This document shows positions 1 to 64,000 of a stretch of DNA of 64,000 bases, in pieces (position 1 is the stretch's first letter; every line of letters begins with the position of its first letter). A program made the position numbers and the translations under genes. The notes below the pieces were generated by a model. It was not told the DNA's origin. It worked only from the letters and a program-made list of their open reading frames with translations, and did no database searches. The stretch is from Deroplatys truncata (taxonomy: Eukaryota > Arthropoda > Insecta > Mantodea > Mantidae), in assembly GCA_030765065.1 (NCBI GenBank), contig CM060985.1, positions 7,936,001-8,000,000 on the forward strand, written 5' to 3'.

Positions 1-1066
1 GCTTTGCCTTTAGTGATGGGAATAAAAAAAAGTCACAGGGTGCAAGATCGGGGCTGTAAGGTGGATAAGGTACACAGGTAATGTTGAATCGAGCCAGAAA
101 CTGCATGACTTGATTTGCGACGTGAAGCCGTGCATTGTCATGATGAAGTCGCCACCCAGTCCGAGAAAGCTCCGATCGTTTCTTTGCAATGTGCTTCCTC
201 AGTGTAGCCAATACTGACGTGTAGTATGCTGCTGTAATAATCATGTGAGGGGGAACTGCATGCTGGTAAATCATTCCATTACAGTCAAAAAATGTGATCA
301 CCATCACTTTCCCTGCAGATGGAACAACTTTTGCCTTTTTTGGTGTTGGAGAACCTGGGGATTTCCACACTGTGCTGGCTTGTTTTCCTTCAGGATCATA
401 ATGATGCAGCCATGATAATCGATTTAAAAAATGCATCCCCTCCATCAGCAAAGAGATGCAGCACCTCACGGCTTGTCTCCATTAACACAGCCTTTTGTTC
501 GGGAGTCAACAGACGTGGCATCCAACGAGCACAAACTCGGGTCATATGGAGATGGTCGTGCATAATTGTCAACACACTGCCATGAAATTCTCAACACTTC
601 ACTGAGGTTACATAATGTTATAAGCGATCCCCTCGGACAATCACAGCAGCTGTGTTGATGTTGACTTCAGTCACAGCAGAAGCCGAAACACCAGGCCCAC
701 CTTGCTTAACACTGACAAGTCAGCCTTCTTTGAAGTCCTTGAACCACCCAAACACTGTTGCATGAGGTAGTGCATCTTCACTGTACGCTTGCTTCAGCTT
801 TTCATAAGTTTCGGTGGCTGTATGGTTTAAACGAATTTGATTGCGCTGTACTGCTCCTCTTGCGTCACCTCCATTGTCTGGTATGGGAAATGCACGTAGG
901 GTCTACAAAATAGAGCATTACCACCAACCTACCAATACGAGAGTGCTGCCGCCTACCAACATTATACATAAAAATCCGCTCTTTTCAAATATTTATGTTA
1001 CAGATACGAAACTATCACGGAAGCTACAGGAAAAAATCAGTCTCAGTCTTTGTTGATCAGCCCTTG
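1..1066 (-). mobile_element. mariner (DD34D) element, copy 1, cut by window start
   Basis: Cut-and-paste DNA transposon remnant read on the minus strand. Near 131-145 the reverse complement gives HHDNARLH, and near 46-66 PPYSPDLAPCDFFLF, the second and third catalytic boxes of mariner transposase with 34 residues between the two Asp. Upstream, around 640-770, a degenerate helix-turn-helix region (FKDFKEG, VSVKQGGPGVSASAVTEVN) is visible. The 5' inverted end lies at about 1032-1066 and is followed by TA (1067-1068), the mariner target site. Relative to the copy at 61700-62583, a 15-bp gap at about 414 removes the SDES residues that contain the first catalytic Asp; a frame shift and stops also interrupt it. 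Inactive. The identity of the family is seen directly; inactivity is inferred from the lost residue. Confidence 0.9.
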
Positions 1067-1068
1067 TA

Positions 1069-1890
1069 CATACAAGAACAATTTGATGCAGAAGACATAC
1101 AATACGTGAAGTATAAGCAATGGGTTACTTTGGAAACTTTTGAATCTCAAGTACCAGAATATTTAGAGAAATTAGTAATTAAGCTAAATAATTTAATACC
1201 TCAAGTGTTTCTAGCTCAGCAACATTCTTTGTTTCTGGCAAATCGTCAGGAAAGCCATGAGGAAGGAGACTGCAATTTCTGATTTTTCAGAAAACTACGC
1301 TTTTGTTGTCCAAGATTCAGTCCATGGCATAGATTGAAATAACAACCAAGATACTTTGCACCCATTTGTTGTCGGTTTCATGCAATGCAGTGAAATGTGT
1401 CATCTAAACTTTGTTTCAATTTCAGAGCATCCGGTGCATCTTTTTGATAAAGCTTTTAAAAAAACAAATTAAACATTTGAAGGACATTTATTACCTTTCT
1501 GATGGTGCCAATGCTCGGTATCAAAATAAGAAACAAACTTTCTAATTTGTGCTACCATGAGGACGACTATGGTATTCATGCTGAGCGGTATTCCTTTGCG
1601 ACGTCACACAGAAAAGGACGAAGTAATACATTTTTTTGTTGAGTGAAACATTTTCGAGATATAGCTTGTTATTCCCTTAAATTTTTTAATACTTATTTTC
1701 TAAAATGGGAATTCGTTATTCATTTTTTTGTCTTGGATATGCAAAGAGTATTAACCTGTGGCAAAGGGAATGGTGCTGCACCTAGCAACCAGCTATTAAG
1801 ATATATGTCGATGCTTAAAGGTTACTGTATTTCTATATTGCCCTTGCAATTACAAAACAAGGGGAACAAAGTACGCCCTAAGCGGTAGTC
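1069..1890 (+). pseudogene. Decayed fragment of an unnamed conserved protein family
   Basis: Starts directly after the mariner TA. Reading 1069-1280 gives ...DAEDIQYVKYKQW...QVFLAQQHSLFLANRQ, a stop, then in-frame pieces DFSENYAFVVQDSVHGID, WNN/NNQDTLHPFVVGF, DIYYLSDGANARYQNK (1480-1530) and HEDDYGIHAE.YSFATSH (1555-1605). These blocks resemble a protein family I have seen in many arthropod and cnidarian predictions (motifs ENYSFV.QDA, HPFV, YFSDGA..QYKN, HEEDFG..AEWHFFATSH), for which I cannot give a name or function. Several stops and frame shifts separate the blocks, so it is not an intact gene. It could be a captured host exon set or part of an unclassified mobile element. Confidence 0.45.
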
Positions 1891-2050
1891 AAATATTTTT
1901 AGAACTGGTCGCTATGTGTAAAATGTAATTCTCTTTGCATGTCAAAAGATTGTTTCTGCAAATGTTTATCTGATTAATATGAAATAGATGGAGAATAAGA
2001 GTTTGTAAAAATAGTTTGTACAAGAGTAGAGAAAGTCATTTGAGTGTAAC
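1885..2050 (-). repeat. Dispersed repeat family A, end fragment
   Basis: The stretch runs from 'ctggtcgctatgtgtaaaat' to 'gtagagaaagtcatttgagtg' and aligns by eye with 21036-21210 and 24005-24200. It ends with the family's terminal motif GTAGAGAAAGTCA. Only the left terminal ~160 bp of the ~0.85-kb family A element are present here, and the non-LTR element at 2041 begins almost at its end. Confidence 0.6.
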
Positions 2051-4600
2051 ACATCAGATTTTTTGTATTATAAAGATTCTATTTTTATAACCAAACTTTC
2101 CCCAAAATATTATACGATATGATAAATGAGTAAGGAAATATGAAAAGTAGGCCATTTTAAGTACGTCAAGATTAACTGAAGTTTTAAGGGTATATAATGC
2201 AAAGCATGTATGGGATAATTCTTTAGATAGTACATCAATGTGGATTCCCCAGTCAAGGTTACTATCAACCCAGATTCCAAGAAATTTAATTTTATTATAC
2301 ATTGTTACCAAACCATTTTCTAAATAAACTTGGGCAAAATTCACATTTTTATATGATAGAATCCTAAGGCAACATTTTATTTTTAATAACAACGACAAGT
2401 CTGTTGTTATTAAACCAATTTACTACATAATCTCTTCCTGTATCAATGTTTACTGTAAGTTCTTGTTTAGTTTACCAGAAATTAAAATGCTTGTGTCATC
2501 TGCATTTAGTGTTAGGGAAGTCATTGTTTACAGCCAGGTCATTAATAACAGTAAAAATAGTAAGGGGCCTTGAGGTACTCCATATTTAACATTTTCCAAA
2601 CCAGAAGGAGAAGCTTTTATCTCTTTTGAATTTCTTATTTCAGTTAGATGTTTTATGATTCAAACACTATAATGGGATTCCCCTTATACCATAATTGCAC
2701 ATTATATCATGGTCAACCAGTTAAAAGCTTAAGATTGGTCAAGAAATAATCCCAAGCACTGGTTTCCAGCATCTACAATTTTATACACTTCTTCAATAAT
2801 GTATTGCATTGCAGAATTTGTAGATTTCCCTTGCTGAAACCCATATTGGGCTTTTTATGTAATATCCTATTGTACACTACCCTTTCGGAAAAAAACTGAA
2901 GAAATAGAAATAGGCCTATAGTTTTCTATCTCAGATTTCAAACCCTTTTTGTGTAGTGGTCTAATTTTAAAGACCTTCAAACTCTGAGGGAAGCAACCTT
3001 CTTTTAGAGATTAGTTGATCGTGTGACTGACCAGATGCAAGAAACATTTTTTTAGGAAAACTCGTCAAGACCTGGAGACTGCTTTTAATTATAGTGATCA
3101 GTTGTTGGTAAAAAGAAATACAAATAACATTTCTTTGGTCACCTAATAAAGGATTATTAGTAACATTTCCCTTTTTTCTAATATTACTGGCAACAGTTGA
3201 GAAATACTGATTGAACTCATGAGCCACTAATTGAGGATGTGACATTTATATTTATGCTAAAGTTCCTTTTGTGATCCTTGGATTCATGCTTAATAATGTT
3301 CCATACAGTTTTAGATTTATTTACAGAGTTACTCACTAGATTCCCATTATAAAGGTTTCTTGCAATTCACGTTATTCTGTTATATTTTTTTTGTAATTTA
3401 TGTAACATTGTTTTACACACAATTTCTTTTGTTAATTTACTTTGGAAACCTTGATACCTGAATACCCTTAGTAATCCATTTAGCCTTTTTATTTGTAGTT
3501 TCTTTCTTTTACCTCAACTTTCCTCCATAAAATTTATGTAAGGTCATCTAACTGATTACACTCTGTTTCATTCTATAAAAGTGATTCAGTACGATCTCTA
3601 ATTTCCTTATGAACTCATTTAAGTCACTACTGGGGTTTCTATACAATCAAATTAGTATAATCTTATAATCGCTTAGTTCAACTATACTTCCTTCAAAGAC
3701 CTCATCACACATTTGAGTACCAAAAGTGCACATAGGTTTTGGCATAGTATTTTCTTTTACAAAAATACAGGCACCACCATTATTTTTAATTTTTCTGCAA
3801 TAAGAGCTTTCCCTTATATACCTGTGTAAATTTAACATTTCAATTTGGTTATCTTTTAGCCAGTAATCAGTTAGTGTTATTATATCAACACCCTGTGGTT
3901 TACCATTTATCAATACATCTAAACTAGTATGCTTATTTCTAATACTTTGAACATTTTGATGAAATATTGCAAGAGAATTGGACAAACACTTTTTAGTTGA
4001 CTGCTCGTTTACCCCATTCAACTTTACATTGACAGTCCCTCCATCAAGCTTGGCCCCTAAATAGCTTTCACTTGAGTTCCTAGTTTTTTTACACACTGAG
4101 AATATAACACTTTTTAACAGATTGCCAAATTTGCTGGATCCCCTTCGATTGAGATGGGCCTCATCCCTGGAGGCAGGAATTCCCATCAACCATTAGACAA
4201 GTTCCTTCTAGCACAAAGCCAATCCAGTTCACTATTAATTCTTATAATTCTCCTAGTGGTAACAGCATCTTTACATTCAGCACCTGTGACCTAATGCTGC
4301 TTATCACGTCCATAATTTCCCCAATCATCTCCTCAGCCCTTAGCCCAGGACTTATGTTGTTTATACCTGTATTCAGTAAAACAATTTCCGGTTTTTCTTC
4401 TTTTTAATTCCACCCTTTCTATTTGATGTTTTATTTCCTGCAGTTAAATACCTGGGAAACAGCACACTTTGTAGCCTTTTCCCTGCATGTCTTGCCAGCA
4501 AATTCTAAAATCCAATCACCCACTTCAAGCCCTTTCCTTAAAGGCATCCAATAACTGCTACTCTCCAGCCATGCCGCACTGGAAACCCACTACACACAGC
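2041..4600 (-). mobile_element. Non-LTR retrotransposon relic (ORF1-like, APE endonuclease and RT parts)
   Basis: Minus strand, 5' end at high coordinates. 4190-4560 reads VLLNTGINNISPGL...EEMIGEIMDVISSIR and, in shifted frames, RINSELDWLCARRNLSNG, which looks like an SGNH-hydrolase-type ORF1. 3647-4189 contains the join DEAHLNRRGSSKFGNLLK and then the APE endonuclease start (LAIFHQNVQSIRNKH, SSYCRKIKNNGGACIFV). RT pieces follow: IENYRPISISSVF (~2900-2945), QYGFQQGKSTNSAMQYI (~2800-2860), GVPQGPLLFLLLINDL (~2540-2590), a catalytic ADD box in NADDTSILISGK (~2470-2510), and KFLGIWVDSNLDW (2240-2290). The QG(SILG)PLLF loop has lost codons, and many stops and shifts are present. Jockey-like by motif wording; the clade needs a tree. 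Confidence 0.85.
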
Positions 4601-4637
4601 TTTATAAATTATTTTATTTAACATTAACTACACAGAA

Positions 4638-5045
4638 TTCCATTTTGTTTTATGCAAATACATACAAAAAACACCAAGGAATTTATTTATATTTTTTATA
4701 GAAATTTAAACAAGCGAGTTAATAAGAATACATTGTTTTTAAATTTTTGGTTTTTAAAAATTGATGTAAATTATTAATTTTATCAATTATAATAAATATT
4801 ACGTAAAGGATCATATATTTAGCTTTCTATATTGAACTTTATAACATATCTAATCACTCCTTGCCTGCGAGATATTCTAATTTAAAGGTAGAGAGGTGTG
4901 CCGCTTTTCACTAGTTGTATTGCACACAATATTTTTTAATACAATGCGAGTTTTAAAAAATAAGAATTTACAACATGCTTCACTTTGTTTTTGTAATCCA
5001 TGGACAAAATCTGAAGTGAATTGGAAACATTAATGGTCACTATGT
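4638..5045 (+). repeat. Dispersed repeat family B, copy 1
   Basis: About 400 bp of AT-rich sequence with a clear second copy in the same orientation at 14665-15075. Shared landmarks include 'taaaaattgatgtaaat', 'gagatattcyaatttaaagg', 'tagagaggtgtgc' and 'cactttgtttttgtaatcca'. No reading frame and no inverted ends are visible. Homology stops at about 5045, before 'tatgttcaaaaccact'. It is an unclassified dispersed repeat. Confidence 0.7.
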
Positions 5046-5744
5046 TCAAAACCACTTCTGGATTATTCACCGCATTGGTACTTTGTACCACACAATCACT
5101 GTTAGTAGTGGGTGGGAATTTTTTTTCGACACGCATCACATAGTTTTAAGTCTGGTTACAAAATTATCTTTCTAAGCATGCTGCAGGCAACTAAGCTTAA
5201 TGATTTCTGTCTTGGAATCATTAAATGAAATTAAGCAATAGTCATAGCTCCATTTCTTCAGTATGCACCATCAGAAACCACAGAGCTAAAAATGAACTTC
5301 TAACACAAAGTAACATTTAAAATGAAACAGTGGAGAGAAGCTTCATAGAATATCAGATTCCAGTTGCTAAGTTACACCATGACAGCATATCAGCGTGCTG
5401 CTGCAGTATGAAGGTCTCAGTCAGCACTCTATGTTCTAAACCCTACGTGCTAACACAAACTGTTTAAAAGCATACTTCTAAGGAAGACCCCATCCTGATA
5501 TTAAGAGGTTTAAAACAAATATATCACAGACTCCTTCTGTATTTTTTCCAGATTTTAATATTATGGGGTTAAATATGATATTAACGATTGATGTAACATT
5601 TCTTGTTTACGTAATCTGTTTTTACATAAATATGAACTTGAAGATCTAATGTTGTGTTGCTTTTGTTTTGTTTGGTTACATAATTGTAACTGCCCCACGT
5701 ATGGGAGCCAATTTGCGATGTACTTGCAAATGTTTGTTTACATC
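5046..5744. other. Unassigned AT-rich interval
   Basis: No supported gene or repeat was seen here. A small imperfect hairpin (TTAATGATTTC / GAATCATTAA) lies at about 5198-5224. Short open frames here are of chance length and have no recognisable domain. Confidence 0.5.
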
Positions 5745-6074
5745 AGTGTTGAAGCCATCTTGTGACGTCATTCATTTGTTTGGTTTGTAGCTCCATCTGG
5801 CGTAGCAATTTGCGGTTCTTAGTATCAGTTTTTGAAATAATTCATTTCAAATGTCCTCCGGCTAGCTATTATCTTATCTTGGGTCGAACATGTGTCTCAA
5901 TACAGGTTGTGAAACGGAAAGGAATCTTTTATCCAAAAATTACACTGATGAAGAAATTTGTTTTATAATTTTTATTGTCGAACACGTTCACTATCACTTT
6001 TACATATTGATCTAGATACTCGCCAAACTGAAACTGTTATAATACTTCTTACTGATCACTTTTAACTGCATAAA
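5745..6074 (-). repeat. Dispersed repeat family C, copy 1
   Basis: The reverse complement matches 36795-37130. Shared blocks include 'cagtttggcgagtatcta', 'gaacgtgtttcgacaataaa', 'gattcctttccgtttcacaa', 'atagctagccggaggaca' and 'gctacgccagatggagctac'. In this copy homology ends at 6074, immediately before the ATG (6075) of the Tc1/mariner-like transposase on the opposite strand. An open stretch of 68 codons (5762-5968, plus strand) lies within it; in the other copy much of that frame stays open (CPPASYHLIL..., VVKRKGIFYP), but the function is unknown. Confidence 0.7.
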
Positions 6075-6947
6075 ATGGATCCCCACCTGAGGCTCAGTGT
6101 GCAAGAAAAAGGTCATAACCAACACAACCTAAAGCAGTAGTAGCCAAGGCGAGTGCAAAAGTGAATCAACCAACCCAAAGCAGCATTTCCATTCGCATTG
6201 GAATATCCAAAGGGACTGTCTATCAGATAATACACAGCAATTTGGGTCTAGAAAGGCGCCATAAATCATGCGGGCATGCCTTGAAAGAGCAGCACATCAA
6301 TGAATGCTTCACCAATGCAAGAAAGCTCTATGAACACCACCTGGCAGGTGAAAAGTGCCAATGGGTGGTTTCTTTAGATGAAGCACGGGTTTATCTTGGT
6401 GACACATAAAAACCCCAAGCCATTTATTACCACCAAGTGGGCCAAAAGAGGCACTCCTGCTTTATTCGGGAGAACAACGAAAAGTTTTCCAAAGGATTCA
6501 TGGTGGTTGCAGGTTATTTCTCTCGGGGGGAAACTCCACATTCACAGAGTTGCCAACAATGTAAAAATTAATGCAGCCTGCTATCAAAGGAATGTTATGG
6601 GCCGAATTTTTGAAGAAGATATCCTTCGGTTGTATGGCGAGGATGCCCCAAATGTTTGGATCCACATGGATAAAGCATCCAGTCACACTTCTTGGTCTTC
6701 CCAGCATTACTACCACCGGAAAGCTATGAAAACGGATGTCAATGTGATATCATTTAAAAGGATCCCTGTGAAGTCACCAGATGCCTCGCCAATGAATTTT
6801 TGCAGATTTGGTCTGCTGAAACAGCACCTTGCTTCTCGGTATCCCACCACAATTGAAGGACTCTGGAAAGCCTGCCAGGAGGAGTGGGCTAGCATGCTGT
6901 TCTTAGACGCAGCCATCTTCAACAGAAATTGCACCGCAGTGCCATAG
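6075..6947 (+). pseudogene. Tc1/mariner-superfamily transposase, DD41D-type, frameshifted
   Basis: DNA-transposon transposase. A likely start at 6075 gives MDPHLRLSVQEKG, then stops near 6140, a helix-turn-helix (SIRIGISKGTVYQIIHSNLGL, 6185-6250), the first catalytic box VSLDEA (6370-6385), a one-base-type frame shift near 6390-6405, and in the next frame KRGTPALFG, the second box IHMDKASSHTS (~6660-6690) and the third region VKSPDASPMNFCRFGLLK (~6768-6825). Counting 41 residues from the Asp of DKASSH to the Asn of SPMNF fits the DD41D (rosa-type) arrangement, with Asn where Asp is expected. Terminal inverted repeats were not located. Inactive because of the shift, stops and the missing third acidic residue. 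Confidence 0.85.
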
Positions 6948-7173
6948 TTAAAGCCTGTGGAAATCACACTGAGTGCAATAGGTGGTGGCGAAAGGGAATC
7001 TCACCATGAAAAAACATAAGCAAAAACATCCGAGCTTAAATGGAGCAACCCTCCATATATGATGAACATGATAAACAATTTGGGTTTAAAATCAATAAAT
7101 ATAGTCAACTCCATTGTTTTTAAACTTTAAAACACATTAAACAATATATGCTATATATAAATGAAATAATATA

Positions 7174-7650
7174 CAGGGTTATTATAAATGATTGAAGGGA
7201 TTTCATAAATTCACTGTAGTTATATTACTTGACATATTGTCACAAAACTCAACAGTCATACAGAAAAACTCAAGAAGTTTTGTTTTGTTGCAGCTGCACT
7301 TCAATTTCTGCCATGACAGTGCAACAGTAAGCAGGTAGTCAACATGGCACAGGTTGTGCTTGAATTTAATTCACATTAGTCTGTCGTAACAGTGCATTAA
7401 CACTTCAAAACAAAATTGAATAAAGATCCACCAAATACCAACTCCATTCAGCGATGGTATGTAGTTTACAGCTTCAGAATGCCTCTGTAAGGAGAAATTA
7501 ATGGATCAGCCTACAGTGACTGCAGAAGTGGTTGAGCACTTGCAGGCGAGCTTTACATTTAGCCCAAAGAAGACGATGAGCAGAGCGCTTAGCATTCCAC
7601 AATCAACAGCTTCAGGGCTGCCAGCAAACAGAGTGTTTAAGGGACTTCCA
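7174..7650 (+). mobile_element. DUF4817-type transposon, 5' fragment
   Basis: Begins with the terminal motif CAGGGTTATTATAAATGATT just after TA (7172-7173). From about 7415 shifted frames read NKDPPNTNSIQRWY, CLCKGEINGS (canonically CLCKGK), PTVTAEVVEHLQ and FTFSPKKTMSRALSIPQST. This is the N-terminal helix-turn-helix of an insect IS630-like transposase family usually labelled DUF4817. The catalytic half is missing, so it is a truncated, frameshifted relic. A more complete member lies at 50090-51269 on the minus strand. Confidence 0.75.
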
Positions 7651-8195
7651 TTAAGATAATAGGGGCTTTTTAGGGACCAATACAATTGAATAAAAACATT
7701 TTTAGTTTATTTTGGTGGGTTTGCTTACACTGTTTCTTGTGATTTCATTCACTATTGTTACGTGTATTAAGACAAAAGTGAGTTTAGGATTGGTCACCCT
7801 TCTCCCAAATGAGCATAAATATAATATAGAGTACATAGCTTTAAAGAAATTAAACTATATATTGTACACCAATTACACAGTATACGTAGTACGGACTATT
7901 TGTGCGTTCCCTTTTTTGTCCTTTATTTACTTAAACAAGCATTTTTACTTGCTGATTTATAAACAAGTTGCAAAACTATTGCCATTAAAAAAAAATGGTA
8001 ACACAACAGTGTTTTGTAATATTTGTGCTCATACTATTTCCCTTTCCACCATTTAATTTTATTATTTTTCCCCATTTAATCTGTCTACAATATTATTACT
8101 AATAAAGACACAAAAGATATGTGTTACAGTACAAAAAACAACATAAGGTAATTATAATTTAGATTAAAAACAACTTTATGATTTGCAATCTAAGA
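7651..8195. other. Unassigned AT-rich interval
   Basis: A 114-codon open frame at 7712-8056 is rich in Leu, Ile, Tyr and Phe and shows no domain. It is probably a chance frame in AT-rich DNA. Nothing else supported was seen. Confidence 0.5.
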
Positions 8196-8199
8196 TTAC

Positions 8200-8495
8200 A
8201 ATACAACCCAATTTTTTTAGAAAATAAAAAATTTTGAAAAATGTTCCATGTAAAGGATATTTTGGGGTGGGGGATTTTCTTGTAAATCTTTGTCTCTTTG
8301 TCAAAATGTTGTACTTATACAAGTTTCATTTTTGAGTTAAGCTGTTTTCTCTCTCATGCGTGCGCATGCACACAAACAGATCTTCTTCTTAAGTTTTTTT
8401 TATTCAGGTAGACTAAAAAAACGCATTTTCAGTGAAATCTCGGTATCAAATTTTTGGGTGGAATGCAATAGCTAGTACATGATAAAGTAAAAATG
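8200..8495 (+). repeat. Dispersed repeat family A, 3' part
   Basis: Contains the family landmarks 'catttttgagttaagctgtt', a run of 'cacacaaacagatc', 'cagtgaaatctcggtatcaa' and 'atttttgggtggaatgcaat', ending near 'gataaagtaaaaatg'. It aligns with 39190-39480 and 58430-58735 in the same orientation and with 20345-20640 in the opposite one. Confidence 0.65.
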
Positions 8496-8825
8496 TAGGT
8501 GCTCCAGCTGGTCCTGTATGTCACTTAACATTTCTATAATCCTGTCCAACAAGAGAGAGCAACTGAGTTTGTATCAGTCATTGCATTTGGAGAAACCTCT
8601 GTGGCAGCAGCCACTAAGCATTCTGTAACAATTCTCTATCTGTAAAACACTGCAGTTTCTTTTAGATATTAGCCAGGATATTCTATAACCTGCGCCTAAT
8701 ATTTTCTCTCTAGAAGTTTCATTCTTTGGGGAATTTGACTTCAATTTCACTTTGTTAAGCTTATGTTCTCTCTCCAACTCTTAAGAGAAATACATTTAAA
8801 GATATACTTCAGATACACTTCTTAA

Positions 8826-8853
8826 ATAAATATATATATATATATATATAAAT
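8826..8853. repeat. (AT)n microsatellite
   Basis: About 11 perfect TA/AT dinucleotides inside an AAAT-rich context. Confidence 0.9.
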
Positions 8854-10032
8854 AAATCACATCAAATAGGTCTAATATGCACTCAAATTTTTAGATAAGT
8901 TCAGTTCCAGGTACTTAATAAAATAGTAACTAAATAGTGGAATCATATCCTGGTTTTTATATTTCCAAAACTATTAAGAAAGCACCTTTAAATGTTGTAA
9001 ATAAATACCAGTAAGACCACCAAAGTGCGCTTCATGCTTCCAATTACAGCAACATTGATATTGAAGCATTTTATGTGTAATTTAAACACTGCATATCAAA
9101 TAGCAGGCTTTATTTTTGTAAGTCATAACAAAAATACTCTCTGCCACTCTTCCTGAGTTCGAAGCCATACCTGCCACTGAATGCGGCGTGTCTGAAGCAC
9201 AGGTGAATGAGACGGTTGGAGAAGGGGAGGGGAGTGAGACGGCAAGGATGCCTTTCAGTGCAGTGGCTCTTCAGAGTTGTTTTTTCCCCCATGCGTGTTT
9301 TACACAACATCAACCTGAACACAAATGAAAAGGCATGGGGCCATCCCTATAAATTTGAATATTCTTGGAAAGCTCATTCTTTCAAAAATGAATCTGCAAA
9401 TAAAGAAACTTTTATTTGCACACTATAAAAAAAAATCTGATATGCAACCCAAGACTTACCAACCTTTATAAAATAATTGAATGTATAAGCGTGATACTTC
9501 AAACTGTTTTACATAATCATGGTAAATGCCTAGAAATAGTTTCCAATTTAGTTATACTGACTTGGTCAACTGCAACATGTGACAACAAATGTCACTGTTT
9601 ATACTGACATATACTATTGTGCGGCACATATTACTATCACTTTGTCTGTCATACCTGAAACAACTTGCCAACTGCAGCAAATAAGGATTTATATTTTTTA
9701 TACAAGAGCTTAAAGAAAATTTATCATTACATTAAAAAATGTGCAGAAGTGCTGACCTGGCAGGAGACCTACAAAAATTGTCTGAAATATACAGGAGACA
9801 ATTTAAATCATTTAAAGTGCTGTAACCCACCTACCTGCCCATATTAAGGAGATTATTATATGTAAAAAAACTTGGTATATAAATAAATAGAAAGACTCCA
9901 TTTTGAAAGCAATATGCATGTGCAAACACACTGCCAGCTAAAATGGCTTTGTTTTGTATTCTTATTCTGTTAAGAAGACCATACTTACATTAAGTTTCAT
10001 CACTCACAGATTGAGCATGACTATACCTTTTT
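8854..10032. other. Unassigned interval
   Basis: No supported gene or repeat was recognised. Open frames of 60-73 codons here have no recognisable domain. Confidence 0.5.
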
Positions 10033-10884
10033 CACTATAAGCTGAAAGGAGAAGTAATCAAAACTTAAATGTATCACTCCGCCAAGCACATGGCAACACC
10101 ACGTGGAGGATGACGGGAACTAAGCACTGAGAGAGGAAATGGCTTCAGACAGAATGCTAGCTTGGGGATAAGTAGCTTTTAAACATTGTAGTCTTGTTCC
10201 TATATTTTACCTTATAACACACAATACTAAGAGTAGACAAATAAAAGCTGTACCTGAACAGTTTGGCATTAAAGGTAGTGGATTAAACTGTTCTTAACTT
10301 CAGGCTTTAGAAATCATTCATTTAATGACTAATATCAATATACCACCTTTGCTTTAAACTTTTATGAGTCAACAAGTTAAATAACGATTAGCACTATAGG
10401 TTAAAACACAACAGAAAACTAATGCAACCCAAGCCATCCAAGCAACAATCCTGCATCACTAACGAAGAACTTCAATTATTGCTAAACAATGGCCAACCAT
10501 ATTCTTTGTTGATTAACAGTGGATACGTTTCAAAGAATTTGTTAAAAGCACTTAACACAATTGTCTTCTTTCCATTTCCTGCATTTATGTTTTCTGCAGT
10601 GGCACAAGATTCTAAGCTGGAAACAAAGTGTGCATAGCCTCTTAAACCCTCTGATATATCGGTTCATGTAGTTATAGGTGACATTTAGTTTCATAAATTT
10701 AACGGTTACAGTAATGAGTTTTTTTAAATTTCTCTGCACGAGAATAACCACAAAATGTTACGATATGAACTGAACTGTTTTTTGTAGAGGAAGGCACAAC
10801 ATGCTAAGCAGGAAAGGTTGTAATTTGTTCACAGCCAATGAGGTGCCACATGGTTTTGTTTACTTCTCCTTTTAGCTTATAGTG
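10033..10884. mobile_element. 852-bp terminal-inverted-repeat element, non-autonomous
   Basis: The left end (10033-10064) reads CACTATAAGCTGAAAGGAGA and on through AGTAATCAAAAC. The right end (10853-10884) is its reverse complement with two mismatches, giving a 32-bp inverted repeat. The inside has no transposase; open frames at 10422-10637 and on the opposite strand are unrecognised. I could not find a convincing target-site duplication. A Merlin-like transposase relic begins only ~120 bp downstream, but I cannot show that the two are related. Confidence 0.75.
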
Positions 10885-11001
10885 GAAACATAATCAGTTA
10901 ATTAATATACTGGTGTGTACCAGCCATGACAATACCGTCCATATGTCTTCTAGGGGATGAAAAGCAGCTACTGCAATTCATAACTGATAACTGATTAATA
11001 A

Positions 11002-11665
11002 ATGACATACATTTATGCCACATGTGTGAGAATGTTGTCAGAGCTGCGGAGGAGGCATCCAACAATGATAATTAGTGTGAAAATGGGAAGCTTCCTCGAC
11101 AGCATGATTATGGATGAACTAAGGTGTTCACCACACACCATAGTGAACTGGTCCCACTACTGCGACTTCAAGAACCAGAAGGCCATTTAAGATGTGGGAA
11201 CTGTGCTCGAAATTGACAAATCAAAATTCGGCTGTAGAATATACAACCAAGAACATCGTGTTGAGGCCAGTGTGTGTACAAAGGGAAGTGCACTCGCAAC
11301 TTCTTCCTTGTGCCCATTGAAATTATACACAGGGAAACTCAACTTGCCATCATCCAGGAATAGATTTTACCCGGAATCACTATAATATCCGACTACTGGA
11401 AGTTGTACAGGATAAAGGTCTCCAGCACCTCTGGATAAACCACTCCGTGGAATTGGAGAATCTGCATAAGCTGACTGGCCAACATCTCCCCATTCACACA
11501 AACAGCATCAAAAGCGAGCAGAAGAATGTAAATATACCATCCCTGTCTTCATTCACAGATGCGGCCGTTTGCTGGATACTTAGCTGTCTTCAAAGGGATC
11601 AACAAGGAAAGACTACATAAACTCATAATTGAAGCAGCTGAAGATTTTCTCCCAGAAGTTTAAAA
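11002..11665 (+). pseudogene. Merlin / ISXO2-like (IS1595-type) transposase relic
   Basis: DDE transposase of the Merlin superfamily, the eukaryotic relatives of IS1595/IS1016. Visible blocks are TIVNWSHYCDFKNQ (11137-11177), VLEIDKSKFGCRIYNQEHRV (11200-11260) with the first catalytic Asp and the typical KFG, then frame-shifted pieces ISDYWKLY (~11385-11410), GLQHLWINHSVEL (~11425-11455) and HLPIHTNSIESE (~11485-11520), corresponding to the conserved HTN.IES segment. At least three frame shifts and an N-terminal deletion are apparent, so it is dead. Inverted ends were not identified. The assignment rests on the ordered IDxSKFG ... ISDYW ... NHS ... HTNSIES signature. Confidence 0.82.
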
Positions 11666-14664
11666 TCTATTTACCCCTTAAATTCTGCTTGTTACGTTAA
11701 CTTTTATACTTACAATTTTTTTAACTTCATATAAAACAAAAACAGTTTTTAGGAACTGGTTGTAATAATTGCATCTTAACCGTGGGTATTATTTACCTAG
11801 TAATCCCTTCCACTAACTTGGTAACAAAACCAAAAAACTTAGATATTGCAAATTAACATATTTCTTAAAGGCAGTCTTTTCTATTGTGTATTTTGGCTTT
11901 ATACAGATTACTCACACTATTTTTCCCTCTATATTGTTGGCTCTGCAGCATCATCCCCTATAGCGGCCGAGCACCCTCTGTGGCCATAGTGTGAACTATC
12001 CCTTCCAAATGAGTACTACACTTTGGCCAAAAAATGTTTAAAATTGGTACAAAATTAAGGATAGTTTGGATGTGCAGCATTCAAATTGAGGTTACATTTG
12101 AAGACTTCCAAACAGAGGCAAATGGCTAAAGAAATATAACTCACTGCAAATCGGTGGGAGGAAATCAAATACAACAGTGTTTTTTTTTTCCTTTCTTTAT
12201 TTCTGTATTCCAAATGGGTGTAGTGTGATGCAATGGTTTGCCATGTAAGGGACCACTAATACGAAAGTTCTCATTTAAGATGTAACATTGTTAGAAAAGG
12301 TCACATGAAATATTACTAGACACAAACAAAAAGAGAAAAATCAGGGCCTGAAGCAACACTATGTTTCAAAGAGCACCTCTGGTAAAGGAATTGTAACTTA
12401 CCATTACAAGAGTAGTTTCCAAAATGAGTAAGAACTGCCTTCCTACAAAGTCTACCACTTAGAGTAGACAGGATATTCCTTCGAACATGTCCATCGACTT
12501 ATTTTCTAAGTCCGAGGAAAGCTTCATGCACATGCGCGGGATGTGATGGCTCTCATATCAGCTGCACAAGAGGATGCCACCAACTTAAAGAAAACAAAAA
12601 GCAACTATGAAACAAACTCACCTAAATGCTATCCAAACGAGCAATGTTGGTAGTGATTAAGTGTTATAAAAATGTTAAAGAAGCACAGGCAAATTGTACG
12701 TATACAATAATTATGAGAAAAGCCAAAACTAGTCATAAAACCAAAAAATACCACACATTCCTGCTCTAAGTCTAATCTAAAGCACACTTAAAACACTACA
12801 CTATAGAATACATGCTCCTAATGTCCTCAATTTTTTCTTGAAAGGCGTCTGTTTGTGATTCTTGAAGTCCTGATGCCACAAGTTTTCGGGCAGGTGTTCA
12901 TCCACCTGGTCACGTCAAATACCACCCATCAACAACCGTACCGTAGACTTCGCCAGCACAAGTTGGTGTGAGCACTGCTCACTGGATCCACAAAGTTAAC
13001 AGGTTTAGTGTTAAATGTGCAGCAAACCCACAATAACCTCTCCACCAATCGGGTTGTATGGTGGCCGTGAACTCAACATGTTGAGATATCAGATGGTAAA
13101 GGTTGATTTTCCTTCTATTTCGGACAATTTAAAATGCAATGTCCCACACACATCTCTTCATTTCTGTATAGCGGGGGCAAGGTCTACTTTACTCGTGAAG
13201 CGGTTCATTTTTAAATTTCCTACCCGAAATCTCTCTACAGAATGAGGTGGACAGACTGGTGAACAAACTTTCAAACAGATAACAATGAAAAATGTGTTAT
13301 GTTGTGCACGTGTATCTGGGCTATTTATTTTGATTTGGGGACTAACACTTAATGTTGGCAGATTTGAAAAGGCAGAGGTAGTTGTGCATTGCCCTGATAT
13401 TGCACTTACAAAATATCTAGAGTTAGTTGACATGTTCAGAAGAAGAGCCGAGTAGACATCTTCTCACGGACAACACGTCATCATTAACTGCTAACATTTA
13501 AACATCAGCTGTAAAATGTCTTTACACAGTCCTGAATAACACATACAACTGTAATTTTAAGCTACATTAATATACAAAGAATAATTATTATTTTTAATGT
13601 TATGTGACGGGTAATGCAAATTTTTTTTAATGAAAACTGAAATTTTGCCTTTTTTAAGTTTCTAAGCGAGTTTTAAATTCTAAAAGAACCTGTCCCCCAA
13701 AAAATTGAAACCTTCACAGAATCTTATGCAAACAACAAACATTTAAGTACAACATGAACTTGAGTCACTCCACATCAAACCGAACACACACAAAACATCA
13801 CTTTCTCTGAATTTTAGTTCACGTGTTCCACACATAAAATAAATCTACATTTTACATTTTGCAGAAAATCAAATTATTTTAGGATTCACAGCGTACTAAA
13901 CATTTTTCTTAAATGCACACAATGTCTCATAAAAGCAATTTATTCTCTAAATACAGAATAGTTCAGCTTTTTGCATTAAAGTTCATTCTTAGCTATGTGA
14001 TTTCTGAAGGTGCATACTCAGTGAACTGAAGAAATGTAGCTATGACTATTGCTTCAGTCCATTTAATGCTTCCAAGCATAACACAAGGCAGAAATTATTA
14101 AGCTTAGTTACAAGCAATATGCTTACAAACTTAAAAATGGAGAATTTAACTTTGTCACCAGACCTAAAACTACATGATGCGCGTTGTAAAAAAAAAAAAC
14201 CAAAGTACTCCCACTGATAACAGTGATTGTGTGCTACAAACTGCCATTTGAACAGAGTGACCATTTTCGGCAAGATACAGCAACGCAAAAGGGATCCTTG
14301 GTACCTTAGAGCTAAATTCATTTATTTCATCCACCAATAATAACCAGATGGTATTTACTTGACCCAAAGGGGAAAATGTGCACATTTAAATTGTAGTTAA
14401 GTTGCTTTCCATAGGATAAGATTGAAAGTTTGAATGTTACTCACTGTATGCCAAATTTAAGTTACATGTGAATAAACTAGTGCAACTAAAGCGCTGTGAA
14501 CATTTGACAAGGCATCAAATGACAAAGACTGCTGCTGCTACTCTCGTCGCGCCGAACTTGTATCCTGCTAAGCACCGCTGTTATTTTATTTAAAATTGGC
14601 TAAATTGTCATACTGTTTCCCCGCATTTATACGTGAAGTAAACTGAGTTAACTATACATCATCC
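11666..14664. other. Unassigned interval
   Basis: About 3 kb without a recognisable gene. Open frames at 13015-13245 and on the minus strand at 13158-13433 and 14046-14385 were inspected and show no domain, signal or periodicity. The DNA is AT-rich with homopolymer runs, for example T-runs near 12180 and 13620. Confidence 0.5.
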
Positions 14665-15075
14665 AATCCTTGTTTTATGTAAATATACACCAAAGACTAC
14701 AAGGATGTTTTTATAACATTTATACAAATTTAAACTTGGGGGTTAATAGGGATATATAGTTTTTGAATGTTTGGATTTTAAAAATTGATGTAAATAGTTA
14801 ATTTTATCAATTACAATAAACATTAAGCGAAATATTACATATTAAGCTTTGCATTGCACTTTATGACATAATTTTATCACTTATCGCCTGTGAGATATTC
14901 CAATTTAAAGGTAGAGAGGTGTGCGTTTTTCTCAAGTGGAGTTGCGCAACACTTTAAAAATATCGTGATTTAATAAAAAAAGGGGGTAAGAATTTAAAAC
15001 ATAATTCACTTTGTTTTTGTAATCCATTGAACAAATTTGAAGTGAAGTGGAGACTGATGGTCAGATTTTGTGAAA
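14665..15075 (+). repeat. Dispersed repeat family B, copy 2
   Basis: Second copy of the repeat at 4638-5045 in the same orientation, ~80% alike by eye, with several short indels. Homology begins at 'ccttgttttatgtaaatata' and ends near 'actgatggtcag'. Confidence 0.7.
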
Positions 15076-15984
15076 AGTTGTGCGACTTGACGTGGAATGA
15101 CTCACTTTCAGGAAGTTATCTTATAACGTAAACATACATTAGTATCTTTACTTCCTTTTAATCCTCGTAATTTCCTTACCTAGACGTGTTGAGTTACATT
15201 TGTAATACTTTGAAACACCAGCCTTATTAAAAATTCTGTCACAGCGACGTATTTGAATATTACAATCAGCATGCGCCATTTCCAAATCTCCTCCGCAGCA
15301 CGAACTACCAACTGCCTTTGTGCTCGCTATCGAATTGTATCAGAAAGAGAATTTTCTGGTGCAGTATTCACCAACTTAACATAAATATTAAACAAAATAT
15401 TATGAACTTATACCCCTATTGATTTTATTGTTCAAATCTAAATAAACCTAATTGCAAATCAACAACATTTCAGTTTTAGCTGCAACTGTTGTCTTCCTGG
15501 CAATTATATCCATCTACATTATACATGGCTGTTTGAATATTTTAAAATATACGAAAAAGATACCAGAACTAAATACACGGATGGTGCATATGCAGAAATT
15601 CAATATAAACGCTTATAAATGAAAATAAACCAAATTGTGGTGCTTTAGAATGAAAAAATTCAAGGCCAAAACATGGCAGCATTGTCGCTGGTTGAGAATT
15701 ACACAGTTCCAGCTAACCAAATATAAATATAATTGTCGTGTTTCAGAAGTGAAGTAACACGAAACCCTTCAATTCTGAAACATGACAATTATTCGCTCGT
15801 TCTATTTCAAATTACCATTTTACTTAATTACATAATAGATTATATTATTGAATTACCATATCAAAACGACATACAAAACCATTATTTCCCCAGAAATGCT
15901 CCTTATAATCATTTTCAATCCTTATTTTAATATGACATAAAAATGAGAGTAGGTAAGGTGATAATATTGTATGCAATGTGAGCA
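15076..15984. other. Unassigned interval
   Basis: No gene supported. Frames at 15733-15930 (+) and 15845-16114 (-) are low-complexity and AT-driven. Confidence 0.5.
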
Positions 15985-16160
15985 TTATAGCTTGAGTACA
16001 TTCATATACACAGATCTTTTTATAAAAGTGACTTTTTCTCTTTTTAAAAGGACAAAAAAAAAAAAAAAGCATTTTCAATAAAATCTTGATATAATACATT
16101 TGGTAGGAATACAATACATACTCTACCTATCATAGGTAGGTAGTAGAGAAAGTAAAAGGC
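15985..16160 (+). repeat. Dispersed repeat family A, terminal fragment
   Basis: Carries 'catatacacagatcttttta', a poly-A stretch (16051-16066), 'aataaaatcttgatataata' and the terminal 'gtagtagagaaagtaaaag' (16140-16158). It matches the 3' end of the copies at 8200-8495 and 58430-58735. Confidence 0.6.
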
Positions 16161-16184
16161 ATATACACAAGACTAGTTATATTG

Positions 16185-16338
16185 TTTGTTTGTTTATTCA
16201 TTTGGTCCCACTGTAAGCAATGCTCAGGGACATTGAACATGTCATACAATTATGAAATATGCACCATAACTAATAAACATTCCCAGCATCAAGAACTTGT
16301 TTAACTAATAACATACCCAACATCAATAATATTTCTCC

Positions 16339-16374
<36 letters not shown>

Positions 16375-17540
16375 TCTCTCTCTCCCCACACCATGCATTA
16401 TCTAAGAAATGAAAATTTTCAAAACAACACCAATTCAAGAGTAAACATCTCAACATGCATTACAGTAGAACAATAACAAATAAGTGTAAGTCACTATCAT
16501 ATGCCATCTGCTCTGTGTATTGAATATTTATATTTTGCTCGACATATTAAAAAATTCCTCCATAGTATATGGGGAATGAGTATATAAGAAAGACTTTAGC
16601 TCTTTCTTAAAGATTTTATGTTGATTAGGCTTGCCTAATAGTTTTAAGTAGCATGGAAGGTTATTATAAATTGTTATTGCAGAACAGTAACATCATTTTT
16701 GGGATAATTTTAAGCTATTTGCTGGCCTATGTAAATTGCCTGCATGCCTTGCATTGTGGCCATGCGCAGCTAGGTTTATTGTGAAGTTATCGTAATTATC
16801 TGTAAAGTAGCTCAAGAGAGAATATACGTATTCACCAGTGAGAGTAAGAATTTTTGGGTTTTGAACAAGGGTCTACAGGAATGACGGGACACAACACCAC
16901 AGATAATATGCATGGCCTTTTTTTGTAATATAAATACTCACTTGCTATGTGCCAAATTACCCCAGAACATTATTTCGTATTGCAACAGGGAGTGAAAGCA
17001 TGCAAAATATGCTGTTCTTAAGGCATTTTGGTGGAGCAAACTTTTTAAGTTTCTTAAGGCAAAGCAAGCCGAGCTGAGTTTTGGCAGCATGATTTTTATT
17101 TGTTTTCTCCAGTTGAGCTCTCCATCTATTTGAAGCCCAAGAAATTTTGTATCAGATACCTTATTTGTGGTGTAATTGTTGTACATGATTGTTAATTCAC
17201 TCACTTGTTTATGCTTCATTTGAAATTTAATAAAATTGGTTTTATCATAGTTTAATGAAAGCTTATTAGCTTCAAACCAAAAGTTGAGCTGTTCGAACAC
17301 TTTATAGACAGAATTTCTTAATTGCTGATGTGGCTTTTCAGATATAAGTACACTGGTATCATCTGCAAAACGCACAGCTATTGAATCTTCACTAAGATAA
17401 TATGGAGATCGTTTGTAAATATTAAAAATAACAAAGGAGCAAATATAGAACCTTGCGGGACACCTCTAGTAATAACACCTGGTTCTGAATCACAACCATT
17501 GATTCTGGTTATCTGGATCCTATTATATGGTATTAAAAGT
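16185..17540 (-). mobile_element. 5'-truncated non-LTR retrotransposon (Jockey-like RT)
   Basis: Minus-strand LINE fragment. From 17535 it reads GVITRGVPQGSIFAPLLFLIFTNDL (RT palm), then after one frame shift RFADDTSVLISE with the catalytic Asp pair (~17370), then a thumb/C-terminal region of 145 residues with TKFLGLQIDGELNWRK (~17130-17165) and LPKLSSACFALRNLKS. Downstream lies a ~700-bp 3' UTR containing a CT microsatellite. The 3' end at ~16185 reads, on the minus strand, GGGACCAAATGAATAAACAA followed by more AAACAA repeats, a typical LINE tail. The RT N-terminal half and the endonuclease are absent, as expected for 5' truncation during target-primed insertion. Confidence 0.85.
16336..16386. 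repeat. (CT)n microsatellite
   Basis: About 20 CT/TC dinucleotides, with short interruptions (CCT, CCTT), in the 3' UTR of the surrounding LINE fragment. Confidence 0.9.
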
Positions 17541-18589
17541 GTAAGTACCTATGTATGAAGGTCCTATGTGCATGCAAATGCATCAAAATTGTTAAAAATA
17601 TGAAATGAAGCAGAACGAAACAAATGTAATGTAAATAAATTAAATATTTCAACTTAATGTGACTTTTATATACTCAAATTATATTAAACAGCTGAAATGA
17701 ATTATTAAACAAATATTGCTATTTTCACACTTATGCAGTTTTGATTATTCCAACTCTTCTTTACCTTTGTTAATGAATTAGCAAATTGTGTAATTGTTGT
17801 GCACATGCATTTATTCTTCAGTTTGAAACAGTGTTCTTATATATATATATATTTATTTTATGCCTTTTTCTCTGGGTAAGATAGGTATCTGCTGTTTTTT
17901 AATTTTCTGTGCTTTTTGCATTTTCCATACTTTAAATGATAACTATTTCATTTTTTAGTCAGATAAATAAATAAGGCACAATTACTGAAAATAATTGTTA
18001 GGGAACTTCAGAATATTTCTGGATTATCTGACTATTGTTTCCCTTAACTTGTACAAATATGTAAACACATTATGGTATTTTAAGAAGTTCCTGGTTAACT
18101 ATGAAGGAATTCAACAATGTTTCATAGCTTTATAATGATTGTTATAATTGATGTTAACCTTGTTTTTAACACTGATCAATGTACATCTCTTTTTCTTTTT
18201 TGATGTATGTGTGGTTTATTTATTAATTGTTTTGTTTGTTTAATCATTTGCATTCAAAAATTGTTTAAACATTTTTTATTTTATTACAAGTTACTGTTTA
18301 GCTTCCTCATATGGCACCAGGTATCTAACAGAGATACTTCTGCACCAAACAAGACTCTCAGAAGAATCTTGAAACCCTTAAACATTAAAATGAAAATTTG
18401 AAATAGTATTGGAAGTACAATCATGTTAAACTGCATGAATTATCAGTTTCAAGCAAGTCTTGGATATGGTGAATAAGTAAAATGATTAAGTTCTAGAATG
18501 TTAATGAAGAATTATAACAATGAAGTGTATTAAATGTTATTTATAGAGATAAATGCAGATATTACTTTTTATTTACATTTTGAGATTTC
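17541..18589. other. Unassigned AT-rich interval
   Basis: No supported gene. A short TA run lies at about 17837-17852. The 64-codon frame at 18207-18401 is unremarkable. Confidence 0.5.
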
Positions 18590-18670
18590 CAAGAACTGGT
18601 GAGAAACACTTGCAGAGGAATCTGTAACAAAGACATATAGCAATGGCTCTTTTCTTAGGTACCTTACAGT

Positions 18671-18877
18671 AAAAAATAAATTGAGTTTTATTTATGGATG
18701 CTCTTTAACTGCTGTGGTTCTTAGCGTCCCATTCTATATTGGGCATGAAAGACTGGTAATTTTGCTCAGAGGCCTCTTTATCAGGCTTGAGGTTCTTTTA
18801 GGTGCCATAAATCTACGACACGGGACCACCAGCTTTACTTCCCTTCCGAAGGAAGCCGTGCTAAGGATTTTTACGCC
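18671..18877 (-). mobile_element. tRNA-derived SINE, copy 1 (3' part)
   Basis: The minus-strand SINE body shares 'agcgtcccattctatattgg', 'ttttgctcagaggcc' and 'acttcccttccgaaggaagc' with five other copies here. The tRNA-like head is missing; the sequence stops at 'ttttacgcc' and returns to array sequence. Confidence 0.85.
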
Positions 18878-19770
18878 TTACCTTATAGTGTCCTCAAGCC
18901 CTGTATAATATAATACACAGGAATGTGGAAAATAACACATATTCTGTTAATACAGTGATGACAGGTGAACATAACATGATGATTCATGCAAAAAAGTTGT
19001 GACTCTGCCCTTACCTTTCAAGGTCTTCAAGCCCTGATAAAATATAAACAGAGGAATCTGTAACAAAACAATGATGTTTTCTTAGTATAGTCATGATGAT
19101 ACAGTGGTGATACAGACAGAAAATGGTGACTCTTCTCTTACTTCTCAAAGACTTGATGCCCTGGTGAGAAATACCTGCAAAGGAATCTGTAACAAAACAC
19201 AAGTATTCTTCAGTCGGATTAGCTTCAGAGGATGGGAACAACTGTTTCCCGAAACATGTTAAGTGGACAAATATTCTATTAGTATAGTGATGATGATACA
19301 GTGGTGATGCATTCAAGTAAGTGGTGACACTTCTCTTACCTTTCAAGGACTTCACGCCTCTGTGAGAAACCCCTCAGAGGAACTTGTGACAATACACATA
19401 TATTGTCTTAATACAGTGATGATGATACAAGTAACTGGTGACCCTTTTCTTACCTTTCAAGGACTTCACGCCTCTGTGAGAAACCCCTCAGAGGAACTTG
19501 TAACAATACACATACATTGTCTTAATACAGTGATGATGATACAAGTAACTCGTGACCCTTTTCTTACCTTTCAAGGACTTCACACCTCTGTGAGAAACCC
19601 CTCAGAGGAACTTGTAACAATACACAGATATTGTCTTAATACAGTGATGATGATACAAGTAACTGATGACTCTTCTGTTGCCTTTCAAGAACTTCACGCC
19701 TCTGTGAGAAATACCTGCAGAGGAATCTGTAACAAAACACAGATATTCTCTTAATTCACTGATCACGCAG

Positions 19771-19990
19771 TTTTTTTTCTAGTTCTACTTATGGACACTC
19801 TTTGCTACTATTGTCCTCAGCATCCCATTCTATATTGTGTGTGAAAGACCAAAAATCTTTCTCAGAGGCCTTGTTATGACTTTCTTTCATGTATCATAAA
19901 ACTATAAAATGGCACCAACAGCTTTACTTCCCTTCAAAGGAAGCCATGCTAAGGATTTTTACACCCGCAAAAATCCATCGTCTTCCATGC
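19771..19990 (-). mobile_element. tRNA-derived SINE, copy 2 (diverged)
   Basis: Same family as copy 1 but more diverged ('cagcatcccattctatattg', 'ttacttcccttcaaaggaag'). It lies inside the 114-bp array, and array sequence resumes at ~19995. Confidence 0.8.
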
Positions 19991-20046
19991 GATTCAATTG
20001 ATGATACCGTGGTGATACATGCAAGTAACGGTTGACTCTTCTCTTA

Positions 20047-20335
20047 CCTAAAGTAAATTAAATCAAGTTTTATTTATGGACGCTCTTTAACGCTGTGGTT
20101 CTTAGCGTCCCATTCTATATTGGGCATGAAAGACCAACAATTTTGCTCAGAGGCCTCCTTATCAGACTTGAGATTCTTTTACATGCTGTAAATCTACAAC
20201 ACTGGACACTGGTTGTACTTCCCTTCCAAAGGAAGCCATGATACAGATTTTTACAGCTGAAAATATTCATCACCCTCCACCAGGTTACATCCCTGACTTC
20301 AGGAAGCAGAGGCTAGCATGGTACGCCTAGAGTGC
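20047..20335 (-). mobile_element. tRNA-derived SINE, copy 3
   Basis: Near full length: tail 'aaattaaatcaagttttatt', body 'agcgtcccattctatattgg', and a degenerate tRNA-like head at 20290-20335 ('gctagcatggtacgcctaga'). It borders the right limit of the 114-bp array. Confidence 0.85.
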
Positions 20336-20344
20336 AGAGAAAGA

Positions 20345-21215
20345 CTTTTATTTTCTCTACAATATACATAGTAGGTTCAGAAGGTATTTCATTCCACCCA
20401 AAAATTTTATACTGAGATTAAGAAAATATGTACTTTTAGGCCCCTGTATCCATAAAAAGCATTTTTAGAAAAAAAAAGTCTGTATGTGTGTGCCTGTGAA
20501 AAGCATAACTCACAAACGAAAAGCCACGCAAATACCAAAGTTAGTGTTTAAGTTCAGTATGTTCCAAAGATGCGACCAAAGATTTTCAAGAAAATCCCCC
20601 TCCTCCAACCCCAGCTGCCCTTTACATTGAAACATTTTTCGAAAGTTTTGATTTTATAAAAAATGACTAACAATTTTGATTAAGATATATATACTTAAGC
20701 TTTTTACATGGAAAATAAAATGTATATCTTTAATTTTCTTGAAACACCCATGAAGTTTTCTCTTCATTCGGAAAGAATTTTGCATAATCTTGTACAAGTG
20801 GTAAGTGTTAAGCAAAAGACGAAAACATACTACAGAAAAAATGTATATTTCTTTAAAACACACAATTTCAAATAGCTTTTTTTTTGTGGCATTATCCATT
20901 TATGAGATATCCGTTATTTATGGTTCAAATTGCTCATTACTTTGTCATTCTTTTAAAGTCCTGTTAAAATTCAGTTGTTTCTCGCTATGTCATGGAAACA
21001 GTGTGGAATTTTAAGGCCAGTATATAGCGTCCAGTTCTTAAACATTTGACTATCACTGTTCTATAACAAAATATGTAATGTAGCTATTTCTGCAAAGGTT
21101 TATCTTGATTAAAATGAAGTAGATAGAAAAATAAAAGTTTAGTAAGAATAGTTTGTATACCCATTAATAAAGGATAGAGGGAGGAGAGAGTCACGTGAAT
21201 GTATGACATAAGATT
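20345..21215 (-). repeat. Dispersed repeat family A, nearly full-length copy
   Basis: The longest uninterrupted copy. It starts with a reverse terminal motif ('ttttattttctctac', 20349-20363), passes through 'ttccacccaaaaatttta', 'cataactcacaaacgaaaag', 'gattttcaagaaaatccccc' and 'ctcttcattcggaaagaatt', and ends at 'gagagagtcacgtgaatg'. The two ends carry CTTTCTCTAC/GTAGAGAAAG-like inverted motifs. No coding capacity is visible. It is probably a non-autonomous mobile element. Confidence 0.7.
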
Positions 21216-21219
21216 TTTT

Positions 21220-21930
21220 TACTCAGGTATGGAAAAAGCCTGTTTTAAATATAAACAAATACATCAAGGGTTACCACAAGATGCAGTTTTAAGCAGTGCA
21301 CTAGATCTAGGTACCACAAACAATCCAAAAGTCAGGTGCTCTTTTGCTGTTGATTTACCTATTCAGTATCAAGAAGTTAAAGACAATTAAACAATCCTGG
21401 TAAAACTGGTATAAAGAAAATTTAATGATGATAAATAATGCAACCAAGTCAAATTATAAACTCTTTCTTTTCATTGAGAAAAAAATATTAAAATTGCAAT
21501 TACAATTTAGAGATTCATCATTACCAGAAACTAATGCAGCAAAGTAGTTGGGTATTATGTTTGATTCTCAACTAACTTGAACAAACATATAGACTATGTA
21601 ACAAGTAAAAAAAAGAAAATTTTGTTTCTCATCAGGCAGGATGTTCAAGAAATACATATAATGTTTATATAAAACCAGGGCTTACATACTGCGCCAGAGT
21701 GTTATTACAGCAAACCTTAAAAAAGACTCAGGTGCTGTGAAGTCCTCATCAGTACCAACCATACAAATACTAGCATATTATTCCACCACTCATCATAACA
21801 CATCAATTTGTAGATTCTATAGTGAGTTAGGCCAGCTTAAGAGAACTAATGTAATGTAGGATGTATTTACATCAGAAACCACATACATTGTGCACTTTAT
21901 GAAAATAAATTGTAACCCCTATGTAGAGTA
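21220..21930 (+). pseudogene. Non-LTR reverse transcriptase relic
   Basis: Plus-strand RT remnant. 21245-21300 reads YKQIHQGLPQDAVLSSAL (canonically GLPQGAVLSPALF). Later frames give AAK(stop)LGIMFDSQLT (~21538-21575), NHIDYVTSK-like (~21580-21615) and GLTYCASVL-like (~21680-21715). These are the palm strand and the C-terminal thumb motif of a LINE RT. At least five stops and shifts and the loss of the ADD box make it non-functional. The 3' boundary is uncertain. Confidence 0.7.
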
Positions 21931-22189
21931 TGTCAGAGCTAAAAATTAGATGTCAGTCTTGTTTAGATTTAAAATATTTACAAAACTATTTATATTTAGT
22001 ATTTATAAAACTGAATTAATTTTTGGAATAAAATGGGTAGTACAGTTATTTTTTTGAATGAATGAAATTCTTCTCTGTATAGAAGGAGAGACTGATACGG
22101 TATCTTTCTAATATAACTTAAATTTATTTTTATTAGTTTTCAGTTCCTTTATATATGATGAAAGTGAATTAAAAAATACTCCTTTTTAG

Positions 22190-23440
22190 AATACTATTGA
22201 ATATGAACTGGAGCGAGAGCTATTATTGAGCTAATTTCATTTAGTACTTGGCAGAATTGGAATTCAAAACACCAAGAACACTTCTTATCTAAGGTTTATG
22301 AAATTAAGGGAAAATTACAGCTTCCTAAAATTAAAGAAAATATAATCCTTCATTACAAACAGTAGAAGCAAAATAATATCTACCAAAGGTGCGAAGCTTG
22401 CATTCGTGAGGCCTGGCTCCGGCCACTCTCAGCATGGGTTGGCAAGGTGAATGGTTTCTCTTCTAACATGAATTTCCTATCATTTTGCTTCCCCTTTCAT
22501 GTTTCAGGTAGTAGACTTAGGGGTTGTACAGTGTCGGTCACTGGCAGACAAATAGCAAGATGCTTGTTGCTGGAAAATTCTTCTCAGTTCTGCCAGATGG
22601 CAGCCTTGTCTCAGTCACTGTAACTGGATTGAGTTCTCCCTGGTTCCATCAGAGGAGTGAATGGGTCATCAAGTTTGGAACCATTAGCGACCTCTGCAGA
22701 TCTCATCGACCTATGACCTCCTGCAGGTCCCTCACATTGTACGTTTTTCTTGAGGGTAGAAACAACAAAAGATGTGCGTTGGGTCGAGGTGCAAGGTGTC
22801 CCAGTCACACCATACAATATTTACATTTAATAGAAAAAGCAAAGAAATGTGACAACCCAAAAGATGTAGTGAAAACACTGGATCTAGAAACAGTTGTTAT
22901 TAGATTTCCTGTGGAAGAGCAAATTTATATATTTTACTGATGATTGTTTTAGGCCAAACAAAATGAAAGTGGTGCAGGTGTCATCTTTTTTCATTCTATA
23001 AATCTTTAGGATATGGTCCTACAAATTTTGATGGCTGTTTCTTCATCAGTACAAAATGTTTTATTCTGGAATGCTCATTTTCAAACGGCAGTTATATTTT
23101 CAAAGGTGAAAGAATCGCAGAGTGCTGCATCATTTAATAAAATTAGCCTTCCAGTGGGTAACTTCACATTGCGGACTAATTGACAATAAAGTTGCTCAGA
23201 AGCCACATTCAACAAAAACCAATGTCATACTTGTTCTTTCATGCAATTAAAAAATTAATTAAATCAAAATTTCAGAATTTACCTACACCAAATTTCCTTG
23301 TAAATAAAAATGTGAAATTATCATGAAAAGCTGAAATGTAATTCCTGAATATTCACGCAGCATTTCGATTACTGACAGTTAGTCAAGCATTTGAATAAGA
23401 TTGGGATACCTTCCATCTTCTCAGTTGTCCACCGTGAGAT
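22190..23440 (+). repeat. Dispersed repeat family F, copy 1 (inverted to 62885-63895)
   Basis: Shares, in opposite orientation to 62885-63895, 'gattatattttctttaattt' (as its complement), 'gaagcttgcattcgtgaggc', 'ttggaaaattcttctc'-type sequence, 'agcaaaatgttttattctgg'-like blocks, 'gaatcgcagagtgctgcatc', 'attagccttccagtgggta' and 'gccacattcaac'. About 310 bp at 22610-22920 are absent from the other copy and look like an insertion. The tRNA-like B box present in the other copy (GGGTTCAATTC) is eroded here. Confidence 0.75.
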
Positions 23441-23499
23441 CTTCAGCCACTTCCTCGTTGTCAATAACTCAGCAACATATTCCATTGAAACAATCAGTA

Positions 23500-24205
23500 T
23501 TTTCACCAGAAATATTTGTTTTGAGGCAATCCAATATCCAAAATAAAGCAGTTTTTAGAAAAAGACCCATGTGTGTGTTGAAAAGTTGGAAAAGTACCAA
23601 AGTTGGTATTTAAATATGCGACACAAAGATTTTCAAGAAAATCTCCCCCACAAACTACCCTTTACATGAGAAATTTTTTGTTATTTGTTTTTCTTTTTTA
23701 TTAAAATATCAGATATTAAAGATATTTGCATGACAAATAAAATGCATATCCAGAATTTTCTGAAATAGCCTCTTCATTATGAATAATTTTTGTATAACTG
23801 GTAAACCGTAAGAGACAGACAAAGTCTTGCTACACAAAAAATATACATCTCGTTAAAGCAAGCAATTTATGTGAAATAATGATTTTTGTGATATTACCCA
23901 CTTCTGATTGGTTTGAATTGTCAAATACTTTACACTTTTTCAACTGCAAAGCTGCTCTTCATTTTTTTCTCCTGGTCATGCAAAGAGAATCGAATTTCAA
24001 AGCCATCACATGGCGACCAGATTTGACTATCGCTTAGGCCTACTGTATTCCCTTATACCTACAAGGAAATATGTAATACGACAATTTCTGCAAATCTTTA
24101 TCTGGATTAACATGAAGATAGATAGGAGAATAAGCTTTTGCTAGGATAGTTTGTTGAGGAATGGACCAGTGATGTGAATGTACCACATCAGAAGTTTGTT
24201 TATTA
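23500..24205 (-). repeat. Dispersed repeat family A copy
   Basis: Parallels 20440-21215: 'gcagtttttagaaaaagacc', 'gattttcaagaaaatctccc', 'aaagagaatcgaatttc', 'cacatggcgaccag', 'aatttctgcaaatctttatc' and 'ccagtgatgtgaatgtacca'. It is slightly shorter and lacks the first ~100 bp of the A copy at 20345. Confidence 0.65.
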
Positions 24206-24394
24206 TTTATTCATGATACAGCATGTTTTATTGTAATTGGTAACACTACATGTTTTGGTTTTCTTTTCTTTTATGCTATTGGCTGACACGTCCTATTTCC
24301 TATTATACTGGATCATTCAATAATTAGTGGCAACATTTGAATTAACAAGAAAGAAAATATTTTTGGAACAGTCACACTGTTGCTGTGCTCAGAA

Positions 24395-24441
24395 GGAATC
24401 TCCTTAAACGTGAGTAACCCGTCTCCACACTTCAGGGAGAT
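24395..24441 (-). repeat. Left remnant of the 77-bp array / transposase C-terminus
   Basis: The sequence 'aatctccttaaacgtgagta' through 'cttcagggagat' is one partial array unit on the far side of the LINE insertion. On the minus strand it reads LPEVWRRVTHV, the C-terminal end of the mariner transposase. It then leads into the element's 3' non-coding end. Confidence 0.85.
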
Positions 24442-24496
24442 TATGTATGTATGTATGTATGTATGTATGTATGTATGTATGTATGTATGTATGTAT
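24442..24496. repeat. (ATGT)n microsatellite, LINE tail
   Basis: About 13 perfect ATGT units followed by TTTATTTATT. It is the 3' tail of the minus-strand LINE rather than an independent microsatellite. Confidence 0.9.
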
Positions 24497-24663
24497 TTAT
24501 TTATTCTGCAATTGGGTACTTCCCGGTGGCAGAATTAAACCGTACAAAATTTACATCACCATGACTAGCTTACAATAATAATAATAAACAAGACTAACAA
24601 TACAAAATGATTAATTTTAAATATTAACAAAGCTTTTAAAATCCCTAATTACTGAACCATTTA

Positions 24664-24840
24664 TAGTTTACTTAACTATTCACAATTACTTAACTATTCA
24701 CCATTTACTTCACTATTCACAATTTACTTAACTATTCACAATTTACTTAACTATTCTCAATTTACTTAACTATCTACAAAGTACTTAACAATTTACAAAG
24801 TACGTAACTATTTTCGAGGTACTTAACTATTTACAATTGG
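24664..24840. repeat. 19-bp tandem repeat in LINE 3' UTR
   Basis: Around nine degenerate copies of 'cttaactattcacaattta', with drift to 'cttaacaatttacaaagta' at the right end. Confidence 0.8.
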
Positions 24841-24922
24841 TCCTTATATTTAGTTACCAGTATTTTCAACCTGGTAGTGTCAACTTTAATAGTATAGTTT
24901 GTGAAATGAGTACACTAGTTAA

Positions 24923-26252
24923 TTAACCAACATTTATTCTGCTAATATTATTTCTGAACTGCTTTAAGGTCAGAGGACAGCCCTGAAAGCCTGCTACAGG
25001 CAATTCATTCCATTCCTCAATGGTTCTATTAACAAAAGAAAATTTTCCCACGTCGGTTCTGCACTTTCTACCCCTAATTTTAAACAGATGATCGTTTCGA
25101 CCGTAGTGTGCTGGATTCTCTAACCTTTCTCTAACATCCGCCCAAGCATTTGAACCAGTATAAGCTTTAAATAACGCAACTAATCTATGTTTTTTACGCC
25201 TAACTTTTAGCGGTTCCCATTCATTCTCTTCACCTTTTGTAAACCCAAAATCTTTACCTCTCCTTATGAATTTTATGGCCCTTCTCTGTACTTTTTCTAA
25301 GGAATCAATCTGATTGACTCTGTATGGGTCCCAACATGCTACTCCATATTCCATAACCGGCCGCACTAAAGATTTGTAGGCTAGTTCCCTGGTCTTTGCG
25401 CTCCCCTTTTTCAGTATTCTCATTACAAAATGCAATGCTTTCCACGCTTTCCTAGATGTACTATTTATCTGTTCCCCCCATCCAGCATTACTTGACAAGC
25501 ACAGTCCCAAATATTTGCAGCTGTCCACCTGTGGAATTGGTTCCCCGCCCATTTGATAGTTATGTATAATCTTCCCCTTAGTTCTGCTAAAAACAATGGA
25601 CTTACTTTTCCCAGCATTAATTGTCATTTTGTTTGCTTCGGCTCACCGCCTGATTTCATTTAGGTCGTCCTGAAGAGCAGCCTCATGCATGGAATCCCTA
25701 ATCTTATTGTAAATAATACAATCGTCTGCGAACAGTCTTATCTGGCATTTAATGTTTATATGGATATCATTAACAAAGACAAGAAACAGTAACGGGCCCA
25801 GTACCGAGCCTTGGGGCAAGCCCGAACTTACGGTCCCCCCTTCTGACAGTTCTCTACCTACTCTTACTCTTTGCGTCCTCCCTTTCAAAAATTGTTCTAC
25901 CCACAATACAACGCGATTATCAAGTCCCGCATTTGCTAGTTTCCGGATGAGTAAACTATGTGGCACTACGTCAAAAGCTTTAGAAAAATCTATCACCACT
26001 GCATCAGTCCTTCCCCCTGCATCCACCTCATCTGCCAAATCTTGAATTAATGAAGTTGTTTGACTTTCACATGAATACCCGGAACTAAACCCATGTTGCG
26101 CTTTGTTGAACCACTGTTTGTTTTCTAATTCCTCCCGTATGTATTCTGCAATTAGATGCTCCATTACTTTACACACTACCGACGTTAGGCTGACAGGCCG
26201 ATAATTATTTATTTCTGTTTTATTACCCCCTTTGTATATTGGAACTACAATG
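24923..26252 (-). pseudogene. LINE reverse transcriptase, one nonsense codon
   Basis: RT of the LINE, nearly continuous over ~440 codons. Order: NNYRPVSLTSVVCKVMEHLI (fingers), QHGFSSGYSC, DFSKAFDVVPHSLLIRKL (first catalytic Asp, ~25975), GLPQGSVLGPLLFLVFVNDI (~25800), FADDCIIY (catalytic Asp pair, ~25725). A TGA at 25643-25645 stands where a Trp-type codon is expected (EIRR-stop-AEANKM). The frame then continues with KYLGLCLSSNAGWGEQI, YKSLVRPVMEYGVACWDPY, KVQRRAIKF and a C-terminal WNELP. The endonuclease and RT start are missing through 5' truncation. One substitution is the only break I see, so this is among the youngest elements in the window. Confidence 0.88.
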
Positions 26253-29200
26253 AGGATGCCATCCACAGCATCTTGTTGCACTAATCTCCTTAAACGTGAG
26301 TAACCTGTCTCCACACTTCAGGGAGATGACTGATGCCATCCACAGCATCTTGTTTCACTAATCTCCTTAAACGTGAGTAACCTGTCTCCACACTTCAGGG
26401 AGATGACTGATGCCATCCACAGCATCTTGTTTCACTAATCTCCTTAAACGTGAGTAACCAGTCTCCACACTTCAGGGAGATGACTGATGCCATCCACAGC
26501 GTCTTGTTGCACTATTCTCCTTAAACATGAGTAACCCGTCTCCACACTTCAGGGAGATGACTGATGCCATCCACAGCATCTTGTTACACTAATCTCCTTA
26601 AACGTGAGTAACCAGTCTCCACACTTCAGCGAGATGACTGATACCATCCACAGCATCTTGTTGCACTATTCTCCTTAAACGTGAGTAACCAGTCTCCACA
26701 CTTCAGGGAGATGACTGATACCATCCACAGCATCTTGTTACACTAATCTCCTTAAACGTAACCCGTCTCCACACTTCAGGGAGATGACTGATGCCATCCA
26801 CAGCATCTTGTTACACTAATCTCCTTAAACATGAGTAACCAGTCTCCACACTTCACGGAGATGACAGATGCCATCCACAGCATCTTGTTGCACTAATCTC
26901 CTTAAACATGAATAACCCGTCTCCACACTTCAGGGAGATGTCTGATGCCATCCACAGCATCTTGTATCACTAATCTCCTTAAACATGAATAACCCGTCTC
27001 CACACTTCAGGGAGATGACTGATGCCATCCACAGCATCTTGTTGCACTAATCTCCTTAAACGTGAGTAACCCGTCTCCACACTTCAGGGAGATGACTGAT
27101 GCCATCCACAGCATCTTGTTGCACTAATCTTCTTAAACATGAGTAACCAGTCTCCACACTTCAGGGAGATGTCTGATACCATCCACAGCATCTTGTTGCA
27201 CTAATCTCCTTAAACATGAGTAACCAGTCTCCACACTTCAGGGAGATGAGTGATGCCATCCACAGCATCTTGTTGCAGTAATCTCCTTAAACATGAGTAA
27301 CCCGTCTCCACACTTCAGGGAGATGAGTGATGCCATCCACAGCATCTTGTTGCAGTAATCTCCTTAAACATGAATAACCCGTCTCCACACTTCAGGGAGA
27401 TGTCTGATGCCATCCACAGCATCTTGTTGCACTATTCTCTTTAAACATGAGTAACCAGTCTCCACACTTCAGGGAGATGACTGATACCATCCACAGCATC
27501 TTGTTGCACTAATCTCTTTAAACATGTATAACCCGTCTCCACACTTCAGGGAGATGACTGATGCCATCCACAGCATCTTGTTGCACTAATCTCTTTAAAC
27601 ATATATAACCCGTCTCCACACTTCAGGGAGATGACTGATGTCATCCACAGCATCTTGTTGCACTTATCTCCTTAAACATGAATAACCCGTCTCCACACTT
27701 CAGGGAGATGTCTGATGCCATCCACAGCATCTTGTTGCACTATTCTCTTTAAACATGAGTAACCCATCTCCACACTTCAGATATATGACTGATACCATCC
27801 ACTGCATCTTGTTGCACTAATCTTCTTAAACATGAATAACCAGTCTCCACACTTCAGGGAGATGACTGATGCCATCCACAGCATCTTGTTGCACTAATCT
27901 TCTTAAACATGAGTAACCTGTCTCCACACTTCAGGGAGATGACTGATGCCATCCACAGCATCTTGTTGCACTAATCTTCTTAAACATGAGTAACCCATCT
28001 CCACACTTCAGGGAGATGACTGATGCCATCCACAGCATCTTGTTGCACTAATCTTCTTAAACATGAGTAACCTGTCTCCACACTTCAGGGAGATGACTGA
28101 TGCCATCCACAGCATCTTGTTGCACTAATCTCCTTAAACATGAGTAACCTGTCTCCACACTTCAGGGAGATGACTGATGCCATCCACAGCATCTTGTTGC
28201 ACTAATCTCCTTAAACATGAGTAACCCGTCTCCACACTTCAGGGAGATGACTAATGCTATCCACAGCATCTTGTTGCACTAATCTCCTTAAACGTGAGTA
28301 ACCCATCTCCACACATCAGGGAGATGACTGATGCCATCCACAGCATCTTGTTGCACTAATCTCCTTAAACATGAGTAACCAGTCTCCACACTTCAGGGAG
28401 ATGACTGATGCCATCCACAGCATCTTGTTGCACTAATCTCCTTAAACGTGAGTAACCTGTCTCCACACTTCAGGGAGATGACTGATGCCATCCACAGCAT
28501 CTTGTTGCACTAATCTCCTTAAACATGAGTAACCAGTCTCCACACTTCAGGGAGATGACTGATGCCATCCACAGCATCTTGTTGCACTAATCTCCTTAAA
28601 CGTGAATAACCCGTCTCCACACTTCAGGGAGATGACTGATGCCATCCACAGCATCTTGTTGCACTAATCTTCTTAAACATCAGTAACCCATCTCCACACT
28701 TCAGGGAGATGAGGATGCCATCCACAGCATCTTGTTGCACTAATCTCCTTAAACATCAGTAACCCATCTCCACACTTCAGGGAGATGATTGATACCATCC
28801 ACAGCATCTTGTTGCACTAATCTTCTTAAACATGAGTAACCCGTCCCCACACTTCAGGGAGATGACTGATGCCATCCACAGCATCTTGTTGCACTAATCT
28901 CCTTAAACGTGAATAACCCGTCTCCACACTTCAGGGAGATGACTGATACCATCCACAGCATCTTGTTTCACTAATCTCCTTAAACGTGAGTAACCCGTCT
29001 CCACACTTCAGGAAGATGAAGGATGCCATCCACAGCATCTTGTTGCACTAATCTCCTTAAACATCAGTAACCGATCTCCACACTTCAGGGAGATGAGGAT
29101 GCCAACCACAGCATCTTGTTTCACTAATCTTCTTAAACATCAGTAACCGATCTCCACACTTCAGGGAGATGAGGATGCCATCCACAGCATCTTGTTGCAC

Positions 29201-30200
29201 TAATCTTCTTAAACATCAGTAACCGATCTCCACACTTCAGGGAGATGAGGATGCCATCCACAGCATCTTGTTGCACTAATCTTCTTAAACATCAGTAACC
29301 CATCTCCACACTTCAGGGAGATGAGGATGCCAACCACAGCATCTTGTTGCACTAATCTTCTTAAACATCAGTAACCCATCTCCACACTTCAGGGAGATGA
29401 GGATGCCATCCACAGCATCTTGTTGCACTAATCTTCTTAAACATCAGTAACCCATCTCCACATTCAGGGAGATGAGGATGCCATCCACAGCATCTTGTTG
29501 CACTAATCTTCTTAAACATCAGTAACCCATCTCCACATTCAGGGAGATGAGGATGCCATCCACAGCATCTTGTTGCACTAATCTTCTTAAACATCAGTAA
29601 CCCATCTCCACACTCAGGGAGATGAGGATACCATCCACAGCATCTTGTTGCACTAATCTTCTTAAACATGAGTAACCCGTCCCCACACTTCAGGGAGATG
29701 ACTGATACCATCCACAGCATCTTGTTGCACTAATCTTCTTAAACATGAGTAACCCGTCCCCACACTTCAGGGAGATGACTGATACCATCCACAGCATCTT
29801 GTTGCACTAATCTTCTTAAACATGAGTAACCCGTCCCCACACTTCAGGGAGATGACTGATGCCATCCACAGCATCTTGTTGCACTAATCTTCTTAAACGT
29901 GAGTAACCCGTCTCCACACTTCAGGGAGATGACTGATACCATCCACAGCATCTTGTTGCACTAATCTACTTAAACATGAATAACCCGTCTCCACACTTCA
30001 GGGAGATGACTGATACCATCCACAGCATCTTGTTGCACTAATCTCCTTAAACATGAGTAACCCGTCCCCACACTTCAGGGAGATGACTGATACCATCCAC
30101 AGCATCTTGTTGCACTAATCTCCTTAAACGTGAGTAACCTGTCTCCACACTTCAGGGAGATGAGTGATACCATCCACAGCATCTTGTTGCACTAATCTTC
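26252..30200. repeat. 77-bp minisatellite (~51 units) made from mariner transposase coding sequence
   Basis: The unit runs 'gactgatgccatccacagca', 'tcttgttgcactaatctcct', 'taaacgtgagtaacctgtct', 'ccacacttcagggagat' (77 bp). Read on the minus strand, one unit encodes RRLVQQDAVDGI.HLPEVWR followed by QVTHV, the C-terminal tail that follows VAAVD in this transposase; at 30200 the array is continuous with that coding sequence. Variants: GACTGATGCC or GACTGATACC (77 bp) dominate; GAGGATGCC units (76 bp) cluster at ~28690-29640, and those with CACATTCAGG or CACACTCAGG (75 bp) lie at ~29440-29640. Other markers (ACGTGAG/ACATGAG/ACATCAG, TCTCC/TCTTC) also come in runs, pointing to local spread by unequal exchange. 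Confidence 0.95.
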
Positions 30201-30207
30201 GAACAGA

Positions 30208-30531
30208 CTAGTCTACTGCTGCTACAATTGCCTGTCTTGCTCTAAAGCGAACTCCTCTAAGTGGTAATTTCATTTTTGCAAAAAGGTCAAAATCATATGG
30301 GCTCATATCTGGGGAGTATGGAGGATGCTCCAGAATTTCCCAGTTCCATCTGCGAAATAAATTAACCGCAGGACCAGCTATGTGATAGCGAGCACCATCA
30401 TGGACATTTGGACATCTATGACACACAGCTGGTCGTAAATGGTGTTCCAGAAAGTAACTGTAATATTGTGGCATATTATTAATTTTATTGTCATTGCCAG
30501 ATGCACTGTTGTGCTGTATTGTTGCTACCAT
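30208..30531 (-). pseudogene. mariner transposase, DDE C-terminal half
   Basis: Reads QYYSYFLEHHLRPAV, VHDGARYHIAGPAVNLF (second catalytic Asp), HPPYSPDMSPYDFDLF (third catalytic Asp) and LRGVRFRARQAIVAAVD. There are 34 residues between the two Asp, the classic DD34D spacing. A TAG codon follows VAAVD where Arg is expected, then the frame continues SVRRLVQQDAVDGI straight into the tandem array. The first catalytic Asp belongs to the missing centre. Confidence 0.88.
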
Positions 30532-30945
30532 TATTGTGTCTCCTTAGTTATACTTTGGCTTAAAGGTCTTTCCTTTCGGCACGGATCATGCAAAAGAGAA
30601 AGGTCTGTTTGAAACTGTCTAGTATGACGTCAGCCCTGTCTGGCTTTGGCTGGACACGGTTGGTGGAGGTAAGATAGTGTTACTCCAGTGGAAGTGGTCA
30701 TTGGAGCCAGTCGTATGTGTGGCTAGTCTATGCTTTCATGGCATCTGCCTCCATCCTGTTTCCTTTATTCATTATGTAGAGTTGCCAAATGTTTTGTGAA
30801 TAAATCCCATGTATGTAATGGTAATGTGTGTTATGTAATATAAAACCCACACTTTCCCCTTAAATCTACACACCAAGGTCCCAGACTCTTTGCTGCCAGC
30901 AAGTTGCGTCGCGCCATGTGCGTGTGTAGGTGACCTCAATTAATA
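30480..30945. other. Unassigned insertion splitting the mariner transposase
   Basis: The transposase reading leaves off after LLSHSLPV...GVKAKK (~30960-31050) and resumes at QYYSYFLEHH (~30470). The ~460 bp between have no counterpart in mariner elements. They contain TTAATAATTTT-type sequence at one side and TTATTAATTTTA at the other. I could not classify the insert; a solo LTR or MITE is possible. Confidence 0.5.
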
Positions 30946-31019
30946 ATTTTCTAGTAACCTTTTTTGCCTTCACCCCAACTTGTAACAATATGCACCATTC
31001 ACACAGGAAGTGAATGACT

Positions 31020-31499
31020 GAGAAGGACACCATCAAAATCATCAGCAACTATGAACATGACTTTAAGTGGATCCTGATACTTTTTTGACCGTGGGGAATC
31101 ATTGTGGTGTCACACATTTGATTGTCTCTTTAGTTTTTGTTGGTAGCATCTAAAGTTATGAAGGAAATGCTTGCCTTCATGTACAATGTTCTCTTCTTCA
31201 AGATTGTGTGGAACCCATTGAGTGCAGATTTTCCTCATCTGTATAACTTCTTCTTGTGATCACACCTGGAGCAATTCCAACTTCCCTTACTAGTTCAATA
31301 CAAGTCCAACAATGGTGTTCTTCCAGCATGCTCTAACAGTGTCCACATGTACTTGCAGTCTGCCAGCTCTACATTTCCCTACCTCTGCATGTGCCCACCT
31401 ACCGCAAGCTTCCAGTAATGCTGCATGGCATTGTTGAGCATTCTTGCCTCTTGTAACTTGAATTTTAATGAAGCATCTTTGTTCTTATTTACTGAACAT
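31020..31499 (-). pseudogene. mariner transposase, N-terminal part
   Basis: The likely start ATG is at 31497-31499, giving MFSK-stop-EQRCFIKIQV, then GKNAQQCHAALLEACGR, VHVDTVRA, MRKICTQWVPHNL, QQKLKRQSNV and VADDFDGVLLSHSLPV. Several stops, frame shifts and internal deletions remove the helix-turn-helix linker and the first catalytic DET box. It starts ~180 bp inside the right inverted end at 31653-31681. Confidence 0.8.
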
Positions 31500-31683
31500 T
31501 TTAGAGCACAACAGTCAACAAATTAAACTCACTACAAATATCTTATAAATAAGATTACTGTCTTCAAACTCACAGATAACACCATCAGATGCTGTTCTTA
31601 CTCATTGTTATCAGTTTGCATCATTTACCACTAATAGTGCCACATACAAACATTGTTGCCACTAATTACTGAATGATCCATGT

Positions 31684-33894
31684 ATACTCCCTACAAACTA
31701 ACTAGTACCTATTAGTTTTCTTTTCAAAAGGTTGTAATATTGATTTATAGGTTGCTTAATCGTTGAATTTATTTTAAACCATAGTTATACAAATTATAAT
31801 TATATTTAAGAATTCCGAATGTTACAAGTACAATTTTTAATAAATATTAGCTAGTGTACTTGCGTTGAAATGTCTACTTACATATTCTGTAAGTCAATAG
31901 CATTTACAAATGTGCAGTATTTGTTCATAAGTTGTGATATTAAATCTATTTTGCTCACTTGCCATGTTCATCCTTTTCTTAAGATATCTGCCTGTAGTTT
32001 TCCTTTTTCCATGTTTAGTTAATTGCATTAGTTTGGGGCAGCTTGGATCATCCAGTCTGTGATAGTCTTCCATGTCCTCTTAGCATTGTTGTTAAGGGAA
32101 TTCTTTGTTTTATTCTCTGGGCTATGTTAAGGAAATTCTTTTTTTTTACTTCACCTTTTATTCTGCTTTGCCATTCACTTTCCAAATGGTATCTTGTCAT
32201 AAATCTCACTTTATTGTTTGTTGTAATCTTTTTACCTTCTCTACTACTAGTGGTGTAGATAATGGGGAGTCCAGACCCCCTGGACACCCCCCAAAATATA
32301 AAAAGGTGAAAAAACTAAAAATGGAAACAAAAATCAAAATTGCAAATAGCAGTAAAGCAATAATGTGGATGCTGCTAAATTAAAATTAAATATATATTCC
32401 TTATGTGCATAGCCATAAAAAGCCCAAGGCTGGGAAACAACTGGCACCAGTTTCTTAATATGGCAGCTCCTTTATGCTACAACCATAATCCTGGCTTTCC
32501 CTTTAATGTAAATAACTATGCTACTTATAAATGTAGGGTTCATTCCAACCTGATCTTGTGTAGTGTACTTCAGCTGGTGCTATATTGTTTGCAATTGACA
32601 AATAGTGCAGTCCTGGCTGCAACCAAGGACACGTGTGTGGTGGGGAAGTGTGCAGCATAAGATTTGTTGGTTAACCTAATAGTCAGGGAGCATGGAATAG
32701 GGTGATCACTTTGACTTTCATGATATAAACAGCACCATCTGTTGGTTTTATAGTAAATGTTTGCCTCACTTCTGGTCATCCATATATTGAACGTTTCACT
32801 GCTGTGTTTCAACTGGTGAATGCAGGTAAACGGTGCTATAGGGAGAAACAATGAATTCCCTTCAGTCTCTTCTAGTACCACTAACTTTTTCAACACTAAA
32901 CTTGAAAGGTCTTGGTAGACCTACACCAAACTTAAAGATCACTCAGCTGTTAAAACAGAAACAAGATGTTTAAACTGGATATGTGTGGTTGTGATATTAA
33001 GAACACCCTATTTTGCTTTCCTTGGGTTTTATTTGGTAGTGAAGACACACTGAAGATCGGCACATAAAACGTGGTGATAATGGTTTTTAGCATCTTCACA
33101 ACTTCCCCAAAAAACATGGTTTATAATAGCACAGCTATCACTAAACATGCTGATGATATTTGGAAGTGTGTAATTTTTAATAACAAACATTTATGTAGCA
33201 AAACTGTCGGTGCAGTCTTTATTACTTTAACAAATGAAATTGCAGCTACATATAGCTTCATGAACCACCAGCTGCCCCTGGAAACAACAAACGCAGATCA
33301 CAGCTGACACACATGCGTAATAAAAACACAAACAACACAATCACTATATACATAAAGTGGATCGGACAATATATAAAGTCCTTGCGACTTTGATCGCTCC
33401 CATATAGTTGAAGAGTTTTACAGGCAACCGACGACCCTCTTTGCACCATCAGTGGCTCTGCGTCACTGGGAACAGATTGACTACATTGAAGGCTTACAAA
33501 ACTTAGAACTATGAAATAACATAGCTGCCAGGACCTCTTGTATTTAACATACTTACAATGTATATCTTGAATTTTCTGTGAAGTCCTTTTCATGCTGCAG
33601 GACTTTTGTTTAATCTGGAAACATCAAGTGATAGATGAAAACGTGCTTCACAAGAAAGTGTGTACGTGTCTCTCTCTCTCTTCTTTTTCTTGCTTCTCAA
33701 TATTCTGATGTTAGATTTTCAAAAGCCATAAGAGAGTCACAATTTAGGAGAAGTTGCAAGTCCATTTTTTCTTCCTTGGAGCACAATATGGAGTTGTTAC
33801 TATTCCAATTTTGTAAAGATGTTTATTCAAACAATCATGTCCTGTGCTAAGTCAGAATGCAGAAGATTTTCTTGGTAAACAGGAATTATTGATG
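31684..33894. other. Unassigned interval
   Basis: About 2.2 kb without a recognisable gene or repeat. Open frames of 70-111 codons on both strands at 32043-33593 overlap each other, show no domain and are likely chance. Confidence 0.45.
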
Positions 33895-34440
33895 CATCAT
33901 TTAACATATGTTTTCCATTTTGATTGTTCATTTTGAAGTGTTATCGGTTGGTTATAATCGGAAATGATTTTTCTTTTTATGATTCGTTTAACTGATTCAT
34001 ATGAAAAATTTTGTTTTATCATATAGTTGATTTTAGGTCCTTTCTTTGCTAAAATATCTGCCATTTCATTTCCAAAAACACAGCAGTATGCAGAAATCCA
34101 CTGTAAGACTATACTTTTATTTAGGTTCTGTATTTGTTTGATCTTCATCATTTTGGGCTGAGTAGTAGAACCAATAGCTTGGAGTGCAGGTTTAGGATCA
34201 GACAGAATAACTACATTTTTGCATTTATGTAACCATGGAAATACATTTTGAAGTTATGTATATATGGTATCAATTTCACCATCAAAATTGCTTGTACGTT
34301 TGTCTACTTTTTTATAAAGGAAAAAGAGTTAACAAAATGCACCAGCTCTTCATGACCCAGAAGAGAGCCATCAGTATAGATATGAATACAGTCGCTTAGT
34401 GGGTACATTGTATTGAGGGTTTCAAGGGTAAAAGCTGGGA
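33895..34440 (-). pseudogene. RNase H domain relic of a non-LTR retrotransposon
   Basis: RNase H degrades the RNA strand of RNA/DNA hybrids and is found at the C-terminus of I-, R1- and related LINE clades. On the minus strand shifted frames give IHIYTDGSLLGHEE (first Asp, ~34380), NFDGEIDTIY (Glu, ~34270), VVILSDPKPALQAIGS (Asp, ~34190) and then an open frame 33897-34151 with VLQWISAYCCVFGNEMADIL (last Asp). All four catalytic positions are recognisable, but the reading frame is broken at least twice. WIPAHCGVFGNE is the canonical form, so A/Y and C substitutions have accumulated. No RT is adjacent. Confidence 0.82.
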
Positions 34441-34499
34441 CTTATAATAATATAATAATTTTTGTTGATATAAAGATTATATTTATTATTTATATTTAT

Positions 34500-34610
34500 A
34501 AATCGCTTGGTGCCAAATCCAGACTGTAGGGAGGGTGTTTGAATTGTTCCCCCAAATGATACAATTAGATCTTGAGTTTGTTTGGCTGTGTGTCTAACAC
34601 ACTTTTATCA
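34500..34610 (-). pseudogene. mariner transposase scrap
   Basis: The minus strand reads TAKQTQDLIVSFG and, after a shift, EQFKHPPYSLDLAPSD, matching the segment from after HDNARPH to the third Asp box of a mariner different from the others in this window. It is only ~110 bp long and flanked by AT-rich DNA. Confidence 0.7.
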
Positions 34611-35550
34611 CTCCATTATTGTTTCCCCATAAACTCACACAATTGGGGTTCTTGCATTCATTGATCTGACTTCACAGTCAATGTTTGTTTGATTATTTTG
34701 AGCATTTAAAAATGCTCCAACAGCAGGAAAACAAAGTGGCATTTGCTCACAGCCACGTGTGGCTTCCTAATGATTGGAGGAATGATTGTGCCTGCTCAAA
34801 ATCACAACTGCAGCGTGGCAGTGGCAAAATATTAAAATGGCACTTACTTCAAAAACACACCTTGTACTTTATTATGCATATTCTATATAACATTTAACAA
34901 TAAGCAACTACATAAATCAGACAGGATATTAAATCTTTATGATTCACAAGTTATTCTATACCTTCCTGATGCGACGATGAATCCAGTCGCCATTCACACT
35001 AAATACAACAATCAGACGAGGTTCAGAATCCTAATACATTCATATATTGGAGACTTTAAATTGCTATTGAAACTACAGCCATAAGATTTTCATTTGAAAA
35101 CATTACAGGTAATGATAATAACCTCAATGAGTTGGTCGTAAGGAAATTATTAAACCCTGATAACACATTTGAAACACATGCAGATGAGAATGCTAGAAAG
35201 TCTTCAAGTGGAAATTAAAATAATAAAACTTGCAAATATAGAAACAAGAAACTTGACAAGCAGGATGTATAATAAAAACACAACTCCGGGCAAACATGAT
35301 AATGTTACATATTATTTAAAAATTTCTAGAAGATGCAAACAATCAGAAACAGGAAACGAATAACAGCACAGAAACAGAAACATCACAAAGAAAGTGTCCA
35401 GTTCTTTAGCAAACGTAACAACACAATTATAAATATTTTTTTAAAACCTTAGTCAATGGGAATTAACTCTCCTTGTACAGTTCAACTTATAGAAAGAAAC
35501 AACTGAACATCACATTTGGAAATTTCTTTCAGAATGGAAAGTTCTGATGT
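34611..35550. other. Unassigned interval
   Basis: No supported gene. A short perfect hairpin GAGCATTTAAAAATGCTC lies at about 34698-34716. Confidence 0.45.
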
Positions 35551-36250
35551 GTTGCATTCACATGACTTTCTCTACTTACTCTTCTTCCAAAAGCTTATTC
35601 GTGCGTCTACTGCTTGTTGATCAGGATAAAACTTATTGCGTTTCATTGCAGGTGCAAGAACAATACAGTAGGTTAAAGCGATAGTCTGATATTTAAAAAG
35701 TGGTTCACTATGTGATGGCTTGGAAATTGCATGATGTTTGAATGACCACCAGTAAAAACTGAATAGTGACTTTTCACATGAAAAAAGTATAAGTATTTAA
35801 AAATTCAAGAATATCTCGGAAATGGTTAATGCCACAAAAATTATAGTTCATATAAATTGTGTACTTCAACAAGATTTTGTGAGTAAGATTTTGTCTATCT
35901 GTTGTGATTTATGAATTATACAAAAGTCATTCAGAATGAAGAGGACTTCACAGGCTATATGCACAAAATCTCGTTAAAGGAGATAACATTTTATGCAAAA
36001 TAAAATTTTTCTGCCATTAACCATTTACAAGATACTTTTTGTTACTGGTTTGAATTTTCAAATAATTACAGTTTATTTGAAGTGGGAAGTTGCTATTCGT
36101 TTTTTCTTGTGATGAAATTTCATATCCAACCCACTTTATAAAAATTGAACTATTACTTTAGCCTACTGTATTCTTCTTATACCTACAACAAAATGTGTAA
36201 TGAAATTTTATCTCAGTTAATGAGAAGTAGTGATACGGTAATTTGTATCA
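35551..36250. repeat. Dispersed repeat family A, two halves in opposite orientation
   Basis: 35551-35945 runs in the plus orientation (starts 'ttgcattcacatgactttct', then 'atatctcggaaatggttaat' and 'gccacaaaaatta'). From about 35946 to 36250 the sequence runs in the minus orientation ('ctgccattaaccatttacaa', 'ggtttgaattttcaa', 'tttagcctactgtattcttc'). The join lies at 'cattcagaatgaagaggact', and similar join sequence is seen at 61113-61180. Confidence 0.55.
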
Positions 36251-36459
36251 CAAATTACTTAAATGTAAATAATGATTGTAATATGAATATGTATTTTTTA
36301 TGTGACATTGACTTCCGATGTTTATTAATTGTAATTATTATTGGTAAATAATAATATACGGCTTTACTGAAACTGTCAATAATAACGCAATAATGCAGCG
36401 ATGGGGTGAGCTGTTTATCATTACTGGGAACAAGGAAGTTACGTAATGTTTCGCGCGGT

Positions 36460-36640
36460 TTTGGTAGAACCTTCTAGAATGTTTCCCTAAAAGCAATATG
36501 TATTCGTGGTTTTCATTGGATATTAAAATAGACGCTAATGTTGGCGCGTTTTATTAGCCAATAGCAGTTCATTTATAATCTTTAGGCATGTCGAGGAGTG
36601 GGAGTATATAAAGTCGAGTCCGTGGTAGATCGCCCCCAGT
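36460..36640 (+). promoter_or_regulatory. Heat-shock-type Pol II promoter-like block (HSE, CCAAT, TATA, Inr)
   Basis: In order: a heat-shock element at 36466-36485 (aGAAccTTCtaGAAtgTTTC, three perfect NGAAN units and one with a mismatch), ATTGG (36515-36519), CCAAT (36558-36562), TATATAAA (36605-36612), and CCCAGTTC with its A at 36638, 33 bp from the first T of the TATA box, a good initiator position. The downstream leader is A-rich and lacks the start of an Hsp coding region. It could be the orphaned promoter of a heat-shock gene or the U3/R part of a retroelement LTR. The element matches are seen directly; activity is inference. Confidence 0.6.
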
Positions 36641-36794
36641 TCAACAAGATTCTCAATACCTTACACGTCGGTCCCCTCAGTTCATCAAAATTTCGTGTAC
36701 ACTACATGTCGTCAGTCAGTCCTTCAGTTCGTCAAGTCACGCGCAGCAGAATTACGAGAATTATTATAAAGTTAATTCTACACAAAGTTGAAAT

Positions 36795-37130
36795 ACATAA
36801 TTAAAAGTGATAAGTAAGAAGTTATTACAAACAGTTTCAGTTTGGCGAGTATCTAAATCAATTTGTAAAAGTGTTAGTGAACGTGTTTCGACAATAAAAA
36901 TTATAAAACCAATTTTCTTCATTAAGTATATTTTCTGGATAAAAGATTCCTTTCCGTTTCACAACCTGCAATAGAGATACATGTTCTACCAAGATAAGAT
37001 GATAGCTAGCCGGAGGACAATATACAAAACTTTAAATTCTTTCGAACCCTAATTGATGCACATTGCTACGCCAGATGGAGCTACAAACCAGACAAAGGAG
37101 TGATGTCACAAGATGGCAACGCGTGAAGTA
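36795..37130 (+). repeat. Dispersed repeat family C, copy 2
   Basis: Inverted relative to 5745-6074, ~85% alike by eye. It lies directly downstream of the promoter-like block, in the same direction as predicted transcription, and contains an AATAAA at about 36893-36898. The other copy has no promoter block attached. Confidence 0.7.
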
Positions 37131-37169
37131 AACACAAAAACATACTACGTAAGCATTAATACCGTTACA

Positions 37170-37235
37170 GTAGACAGAAGAAGACGCTCTTGTAAGAATA
37201 GTTTGTAGATGACTAAGTAGAGAAAGTCATGTGAA
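37170..37235 (-). repeat. Family A terminal fragment
   Basis: 'gtaagaatagtttgtagatg' then 'gtagagaaagtcatgtgaat' matches the terminal 60 bp of the copies at 20345 and 23500. Confidence 0.55.
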
Positions 37236-37807
37236 TGCATACATTCTATTTTTTTCAATACCATTCTTACAATGAATGGTGGATGTTGATGATATATTAA
37301 ATCCGGGAAAGAAATGTTTCAGATTCTACTTTAGGGCACCATGTTTTTACATTTCTGGCAACAGAGGAAAATGTCAGTCAGGAAGTTGATTCAACAGGTT
37401 TCAAACCGTGGACCTGCATCTTAATGACCTTGCCCACCATGTTGATATATTTTCCGTTAAGTATAAGCATTCAGCATTTTCAAACATTAAACCCTGCAAT
37501 ATTTATTTAACTTCTCTATTATAAAATGTTCAAAAACCAAAGTTATTTTAATCTTAAGAGGCAGAAAAAATTTGAAACATTACTCCTTATGGTTATAAAC
37601 AAGAAGTTCTATCCAGAGGCATAGCTAGGGGGGAGCATTTTGGGGTAGGAACCCCCTTCCTTGCTAACAAAATGTAAAAATGATTAGCAAAAATAGCTTT
37701 ATTAAAATAACAGCAGTATTTTTAGGTTGTTGGTAACAAATTGCTTCCTAATCATATATTCCTATGAGATGTATAATCCCAATCATATACCGCTATATTT
37801 ATGCCAC
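37236..37807. other. Unassigned interval with a tRNA-promoter-like motif
   Basis: Near 37395-37450 the minus strand carries GGTTTGAAACC, a fair match to a Pol III B box, preceded by 'catggtgggcaaggtcatta'. It could be a worn SINE head. No gene is visible. Confidence 0.35.
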
Positions 37808-38080
37808 ATGTCTCAGACTGTTGTCCTCTGTAGACTAGTGGTACCGTGCTAACCTCTAGTTACCAAGGTTGCGGGTTCAAACCCGGGCGTAAAAATCCTT
37901 GGCATGACTTCCTTCGGAAGGCAAGTAAAGCCAGTGGTCCCGTGTCATAGATTTACGGCACATAAAAGAACCTCAAGCCTGATAAAGAGGCCTCTGAGCA
38001 AAATTCCTGGTCTTTCATGCCCAATATAGAATGGGACGCTAAGGACCATAGTATTTGAGCGTCCATTAAAAAAAAAAAAT
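37808..38080 (+). mobile_element. tRNA-derived SINE, copy 4 (full length)
   Basis: SINE transcribed by Pol III. The tRNA-like head starts near 37820 with an A-box-like 'tagactagtggtaccg' and a B box 'gggttcaaaccc' (37873-37884). The body contains 'acttccttcggaaggcaagt', 'cctcaagcctgataaagagg' and 'aatatagaatgggacgctaa', and the tail ends in an A run at 38067-38079. It is the only copy of the six on the plus strand and the one with the best B box. Confidence 0.88.
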
Positions 38081-39004
38081 AATCATGTTAAGATATTTGG
38101 GGCATGTTTTTGTTCCAGTGCTAAATTTGAGTGGTTAACAAATGAGTGCAATATCTCCCAGTTCAGAACATAACATAACCCTATTTTGTAGTGAAATAAA
38201 TGCCTGCAGCAGCAATATAAAATACCTATTTCACAGTGATAATTAATTCTCATGTCACAACAAATTAGTCGCCTAGAATACACAAAACATCCTATCGTAA
38301 TTTCAATTCCATTTGCTGCACCTTAATCTGTGAATATGAAGTGGATTTATTTAAATATTTCAACTCAGGATTAATTCATTTTTATTATTTGAGTTGATAC
38401 AAATTGTTTAAAAGATGGATTCCTATATATAAGCCCCTACCCTGCTAATATTTTTATGCTATGCTACTGCTTCTGTCTGCAACGATGTTGTTAATGTAAC
38501 ATAATAAGCTTGTAAATTAGTATGTACAGATGTGATTTAGCAAATTTGTAAAATTTTCACACTCCAAACATGATAAATAGCAAATTAATTATGAATATTG
38601 TTCATCAAACAAAGAAAATCCATATGTTTTTATTATAATAAATCCTAAAGCTTTATTAGTGAATTTGCAATGATCACTAAACTTTTAATACTGAAGAGAA
38701 AATGCCAATGTGAAGCATAAACATCATAATTTAACGTAATTAAAAATGGTAGCCAGAATTTACTTAAATAGACAATAAAATAGTATGTCAAGGATTCCAA
38801 AGCAAAAATGTTTCTGAAAATGAATACTCCTGCACGAACCTGTAACATAAGTAAATATTCTGTTAGGGTCGACAAGGCATCCCCACATCACTTCTCTGGA
38901 ACTGATTATTAAGAGCTTGCAAAAATTGTTAAGTTTGTAACCTTTCTCTGAGAAATGGTACAAGTATTCAAGCAATCATCTTTTACAACTCTGGTACACA
39001 GAAG
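38081..39004. other. Unassigned AT-rich interval
   Basis: No gene or repeat could be supported. Minus-strand open frames at 38645-38975 are AT-driven. Confidence 0.45.
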
Positions 39005-39480
39005 AAGTATTGTATTCCACCCAAAAATTCATAATCAAGACTTCACCAGAAATGCATTTTTTCAGATCTCCTGAACCTGAATGAAAAGTATTTTTGAAAA
39101 TTGTCATCTGTTGCATTCACATGACTTTTTCTTCCACAAACAGAAATCCAGAGTATGTATTTTATTTGCCAGGAAAAATATTTTAAACATACAGTATATA
39201 AATCAAAACCATTAGAGCCATTTTTGGAAAATAAAAAACATGACAAATTTAGTTGGGGGGGGGTGAATTCTCTTTAAAATCTTTGTGTTGTATCCTTGGA
39301 AGATACTCAACTTAAATACCAAGTTTGATGCTTAACCGACTTTTCATTTTTGAGTTATGTTGTTCTTAGACAGACACAAACACACAGAACTTTTTCTAAA
39401 AATGCTTCTTTTGGATTCAGGGGTCTCAAAAAATGTATTTCTCAGTATAACATTTTTGGGTAGAATACACTTACTATAAA
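39005..39480 (+). repeat. Dispersed repeat family A, composite copy
   Basis: 39010-39090 is a short minus-oriented piece ('ttccacccaaaaattcataa'). 39105-39480 is plus-oriented, starting 'tgttgcattcacatgacttt' and passing through 'tttttgagttatgttgttct' and 'gggtagaatacacttac'. It contains a G9 run at 39255-39263. Confidence 0.6.
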
Positions 39481-40604
39481 AGTAGGAGTGTGCATGTAAC
39501 ATTGGATGAATGGCAAACTTTCAGCATCTTTCAGGAATGCAACACAATGATTTTCATTAAATTTGTCCCAGCCTAGAAGGAAAATACTTCTTTGGAAAAT
39601 TGAATCAAACTTGAAAGAATTCAATTTCAATCAGCTCTAACCAATGTGGAGTCAGACTTAAACCTAAAACAGCATTTATAAGGTTCTAGATTGACTACAA
39701 TCACTGTTAGCACAGACATTGAAATTAAATAAAGTTTGCTTTGTACTCTGCCAGTTGAAGACATGCATTGTGATGAAAAGCTGCAATTTTCACTCACAAT
39801 TAAAATATGGAATAATATTAAGGCAAATTGTGTAAAGAGTAATTTCATTTTCAATCTATAAAAAAGGAGGCACTGATAACAATGGTTGTCATTTCAAAGA
39901 GAAAAAAAGGTTTGTTCCATACTTACCTTGACTGATTAAATGACAGTTTGGCCAGTAGTAGGCGCTTTATGGCTATCATAATGCGTTCAGTTTATTCTGA
40001 AGAGCCACCAAGGTTTGAGCGAGATTGAAATATGATTAATATTCAAGACTTTCATTAAAGAAAAGAAAAATGGAAAGAAGAAATGAGTATGAAGTGAGCG
40101 GAGGGCAGATTACCTCTGCTCGCCTCAGTGAAACGTTAAGGTCCTATGGTTTTGAGATTTATCCGAGCTTACGTTTATGTGTTGTAAATATGAATTGGAC
40201 ATCAGAAACTGTACACTAAAGGAGGCGAGAATGAACATTACATGCACGTCTAAATGTTAAGTTTTTAATGATGATGCATACAGATTAATTCTTAAAAGAA
40301 GGAGCACAAATATTAATATTTTTGCAGATTATGCTAATACAGTTTGCGTTGACAGTTTCTTCTGCACATGCACAGTATTAATAAAACGGAGTACTTTGTT
40401 GACAAATTTTGATGATTTTGCTATACAACAAACTGTGTGTGGTATAGTGTTTTAAATATTAACATCTCCACTCTTATATTGATTTTCATTATTTAAGTCA
40501 CTATTTTTTACCATCTTAACTATAAGGTAAATGTGGAACTGTTACCAGAGAAAGTTGCAGGGAACACATCCTAATGCAGAGCGGTCATTTCATAGCTCGC
40601 CTGC
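39481..40604. other. Unassigned interval
   Basis: No gene supported. A strong 5' splice-site match (AAG then GTAAGTAT on the minus strand, at about 39919-39929) is noted but has no convincing exon behind it. Confidence 0.45.
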
Positions 40605-41504
40605 GGATCGCATGTATGGACTAATAATATGACAAGAACAGCAACAATAATAAGAAAACTGTAAAGTATTTAAACACAACACAGATGTTTGAATAAGCTT
40701 TCACTTTTGAGATGCACAATGTACAAACTCTAATCTTTATGGCAGCAACTGACAGTTGACATTCACAGCCTTGAGTGGGTCATTGACTGCTACTGAACTA
40801 GCGGAAAATACCAAGGTCACTGCAGTACAAGCAAATCATGCATACATGTAATCGTGGCTGGGTTATGAAACAAGCGCTCTATTATGCTAAGTCCAGTTTT
40901 TTATACTTTCATCATAAATTCAGAAGTTCATGCTCTTAATGTCAGAATATAAATAAGTTCATCTCCTTATACATAAAACCAAAATATATCAGAAGTATGT
41001 TAAATATAACAGTCTAAAGTTATATAACGACTTACCTGTATATCTAAGGAACATTAAAACACAATTACATAAATTCCCGCTTTTAAATCATTTTTATTCA
41101 CTTGAGGAATTCAATGAATTAGTGTCTGCTAATAAATATCTAAAAGTAATATATGTATTTAACATTGTGTTATCTTTGATTCAGGTATCAAGGACATAGA
41201 ATCTGGTACAAATCACACGTTACTTTAGCTTTAATGTCACTTGAATTGTATCACTTTGATATTATTTGGTGTTTTGACAAATCCCAAAACAATATCTTTT
41301 ACTGTGAATAAAATAAATAGAGTAGATCTGCATGCTGATGCTGTAGGTACATATGAGATGAATATTAAACTTTTTCATCTGATTGAAGCATCCGTATAAA
41401 CCTTCAAGAAAATCACATCCTACCTTAGTGTTCTGGGTATTATTAATTTCCAGGCTTTATAGTTAACGCTGTTACGTTAATTTGGATTTCACCAAGTTTT
41501 AAAG

Positions 41505-41585
41505 TTCAATCAGACTTGAGCTGGGGCTCAAACCATGGATCCTTGAGTTTCTATGCTGGTGCTGTATCACTGAGCTACCATGGTA
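41505..41585 (-). repeat. tRNA-like module in left arm
   Basis: The minus strand reads 'accatggtagctcagtgata' (A-box-like) and 'atggtttgagccccag' (B-box-like). The stems of a real tRNA do not form, so it is a SINE-like head and not a tRNA gene. Confidence 0.55.
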
Positions 41586-41799
41586 CATTAACCTCCAAGG
41601 TACCGGATCTTAATGCTGGATTACTTATCATTTGTCTGAAACAATACACAAGTTATCAAAACTACGAGATACTTGAACTTGTGTTATTACAGCTTATTCA
41701 AACACTTCAGTAATATTGTATAACAATAACAACATTATTGTTATGTTCAACAGCAGCACACCTCACATCTTGGTATAGAAATTTAAAAAACTCGAATGT

Positions 41800-42835
41800 G
41801 CAACTCTCACATGACTTCTCTACCCATTCAAAGTTCACATGACTCCTTGTATATTACTTTATTCATTTATTCTTCTATCCACATTACATTGCTTACGTTT
41901 ACAAATAATCTCAAATTCAGCAATAGGTGCTAAGTTACACAGAACATGTGGAAACAACATTCACAACTTTATTGGAAGCACTGAGGAATAAATTCATAAT
42001 AATGAGCTCCTTCGGAGGGAAAAATAAAGAAATGCTTAAGCATCTACCATCAGACAACAGAGTTAATTTGGAAACATAATCATACAACATGGGATATCGT
42101 AAAATGGCTAACACTACAAAACAATTATTATTTGACACAAACAGTATATTTTAATGACGTCTATATTTTTTCTAAGTAAATGTTTGCCTATATGGTATGG
42201 TTTTGCAGTTTTATAAAATCCAATGGAAAGGAAATTCACTTTTAATTTATCATGCCAATATCTCAAAACCCTTAAAACTGTTTTAAATGAAACAAAATAA
42301 AATACAAAATGATATTTAGTGTTAGATGAATACTTTGTGTTAAGTTAAAATTAAATTGAGTTTTATTTATGGACGCTCTTTAACTGCTATGGTCCTTAGC
42401 ATCCCACTCTATATTGGGTATTAAAGACGGGTAATTTTGCTCAGAGGCCACTTCATCAGGCTTGAGGTTCTTTTACGTGCCATAAATCTACGACACAGGA
42501 CCACCTGCTTTACTTCCCTTCCAAAGGAAGCCATGCTAAGGGTTTTTATACCCAAAAAATCCATCGCCCTCTGCCAGGTTTGAATTCACGACCGCGGTAG
42601 CTGCTAGCATGGTAACCACTACACCATGGAGGACGACAACATATTAGTGTTAGGGTGAATACCTTGTGTATGTTTTCTTTAGTGTTAGATGAATATCTTT
42701 GTGTGTATGTAAACACTTGTCTGGATTCAAGAAACCTCAAAACACACTTTTCCAGTGAAATATCGGTATCAAATCTTTGGGCCACATTCACCACTTCCTC
42801 TACCTTAAGTAACTAAGCGGTAGAGAAAATAAAAA
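41800..42835 (+). repeat. Dispersed repeat family A inside left arm, split by SINE
   Basis: It starts 'ctctcacatgacttctctac' and ends 'cggtagagaaaataaaaaca', so both terminal motifs are present. Removal of the SINE (42345-42645) leaves ~735 bp, close to the other long copies. The equivalent copy in the right arm is 56335-57000. Confidence 0.65.
42345..42645 (-). mobile_element. tRNA-derived SINE, copy 5 (full length, with target duplication)
   Basis: The minus-strand head reads 'ctccatggtgtagtggttac' (A box TGGTGTAGTGG) and 'gaattcaaacc' (B box). The body and the AAATAAAACTCAATTTAATT tail match copy 4. Flanking sequence 'ttagtgttagatgaatactt' (~42317) and 'ttagtgttagggtgaatacc' (~42645) is a probable ~20-bp target duplication. 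A third similar stretch at ~42682 suggests a local tandem duplication. The right arm has only one such stretch and no SINE. Confidence 0.88.
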
Positions 42836-43699
42836 CAAAGTTTATGCCATAAGTAAACACTGATTTACATCTACCATGGCCATGACAATCACTAATCTTC
42901 ATGTATAAAACCAGCAGATGCTAACAGCATATTTTCTCTTGTGTGTAAAATTGAAAACTGCATGGAATATATTTAGAAAAACCACATTATTTAGAAAAAC
43001 TGTAAACTACAACAGTTTGCTATTAATAGAAAGAATAAATTATGCATGCATAAATATTATTAATGGAAAAATAAATAAAATAAATTAATTAATAAATAAA
43101 GCTAGCTGATAATGAAAGCAAAATTATTTACAGTAGTAAAGGACAAATTTATGAAAATGTTAGTAATCTTATAAAATTATGATAAATGACAGCTGTATGT
43201 AAATAAAATGTATTCTTTAAATATATTGAATTCTGAGTAACGCATTCAGAAACTCATTTTTGAAATTAATACAAAAATATTGAATGTCCATTATGACACC
43301 ACATGCCATGTTTAAACACAATGAAACAAATTATTTAAATGTTACAATGTAATATTTGTGGAGAGTCAAGGTTTGCATACCTTAGCATTTTGTGAATAAG
43401 TCCTCAACACACGCAGGGTTTCAAATTTCAAACACGCGGAATTTGCGCTACGCAGTTTGTTAGCGCATGGAATGGACTTTACCAACAGAGGGGAGTCCGG
43501 CACGGAATTGTGGAACGAAAGATGGCTTGGGAAACAATTTTGAATTAATATAGTGCTCATCCTTGTACCTGATTTCTTATTTAATGTCAGAATTAGCATA
43601 TGTAGATAAATAAGTGTTTCTATTTTATGTGCAAATATGCCCTCCCGCCATTTGCAGGCAAATAAAATTGTTGAGAAACAATGGAAATCAATGTTTTTT

Positions 43700-44600
43700 T
43701 TTTGTTTTTTTTCTTCAATTTTCCATTTATACCCCACCTTTAGCTACATCGGTATTATCGGCGGCCTTTCCATTGGAACTTTTTGCCTAACATTTCTGAA
43801 ACGAATCTAAATATTCTGACGCCAAATTTGATACAAAAAATTATTAAAAATCTATTTAAAAGTAAGGGTAAATTGCTCTTACGGGGTCCTCTACAGCGAT
43901 GGAAGTGATATCTTATATGCCTTACAGATGTCACTCTGTGTCGTTCTCTAGCTCTAACGCAATGCTGGCAACATATGCATAACTAATGCCGCCAAAGCCG
44001 GTAAGATACTCAGCATCAAAGCGTAGCCGAGGGATGTTTTTTAGAATGAGAGGTGTGTAGCAGTTGCAGTCCCAAGTGCGAAGCGACGACAGGGCGTAGC
44101 CGAGGGATCTGTGCGTCTAAAACTCGAATGATCCACATTTGCAAAAATTCCTTATTTCGCGGATTTCACTTCTTATTTAGGTTGGCACTTACCATGCAGC
44201 GTCTGTTTTAGCGGGAAGATGGCTACGTTTGTTCTGTTTAAATCGCAATTTTGTTTTATAAAAGTAAAACACCTAAAAGGGTGCAGGTGGGCACCACGTA
44301 TTGGTGAGATCACATCCACTTATTTCCTCACTCTTAAGGTAATTTATTTCATTCCTTCTTGCTTTTTTCGGGTAATGTTGCTCCAGAGGTCGACGTGTCA
44401 TGGCGGACTATGTAAATGCGCAATGTCAGGTACCAACTGCTAAACGGAAAAAACGCTGCCGCGTTAGTAGAACCGGAAACAGTTTGGTATTGTTGCGAAC
44501 TGTTATACGCTGTCGTAATAGAAAAGCACGAAATAGCACAACAAATGCAATAAAACTGAATAATAACCGCAAAGCAGTAAACAATATTGTTATAATTGTC
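43700..44600 (+). other. CpG-rich block with two candidate first exons
   Basis: CpG is frequent here and scarce in most of the window. Two copies of 'gcgtagccgagggat' occur (about 44023 and 44095). An ATG in good context at 44219 (gggaagATGGCT) opens MATFVLFKSQFCFIKVKHLK, with donor-like CAG/GTGGGC and AAG/GTAATT downstream. A second ATG at 44400 (gtcATGGCG) opens MADYVNAQCQ up to a CAG/GTACC donor-like site. No domain is recognised and no acceptor exon is seen within the window. It could be a host promoter and 5' exons, or a young CpG-rich repeat. Confidence 0.3.
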
Positions 44601-44735
44601 TAATGCTTGGCTTTTAGTAATGACCATTAGCGCTTGTGCAATACAACTGAATAATTACGGTGCAACAGTAAACAAATGTAATACTACTAAATAATTACGC
44701 GATGCAGTAAACAAATGTAACTGAACTAATTAAGG
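44545..44735. repeat. ~45-bp degenerate tandem repeat
   Basis: Three related units share 'gaataattacg.tgcaacagt' and 'cagtaaacaaatgtaa'. Two are adjacent at 44638-44730, and a more diverged one lies at 44545-44585. Confidence 0.6.
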
Positions 44736-45129
44736 GCATATTTGCTCTTTCAGGATGTAATTGTTAGCTTTAATAAAAGTTGTTTTACATCGATGTATAT
44801 AAGGAAGACAGATGTAGATGTTCTGTGAGACAAATGTAGAAGAAAAATGAAGTTCTGGAGGATAGACAATGAAGAAATATGAAATTTTGGAAGAAAAGGA
44901 AGTTTGAGGGAGAAGAGAGCTGCGAAGAAGTTATGCCGCATGATAATTCTCGGAGAGTGCCACAAGAAAATTCTGAAACACTCCGATTAGGACAGCTGCT
45001 GTACATGGACTCATGCAAGTATGAGTTGAAGAACTTCTGAGAATTGCCGAACTGCCTCCTAAGCTTGCTAGCTCTTCTGCAAGTTGTTCTATGTCCCAAT
45101 TTTCCATTAGGACACCATCATTATTTAAG

Positions 45130-47860
45130 ATGCGAAGTAGCCTCAACAAAAATACAAACAGGAAACCTAAACCTGCAAATAATTGGTCTGTACAGATCGT
45201 CAAGTACTAAAGTATGTGATTTTCTTTGCTCTTTTGAAAACATGCTAAATAAAACAAAAATTGGCATTAACAACAAATTAATATTAATAGGGGATCTAAA
45301 TATAAATACTACGACAAATAATACAGATTATAAACACCTACTTAACTTAATTACAAGTTACAATTTAAAAGACATTATTAACGAGCAAACCAGAATCACA
45401 CCAACCTCGGCCACATCGATAGATCATATTATAACCAATATTGAAGAGGGTAAATCACAACAGAAATCATAGATTATTGCATTTCGGACCACAGTGCCCA
45501 AATTATTGATATCAGCCATATGCAAGAAGAATTAGATTATACAGAATTTATGAAGTTAAGACAAATGACTACTAACAAACTGAACCAGCTTCTAGACAGT
45601 TTAAGCAACGAGAGATGGGAGGAATATATACATTGCAGGATAGTAATAAAAATGGGACTGCTTCTTTGATACAATAAAACGGCATCTAGATAAACACTGT
45701 CCACTCAAAAACAAAAGGGTTGCAAAATCTCGTAACCATAATCTTAAAATTCCATTTGAAGTAAAAAAGATTAGGGAAAAAATGAAGGACTACCATACCT
45801 TCTATGAATCAACAAACTTAGTTATTTATAGGGAATGTCTAAAAAAGCAGTATGCCCAAGAACTGATTAATCTAAAGAGACAACAATTTAATGAAAAAAT
45901 AATAAAATCAAATAATAAGGCAAATACGATATGGGGAATTGTAAAAGAACATCACGTAAACAATAAGACATTTGAAAACATAACCTTAGAGGAAAACGCG
46001 CAAGTAGTAAAAAATCCTAAAGATGTTTGCCAGATCTTCAATAATTACTTTTTAAAAATGGGAATCGATAAAATCAGTCACATTAGTGATACCACTAAGG
46101 GGACAAATGGACTACTATCTTCCATTTATCTAAAAGGAACCACTAAAACAGAATTAGAAAAAATAATAAACGAACTAAATAATAACATGTCGACAGGATG
46201 GGATGAAATATCCACAAAACACTAAAACATTGTAAATATGCCTTACCAGATGTACTGGAGCACCTGATAAATACATTAATAATTGAGGAATTTTTCCCCG
46301 ATTGTCTAAAAATAAGCATAATTCGGCCAATATTAAAAAAAGGCAATAAAACAAAAGTAGAAAATTATAGGCCAATCTCCTTAACTTCTGTCTTTGCTAA
46401 AGTTATCGAAAAAGTGCTAAATAATAGATTACTGAACTTTCTAAATAAATTTAATATACTAAGTAAATCCCAACATGGTTTCAGAAAAGATCACTCCACA
46501 ACCACTGCTATAGCAGAGCTATATCATACTATAGTCCAAGGGCTTGAAAATGACGAGAAGATCACAGGGATATTCCTTGACTTATCTAAAGCGTTCGACA
46601 GTGTATTGCATGTAATGCTGCTGAATAAACTGCAGAAATATGGCATAAGAGGAAAATTTCACACAATATTAAGATTGTACCTTGAAAACAGGAAACAATG
46701 TACAGTAGTCAGAACCAAGAGTAAACACACAATAGAATCTATCACATCCGATTACGGAAACGTCAAAGCGGGAGTACCTCAAAAATCTGTCCTAGGGCCA
46801 ATATTATTTTTACTTTATATAAATGATCTTCCAATAACTACACACTCCAAAACAGTGACGTATGCAGATGACACCTCATTAATATTTGGACTCAATCAAA
46901 CGAAATGGAGAAAATAATAACTACAGAAACGCAAATTATTTACAATTATCTTACAAACAATAGCCTGAAAGTTAATCTTCAAAAAACAAAAACAGTAATG
47001 TTCCAACACCGCAATAACAGGTATAGTAGTAAAAGTCCTATAAATGTAACGCTAAATGGTGAACCTATCCAGCAATTAGATAAAATAAAATTCTTAGGGG
47101 TAAATATCGATGAAAAACTAACCTTTAGACACCATATTCACTACATATGTAAGAAGATAAGTGCACATCTCTACTTAATAAGGAACCTAGCGAATTACTT
47201 AAATTCTGAACATCTGAAATTGACCTACTATGGAATAATACATCCACATCTACAATATGCAGTTGACGTTTGGGCCAGTTCTTGTATAACCAACATGAAC
47301 AGATTACTAGTTTTACAGAAGAAATGTTTAAGATGTATATATATATATAATGTAAATAGAAGAGAATCATGTAGAAATGTCTTTATAGATAACAAAATTC
47401 TAACGGTAGTATATTTATGTTTTTAAAGTAGTCATGTTTGTAGTTAGTAAAGACGGAGCAGGTAACTTAAATAAGCACTATCATAACCACGAAACAAGGT
47501 CACAAAACAATTACCATAGAATAACTGTGAATAAGAAGTCAACTGATAAAGATCCCTTAATAATGGGAAAAATACTGTTCAATAAATTACCGATTTCAGT
47601 AAAAAAAAAGCGAAACTATTTAGAAATGAAGTATCTTTCAGTCAACAGAGGATCTAGGATGACGAAGGATAATAGCAATGTTGGATACTTGATGATATTC
47701 AATCCAGTAGTTATCCAAACACCTTGTTGTTTTATTTTGCCCATGGGGATTGAGTTACTACGTTGAGGGAGCAAATTACATAGTTCATATTCAGAACTAT
47801 TGAGCAATTTGGATACAAATGTATAATCAATAAAAACGTTGTCTGACTCGATAATTACTA
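45130..47860 (+). mobile_element. Non-LTR retrotransposon (APE endonuclease + RT), 5'-truncated and frameshifted
   Basis: Plus-strand LINE. Endonuclease: LQIIGLYRSSSTKVCDFLCS, LILIGDLNINT (45280-45310), TPTSATSIDHIITN (45400-45440), then after a shift IDYCISDHSAQII (~45468-45505). Linker: 45782-46200 with [33 protein letters not shown] (46350-46410), [31 protein letters not shown] (catalytic Asp), [20 protein letters not shown] (Gly to Lys in QGS), [10 protein letters not shown] (46862), then a shift at ~46905 to KFLGVNIDEKLTFRHHI. The C-terminus has HNHETRSQNNYH (47480-47520). Motif wording fits Jockey-type elements. At least four frame shifts are present. Confidence 0.87.
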
Positions 47861-47869
47861 AATTACATT

Positions 47870-50050
47870 TCTTTTAATTATAAGTTGTGTGGGTGGTTTA
47901 ACTCGGTCTAATACGTCTTAGAATATAGCTGAATTAAGTTTTAGAAGAGAACTTTGTAATACCTTGTGAATTATTATACTGTCATATTCAATTACTGATT
48001 TGATGAGGTTGTTAAACAGACTAGCCATAGCTTGAGGATGGACTCCCAAGAGGTACTAGAGATGTAACGGGAAAATATGGCCTTATTAACAAGATTACTG
48101 AAGTGGGTTTTCTAATTCATTCAGTAATCCATAGTAATAGACAGAAACTAAACACAATGATTTTCTTGAAGAATTTCCTTTCCTACTTTCACAGAGTTTA
48201 GCTAAAAATCTTGCCCCCCTTTTTTTTAAGACAATCCATTTGATATATTGAGGATTGGAGCTAGGCACCATTTCTTCTACTTCAGAAATAGAGGTCTTAA
48301 AACGATTAGGAAAACTCTTCCTTATTTTGTCTTAGGTTTTTAAGATGTATATATTGATAAATAAAGATATCATCTGCACAAAACAAGAAAAGTTTAGATG
48401 CTAAATGTATAAGAAATAATTGAGAAATGTATAAACTATACAAGATTGAGTTAGAGGAAATGTTTGGGGAAATCCTTCTGAAGTTAAACGTTATAAAGAA
48501 TTATGAAATATTGGTTGGAGCTAAAGATTTATATCCTTTAATAAGGTGTATATAAGAATTATGATATCCTTAGGTAGGTATAATTTCGGCAGATTTCTGA
48601 TTAAAATATATAAGTTAACGGTATCATAAGCATGAGCAACATCCAGACTAAGTCCTTGTAATGCCCTGTTCATGGATAAAGGTTGTAGGATTTCAGAAGT
48701 AGGAATACTTGGACTGTGGGTGGTTCCAAAAGTTAAGTCATAATTATACTGATTTCCTGACCAACCTCCATATCTTTCCTTAAAAAATTGAATTATTTGT
48801 GCTTTATTTTTTCTATAGTTTTTCGGAAAACACGAGATTAATGCTATAGGTCTATCATTTTTTTTAAATTTTGTTAATTTTCCTTCATTTTTTTCAATTA
48901 GAAATGTAAAACTGCTGCTATATATCATAAATAATATTGTAATGTAGAATAAAACCAGAACCATGGAGTATTGGAAAGAGATATTCTTTTGGAAAAGCTT
49001 GAACATTTGATATTTAATGTCATCTGGTATTGGCATGGAGTCATGTCCTTTGATAACTCCATGAAGCTCATCAAGTAAAATTATTAGTTAACTCTATATT
49101 TAGCTTTTTAAGGTTGCATTACATTCTTAATAGTCTGCAATAATCTGAGGAGTTTTGCCAAGAACTAAATCAGGTGAAAGTAAATTAAGAAATTGATTTT
49201 GAAAGCAATGGTTATCTGAAATTGGAGAGAATTGTTGAATTTTTATGACTGAAATGTGTACCGTGTTCTAAATTTGAGATACTATTTTCTTTTCTAAATA
49301 ATGGAGTTGCAACATTCCTGCCATCTATAAGTTTTCGACTGTTTAATATCTTTTTTTTTCTTTTAGCATATTATCTCACTGAAAGAAAAATCTCTGCGGT
49401 TTTGTCTTTCACAAATTATTAGATTTTCTCCTAGTTTCTATGTGCATTTTAAAATTAATATTCCACCAGATAGGTTTATTTTCTTTTTCCTTTTAATATT
49501 TACTGTGAGAAAATGAAATATTTGAAGATATTTCATCCAATGCTTTATAGATGAAATGTAATACATCTATACTTGAGATGCGGAAAGATTTATAGTACTT
49601 CTCCAAAAGAAATTTCTTAAAATTTTCCCGATTTATATTTCTTTAAAGACAATTACTTTCCACAATAAAGTTCCCAGTATAATTGATACTATATAATGAT
49701 CACTTCCTAAGGTTTCAGGAATGACTTTCCTGTGAGTTATATTTATAAATGAAGCTGATGCGAAAGTTATACCAGGATTTGAATCTTGTCCCATTCTTGT
49801 TGGTGAACCATCATATTTTAATAAGAATATATTTTGTGAAGCCAAGTAATCAACCAAAGGAAGACTGAATATCTCTGAGATCTATACAGATAAAGGACGT
49901 AGAAGATGAAATTCCAAATATCAAAATATCATTGTGAGATTAAGGTTGTAGAAAAAAATTCCAATAAGACATTGAGAAGTTTGTGCTTGGTTATTTGATA
50001 GAAGAAAATAATTTTCATATTGCCTGACACTAATGATATCCCTTGAATTG
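47870..50050 (-). mobile_element. Non-LTR retrotransposon relic (R1/I-type)
   Basis: Minus strand. Endonuclease C-terminal part at 49633-49870: LVDYLASQNIFLL, DGSPTRMG, ITHRKVIPETLGSDHYIVSI with the SDH catalytic box. RT at 48521-48900: DRPIALISCFPKN, AQIIQFFKERYGGWSGNQY, ALQGLSLDVAHAYDTVNLYI (catalytic Asp in the LDV..AYD motif), then at ~48375 an FCADDIFIYQYIH-type ADD box. The LDVAHAYDTVN wording is typical of R1/I-group RT rather than Jockey. Many stops. It faces the preceding LINE tail to tail. Confidence 0.8.
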
Positions 50051-50089
50051 AATGGTGATCATTTCCTAAGATTTCTTACGAATGTACAA

Positions 50090-51269
50090 TAATCTGTTTT
50101 TAATTCGTGCCAACAATCCTCCACCAGTAGCTGACGTCACATCTTACTGTTTTATAATGACGTATGTACAGAATGCCTTCCCTATATATAGACAAAAAAG
50201 AAGTTTATTACAACATGTGTCCGCAAGTGCTTAGTTACCGAGTTATGGCCTTCAAAACAGGAATATTCACCGTGACGTATTTCTTACGTCAGGTAGTTTT
50301 CTTTACAGAATCTGTTCAAAGTGTCCACCTCCTGTTTGAATACTGGTCTCATGGCCGTGGGAACATCACCCGAAATTCCAGGAGTATTGCGCATTTCCTC
50401 ACGATTCGATTCTGAAGGGATACCATGTCAGGCACTGGAGAGGATTACACCAACGCTTTTAAATGATCCTACAAGTAGAAATCGACAGGGTTCAAATCAG
50501 ATAAGCGCGGTTGTTACCTCTACCTATCCATCGATCAGGAAACCTTGGATCCAAGTACCGGAGACTGAAGTGTGCAGGAGCATCATGCAAGAAGTTAGCT
50601 TGTTGACGAATACTCAATGGAGTGTCTTTATATATATCAGGTATGGTGTTTTCCAGGAAGTTTGCGTACGTCTGCTCCCCTAGTCTGTTTATGAATACAT
50701 GGGATCCAACTAACCGATCACCACTGATACATGCTGTGACTGAACCTCATTTGGTAATGAGATGTAACAATTGCATATTGTCTTTCATATGCCCATACAT
50801 CTTGAGTATGGATATCGTGTGAGCTGTGCTTCGCTTGTAAATAATACTAAGGCAGGAAAGTAAGGATTTGTAGCACACTGCTGCAAGAACCTCTAGCACA
50901 ACAACTGAGCACGGGGTCTGTGCACGTTGCGAATGATAAGGATACAACTGTTGCTCTCGCAACAGTCGCATGAGGAACATTCACTTGCAACGTTAACCTT
51001 CTTGTACTGATAGAAGGAGTCGTGTGCACAGAATCCACAATTTCCTCCTCTACCTCTGGAGTTGTAGATCTTCCTCGTCCCCTCTCCGAACCAGATGTAA
51101 ACTTCAAATTAGCGCACAGACGGCGAATCTTCGCTGTGGGTACCTCTCTTTGTACAAACGACGAGCCAGCGCAACATTGCCGTTCCGCCTTATCGTACAT
51201 GAAGTGCATTTCTGCAAGCTCCTGATTTGAGAACATGTCTCTCAGTCGAACTTCAAACACTACACTCAA
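50090..51269 (-). mobile_element. DUF4817-type transposon, nearly full length, decayed
   Basis: Minus strand. The N-terminal frame 50847-51269 has FSNQELAEMHFMYDKAERQC, PTAKIRRLCANLKFTSGS, TPEVEEEIVDSVHTTPSIST and VPHATVARA, a helix-turn-helix typical of the family. The next blocks are LREQQLYPYHSQRAQ (~50950), ACISGDRLVGSHVFINR (~50700), LHDAPAHFSLRYLDPRFPDR (~50540-50590, with the HD...H box; Gly lost) and SDLNPVDFYL (~50480, third acid region). The 3' end reads VNIPVLKAITR, then non-coding to ~50090. Stops and shifts are throughout. Confidence 0.78.
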
Positions 51270-51290
51270 TGTACCCTTCTCAAATTAAAT

Positions 51291-51425
51291 TAAATTGCGA
51301 TTTATTTATGGACGCCCTTTAGTTGCTGTGATCCTTAGCGTCCCATTCTATATTGCGCGTGAAAAACCAGAAAAATTTCTCAGAGGCCTCCGTATCAGGT
51401 TTGAGGTTCTTTTACGAGCCGTGGA
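51291..51425 (-). mobile_element. tRNA-derived SINE, copy 6 (3' fragment)
   Basis: 'agcgtcccattctatattg', 'tttctcagaggcctc' and 'ggtttgaggttcttttacga' match the 3' half of the family. The head half is missing and the join at ~51425 leads into a DUF4817-type 3' end. Confidence 0.82.
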
Positions 51426-51429
51426 ATGG

Positions 51430-51625
51430 ACTGTTAGTGTCATGTTAAAATCTTCTGTAACGGCAACTACCTATGGGAAGAAAACCATTTTGGTGAACAT
51501 CCCTGTTTTAAAGGCTATAACTCAGAAACCAAGCATTTCGAACATATGTTGTAATGAATTTTTTTGTTTACACGTGGAGAATGCATGCCTGAATTTATGC
51601 CCTCTATTTTTGAATTACATTTGAT
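51430..51625 (+). mobile_element. DUF4817-type transposon, 3' end fragment
   Basis: Reads LVNIPVLKAITQKPSISNIC, closely matching the minus-strand reading VNIPVLKAITR at 50180-50290, so it is a second member in opposite orientation. The non-coding tail 'acatatgttgtaatgaattt' also matches. Confidence 0.72.
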
Positions 51626-51639
51626 ATATGGCATTGTTT

Positions 51640-53398
51640 GATCCATGTATCATAAAAAAAGATCAAAATTTTATTTATTGATTATGCTAAAAAGTAATTA
51701 TTTTTATTTTTGAAATCTTGCATTCCAATTTAAGACGTTTAATTTTTTAAATTGAATAACCTGAATTTATTAAGAAATCCCGTGTTTTAGTTTAATGAAG
51801 TAGCTGCTTTCTTTTTACTTTTCGATTGTTTATTTGAACTCTGTATGAATTACCAAACGCTTTACTTGCATCCAAAGGGGTTATCTGCCGAGATAATCAG
51901 CAGTATTAGCACAAATTGAATTTTCAACATTTTCTTCTGTAGAATTGGGTTAACTACACTCATAGGCATATGTTATAGGAGATCTACCGTTTGGATAAAT
52001 TAGAGCTGAACGCATTTTAAGATTTTGGATTCGATGACTAGTAGTTAGATTGGCGAGAGATTTCCTATTCTTATGAGTTTCTTTTGACAGTTTAGGCATT
52101 TTAACTGGGAAGTGAGTAGTATTATTGACAATGCCATTCTTGGAAGAAGAAAGACGCTGAATAGCTACTGAGCCAAGCAGAGTAAGATACTGAGAACTTG
52201 CTTTCAGTAACATCAGACTAAGATGACCTGGATTTAATGGTACTGATAGCTTCATATTGCTATATACTGGGGTAAGGCCAAAAGGTTTGCAGCTAGATAT
52301 TAAACTTTAGTTACCCCAGCATATACATTCAGAAGCGTAGCTGCAGAGGCAGCAATTGGAACAGAATCGTAAACTACACGTTCCAGAACAGGCGTGTCAT
52401 AGTTATAACAAAATACATAGAATTTCACATTACCTGTGCTTTATTCAGTATAAATACGGTGCACCTACATCACGCATAAAAGATAATAAGGAAGAAATTG
52501 AAGGGAGATGGTACACACACGAGACTTCATTCACACGATTTCACATAGCCTTACAGACCCAAACGCTCAGACAGAAGTGACACTAACCACACACAACACA
52601 AACAGAAGTAACGCTCACTTCCCGCACTCTGGCTAGGATCGCCAGCTAGGTGGCGATTCGCCACCCCAGACGAACTTCAAACACAAAGCCGAAAGAATTA
52701 CCCCAATACTGTCGCCAACGAACAACAATGTGTATGGTGTGACAATACACACATACACGCTACAAGATCTACAAACTCTATGTTCATATTGTTCCTTTAT
52801 AATCTCTTGTTCAAATTTAAACACTGGACAGTCACAATTACTAGCTTCGTGATTACTCTTACTTAATATGCAGAAGTTAGAAGTCAAACAGCAGAAAGAT
52901 TAGGTTCTTCACTATAAGCTACACATTTTGTTATACTCCTACAAAATCTGCTAGTCTGGTTGTGAAACGGTGTGCTTTGACAAGCGGATATTTATGGACT
53001 TAGTTTTCGCTCTAATTATTAGAAAATAATTGCAAGCAATCCCGTAAGTGTTTAATATTACAACACAATGGATACTAATGCATCATGTATCCTATTTCCA
53101 GGGATAGAACATCTATTATAAGTACTATTAAATCCGACTGAAACTTCTTTATGCGTACTATCAGCTTTTAAAGCTTAATGAAAAGATGGGACTTTTTCAT
53201 TCGATCGTCATTTTTCACTGCTGTAATATTATATACGATTGTCGAAAACATTCGATAGTGCCCATCGTTTACTAGGTATACGTGGCTAATGAGATAATAG
53301 GTATATTGGTGACGTCACTTTGGGTGGGTGTTGCCCCTCGCGAGAAATAAAGTCCGTGCGTGTTGCCCCTCGCAAAAAGTGAACCCCGTGCTTGTTAT
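51640..53398. other. Unassigned interval with one unidentified open frame
   Basis: A 101-codon minus-strand frame (51950-52255, MKLSVPLNPGHLSLML...) with a basic middle (KMPKLSKETHKNRKSLANLT) ends at CS and has no recognised domain. Two short inverted repeats are present: CTGGGGTAA/TTACCCCAG (52267-52319) and GGTGGCGATTCGCCACC (52649-52665). Nothing else is supported. Confidence 0.4.
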
Positions 53399-55187
53399 TA
53401 GGGTTGGGTCGAGCGATTCTTTTGCAGTAATCGATTCATACGATTCGTTCATGAGTCCTGAATCGATTCATACGATTCGTTCACGATTCATGAATCGTCC
53501 CGTTTACTGGTCTACCCTACTGCACGATTCAATTATGAATCGTACCCTTGTCTGCTCGCCTGCCTTAGTGCACGATTCGTTCATGAATCGTTCGCTTGCC
53601 TGCTGGTCTAACCCACTGCACGTTGCACGATTCAATCATGAATCGTCCGCTTGACTGCCGCCTATTCTCACTCACAATGCTTATATGAACCGTCCCCCGT
53701 TTGTATTTTGCAGACAAAATGCGCAATCAGCAGTTTGTTGTTACGATGAGGGTTATGATCTTTTTTCTTTCACGTAAAAAAGACGACGTATGTAAAAATG
53801 CTTTCCGCGCTATTTTGGGTAATACACTTGGAGTTTTCTGAATCTGTCAATGAAACCATCCTGTGTGATTCCACTTAAGTTGCGATTACATAAGGTATTA
53901 TGCAAAGTAATTATGAAGACATTATTATTATATTCTTCTTCATTTCGATGATTAGGCATTCTTTACTCCCATCTTTTCCTGGGGTGTCCGATGTCTCTTT
54001 TTACTGACGATTTGTACTTATTAATTAATAGTGGTATTCTTTCTTCAATCGTGTAGTGAAGTTCATATGATCTTTTCAATTAAATTAATTTTCTTCGATT
54101 TTATCATATAATTTATAAATATTCAGTTCTATAATTTTGTTTCATTTATTATTAGATCTAATCTAGTGCATCCTTAAGTTCTTCGTAAGAAATCGTTTCC
54201 GCCCTCTGAAGTTTACTTTTGTCCGCATGTTATTATTATTAATCATCATTCGTCACCACTACCGCAGTTGCGCGGGCCAATAAGCTCTATAACTTTTATA
54301 AATACGTGACCGTGCGTGCAGAGAATAATAATTTTTATATAAATTTTACATCGGCATATTCGAGGTACTATTAATGCATTAGAATTGGCTTAGTTATATC
54401 GATGCATGTTCCTTTACTTTTAATGTAGATTATAGTATATAAATTAATGCTTTTCAATTATATAATTTTAAACAATTTAATATTTTATAATCACAATGTT
54501 AATCAAACCAAGAATTCTAAAATTCTCTATTTTTCCTACATTTTGGTATTGTATATTATATCTACTACACTGTAATCATGCAATACTGTGTATCAAATCT
54601 CCCAGTAGAGTACTGAAAATTACTTCAATTGTTTATACCACGCGCTGCAGCCTACGTTCATCCATTGGCAATGCTTACGATTCATTTTACTGCGTTTTAC
54701 AGCTATTTACACAATTTATTTTAAAGAATTTATCTTTCTCGGCTGAACTCGGTACTCCTAGGTTATGACATCAGCATCTCAAAGAATCGTGTTGATCTAC
54801 CAATTCATATTATGAATTCTAGCGATTTTTTTGGACCTGTGCAATTCTCTCAATACTTTGATCATTCCGGTGTACTACGAATTGACAGAACCTGGCAATA
54901 CTATTTTTTTATGCTGTTTTCGTACACCATGTTACAGCATCACATTGCTTGCCGCTTGGTAATTTCCTTGCTCATCATCGTACTCAATCGGCAACATTCG
55001 TCCGGGTTCGGCTTGGCAGCCAAAGCGAGAATGAATCGAGAAAGTCCTAATTACGATTCTTTTTGAACGACGATTCATGCACGATTCATTTTGAACGACG
55101 ATTCATGCTAAGACTGCCACGATTCATGCGATTCGTTCCTTGTATTCGTTCATATGAACGATTCGTTCATGAATCGCCCCATGTCTA
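53399..55187. mobile_element. hAT-type non-autonomous transposon with perfect 8-bp target duplication
   Basis: Starts TAGGGTTGGGTCGAGCGATT and ends with the complement of TAGACATGGGGCGATTC. Both ends are flanked by CTTGTTAT (53391-53398 and 55188-55195). The 8-bp duplication is the hAT hallmark. Both subterminal regions (53415-53650 and 55035-55180) contain many copies of ATTCGTTCATGAATCGT-like palindromes, likely transposase-binding repeats. Open frames inside (54496-54768, 54812-55066) show no hAT transposase motif, so the element depends on enzyme from elsewhere. The perfect duplication suggests a fairly recent insertion. Confidence 0.9.
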
Positions 55188-56334
55188 CTTGTTATCCCTC
55201 ACTATTATACAGCTCAAGTCGTGCGCATTATAAACGGCACAAGCTTCATTTGAAACTCGCGTAGAAATACTGAAGAGTTTATTCACAAAATACTTTAGTT
55301 TGGAGGCCTTAATATACAGTTTTGTCATCCACTTAATTTTGATTTCAGCACCCAAATACTTCAATTGGAAATACTTTTAAAGCAACCTTTTAACAATTTT
55401 TCATGGCAAATCTGGTGTCAGAAATTTAGTTCATATTGTAAATTTATCAATTAACTTTAAGTTTTAACAATACACAGATTTGTTATAATGCTTTGCTTGT
55501 TGAAACAAGGGCCAATATTAATTTACATACAATCGTATTTGCCTACAAATGGTGGGAAGGCATATTTGCACATAAAACAGTAATATTTGCTTACTTGCAT
55601 GTGCTAATTCCAACATCGTAACGCACAGGGATGAGCACTAAATTATTTTGAAATTGGTTCCTGAGCCATCTTTCGTTCCTTGAATTCTCTGCCGTACTCC
55701 CCTACTTGTGGTAAAGTCCATCCTATGCGCTAACAAATGGCGCAATTTCTCTTCCGCGTCTATTTGAAACTTGAACTCTGCGTGTGTCCAGGATTTATCC
55801 ACGAAATGCTAAAGGTATGGAAACCATGATTCTTTTACTTTTGACGATCGCAACGTTCAAATAATTTGATTCATTGTATTTAAACTTGGAATGGACATGC
55901 AATATTTTTGTATTAATTTAAAAATGAGCTCCTGAATGCGTTGCTCAGAATTAAATATATTTAAACATTTATTATTTTGAAGAGTACATTTAATTGCATA
56001 CAGCTGTCATTTATCATAATTTAATAAGATTAATAATATTTTTGAAAGTTTAATCCTTTACTTCGGTAAATAATTTGGCTGTAATTATCACCTAGCTTAA
56101 TTTTTAAATTAATAATATTTCTGCATGCATCATTTCTTCTTCCTACCAATACAAAATTGTAGTTTTAAAACAATTTGGTTTTTGAAAATATTCCATTCAG
56201 TTTTCAGAATTACAAGAAGAGAAAATATAGCATTTGCTGGTTTTAATGCATGAACATTAGTAATTGCCATGGCCTTGAAAGATCTAAAGCAGCGTTTTCT
56301 TATGGCATTAACATTCTTTTTATTTTCTCTACCG

Positions 56335-57000
56335 CTTAGATCCTTAAGGAAGGGGAAGTATTGTAAAAAATTTGATTTTGAGATTTCACTGGAAAAGTAT
56401 GTTTTGAGGATTCTTGAATCCAGGTAAGTGCTTATACAAACACAAGCTATTTGGACAACATTAAATATTGCTTTGCATTTTATTTTCTTTAAAAAGTTCT
56501 AAAGCTTTTAATTACAAGTATATTTGAAATAATGTCATGGTAAATTAAATAAAGTGATTTTCTTCCCACTGATTTTAAATAACTGCAAAACCATACTCTA
56601 TTGACAAACATCTACTAAAAAAAAAAAAGCATAGAAAACATATACACAATATAGTGTTTTTGTCAAGTAATAAATGATTTTGTAGCATTAGTCATTTTCA
56701 AAATATCCCGTGTTGTATGATTACATGTTCCCAAATTAACAGTGTTGCCTAATGGCAAATACTTAAGTATCTTTCTTTTTTCCCTTTCCTTCACATGAGT
56801 TAATTACTATGAATTTATTTCTCCATGCTTCCAATAAAGTTCTGGATGTTGTTTCTATATGTTCTGTGTAAGTTAGCTTTTATTGCTGAATTTGAGATTA
56901 TTTGTAAATGTAAGCAGTGTAATGCAGAGAGAATAAGGTAATATACAAGGTAGACATTGAACTCTTAATGGGTAGTGAAAGTCATATGAGAGTTGCACAT
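56335..57000 (-). repeat. Dispersed repeat family A inside right arm
   Basis: Begins 'ttttctctaccgcttagatc', has 'tttgagatttcactggaaaa', and ends 'gtgaaagtcatatgagagtt'. It is the orthologous position to 41800-42835 in the left arm and preserves the empty site of SINE copy 5. Confidence 0.65.
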
Positions 57001-57134
57001 GAGTTTTGTTAATTCCTATAACAAGATGTGCTACTGAAGTGTTCGAATAAGTTGCAATAACACCTATCTCATAATTTTGATAACTTGTGTATTGTGTCAA
57101 ACAAATGATAAGTAATCCAGTGTTAACCTTGGAG

Positions 57135-57210
57135 GTTAATGTACCATGGTAGCTCAGTGATAGAGCATCAGCATGGAAACCCAAGGATCCACGGTTTGAG
57201 CCCCAGCCTT
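57135..57210 (+). repeat. tRNA-like module in right arm
   Basis: 'ccatggtagctcagtgatag' and 'cacggtttgagccccag' resemble A and B boxes of a Pol III promoter. Acceptor and T stems do not pair well, so I do not call a tRNA gene. Confidence 0.55.
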
Positions 57211-58429
57211 GGCATTCAATGATTCAACTTTAAAACTTGGTAAAACCCAAATTAACCCTGGCAGTGGTTAAATGTAAAGCTTGGAAATTAAAGGTACCCA
57301 CAACATTAAGGTATGGTGTGATTGTCTTGAAGGTTTACTGAGACAAGATTACAGCATCAGCATGCGGTTCTATTGTATTTATTTCATCCATAGTAACAGA
57401 TAGTGCATGTTTTGGGATTTGTCAAAACACAAGATAATTGTACAATATCAAAGTGATACAACTCAAGTAACGTATAATGGGGTTCAATGTCCCTCATACC
57501 TGAAACTAAAATAACATACTGTTAAGTGCATATATTACATTTAGATATTTATTAGCAGACAGTAACTTATTGGATCCCTCAAGTGAATAATATTGATTTA
57601 AAAGCAGAAATTATGTAATTTCGTTTAAACATGTTCCCTTAGATATGCAGGTAAGTTGTTATATAATTTATATTTAAAATAGTTCTGATATAATTTGGTC
57701 TTATGTATAAGGAGATGCAACTTATTTATATTCTGACATTAACAGCACAAACTTCTGAATTTATGGTGAAAGCATAAAAATTGGATACAACATAATTTTG
57801 TAACCTGGCAATGATCACATGTATACTTATGTGATTCACTCGTACTGAAGTGACCTCACTTTGTTTTGATAGCTCACTAGCAATGAATGATCCACTTAAG
57901 GCTGTCAGTTTCTGTCTTCTGTTCGTGCTGTAAAGATGTGAAAGCTTATTCTAACATCTATGTTGTGTGAGAATGACTTTAGAGTATTGTTCCTGTCTTA
58001 TTATTAGTCCAATGAAATGCCTACAAAGAATTTCTATGTACAATACATACGTAGAAACTGCATCATGTAGACAGGTGTATAGACAATTTCCTGGTATTCC
58101 ACTTCCAAATAGAGATACCTACTGTCACATGTCCTGTTAGTAAGTTTAGGATCGCCTAAACACTAAACCAAAGAAGTGAAAAAGATGTGTCTCAACGGAA
58201 GAAAAAAACTGACAACATTCAAATGCTCTGACTAAAGAAGTATCTAAGACGTGTTGCACAGTAAGTTCATACAGCTACAGAGCGACTATTGTTCATCCAC
58301 TTATAACAAAGTTAGTACTCGTTATAGTGCATGCTACTATTTACTCATGGATATCTAATGTGGGAGTTTTTGGTTATACAGTTTATTTCTTATGCTATTA
58401 TCTTAAATATAAGCACTTTAATCAGAATC

Positions 58430-58735
58430 ATTAGAGCCACTCTTTTCAATATTTTTTATTTTCTGAGTAATAGTTTGTGTTGAGGGGGAGTCTCTTGAAA
58501 ATCTTGGAAGATTTGAAGTTAAACATCAAGTTTGGTATTTATCACACTTTTCATTTTAGAGTTTATGCTGTTCACAGAGACATGGATCTTTCTCTAAAAT
58601 GCTATTTTGTGTTCAGGGGGCCTCAAAACATGTATTTCTGGAGAAATCTCAATATCAAATTTTTGGGTGGAATACAATACAACCTCTACTTGCAGTGGGT
58701 ACATAGTAGAGAGAGTAAAACTCACAAAGTTGTAT
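58430..58735 (+). repeat. Dispersed repeat family A, 3' part
   Basis: 'catcaagtttggtatttatc', 'ctccaaaatgct'-like sequence, 'gagaaatctcaatatcaaat', 'ttttgggtggaatacaatac' and the terminal 'tagtagagagagtaaaac'. A clean match to 8200-8495. Confidence 0.7.
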
Positions 58736-58739
58736 AAAA

Positions 58740-59159
58740 GAATTTAATGCAGGTCGTAACAGAATATCTGTTAAGTATTTCTTACTGAGGCTTGAAGACA
58801 TTGAAAGATGGGAGAAGACTCACCACTTATTTGTATGTGACCTAGTGGTTATATTAGTGGACTATCTCTGGGGGCTGTGAAGGATATGTTAGGGAGTACC
58901 TTGCTAGGAAGGTCAAAACCTGCCTCCATGGTGAGACGCATGAACAAGGGCACTAAGAGAAGTGTGCTGCCATCTCATGTTGTTTTCTTCTGTTTCAGCT
59001 TTCAGGTTATAACAAGGGGAGTTATCTCATTTATTGTGTTTGGTGGCATACTTCTCTCTCAGCCAAGGTGAAATTGTTATTCTTATAATCCCATATTTAA
59101 TTCAATTTATTTTATCCCGATTGCAATTAAAGGGACAAGCAATGTGTATGGCTTGTGTA
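58740..59159. other. Unassigned interval
   Basis: No supported gene. The 64-codon frame at 58877-59071 is unrecognised. Confidence 0.45.
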
Positions 59160-59250
59160 ATATGTACAAGGGTGGGGTTCAAAATCCTATATCTGAAACA
59201 AAAATAACACGTTAAATATACATATATTACTTTTAGATATTCATTAGCAG
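59160..59250 (+). repeat. Family E fragment, third copy
   Basis: 'ggggttcaaaatcctatatc', 'gaaacaaaaataacacgtta' and 'agatattcattagcagacat' match 57480-57560 in the same orientation. This shows the arm sequence is dispersed. Confidence 0.6.
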
Positions 59251-59751
59251 ACATTTTCTCCCATGATGTCCCTGTAGCTCAGCACAGTTTGTGGATGGCA
59301 ACAAATAAATATTCACTTACCTTTACTGCAATACTAATGTTTAACGGTTATAATAAAGGGTAGAGAAAGTTGAATCACATAAACATGGCTACCCGTATGG
59401 ACAACAGGTCACATGTCATGAGACTCAGGCTTTCAGAAATCTGGAAATTAAATGGGTTGATTATATCATTGGAAGTGCAATAAAAGAAATTACTAGAGCT
59501 AAGACATTAATACATATATATGTGGTATTGCATGGCAGTCTGTCATAGAATATGAGGGAGGGGGTTCTAATAATCAAGTAATAGTTCAGACAAGTTTCTG
59601 ACATTGTCAAAAGTAAAATATATACAAAACAGAGAAAATGAAGACCATATATATTTTTCTTCTATTAAACAGTATTTTAATTTAATCTGAAATTGCTTCA
59701 CTTCATTTAATGCACTGATTATCGTCAGCAGTTTGTTTTATAAAATCTGCC

Positions 59752-59755
<4 letters not shown>

Positions 59756-59786
<31 letters not shown>
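59756..59786. repeat. (AT)n microsatellite
   Basis: About 15 AT dinucleotides. An open frame starting at 59733 runs through it and is not credible as a gene. Confidence 0.9.
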
Positions 59787-59791
<5 letters not shown>

Positions 59792-60275
59792 CACCATTGT
59801 TGGTAAATTTCTTGGTGGTTTGTTCTCTAAAATAACGATTGTTGCGTCTAGCGTTGCAGTCATTTACAATAAAGACAACTGCCTTATATACATACATTGT
59901 ATACAGTATGAACTTTTATATTTACTCAAAAGTCAGAATTTCTACTTCTGCAGAATGAATACTCTGTCCAGATGTCCTTGGACAACCTGTCCATGTTTCT
60001 ATTCCATATAACGTCGTAGTAAAGCAGATATTTAGATTAGAATCACCCAGTGGATTAAAGGGTCTCATTAGAGAGATGGATTTACTAATGTGTTATATGC
60101 TCAATGCGGGTAGACCACGTCAGACTATGGTCATGTTTTACATGATTCATTTATCTGAAGATTGATATTGAAGTTAGGCTAATTAAGTGCTCTCCCAGAG
60201 ACCTCATATTCTATATTAGTTTATCTTTACTATCCACACAGCAGATTGTTAGATGTATCATCTACATAGGATATT

Positions 60276-60605
60276 AAGGCTGGTTCACAATAAACAGGAA
60301 TGAGTATGGAAAGGTTAAAACACATTTATAATGTTGTGAGCGTTCACAATTAAAGAAACGTGGGAACAGCGAAACAAAGTTGTTAAAGTTTTAAGTTTCT
60401 CATTCTCATTTCTGGGCTGGTATATCAAGCATATTAGATATTATTCAAGATGACTGTTGCCAGAGCTCTGAGTAGTCGCAAGCTGGGAAAATGAAACTTC
60501 AAGGCATTCTGGCAAAAGTGCACCTTTAATGTCAGTTCACAATAACTGAGAACAACAAACTTAAAATACATGTATTGCAGTGGGAGAATTCACAATTAAC
60601 ACAAA
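60276..60605. repeat. MITE-like segment with TTCACAAT direct repeats
   Basis: Starts TTAAGGCTGGTTCACAATAA. The motif TTCACAATWA recurs near 60345, 60537 and 60590, and TTAA occurs again at the right side (60596-60599). A related end (TTAAGCCTGGTTTCACAGTA) occurs at 63981-64000. A TTAA-targeting MITE is possible, but the two ends are not clearly inverted. Confidence 0.35.
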
Positions 60606-60830
60606 GCTTTCGCTGGTCCTGGCAATGCGCTAGTTTGAGCCATATTATGTACTATACCATTTACGCATATGATAAATAGTACTGGTCCTAATCCACTTCC
60701 CTGAGGTAGTTGTGTTGTTATTAGTATCTCAAGTAGCTCACGACATAGACAGCGTATTAAATAACTTAATGATATAATAATATATGTTTTCTCGGAATTT
60801 AACACAGCAATGTTTTGGTTTTTAAGAATT
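60606..60830 (-). pseudogene. RT fragment of a non-LTR retrotransposon
   Basis: The minus strand reads TTQLPQGSGLGPVLFIICVN, preceded by KNQNIAVLNSEKTYIIIS. It is the palm loop (LPQGS.LGP.LF) of a LINE RT. The following ADD box is not present. It is a short, isolated relic. Confidence 0.65.
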
Positions 60831-61699
60831 TGAATACATATTACGTTGTACTATTACTTCACCAAGTAATGTGAGTCACATAACAGAGAGTGTCTGTAGG
60901 TTTAACTCGGTGGTTTATAAAGCTTATTTGTCTACAAGCTATTGAAATAATTCAGCCAGATCAATTTAGTGTCTTATATTACAATTTTTTCATTAAAATT
61001 TAAACTTTATTTGAAATGTAAAGCAATAACAAAGGCTAATGTATTTTATATAAACATCATGCTTTAACAGATGTACATGTTTTATGGGTATGTTTCTGTC
61101 TATGTCCTATGATTTACAAATCAAATAAAAGTCATTCAGTGACTATATGACTATACTTCATAGGCTATACACAGAAAATTCAAGATACACATTTTCTTCT
61201 TCATCACCATACCAGGCATTGGGCTGATCACCCATCATGGATATGCTATGATGCAGAGTTTGCTTGCTACTGACCCAAGGCATTGGCCTGCAAGTCCTTG
61301 GGGGTGTAAATCCCACAAAGAGGAGAGGAGGGTAATCAGTTAAAGAGAAGAGAGATAGACAGAGAGGGAGAGAGAGGAAAGAGTATGACTGAGTATAAAT
61401 GAATTTGCTTTATGTGGCAGGAATACCTGTTACGATATTTGAATTGGAAGGAGGTGTAATGCTTCCTTTACAAATAAAGAAATAGAACTAGCAGAACAAG
61501 TGTGTAAAATAATAAAAAGCTTGCATCAGAGAATGTTGGTATGTTTACAACACACTCAATATTCACATTAATGAATCCGAAGATGTCTACGGAACTGATT
61601 GTAAATCTGGGACTGGTAGTTGCCGCAATTGGGACTATATATGAGCCATCGCCGTGAAAGAAACCAAGAGTAACATCATTTGCAGAGAAGGTCGAAGTA
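60831..61699. other. Unassigned interval, GA-rich patch
   Basis: GA-rich low-complexity DNA lies at 61318-61382. 61100-61185 resembles the join region of family A at 35905-35975. No gene was seen. Confidence 0.45.
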
Positions 61700-62583
61700 T
61701 GGGGGCTGATCAACAAAGACTGAGACTGATTTTTTTCAGATGTTTATTACTCCAATTCAATGTTTACATGATCTTTTTCAAAGTAGTCCCCTCCTACTTC
61801 AATGCACCTTTTATAGCATCTCTGCCAGTCCTTGAACATGTGCTGCAGACCATTCTTTGTCAGGTCCTTAAGAATCGCCTCACTTTTCTTGAGCACTGCT
61901 TCAGAGTTCTCAAATCAAATACCCCTAAGCTTTGCCTTTAGTGATGGGAATAAAAAAAAGTCACAGGGTGCAAGATCGGGGCTATAAGGTGGATGTGGTA
62001 TACAGGTAATGTTGAATCGAGCCAGAAACTGCATGACTTGATTTGCGACGTGAGGCCGTGCATTGTCATGATGAAGTCACCACCCAGTCCGAGAAAGCTC
62101 TGGTCATTTCTTTGCAATGTGCTTCCTCTGTGTAGTATGCTGCTGTAACAGTAGTGTGAGGGGGAACTGCATGCTGGTAAATCATTCCATTACCGTCAAA
62201 AAATGTGATCACCATCACTTTCCCTGCAGATGGAACAACTTTTGCCTTTTTTGGTGTTGGAGAACTTGGCGATTTCCAAACTGTGCTGGCTTGTTTTCCT
62301 TCAGGATCATAATGATGCAGCCATGACTCATCACTGGTGATAATCAATTTAAAAAATGCATCCCCTCCATCAGCAAAGAGACGCAGCACCTGATTGTCTG
62401 GTATGCGAAAAGCACATAGGGTCTACAAAATAGAGCATTACTACCAACCTCCAATACGAGAGTGCTGCCGCCTACCAACATTATACATAAAATCCCACTC
62501 TTTTCAAATATTTATGTTACAGATACGAAACTATCATGGAAGCTACAGGGAAAAATCAGTCTGTCTTTGTTGATCAGCCCTTG
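61700..62583 (-). mobile_element. mariner (DD34D) element, copy 2, internally deleted, both ends present
   Basis: Complete from end to end (884 bp). The left end GGGGGCTGATCAACAAAGAC and the right end, its complement (…GTTGATCAGCCC), are flanked by TA at 61698-61699 and 62584-62585. Compared with copy 1 it lacks ~430 bp (copy 1 positions ~455-880), i.e. the helix-turn-helix region, and ~17 bp between repeated GTGTAG. It retains the first catalytic box (ITSDESWLHHYDPEG). Non-autonomous. Confidence 0.92.
62066..62389 (-). pseudogene. mariner transposase centre, open frame of 107 codons
   Basis: Residues 16-30 contain IITSDESWLHHYDPE with the first catalytic Asp at residue 20; residues ~57-90 contain AGKVMVITFFDGNGMIYQHA and TTVTAAYY. 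The C-terminal ~17 residues are out of frame because of the 17-bp deletion. The HDN and SPDLAPCDF boxes follow in another frame (61960-62075). It cannot encode an active enzyme. Confidence 0.85.
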
Positions 62584-62884
62584 TAGTTAATTATTCATTA
62601 CTTCCTGATGTGCCTAAACATCACAAAATGTTTAATCATACTTTTCTGTGTAAAGTTACTGTAGAGACGTGATTGCAATAGCATTCTTCATCCAAAGTGC
62701 ACACAATGCTCTCTTGTGTTTCCTGTAGTTATAACGTCATGACAATTATTGATCAAAATCGCATTAAGTGACAGCTCTTGAGTGGAAAGCAAGGAATGTA
62801 ATTATTTCTTTTGGCATTCTAAAACTATTTCATACCAGATACTTGAGATTTTATATCTTCCCCTCCTGAATGAAAGCCATTAAC

Positions 62885-63895
62885 TCTCTTTCTCAACGAG
62901 GAAGTGGCAGAAGATGATCTTCATCCATATCCTCTTGAAGATCTCACATTGGACAACTGAGATGAAAAGTATCCCAATTGTATTCACATGTTTAGTTAGC
63001 ACTTAATGGACTGTCTGCATTTGAAATGCTGCTACTGCAGATTTGCGTGGATATTCAGAATTTATATTTTGAGTTTTCATGATAATTTCCCATTCTTTAT
63101 TTTCAAGCACATTTTGTGTACATATATTCTGAAATTTTGATTTAGTTAACTTTTTAACTGCATGGAAGGGCAAGTTAAACATTGATTTCTGTTGAATGTG
63201 GCTTCCCAGCAGCTTCATTGTCAATCAGTCTGCAGTGTGAAGATACTCACTGGAAGGCTAATTTAATTAAATGATGCAGCACTTTGCGATTCTTTCACCT
63301 TTACAATGTTACAGCCTGCTTGGAAAATATAACTGCCTTTGAAAATGAGCATCCCAAAATAAAGGATGCAATGATGAACAAACAGCTATCAAAATTTGCA
63401 GAACTATCCTAAAAGCTTATAGAATGAAAAAAGACAGCATCTACACCTCTTCCATTTTGGTTGGGCTAAAACGATCATCAGTAAATATATGATATATAAT
63501 ATAAGGCTGACTTCTGGCATAGTGGAGAAGAATTTTCCAACGACCAAGCACCTTGTTATCTGTCTGACACTGTGCAACCCCCAAACCTATCTGCAACATG
63601 AAAGGGAAAGGAAATTTGTGTTAGAAGAGAAACCACTCCAGCATTCGCCTTGCCAACCAGAAAAACCAATGGTCAGAGTGACAGAAGTGGAATTGAACCC
63701 AGGGCCTCACGAATGCAAGCTTTGCATCTTGCTTGGTAGATATTCCTTTACTTCTCTTGTTTGTAATGGATTATATTTTCTTTAATTTTAGGAACATTTA
63801 ATTTTCTCTTAATGCCATAAACTTAAAATAAGTGTTGTTGATGTTTCTCCCAAGTGGTGATTAACTCAATAGTTCCAGTTCATATTCAATGGTGG
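62885..63895 (-). repeat. Dispersed repeat family F, copy 2
   Basis: Reverse complement of 22190-23440 without its ~310-bp insertion. It carries a good B box on the minus strand (GGGTTCAATTCC, ~63690-63701) downstream of 'gcaaagcttgcattcgtgag', suggesting a Pol III-derived head within a ~1-kb repeat. Confidence 0.75.
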
Positions 63896-64000
63896 AATTA
63901 ATGTGCTAATATTTGCAGGGTTGGTATTAGTGAGAATTTCACAGCATCTGAATCTTTTTTAAGGTTTGCTGTAACAATACTTAAGCCTGGTTTCACAGTA

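Follow-up and report, generated by a model that had tools for sequence, protein, structure and literature searches.

A 77-bp minisatellite that probably grew from the end of a decayed mariner transposase gene in the mantis Deroplatys truncata

Minisatellites derived from transposable elements (TEs) are already well documented. Ahmed and Liang (2012; PMC3389668) reported 7,276 cases in humans, including 300 with direct repeats of 5–20 bp on either side; in one example, an AluJo element gave rise to 17 units of 52 bp, and by the same account established models explained only 6% of human TE-derived tandem repeats. The Haber-Louis model, as outlined in PMC6947457 and PMC3389668, starts from a segment between direct repeats of 5–10 bp, which slippage or unequal exchange duplicates and which then grows. 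Tandem repeats of variable copy number are also described inside cut-and-paste elements, namely the Xenopus miDNA4 MITE, for which microhomology was proposed (PMC12628747), and Merlin elements (PMC8101967). Satellites from LINE coding sequence include PROsat and Pvc 20, which stem from ORF2 of L1, and chicken HinfI, which stems from CR1 (PMC9659126).

The locus described here is a clean further example of a TE-derived minisatellite and reveals no new mechanism. As in the human cases presented in PMC3389668, an internal TE segment appears to have been expanded in place by local duplication, but here the source is mariner transposase coding sequence, the units number about 50 and there are paralogous arrays to compare. 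The locus shares with miDNA4 and Merlin elements a tandem repeat of variable copy number inside a cut-and-paste element; however, the repeat of the miDNA4 MITE is thought to have been captured (PMC12628747) and those of Merlin elements are described mainly from the 5' and 3' regions (PMC8101967), whereas ours is coding sequence and, unlike theirs, has as far as seen spread by segmental duplication only. Like PROsat, Pvc 20 and HinfI, as described in PMC9659126, its units come from TE coding sequence, but from a DNA transposon instead of a retrotransposon, and as far as seen from one locus multiplied by segmental duplication. Our literature search, in which subscription journals were thinly covered, found neither an account of an array derived from a mariner transposase gene nor a paper on turnover among paralogous minisatellites. 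The Haber-Louis model is not contradicted by any of our tests. The birth of a minisatellite usually has to be inferred with no ancestor at hand; in this genome, dispersed copies still preserve the unexpanded form, a short in-gene repeat fits the period, and paralogous arrays together with the divergence of their flanks show the speed at which unit order is lost. Comparison of the array with unexpanded relatives and two sister arrays makes the locus a useful worked example.

We analysed a stretch of 64,000 nucleotides (the window; assembly GCA_030765065.1, contig CM060985.1, positions 7,936,001 to 8,000,000). The following features were located, with coordinates counted from the first letter of the window:

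24308..31682, minus strand: decayed mariner-like element with insertions, 7375 bp, recognized by inverted ends and flanking TA
24308..24396, minus strand: native mariner 3' end (last codons, stop, 3' untranslated stretch, inverted end)
24397..24441, minus strand: 45-bp remnant of the terminal unit, separated from the array by a LINE and continuous with the gene's native 3' end
24442..about 26254, minus strand: fragment of a LINE, apparently truncated at its 5' end, with reverse transcriptase (RVT_1, E 2.1e-27) and a (TATG)n tail
26255..30198, minus strand: 77-bp minisatellite, 51 full units, from transposase C-terminal codons (family majority VRRLVQQDAVDGIRRLPEVWRRVIHVGGDYF-stop)
30199..30466, minus strand: C-terminal catalytic half of the transposase, continuous with the array (ORF; SETMAR and Mos1 structures, E 5.2e-10 to 1.4e-7)
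30467..30986, no strand: insert of ~520 bp within the transposase gene, whose flanking pieces adjoin in relatives such as L029
30987..31682, minus strand: transposase N-terminal remains, 5' untranslated stretch, right inverted end

Both inverted ends are perfect matches to GGATCATTCARTAATTAGTGGCAACA (0 mismatches; 24310–24335, plus strand, and 31654–31679, minus strand), with 0 matches in 100 shuffles, and TA, read directly at 24306–24307 and 31683–31684, flanks the element. An earlier reading made from the letters alone (the sequence-only reading) had placed the array within the mariner's own inverted ends and TA and next to the DDE half of its transposase at 30208; both ends and the TA are indeed there, and the catalytic half adjoins the array without a break. 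The same reading held that the element had grown to 7.4 kb, which agrees with the total of 7375 bp, but the array accounts for only ~3.9 kb, and the remainder includes the LINE (1.8 kb) and the insert (~0.5 kb).

Membership of the mariner (DD34D) group is supported by the inverted ends and TA, by matches to PDB structures and by relatives. The window ORF matched SETMAR (E 5.2e-10) and Mos1 (E 5.4e-9), relative L046 matched Mos1 (E 1.8e-12), and relative L032 gave HTH_48 at a score slightly below its cut-off (E 5.1e-5; 23.8 against 24.1 bits). Against membership, a Pfam scan of the window ORF returned no family and that of L046 one sub-threshold unrelated family only. When the C-terminal peptide was searched by itself against PDB, no mariner structure came up (best unrelated match, E 0.5). 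Mariners are defined by 34 residues between the second and third catalytic Asp, and counting by eye gave 34 in the window ORF (HDGA... to ...SPYDFDLF). The window copy carries stops, missing stretches and insertions, its N-terminal half is shorter than in relatives, and on these features we judge it dead.

Tandem Repeats Finder reported a 77-bp array at 26255–30198 with 51.4 copies, 94% matches and 0% indels (score 6649), in line with the ~51 tandem 77-bp units that had been read at 26252..30200; the minus-strand translation of the units was also largely as first given. Anchor-based splitting yielded 51 full units, of which 41 measure 77 bp, six 76 bp, three 75 bp and one 73 bp. Head-to-tail tandem units between 10 and 100 bp long place the array among minisatellites. 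An in-frame TAA in the ancestral frame is present in 144 of the 146 units of three arrays (this one and two sister arrays, see below), including the first and the last full unit of each, and recurs in the terminal-unit remnant beyond the LINE.

We fetched 20 unexpanded relatives from this 4.29-Gb genome; in every one the core of the unit occurs once, after the DDE half and before the mariner 3' end. These 20 are a subset of 37 single-match places that were located by searching with the unit, so that context and copy number are tested and presence of the unit is given by selection. A 141-bp query comprising 96 bp of non-unit sequence retrieved 37 further copies, all of which match from query base 1–11 on, unit part included. 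There are at least 81 matches in the genome (a lower bound, since only the best candidates were scored): three arrays on one contig account for 44, and the other 37 are single matches of about 70–101 bp. Among the matches listed there is no array outside this mariner, and each of the three arrays sits within a copy of the one duplicated mariner. At 8 of 105 columns the array majority departs from the family, much as ordinary decayed copies do (4–14 of 92–105). The single in-gene unit in 20 of 20 relatives, chosen though they were by unit match, bears out the claim that a gene segment was expanded as opposed to a neighbouring satellite; in these searches, whose queries all contained unit sequence, we found neither relatives with a C-terminus lacking the unit nor an array independent of mariners.

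In the family majority sequence the hexamer AGATTA occurs twice, 77 bp apart, within the codons for RRLV and for GDYF, so that direct repeats in the 5–10-bp range of the Haber-Louis model surround the unit one period apart. Of the 20 relatives, 11 retain both AGATT boxes (spaced by 77 bp in eight, 76 bp in one and 74 bp in two). Less favourable are the other nine, in which one or both are mutated, and the window copy, whose downstream box reads AGATTCC and leaves five identical bases. The transposase gene itself nonetheless seems to set the 77-bp period, and the spacing of the pair fits a microhomology-mediated founding duplication. Given the same TAA in 144 of 146 units and a period not divisible by three, the founder mariner was probably already dead when expansion began.

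We propose the following history, to which, as a whole, we assign a probability of roughly 0.88. In a decayed mariner-like element, the final 77 bp of the transposase gene would have been duplicated in tandem, through replication slippage or through unequal exchange involving the two AGATTA copies. Unequal exchange or gene conversion would next have enlarged this duplication to a minisatellite of ~50 units that has no coding role; slippage, gene conversion and unequal crossing-over are indistinguishable here. A LINE would then have inserted into the terminal unit, tandem segmental duplication would have multiplied the locus, and the three arrays would have been remodelled afterwards until unit order was lost.

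The mariner lies within a tandem segmental duplication of ~109 kb in which three arrays, A, B and C, were found, with 46, 51 and 49 full units (array lengths being those of one assembly). The LINE sits in the terminal unit and splits it, and its junctions are identical in all three copies, indicating that its insertion predates the segmental duplication. The sequence at 24305–24445 is 100% identical among the copies, and the measured flanks differ by 0–2.2% (the maximum being 20 of 904 positions in the DDE flank between A and B).

The three arrays share no unit order beyond chance. Collinear pairs numbered 7 (A–B), 12 (A–C) and 8 (B–C), against shuffled means of 7.6, 10.2 and 7.5; undisturbed arrays with 0.1–2.2% point changes would retain 16–51. 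Copy number and unit order thus vary among arrays as expected of minisatellites, here among paralogues instead of individuals. Similarity between units falls with their distance along the array, clearly in B (3.9 differences at lag 1 against 5.7 at lag 8) and weakly in A and C. Exact blocks of three units recur within A and C, which 0 and 2 of 100 shuffles reached; B has no repeated exact block. With copy C incomplete, 62 of 139 units had nearest neighbours in their own array only (mean with shuffled labels, 21.3). In a simple simulation, loss of all detectable order needed roughly 40–80 block duplications or deletions per lineage.

Chance-level collinearity, and exact runs common to different arrays of no more than one unit, would also follow if a short array had been duplicated and each copy had grown independently, without reshuffling of long arrays. 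Against this, seven exact types among the 107 distinct types in 146 units are common to more than one array and a number of base variants are polymorphic in every one of the three, so several variant units either pre-existed or were exchanged between copies. We consider independent growth possible but rather unlikely. It is a doubtful extension that the locus is a germline-hypermutable minisatellite, its arrays having lost all detectable common order while the flanks diverged by 0–2.2%, and that the mariner family, whose ancestral gene had the same 77-bp-spaced hexamer pair, is a standing source of such arrays.

An assembly artefact, by false tandem expansion or by haplotypes laid end to end, is improbable. 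Flank differences of 0–2.2% could be allelic, but three copies exceed two haplotypes, and the few units common to the arrays are unlike one sequence placed repeatedly.

Capture of a pre-existing satellite by the mariner, or its insertion beside it, resembles what was proposed in print for the Xenopus miDNA4 MITE, a Tc1/mariner element (PMC12628747), but we reject it as very improbable: in the 20 fetched relatives the unit is a single piece collinear with the transposase gene, with gene sequence on both sides, and the listed matches hold no array elsewhere. Equally remote is retention for a function, be it as a protein domain in repeated form or as an array bound by transposase, since the 94% unit similarity in its favour is accounted for by local duplication, frame and stop lead us to reject a coding or domesticated role, and single-strand folding of the unit showed nothing unusual (z 0.89 and 0.94).

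Minisatellites are typically, if not obligatorily, higher in G+C than their surroundings, with strand asymmetry. The two array intervals have a G+C content of 0.44–0.45 and a GC skew of −0.28, and G+C is 0.30–0.40 in the other intervals.

In the window, TRF found one array at 26255-30198 (period 77, 51.4 copies, 94% matches). The sequence-only reading had placed this array inside the mariner's own inverted ends and TA, and we confirmed this placement: the inverted ends at 24310-24335 and 31654-31679 fit one pattern with 0 mismatches (0 in 100 shuffles), and TA flanks the mariner-like element on both sides.

Features of the mariner-like element, in window coordinates
24308-31682: mariner-like element, 7375 bp, with inverted ends and flanking TA; the array lies inside it on the minus strand
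24397-24441: remnant of the terminal unit, 45 bp, beyond the LINE; runs into the native gene end and the left inverted end
24442 to about 26254: LINE fragment left of the array, apparently 5'-truncated (RVT_1 E 2.1e-27; (TATG)n tail)
30199-30466: C-terminal catalytic part of the transposase (DDE half), right of the array; the transposase ORF matches SETMAR and Mos1 structures (E 5.2e-10 to 1.4e-7)
30467-30986: insert of ~520 bp beyond the catalytic part; the mariner pieces that it separates are directly joined in some relatives, L029 for example
right of this insert: decayed N-terminal half of the transposase, then the right end of the element

The array had also been credited with enlarging the element to 7.4 kb. 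It contributes ~3.9 kb of this growth, to which the LINE (~1.8 kb) and the insert (~0.5 kb) add. The LINE had inserted into the terminal unit, since the 45-bp unit remnant beyond it is joined to the native gene end. The ~520-bp insert is probably an interspersed repeat, as sizeable parts of it recur in L043, the only one of 20 unexpanded relatives to share them (~210 bp adjacent to the DDE half, plus a short piece at the opposite end).

We searched the 4.29-Gb genome with 401 bp of the array, scoring only the best candidates, so that all counts are lower bounds. At least 81 matches were obtained: at least 44 in three arrays on contig C11, which carries the window, and at least 37 single matches of ~70-101 bp on many contigs. 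The relatives examined (L029-L048) were the next 20 after the ten best single matches. In 20/20, the unit sits between an upstream DDE half and a downstream mariner 3' end, including L034 with a roughly 380-bp insert and L041 with a short deletion, and each 3-kb locus has a single unit core. Because these relatives were found via the unit, this comparison addresses context and copy number rather than presence of the unit in every relative. A partly independent 141-bp query (96 bp outside the unit) was 100% identical to each of the three duplicated copies and matched at least 37 others at 87-91% (40 scored); all 37 align from query base 1-11 onward, unit part included. The majority sequence of 19 relatives over 105 columns (L034 set aside) translates to VRRLVQQDAVDGIRRLPEVWRRVIHVGGDYF-stop; searched alone against structures, the peptide VRRLVQQDAVDGIRRLPEVWRRVIHVGGDYF gave no mariner match.

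This family majority carries AGATTA at both borders of the unit-source segment, spaced 77 bp apart. Eleven of the 20 relatives retain two intact AGATT boxes (spacing 77 bp in eight, 76 in one and 74 in two), and the remaining nine have at least one mutated box. The downstream box of the window copy has diverged, with 5 identical bases left. The Haber-Louis model, as cited in PMC6947457 and PMC3389668, envisages just such a pair of short repeats spaced one period apart.

The founder element was probably dead when the array arose. Array and family majorities differ in 8/105 columns, within the range of 4-14 given by single decayed copies. Of 146 units, 144 carry a stop in the ancestral frame, among them the outermost full units at both ends of every array, and so does the unit remnant beyond the LINE. 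This stop may alternatively have spread through the arrays later by conversion. With a period of 77 the reading frame is not kept between units, and the fold of the unit showed nothing unusual.

Self-comparison of 264 kb (C11 7.796-8.060 Mb) revealed head-to-tail copies ~109 kb apart, whose long blocks are mostly 96-99% identical, with some repeat-rich blocks as low as ~83% (among the matches listed). With additional sequence, copy C was covered up to its far right end. The window lies in the middle one of the three (C11 about 7.796-8.085 Mb). Mariner, LINE and array are present in each copy, with 46 full units in A, 51 in B (the window) and 49 in C. The LINE insertion preceded the segmental duplication, as its junctions are identical in all three copies.

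Unit order is not common to the three arrays, despite similar flanks. The longest collinear unit sets (at most one difference) comprised 7 (AB), 12 (AC) and 8 (BC) units, with shuffled means of 7.6, 10.2 and 7.5. Simulated duplicated arrays with point changes only (0.1-2.2% divergence) retained 16 to 51 collinear pairs in all runs; bringing collinearity down to the observed level took some 40-80 random block events in each lineage, with block sizes and size limits that we assumed. Adjacent units are more similar than distant ones, a trend that is clear in B and weak in the other two arrays, and exact three-unit blocks recur in A and C, with none in B. The 146 units represent 107 distinct types, seven of them common to more than one array; these variants thus predate the duplication or were exchanged afterwards.

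A-B substitutions were 3/2981 in the left flank, 0/128 in the mariner 3' end, 20/1740 in the LINE, 27/1468 on the DDE side and 24/2986 in the right flank; the DDE flank, over its first ~900 bp, gave 20/904 (A-B), 6/921 (A-C) and 16/904 (B-C). This uneven divergence (A-B 0.1% left of the mariner, 1.8-2.2% immediately right of the array) hints at patchy conversion between the ~109-kb copies. The (TATG)n tail of the LINE measures 63 bp in the window (24442-24504), is shorter in C and reaches ~2.1 kb in A (7849910-7852004), so a second repeat in the element has likewise changed strongly in size.

In the most likely history, whose molecular events we infer, a microhomology-mediated duplication inside a decayed mariner would have been followed by array growth through unequal exchange or gene conversion, LINE insertion, segmental duplication of the locus and continued local turnover of the arrays. 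Minisatellites derived from transposable elements are an established kind: one survey of the human genome reports 7,276, of which 300 have flanking short direct repeats (PMC3389668), and LINE coding sequence is already known as a satellite source (PMC9659126). Our search of open-licence papers found no published minisatellite from a mariner transposase gene. The worth of the present case lies in its completeness; the mechanism is not new.

Other repeats and a putative further mariner were seen in the window or beside the relatives. At one end of L040, a minus-strand ORF contains a different tandem array (unit NYLKYIYIVMFHFWNTASPPVMSR) adjoining the unexpanded mariner copy. Beside the unexpanded copy in L042, separate HTH-like and DDE-like open frames at 2169-3076 look on visual inspection like another mariner, distinct from the first. 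In the window, TRF also reported a 114-bp unit at 19296-19763 (4.1 copies, 91% match).
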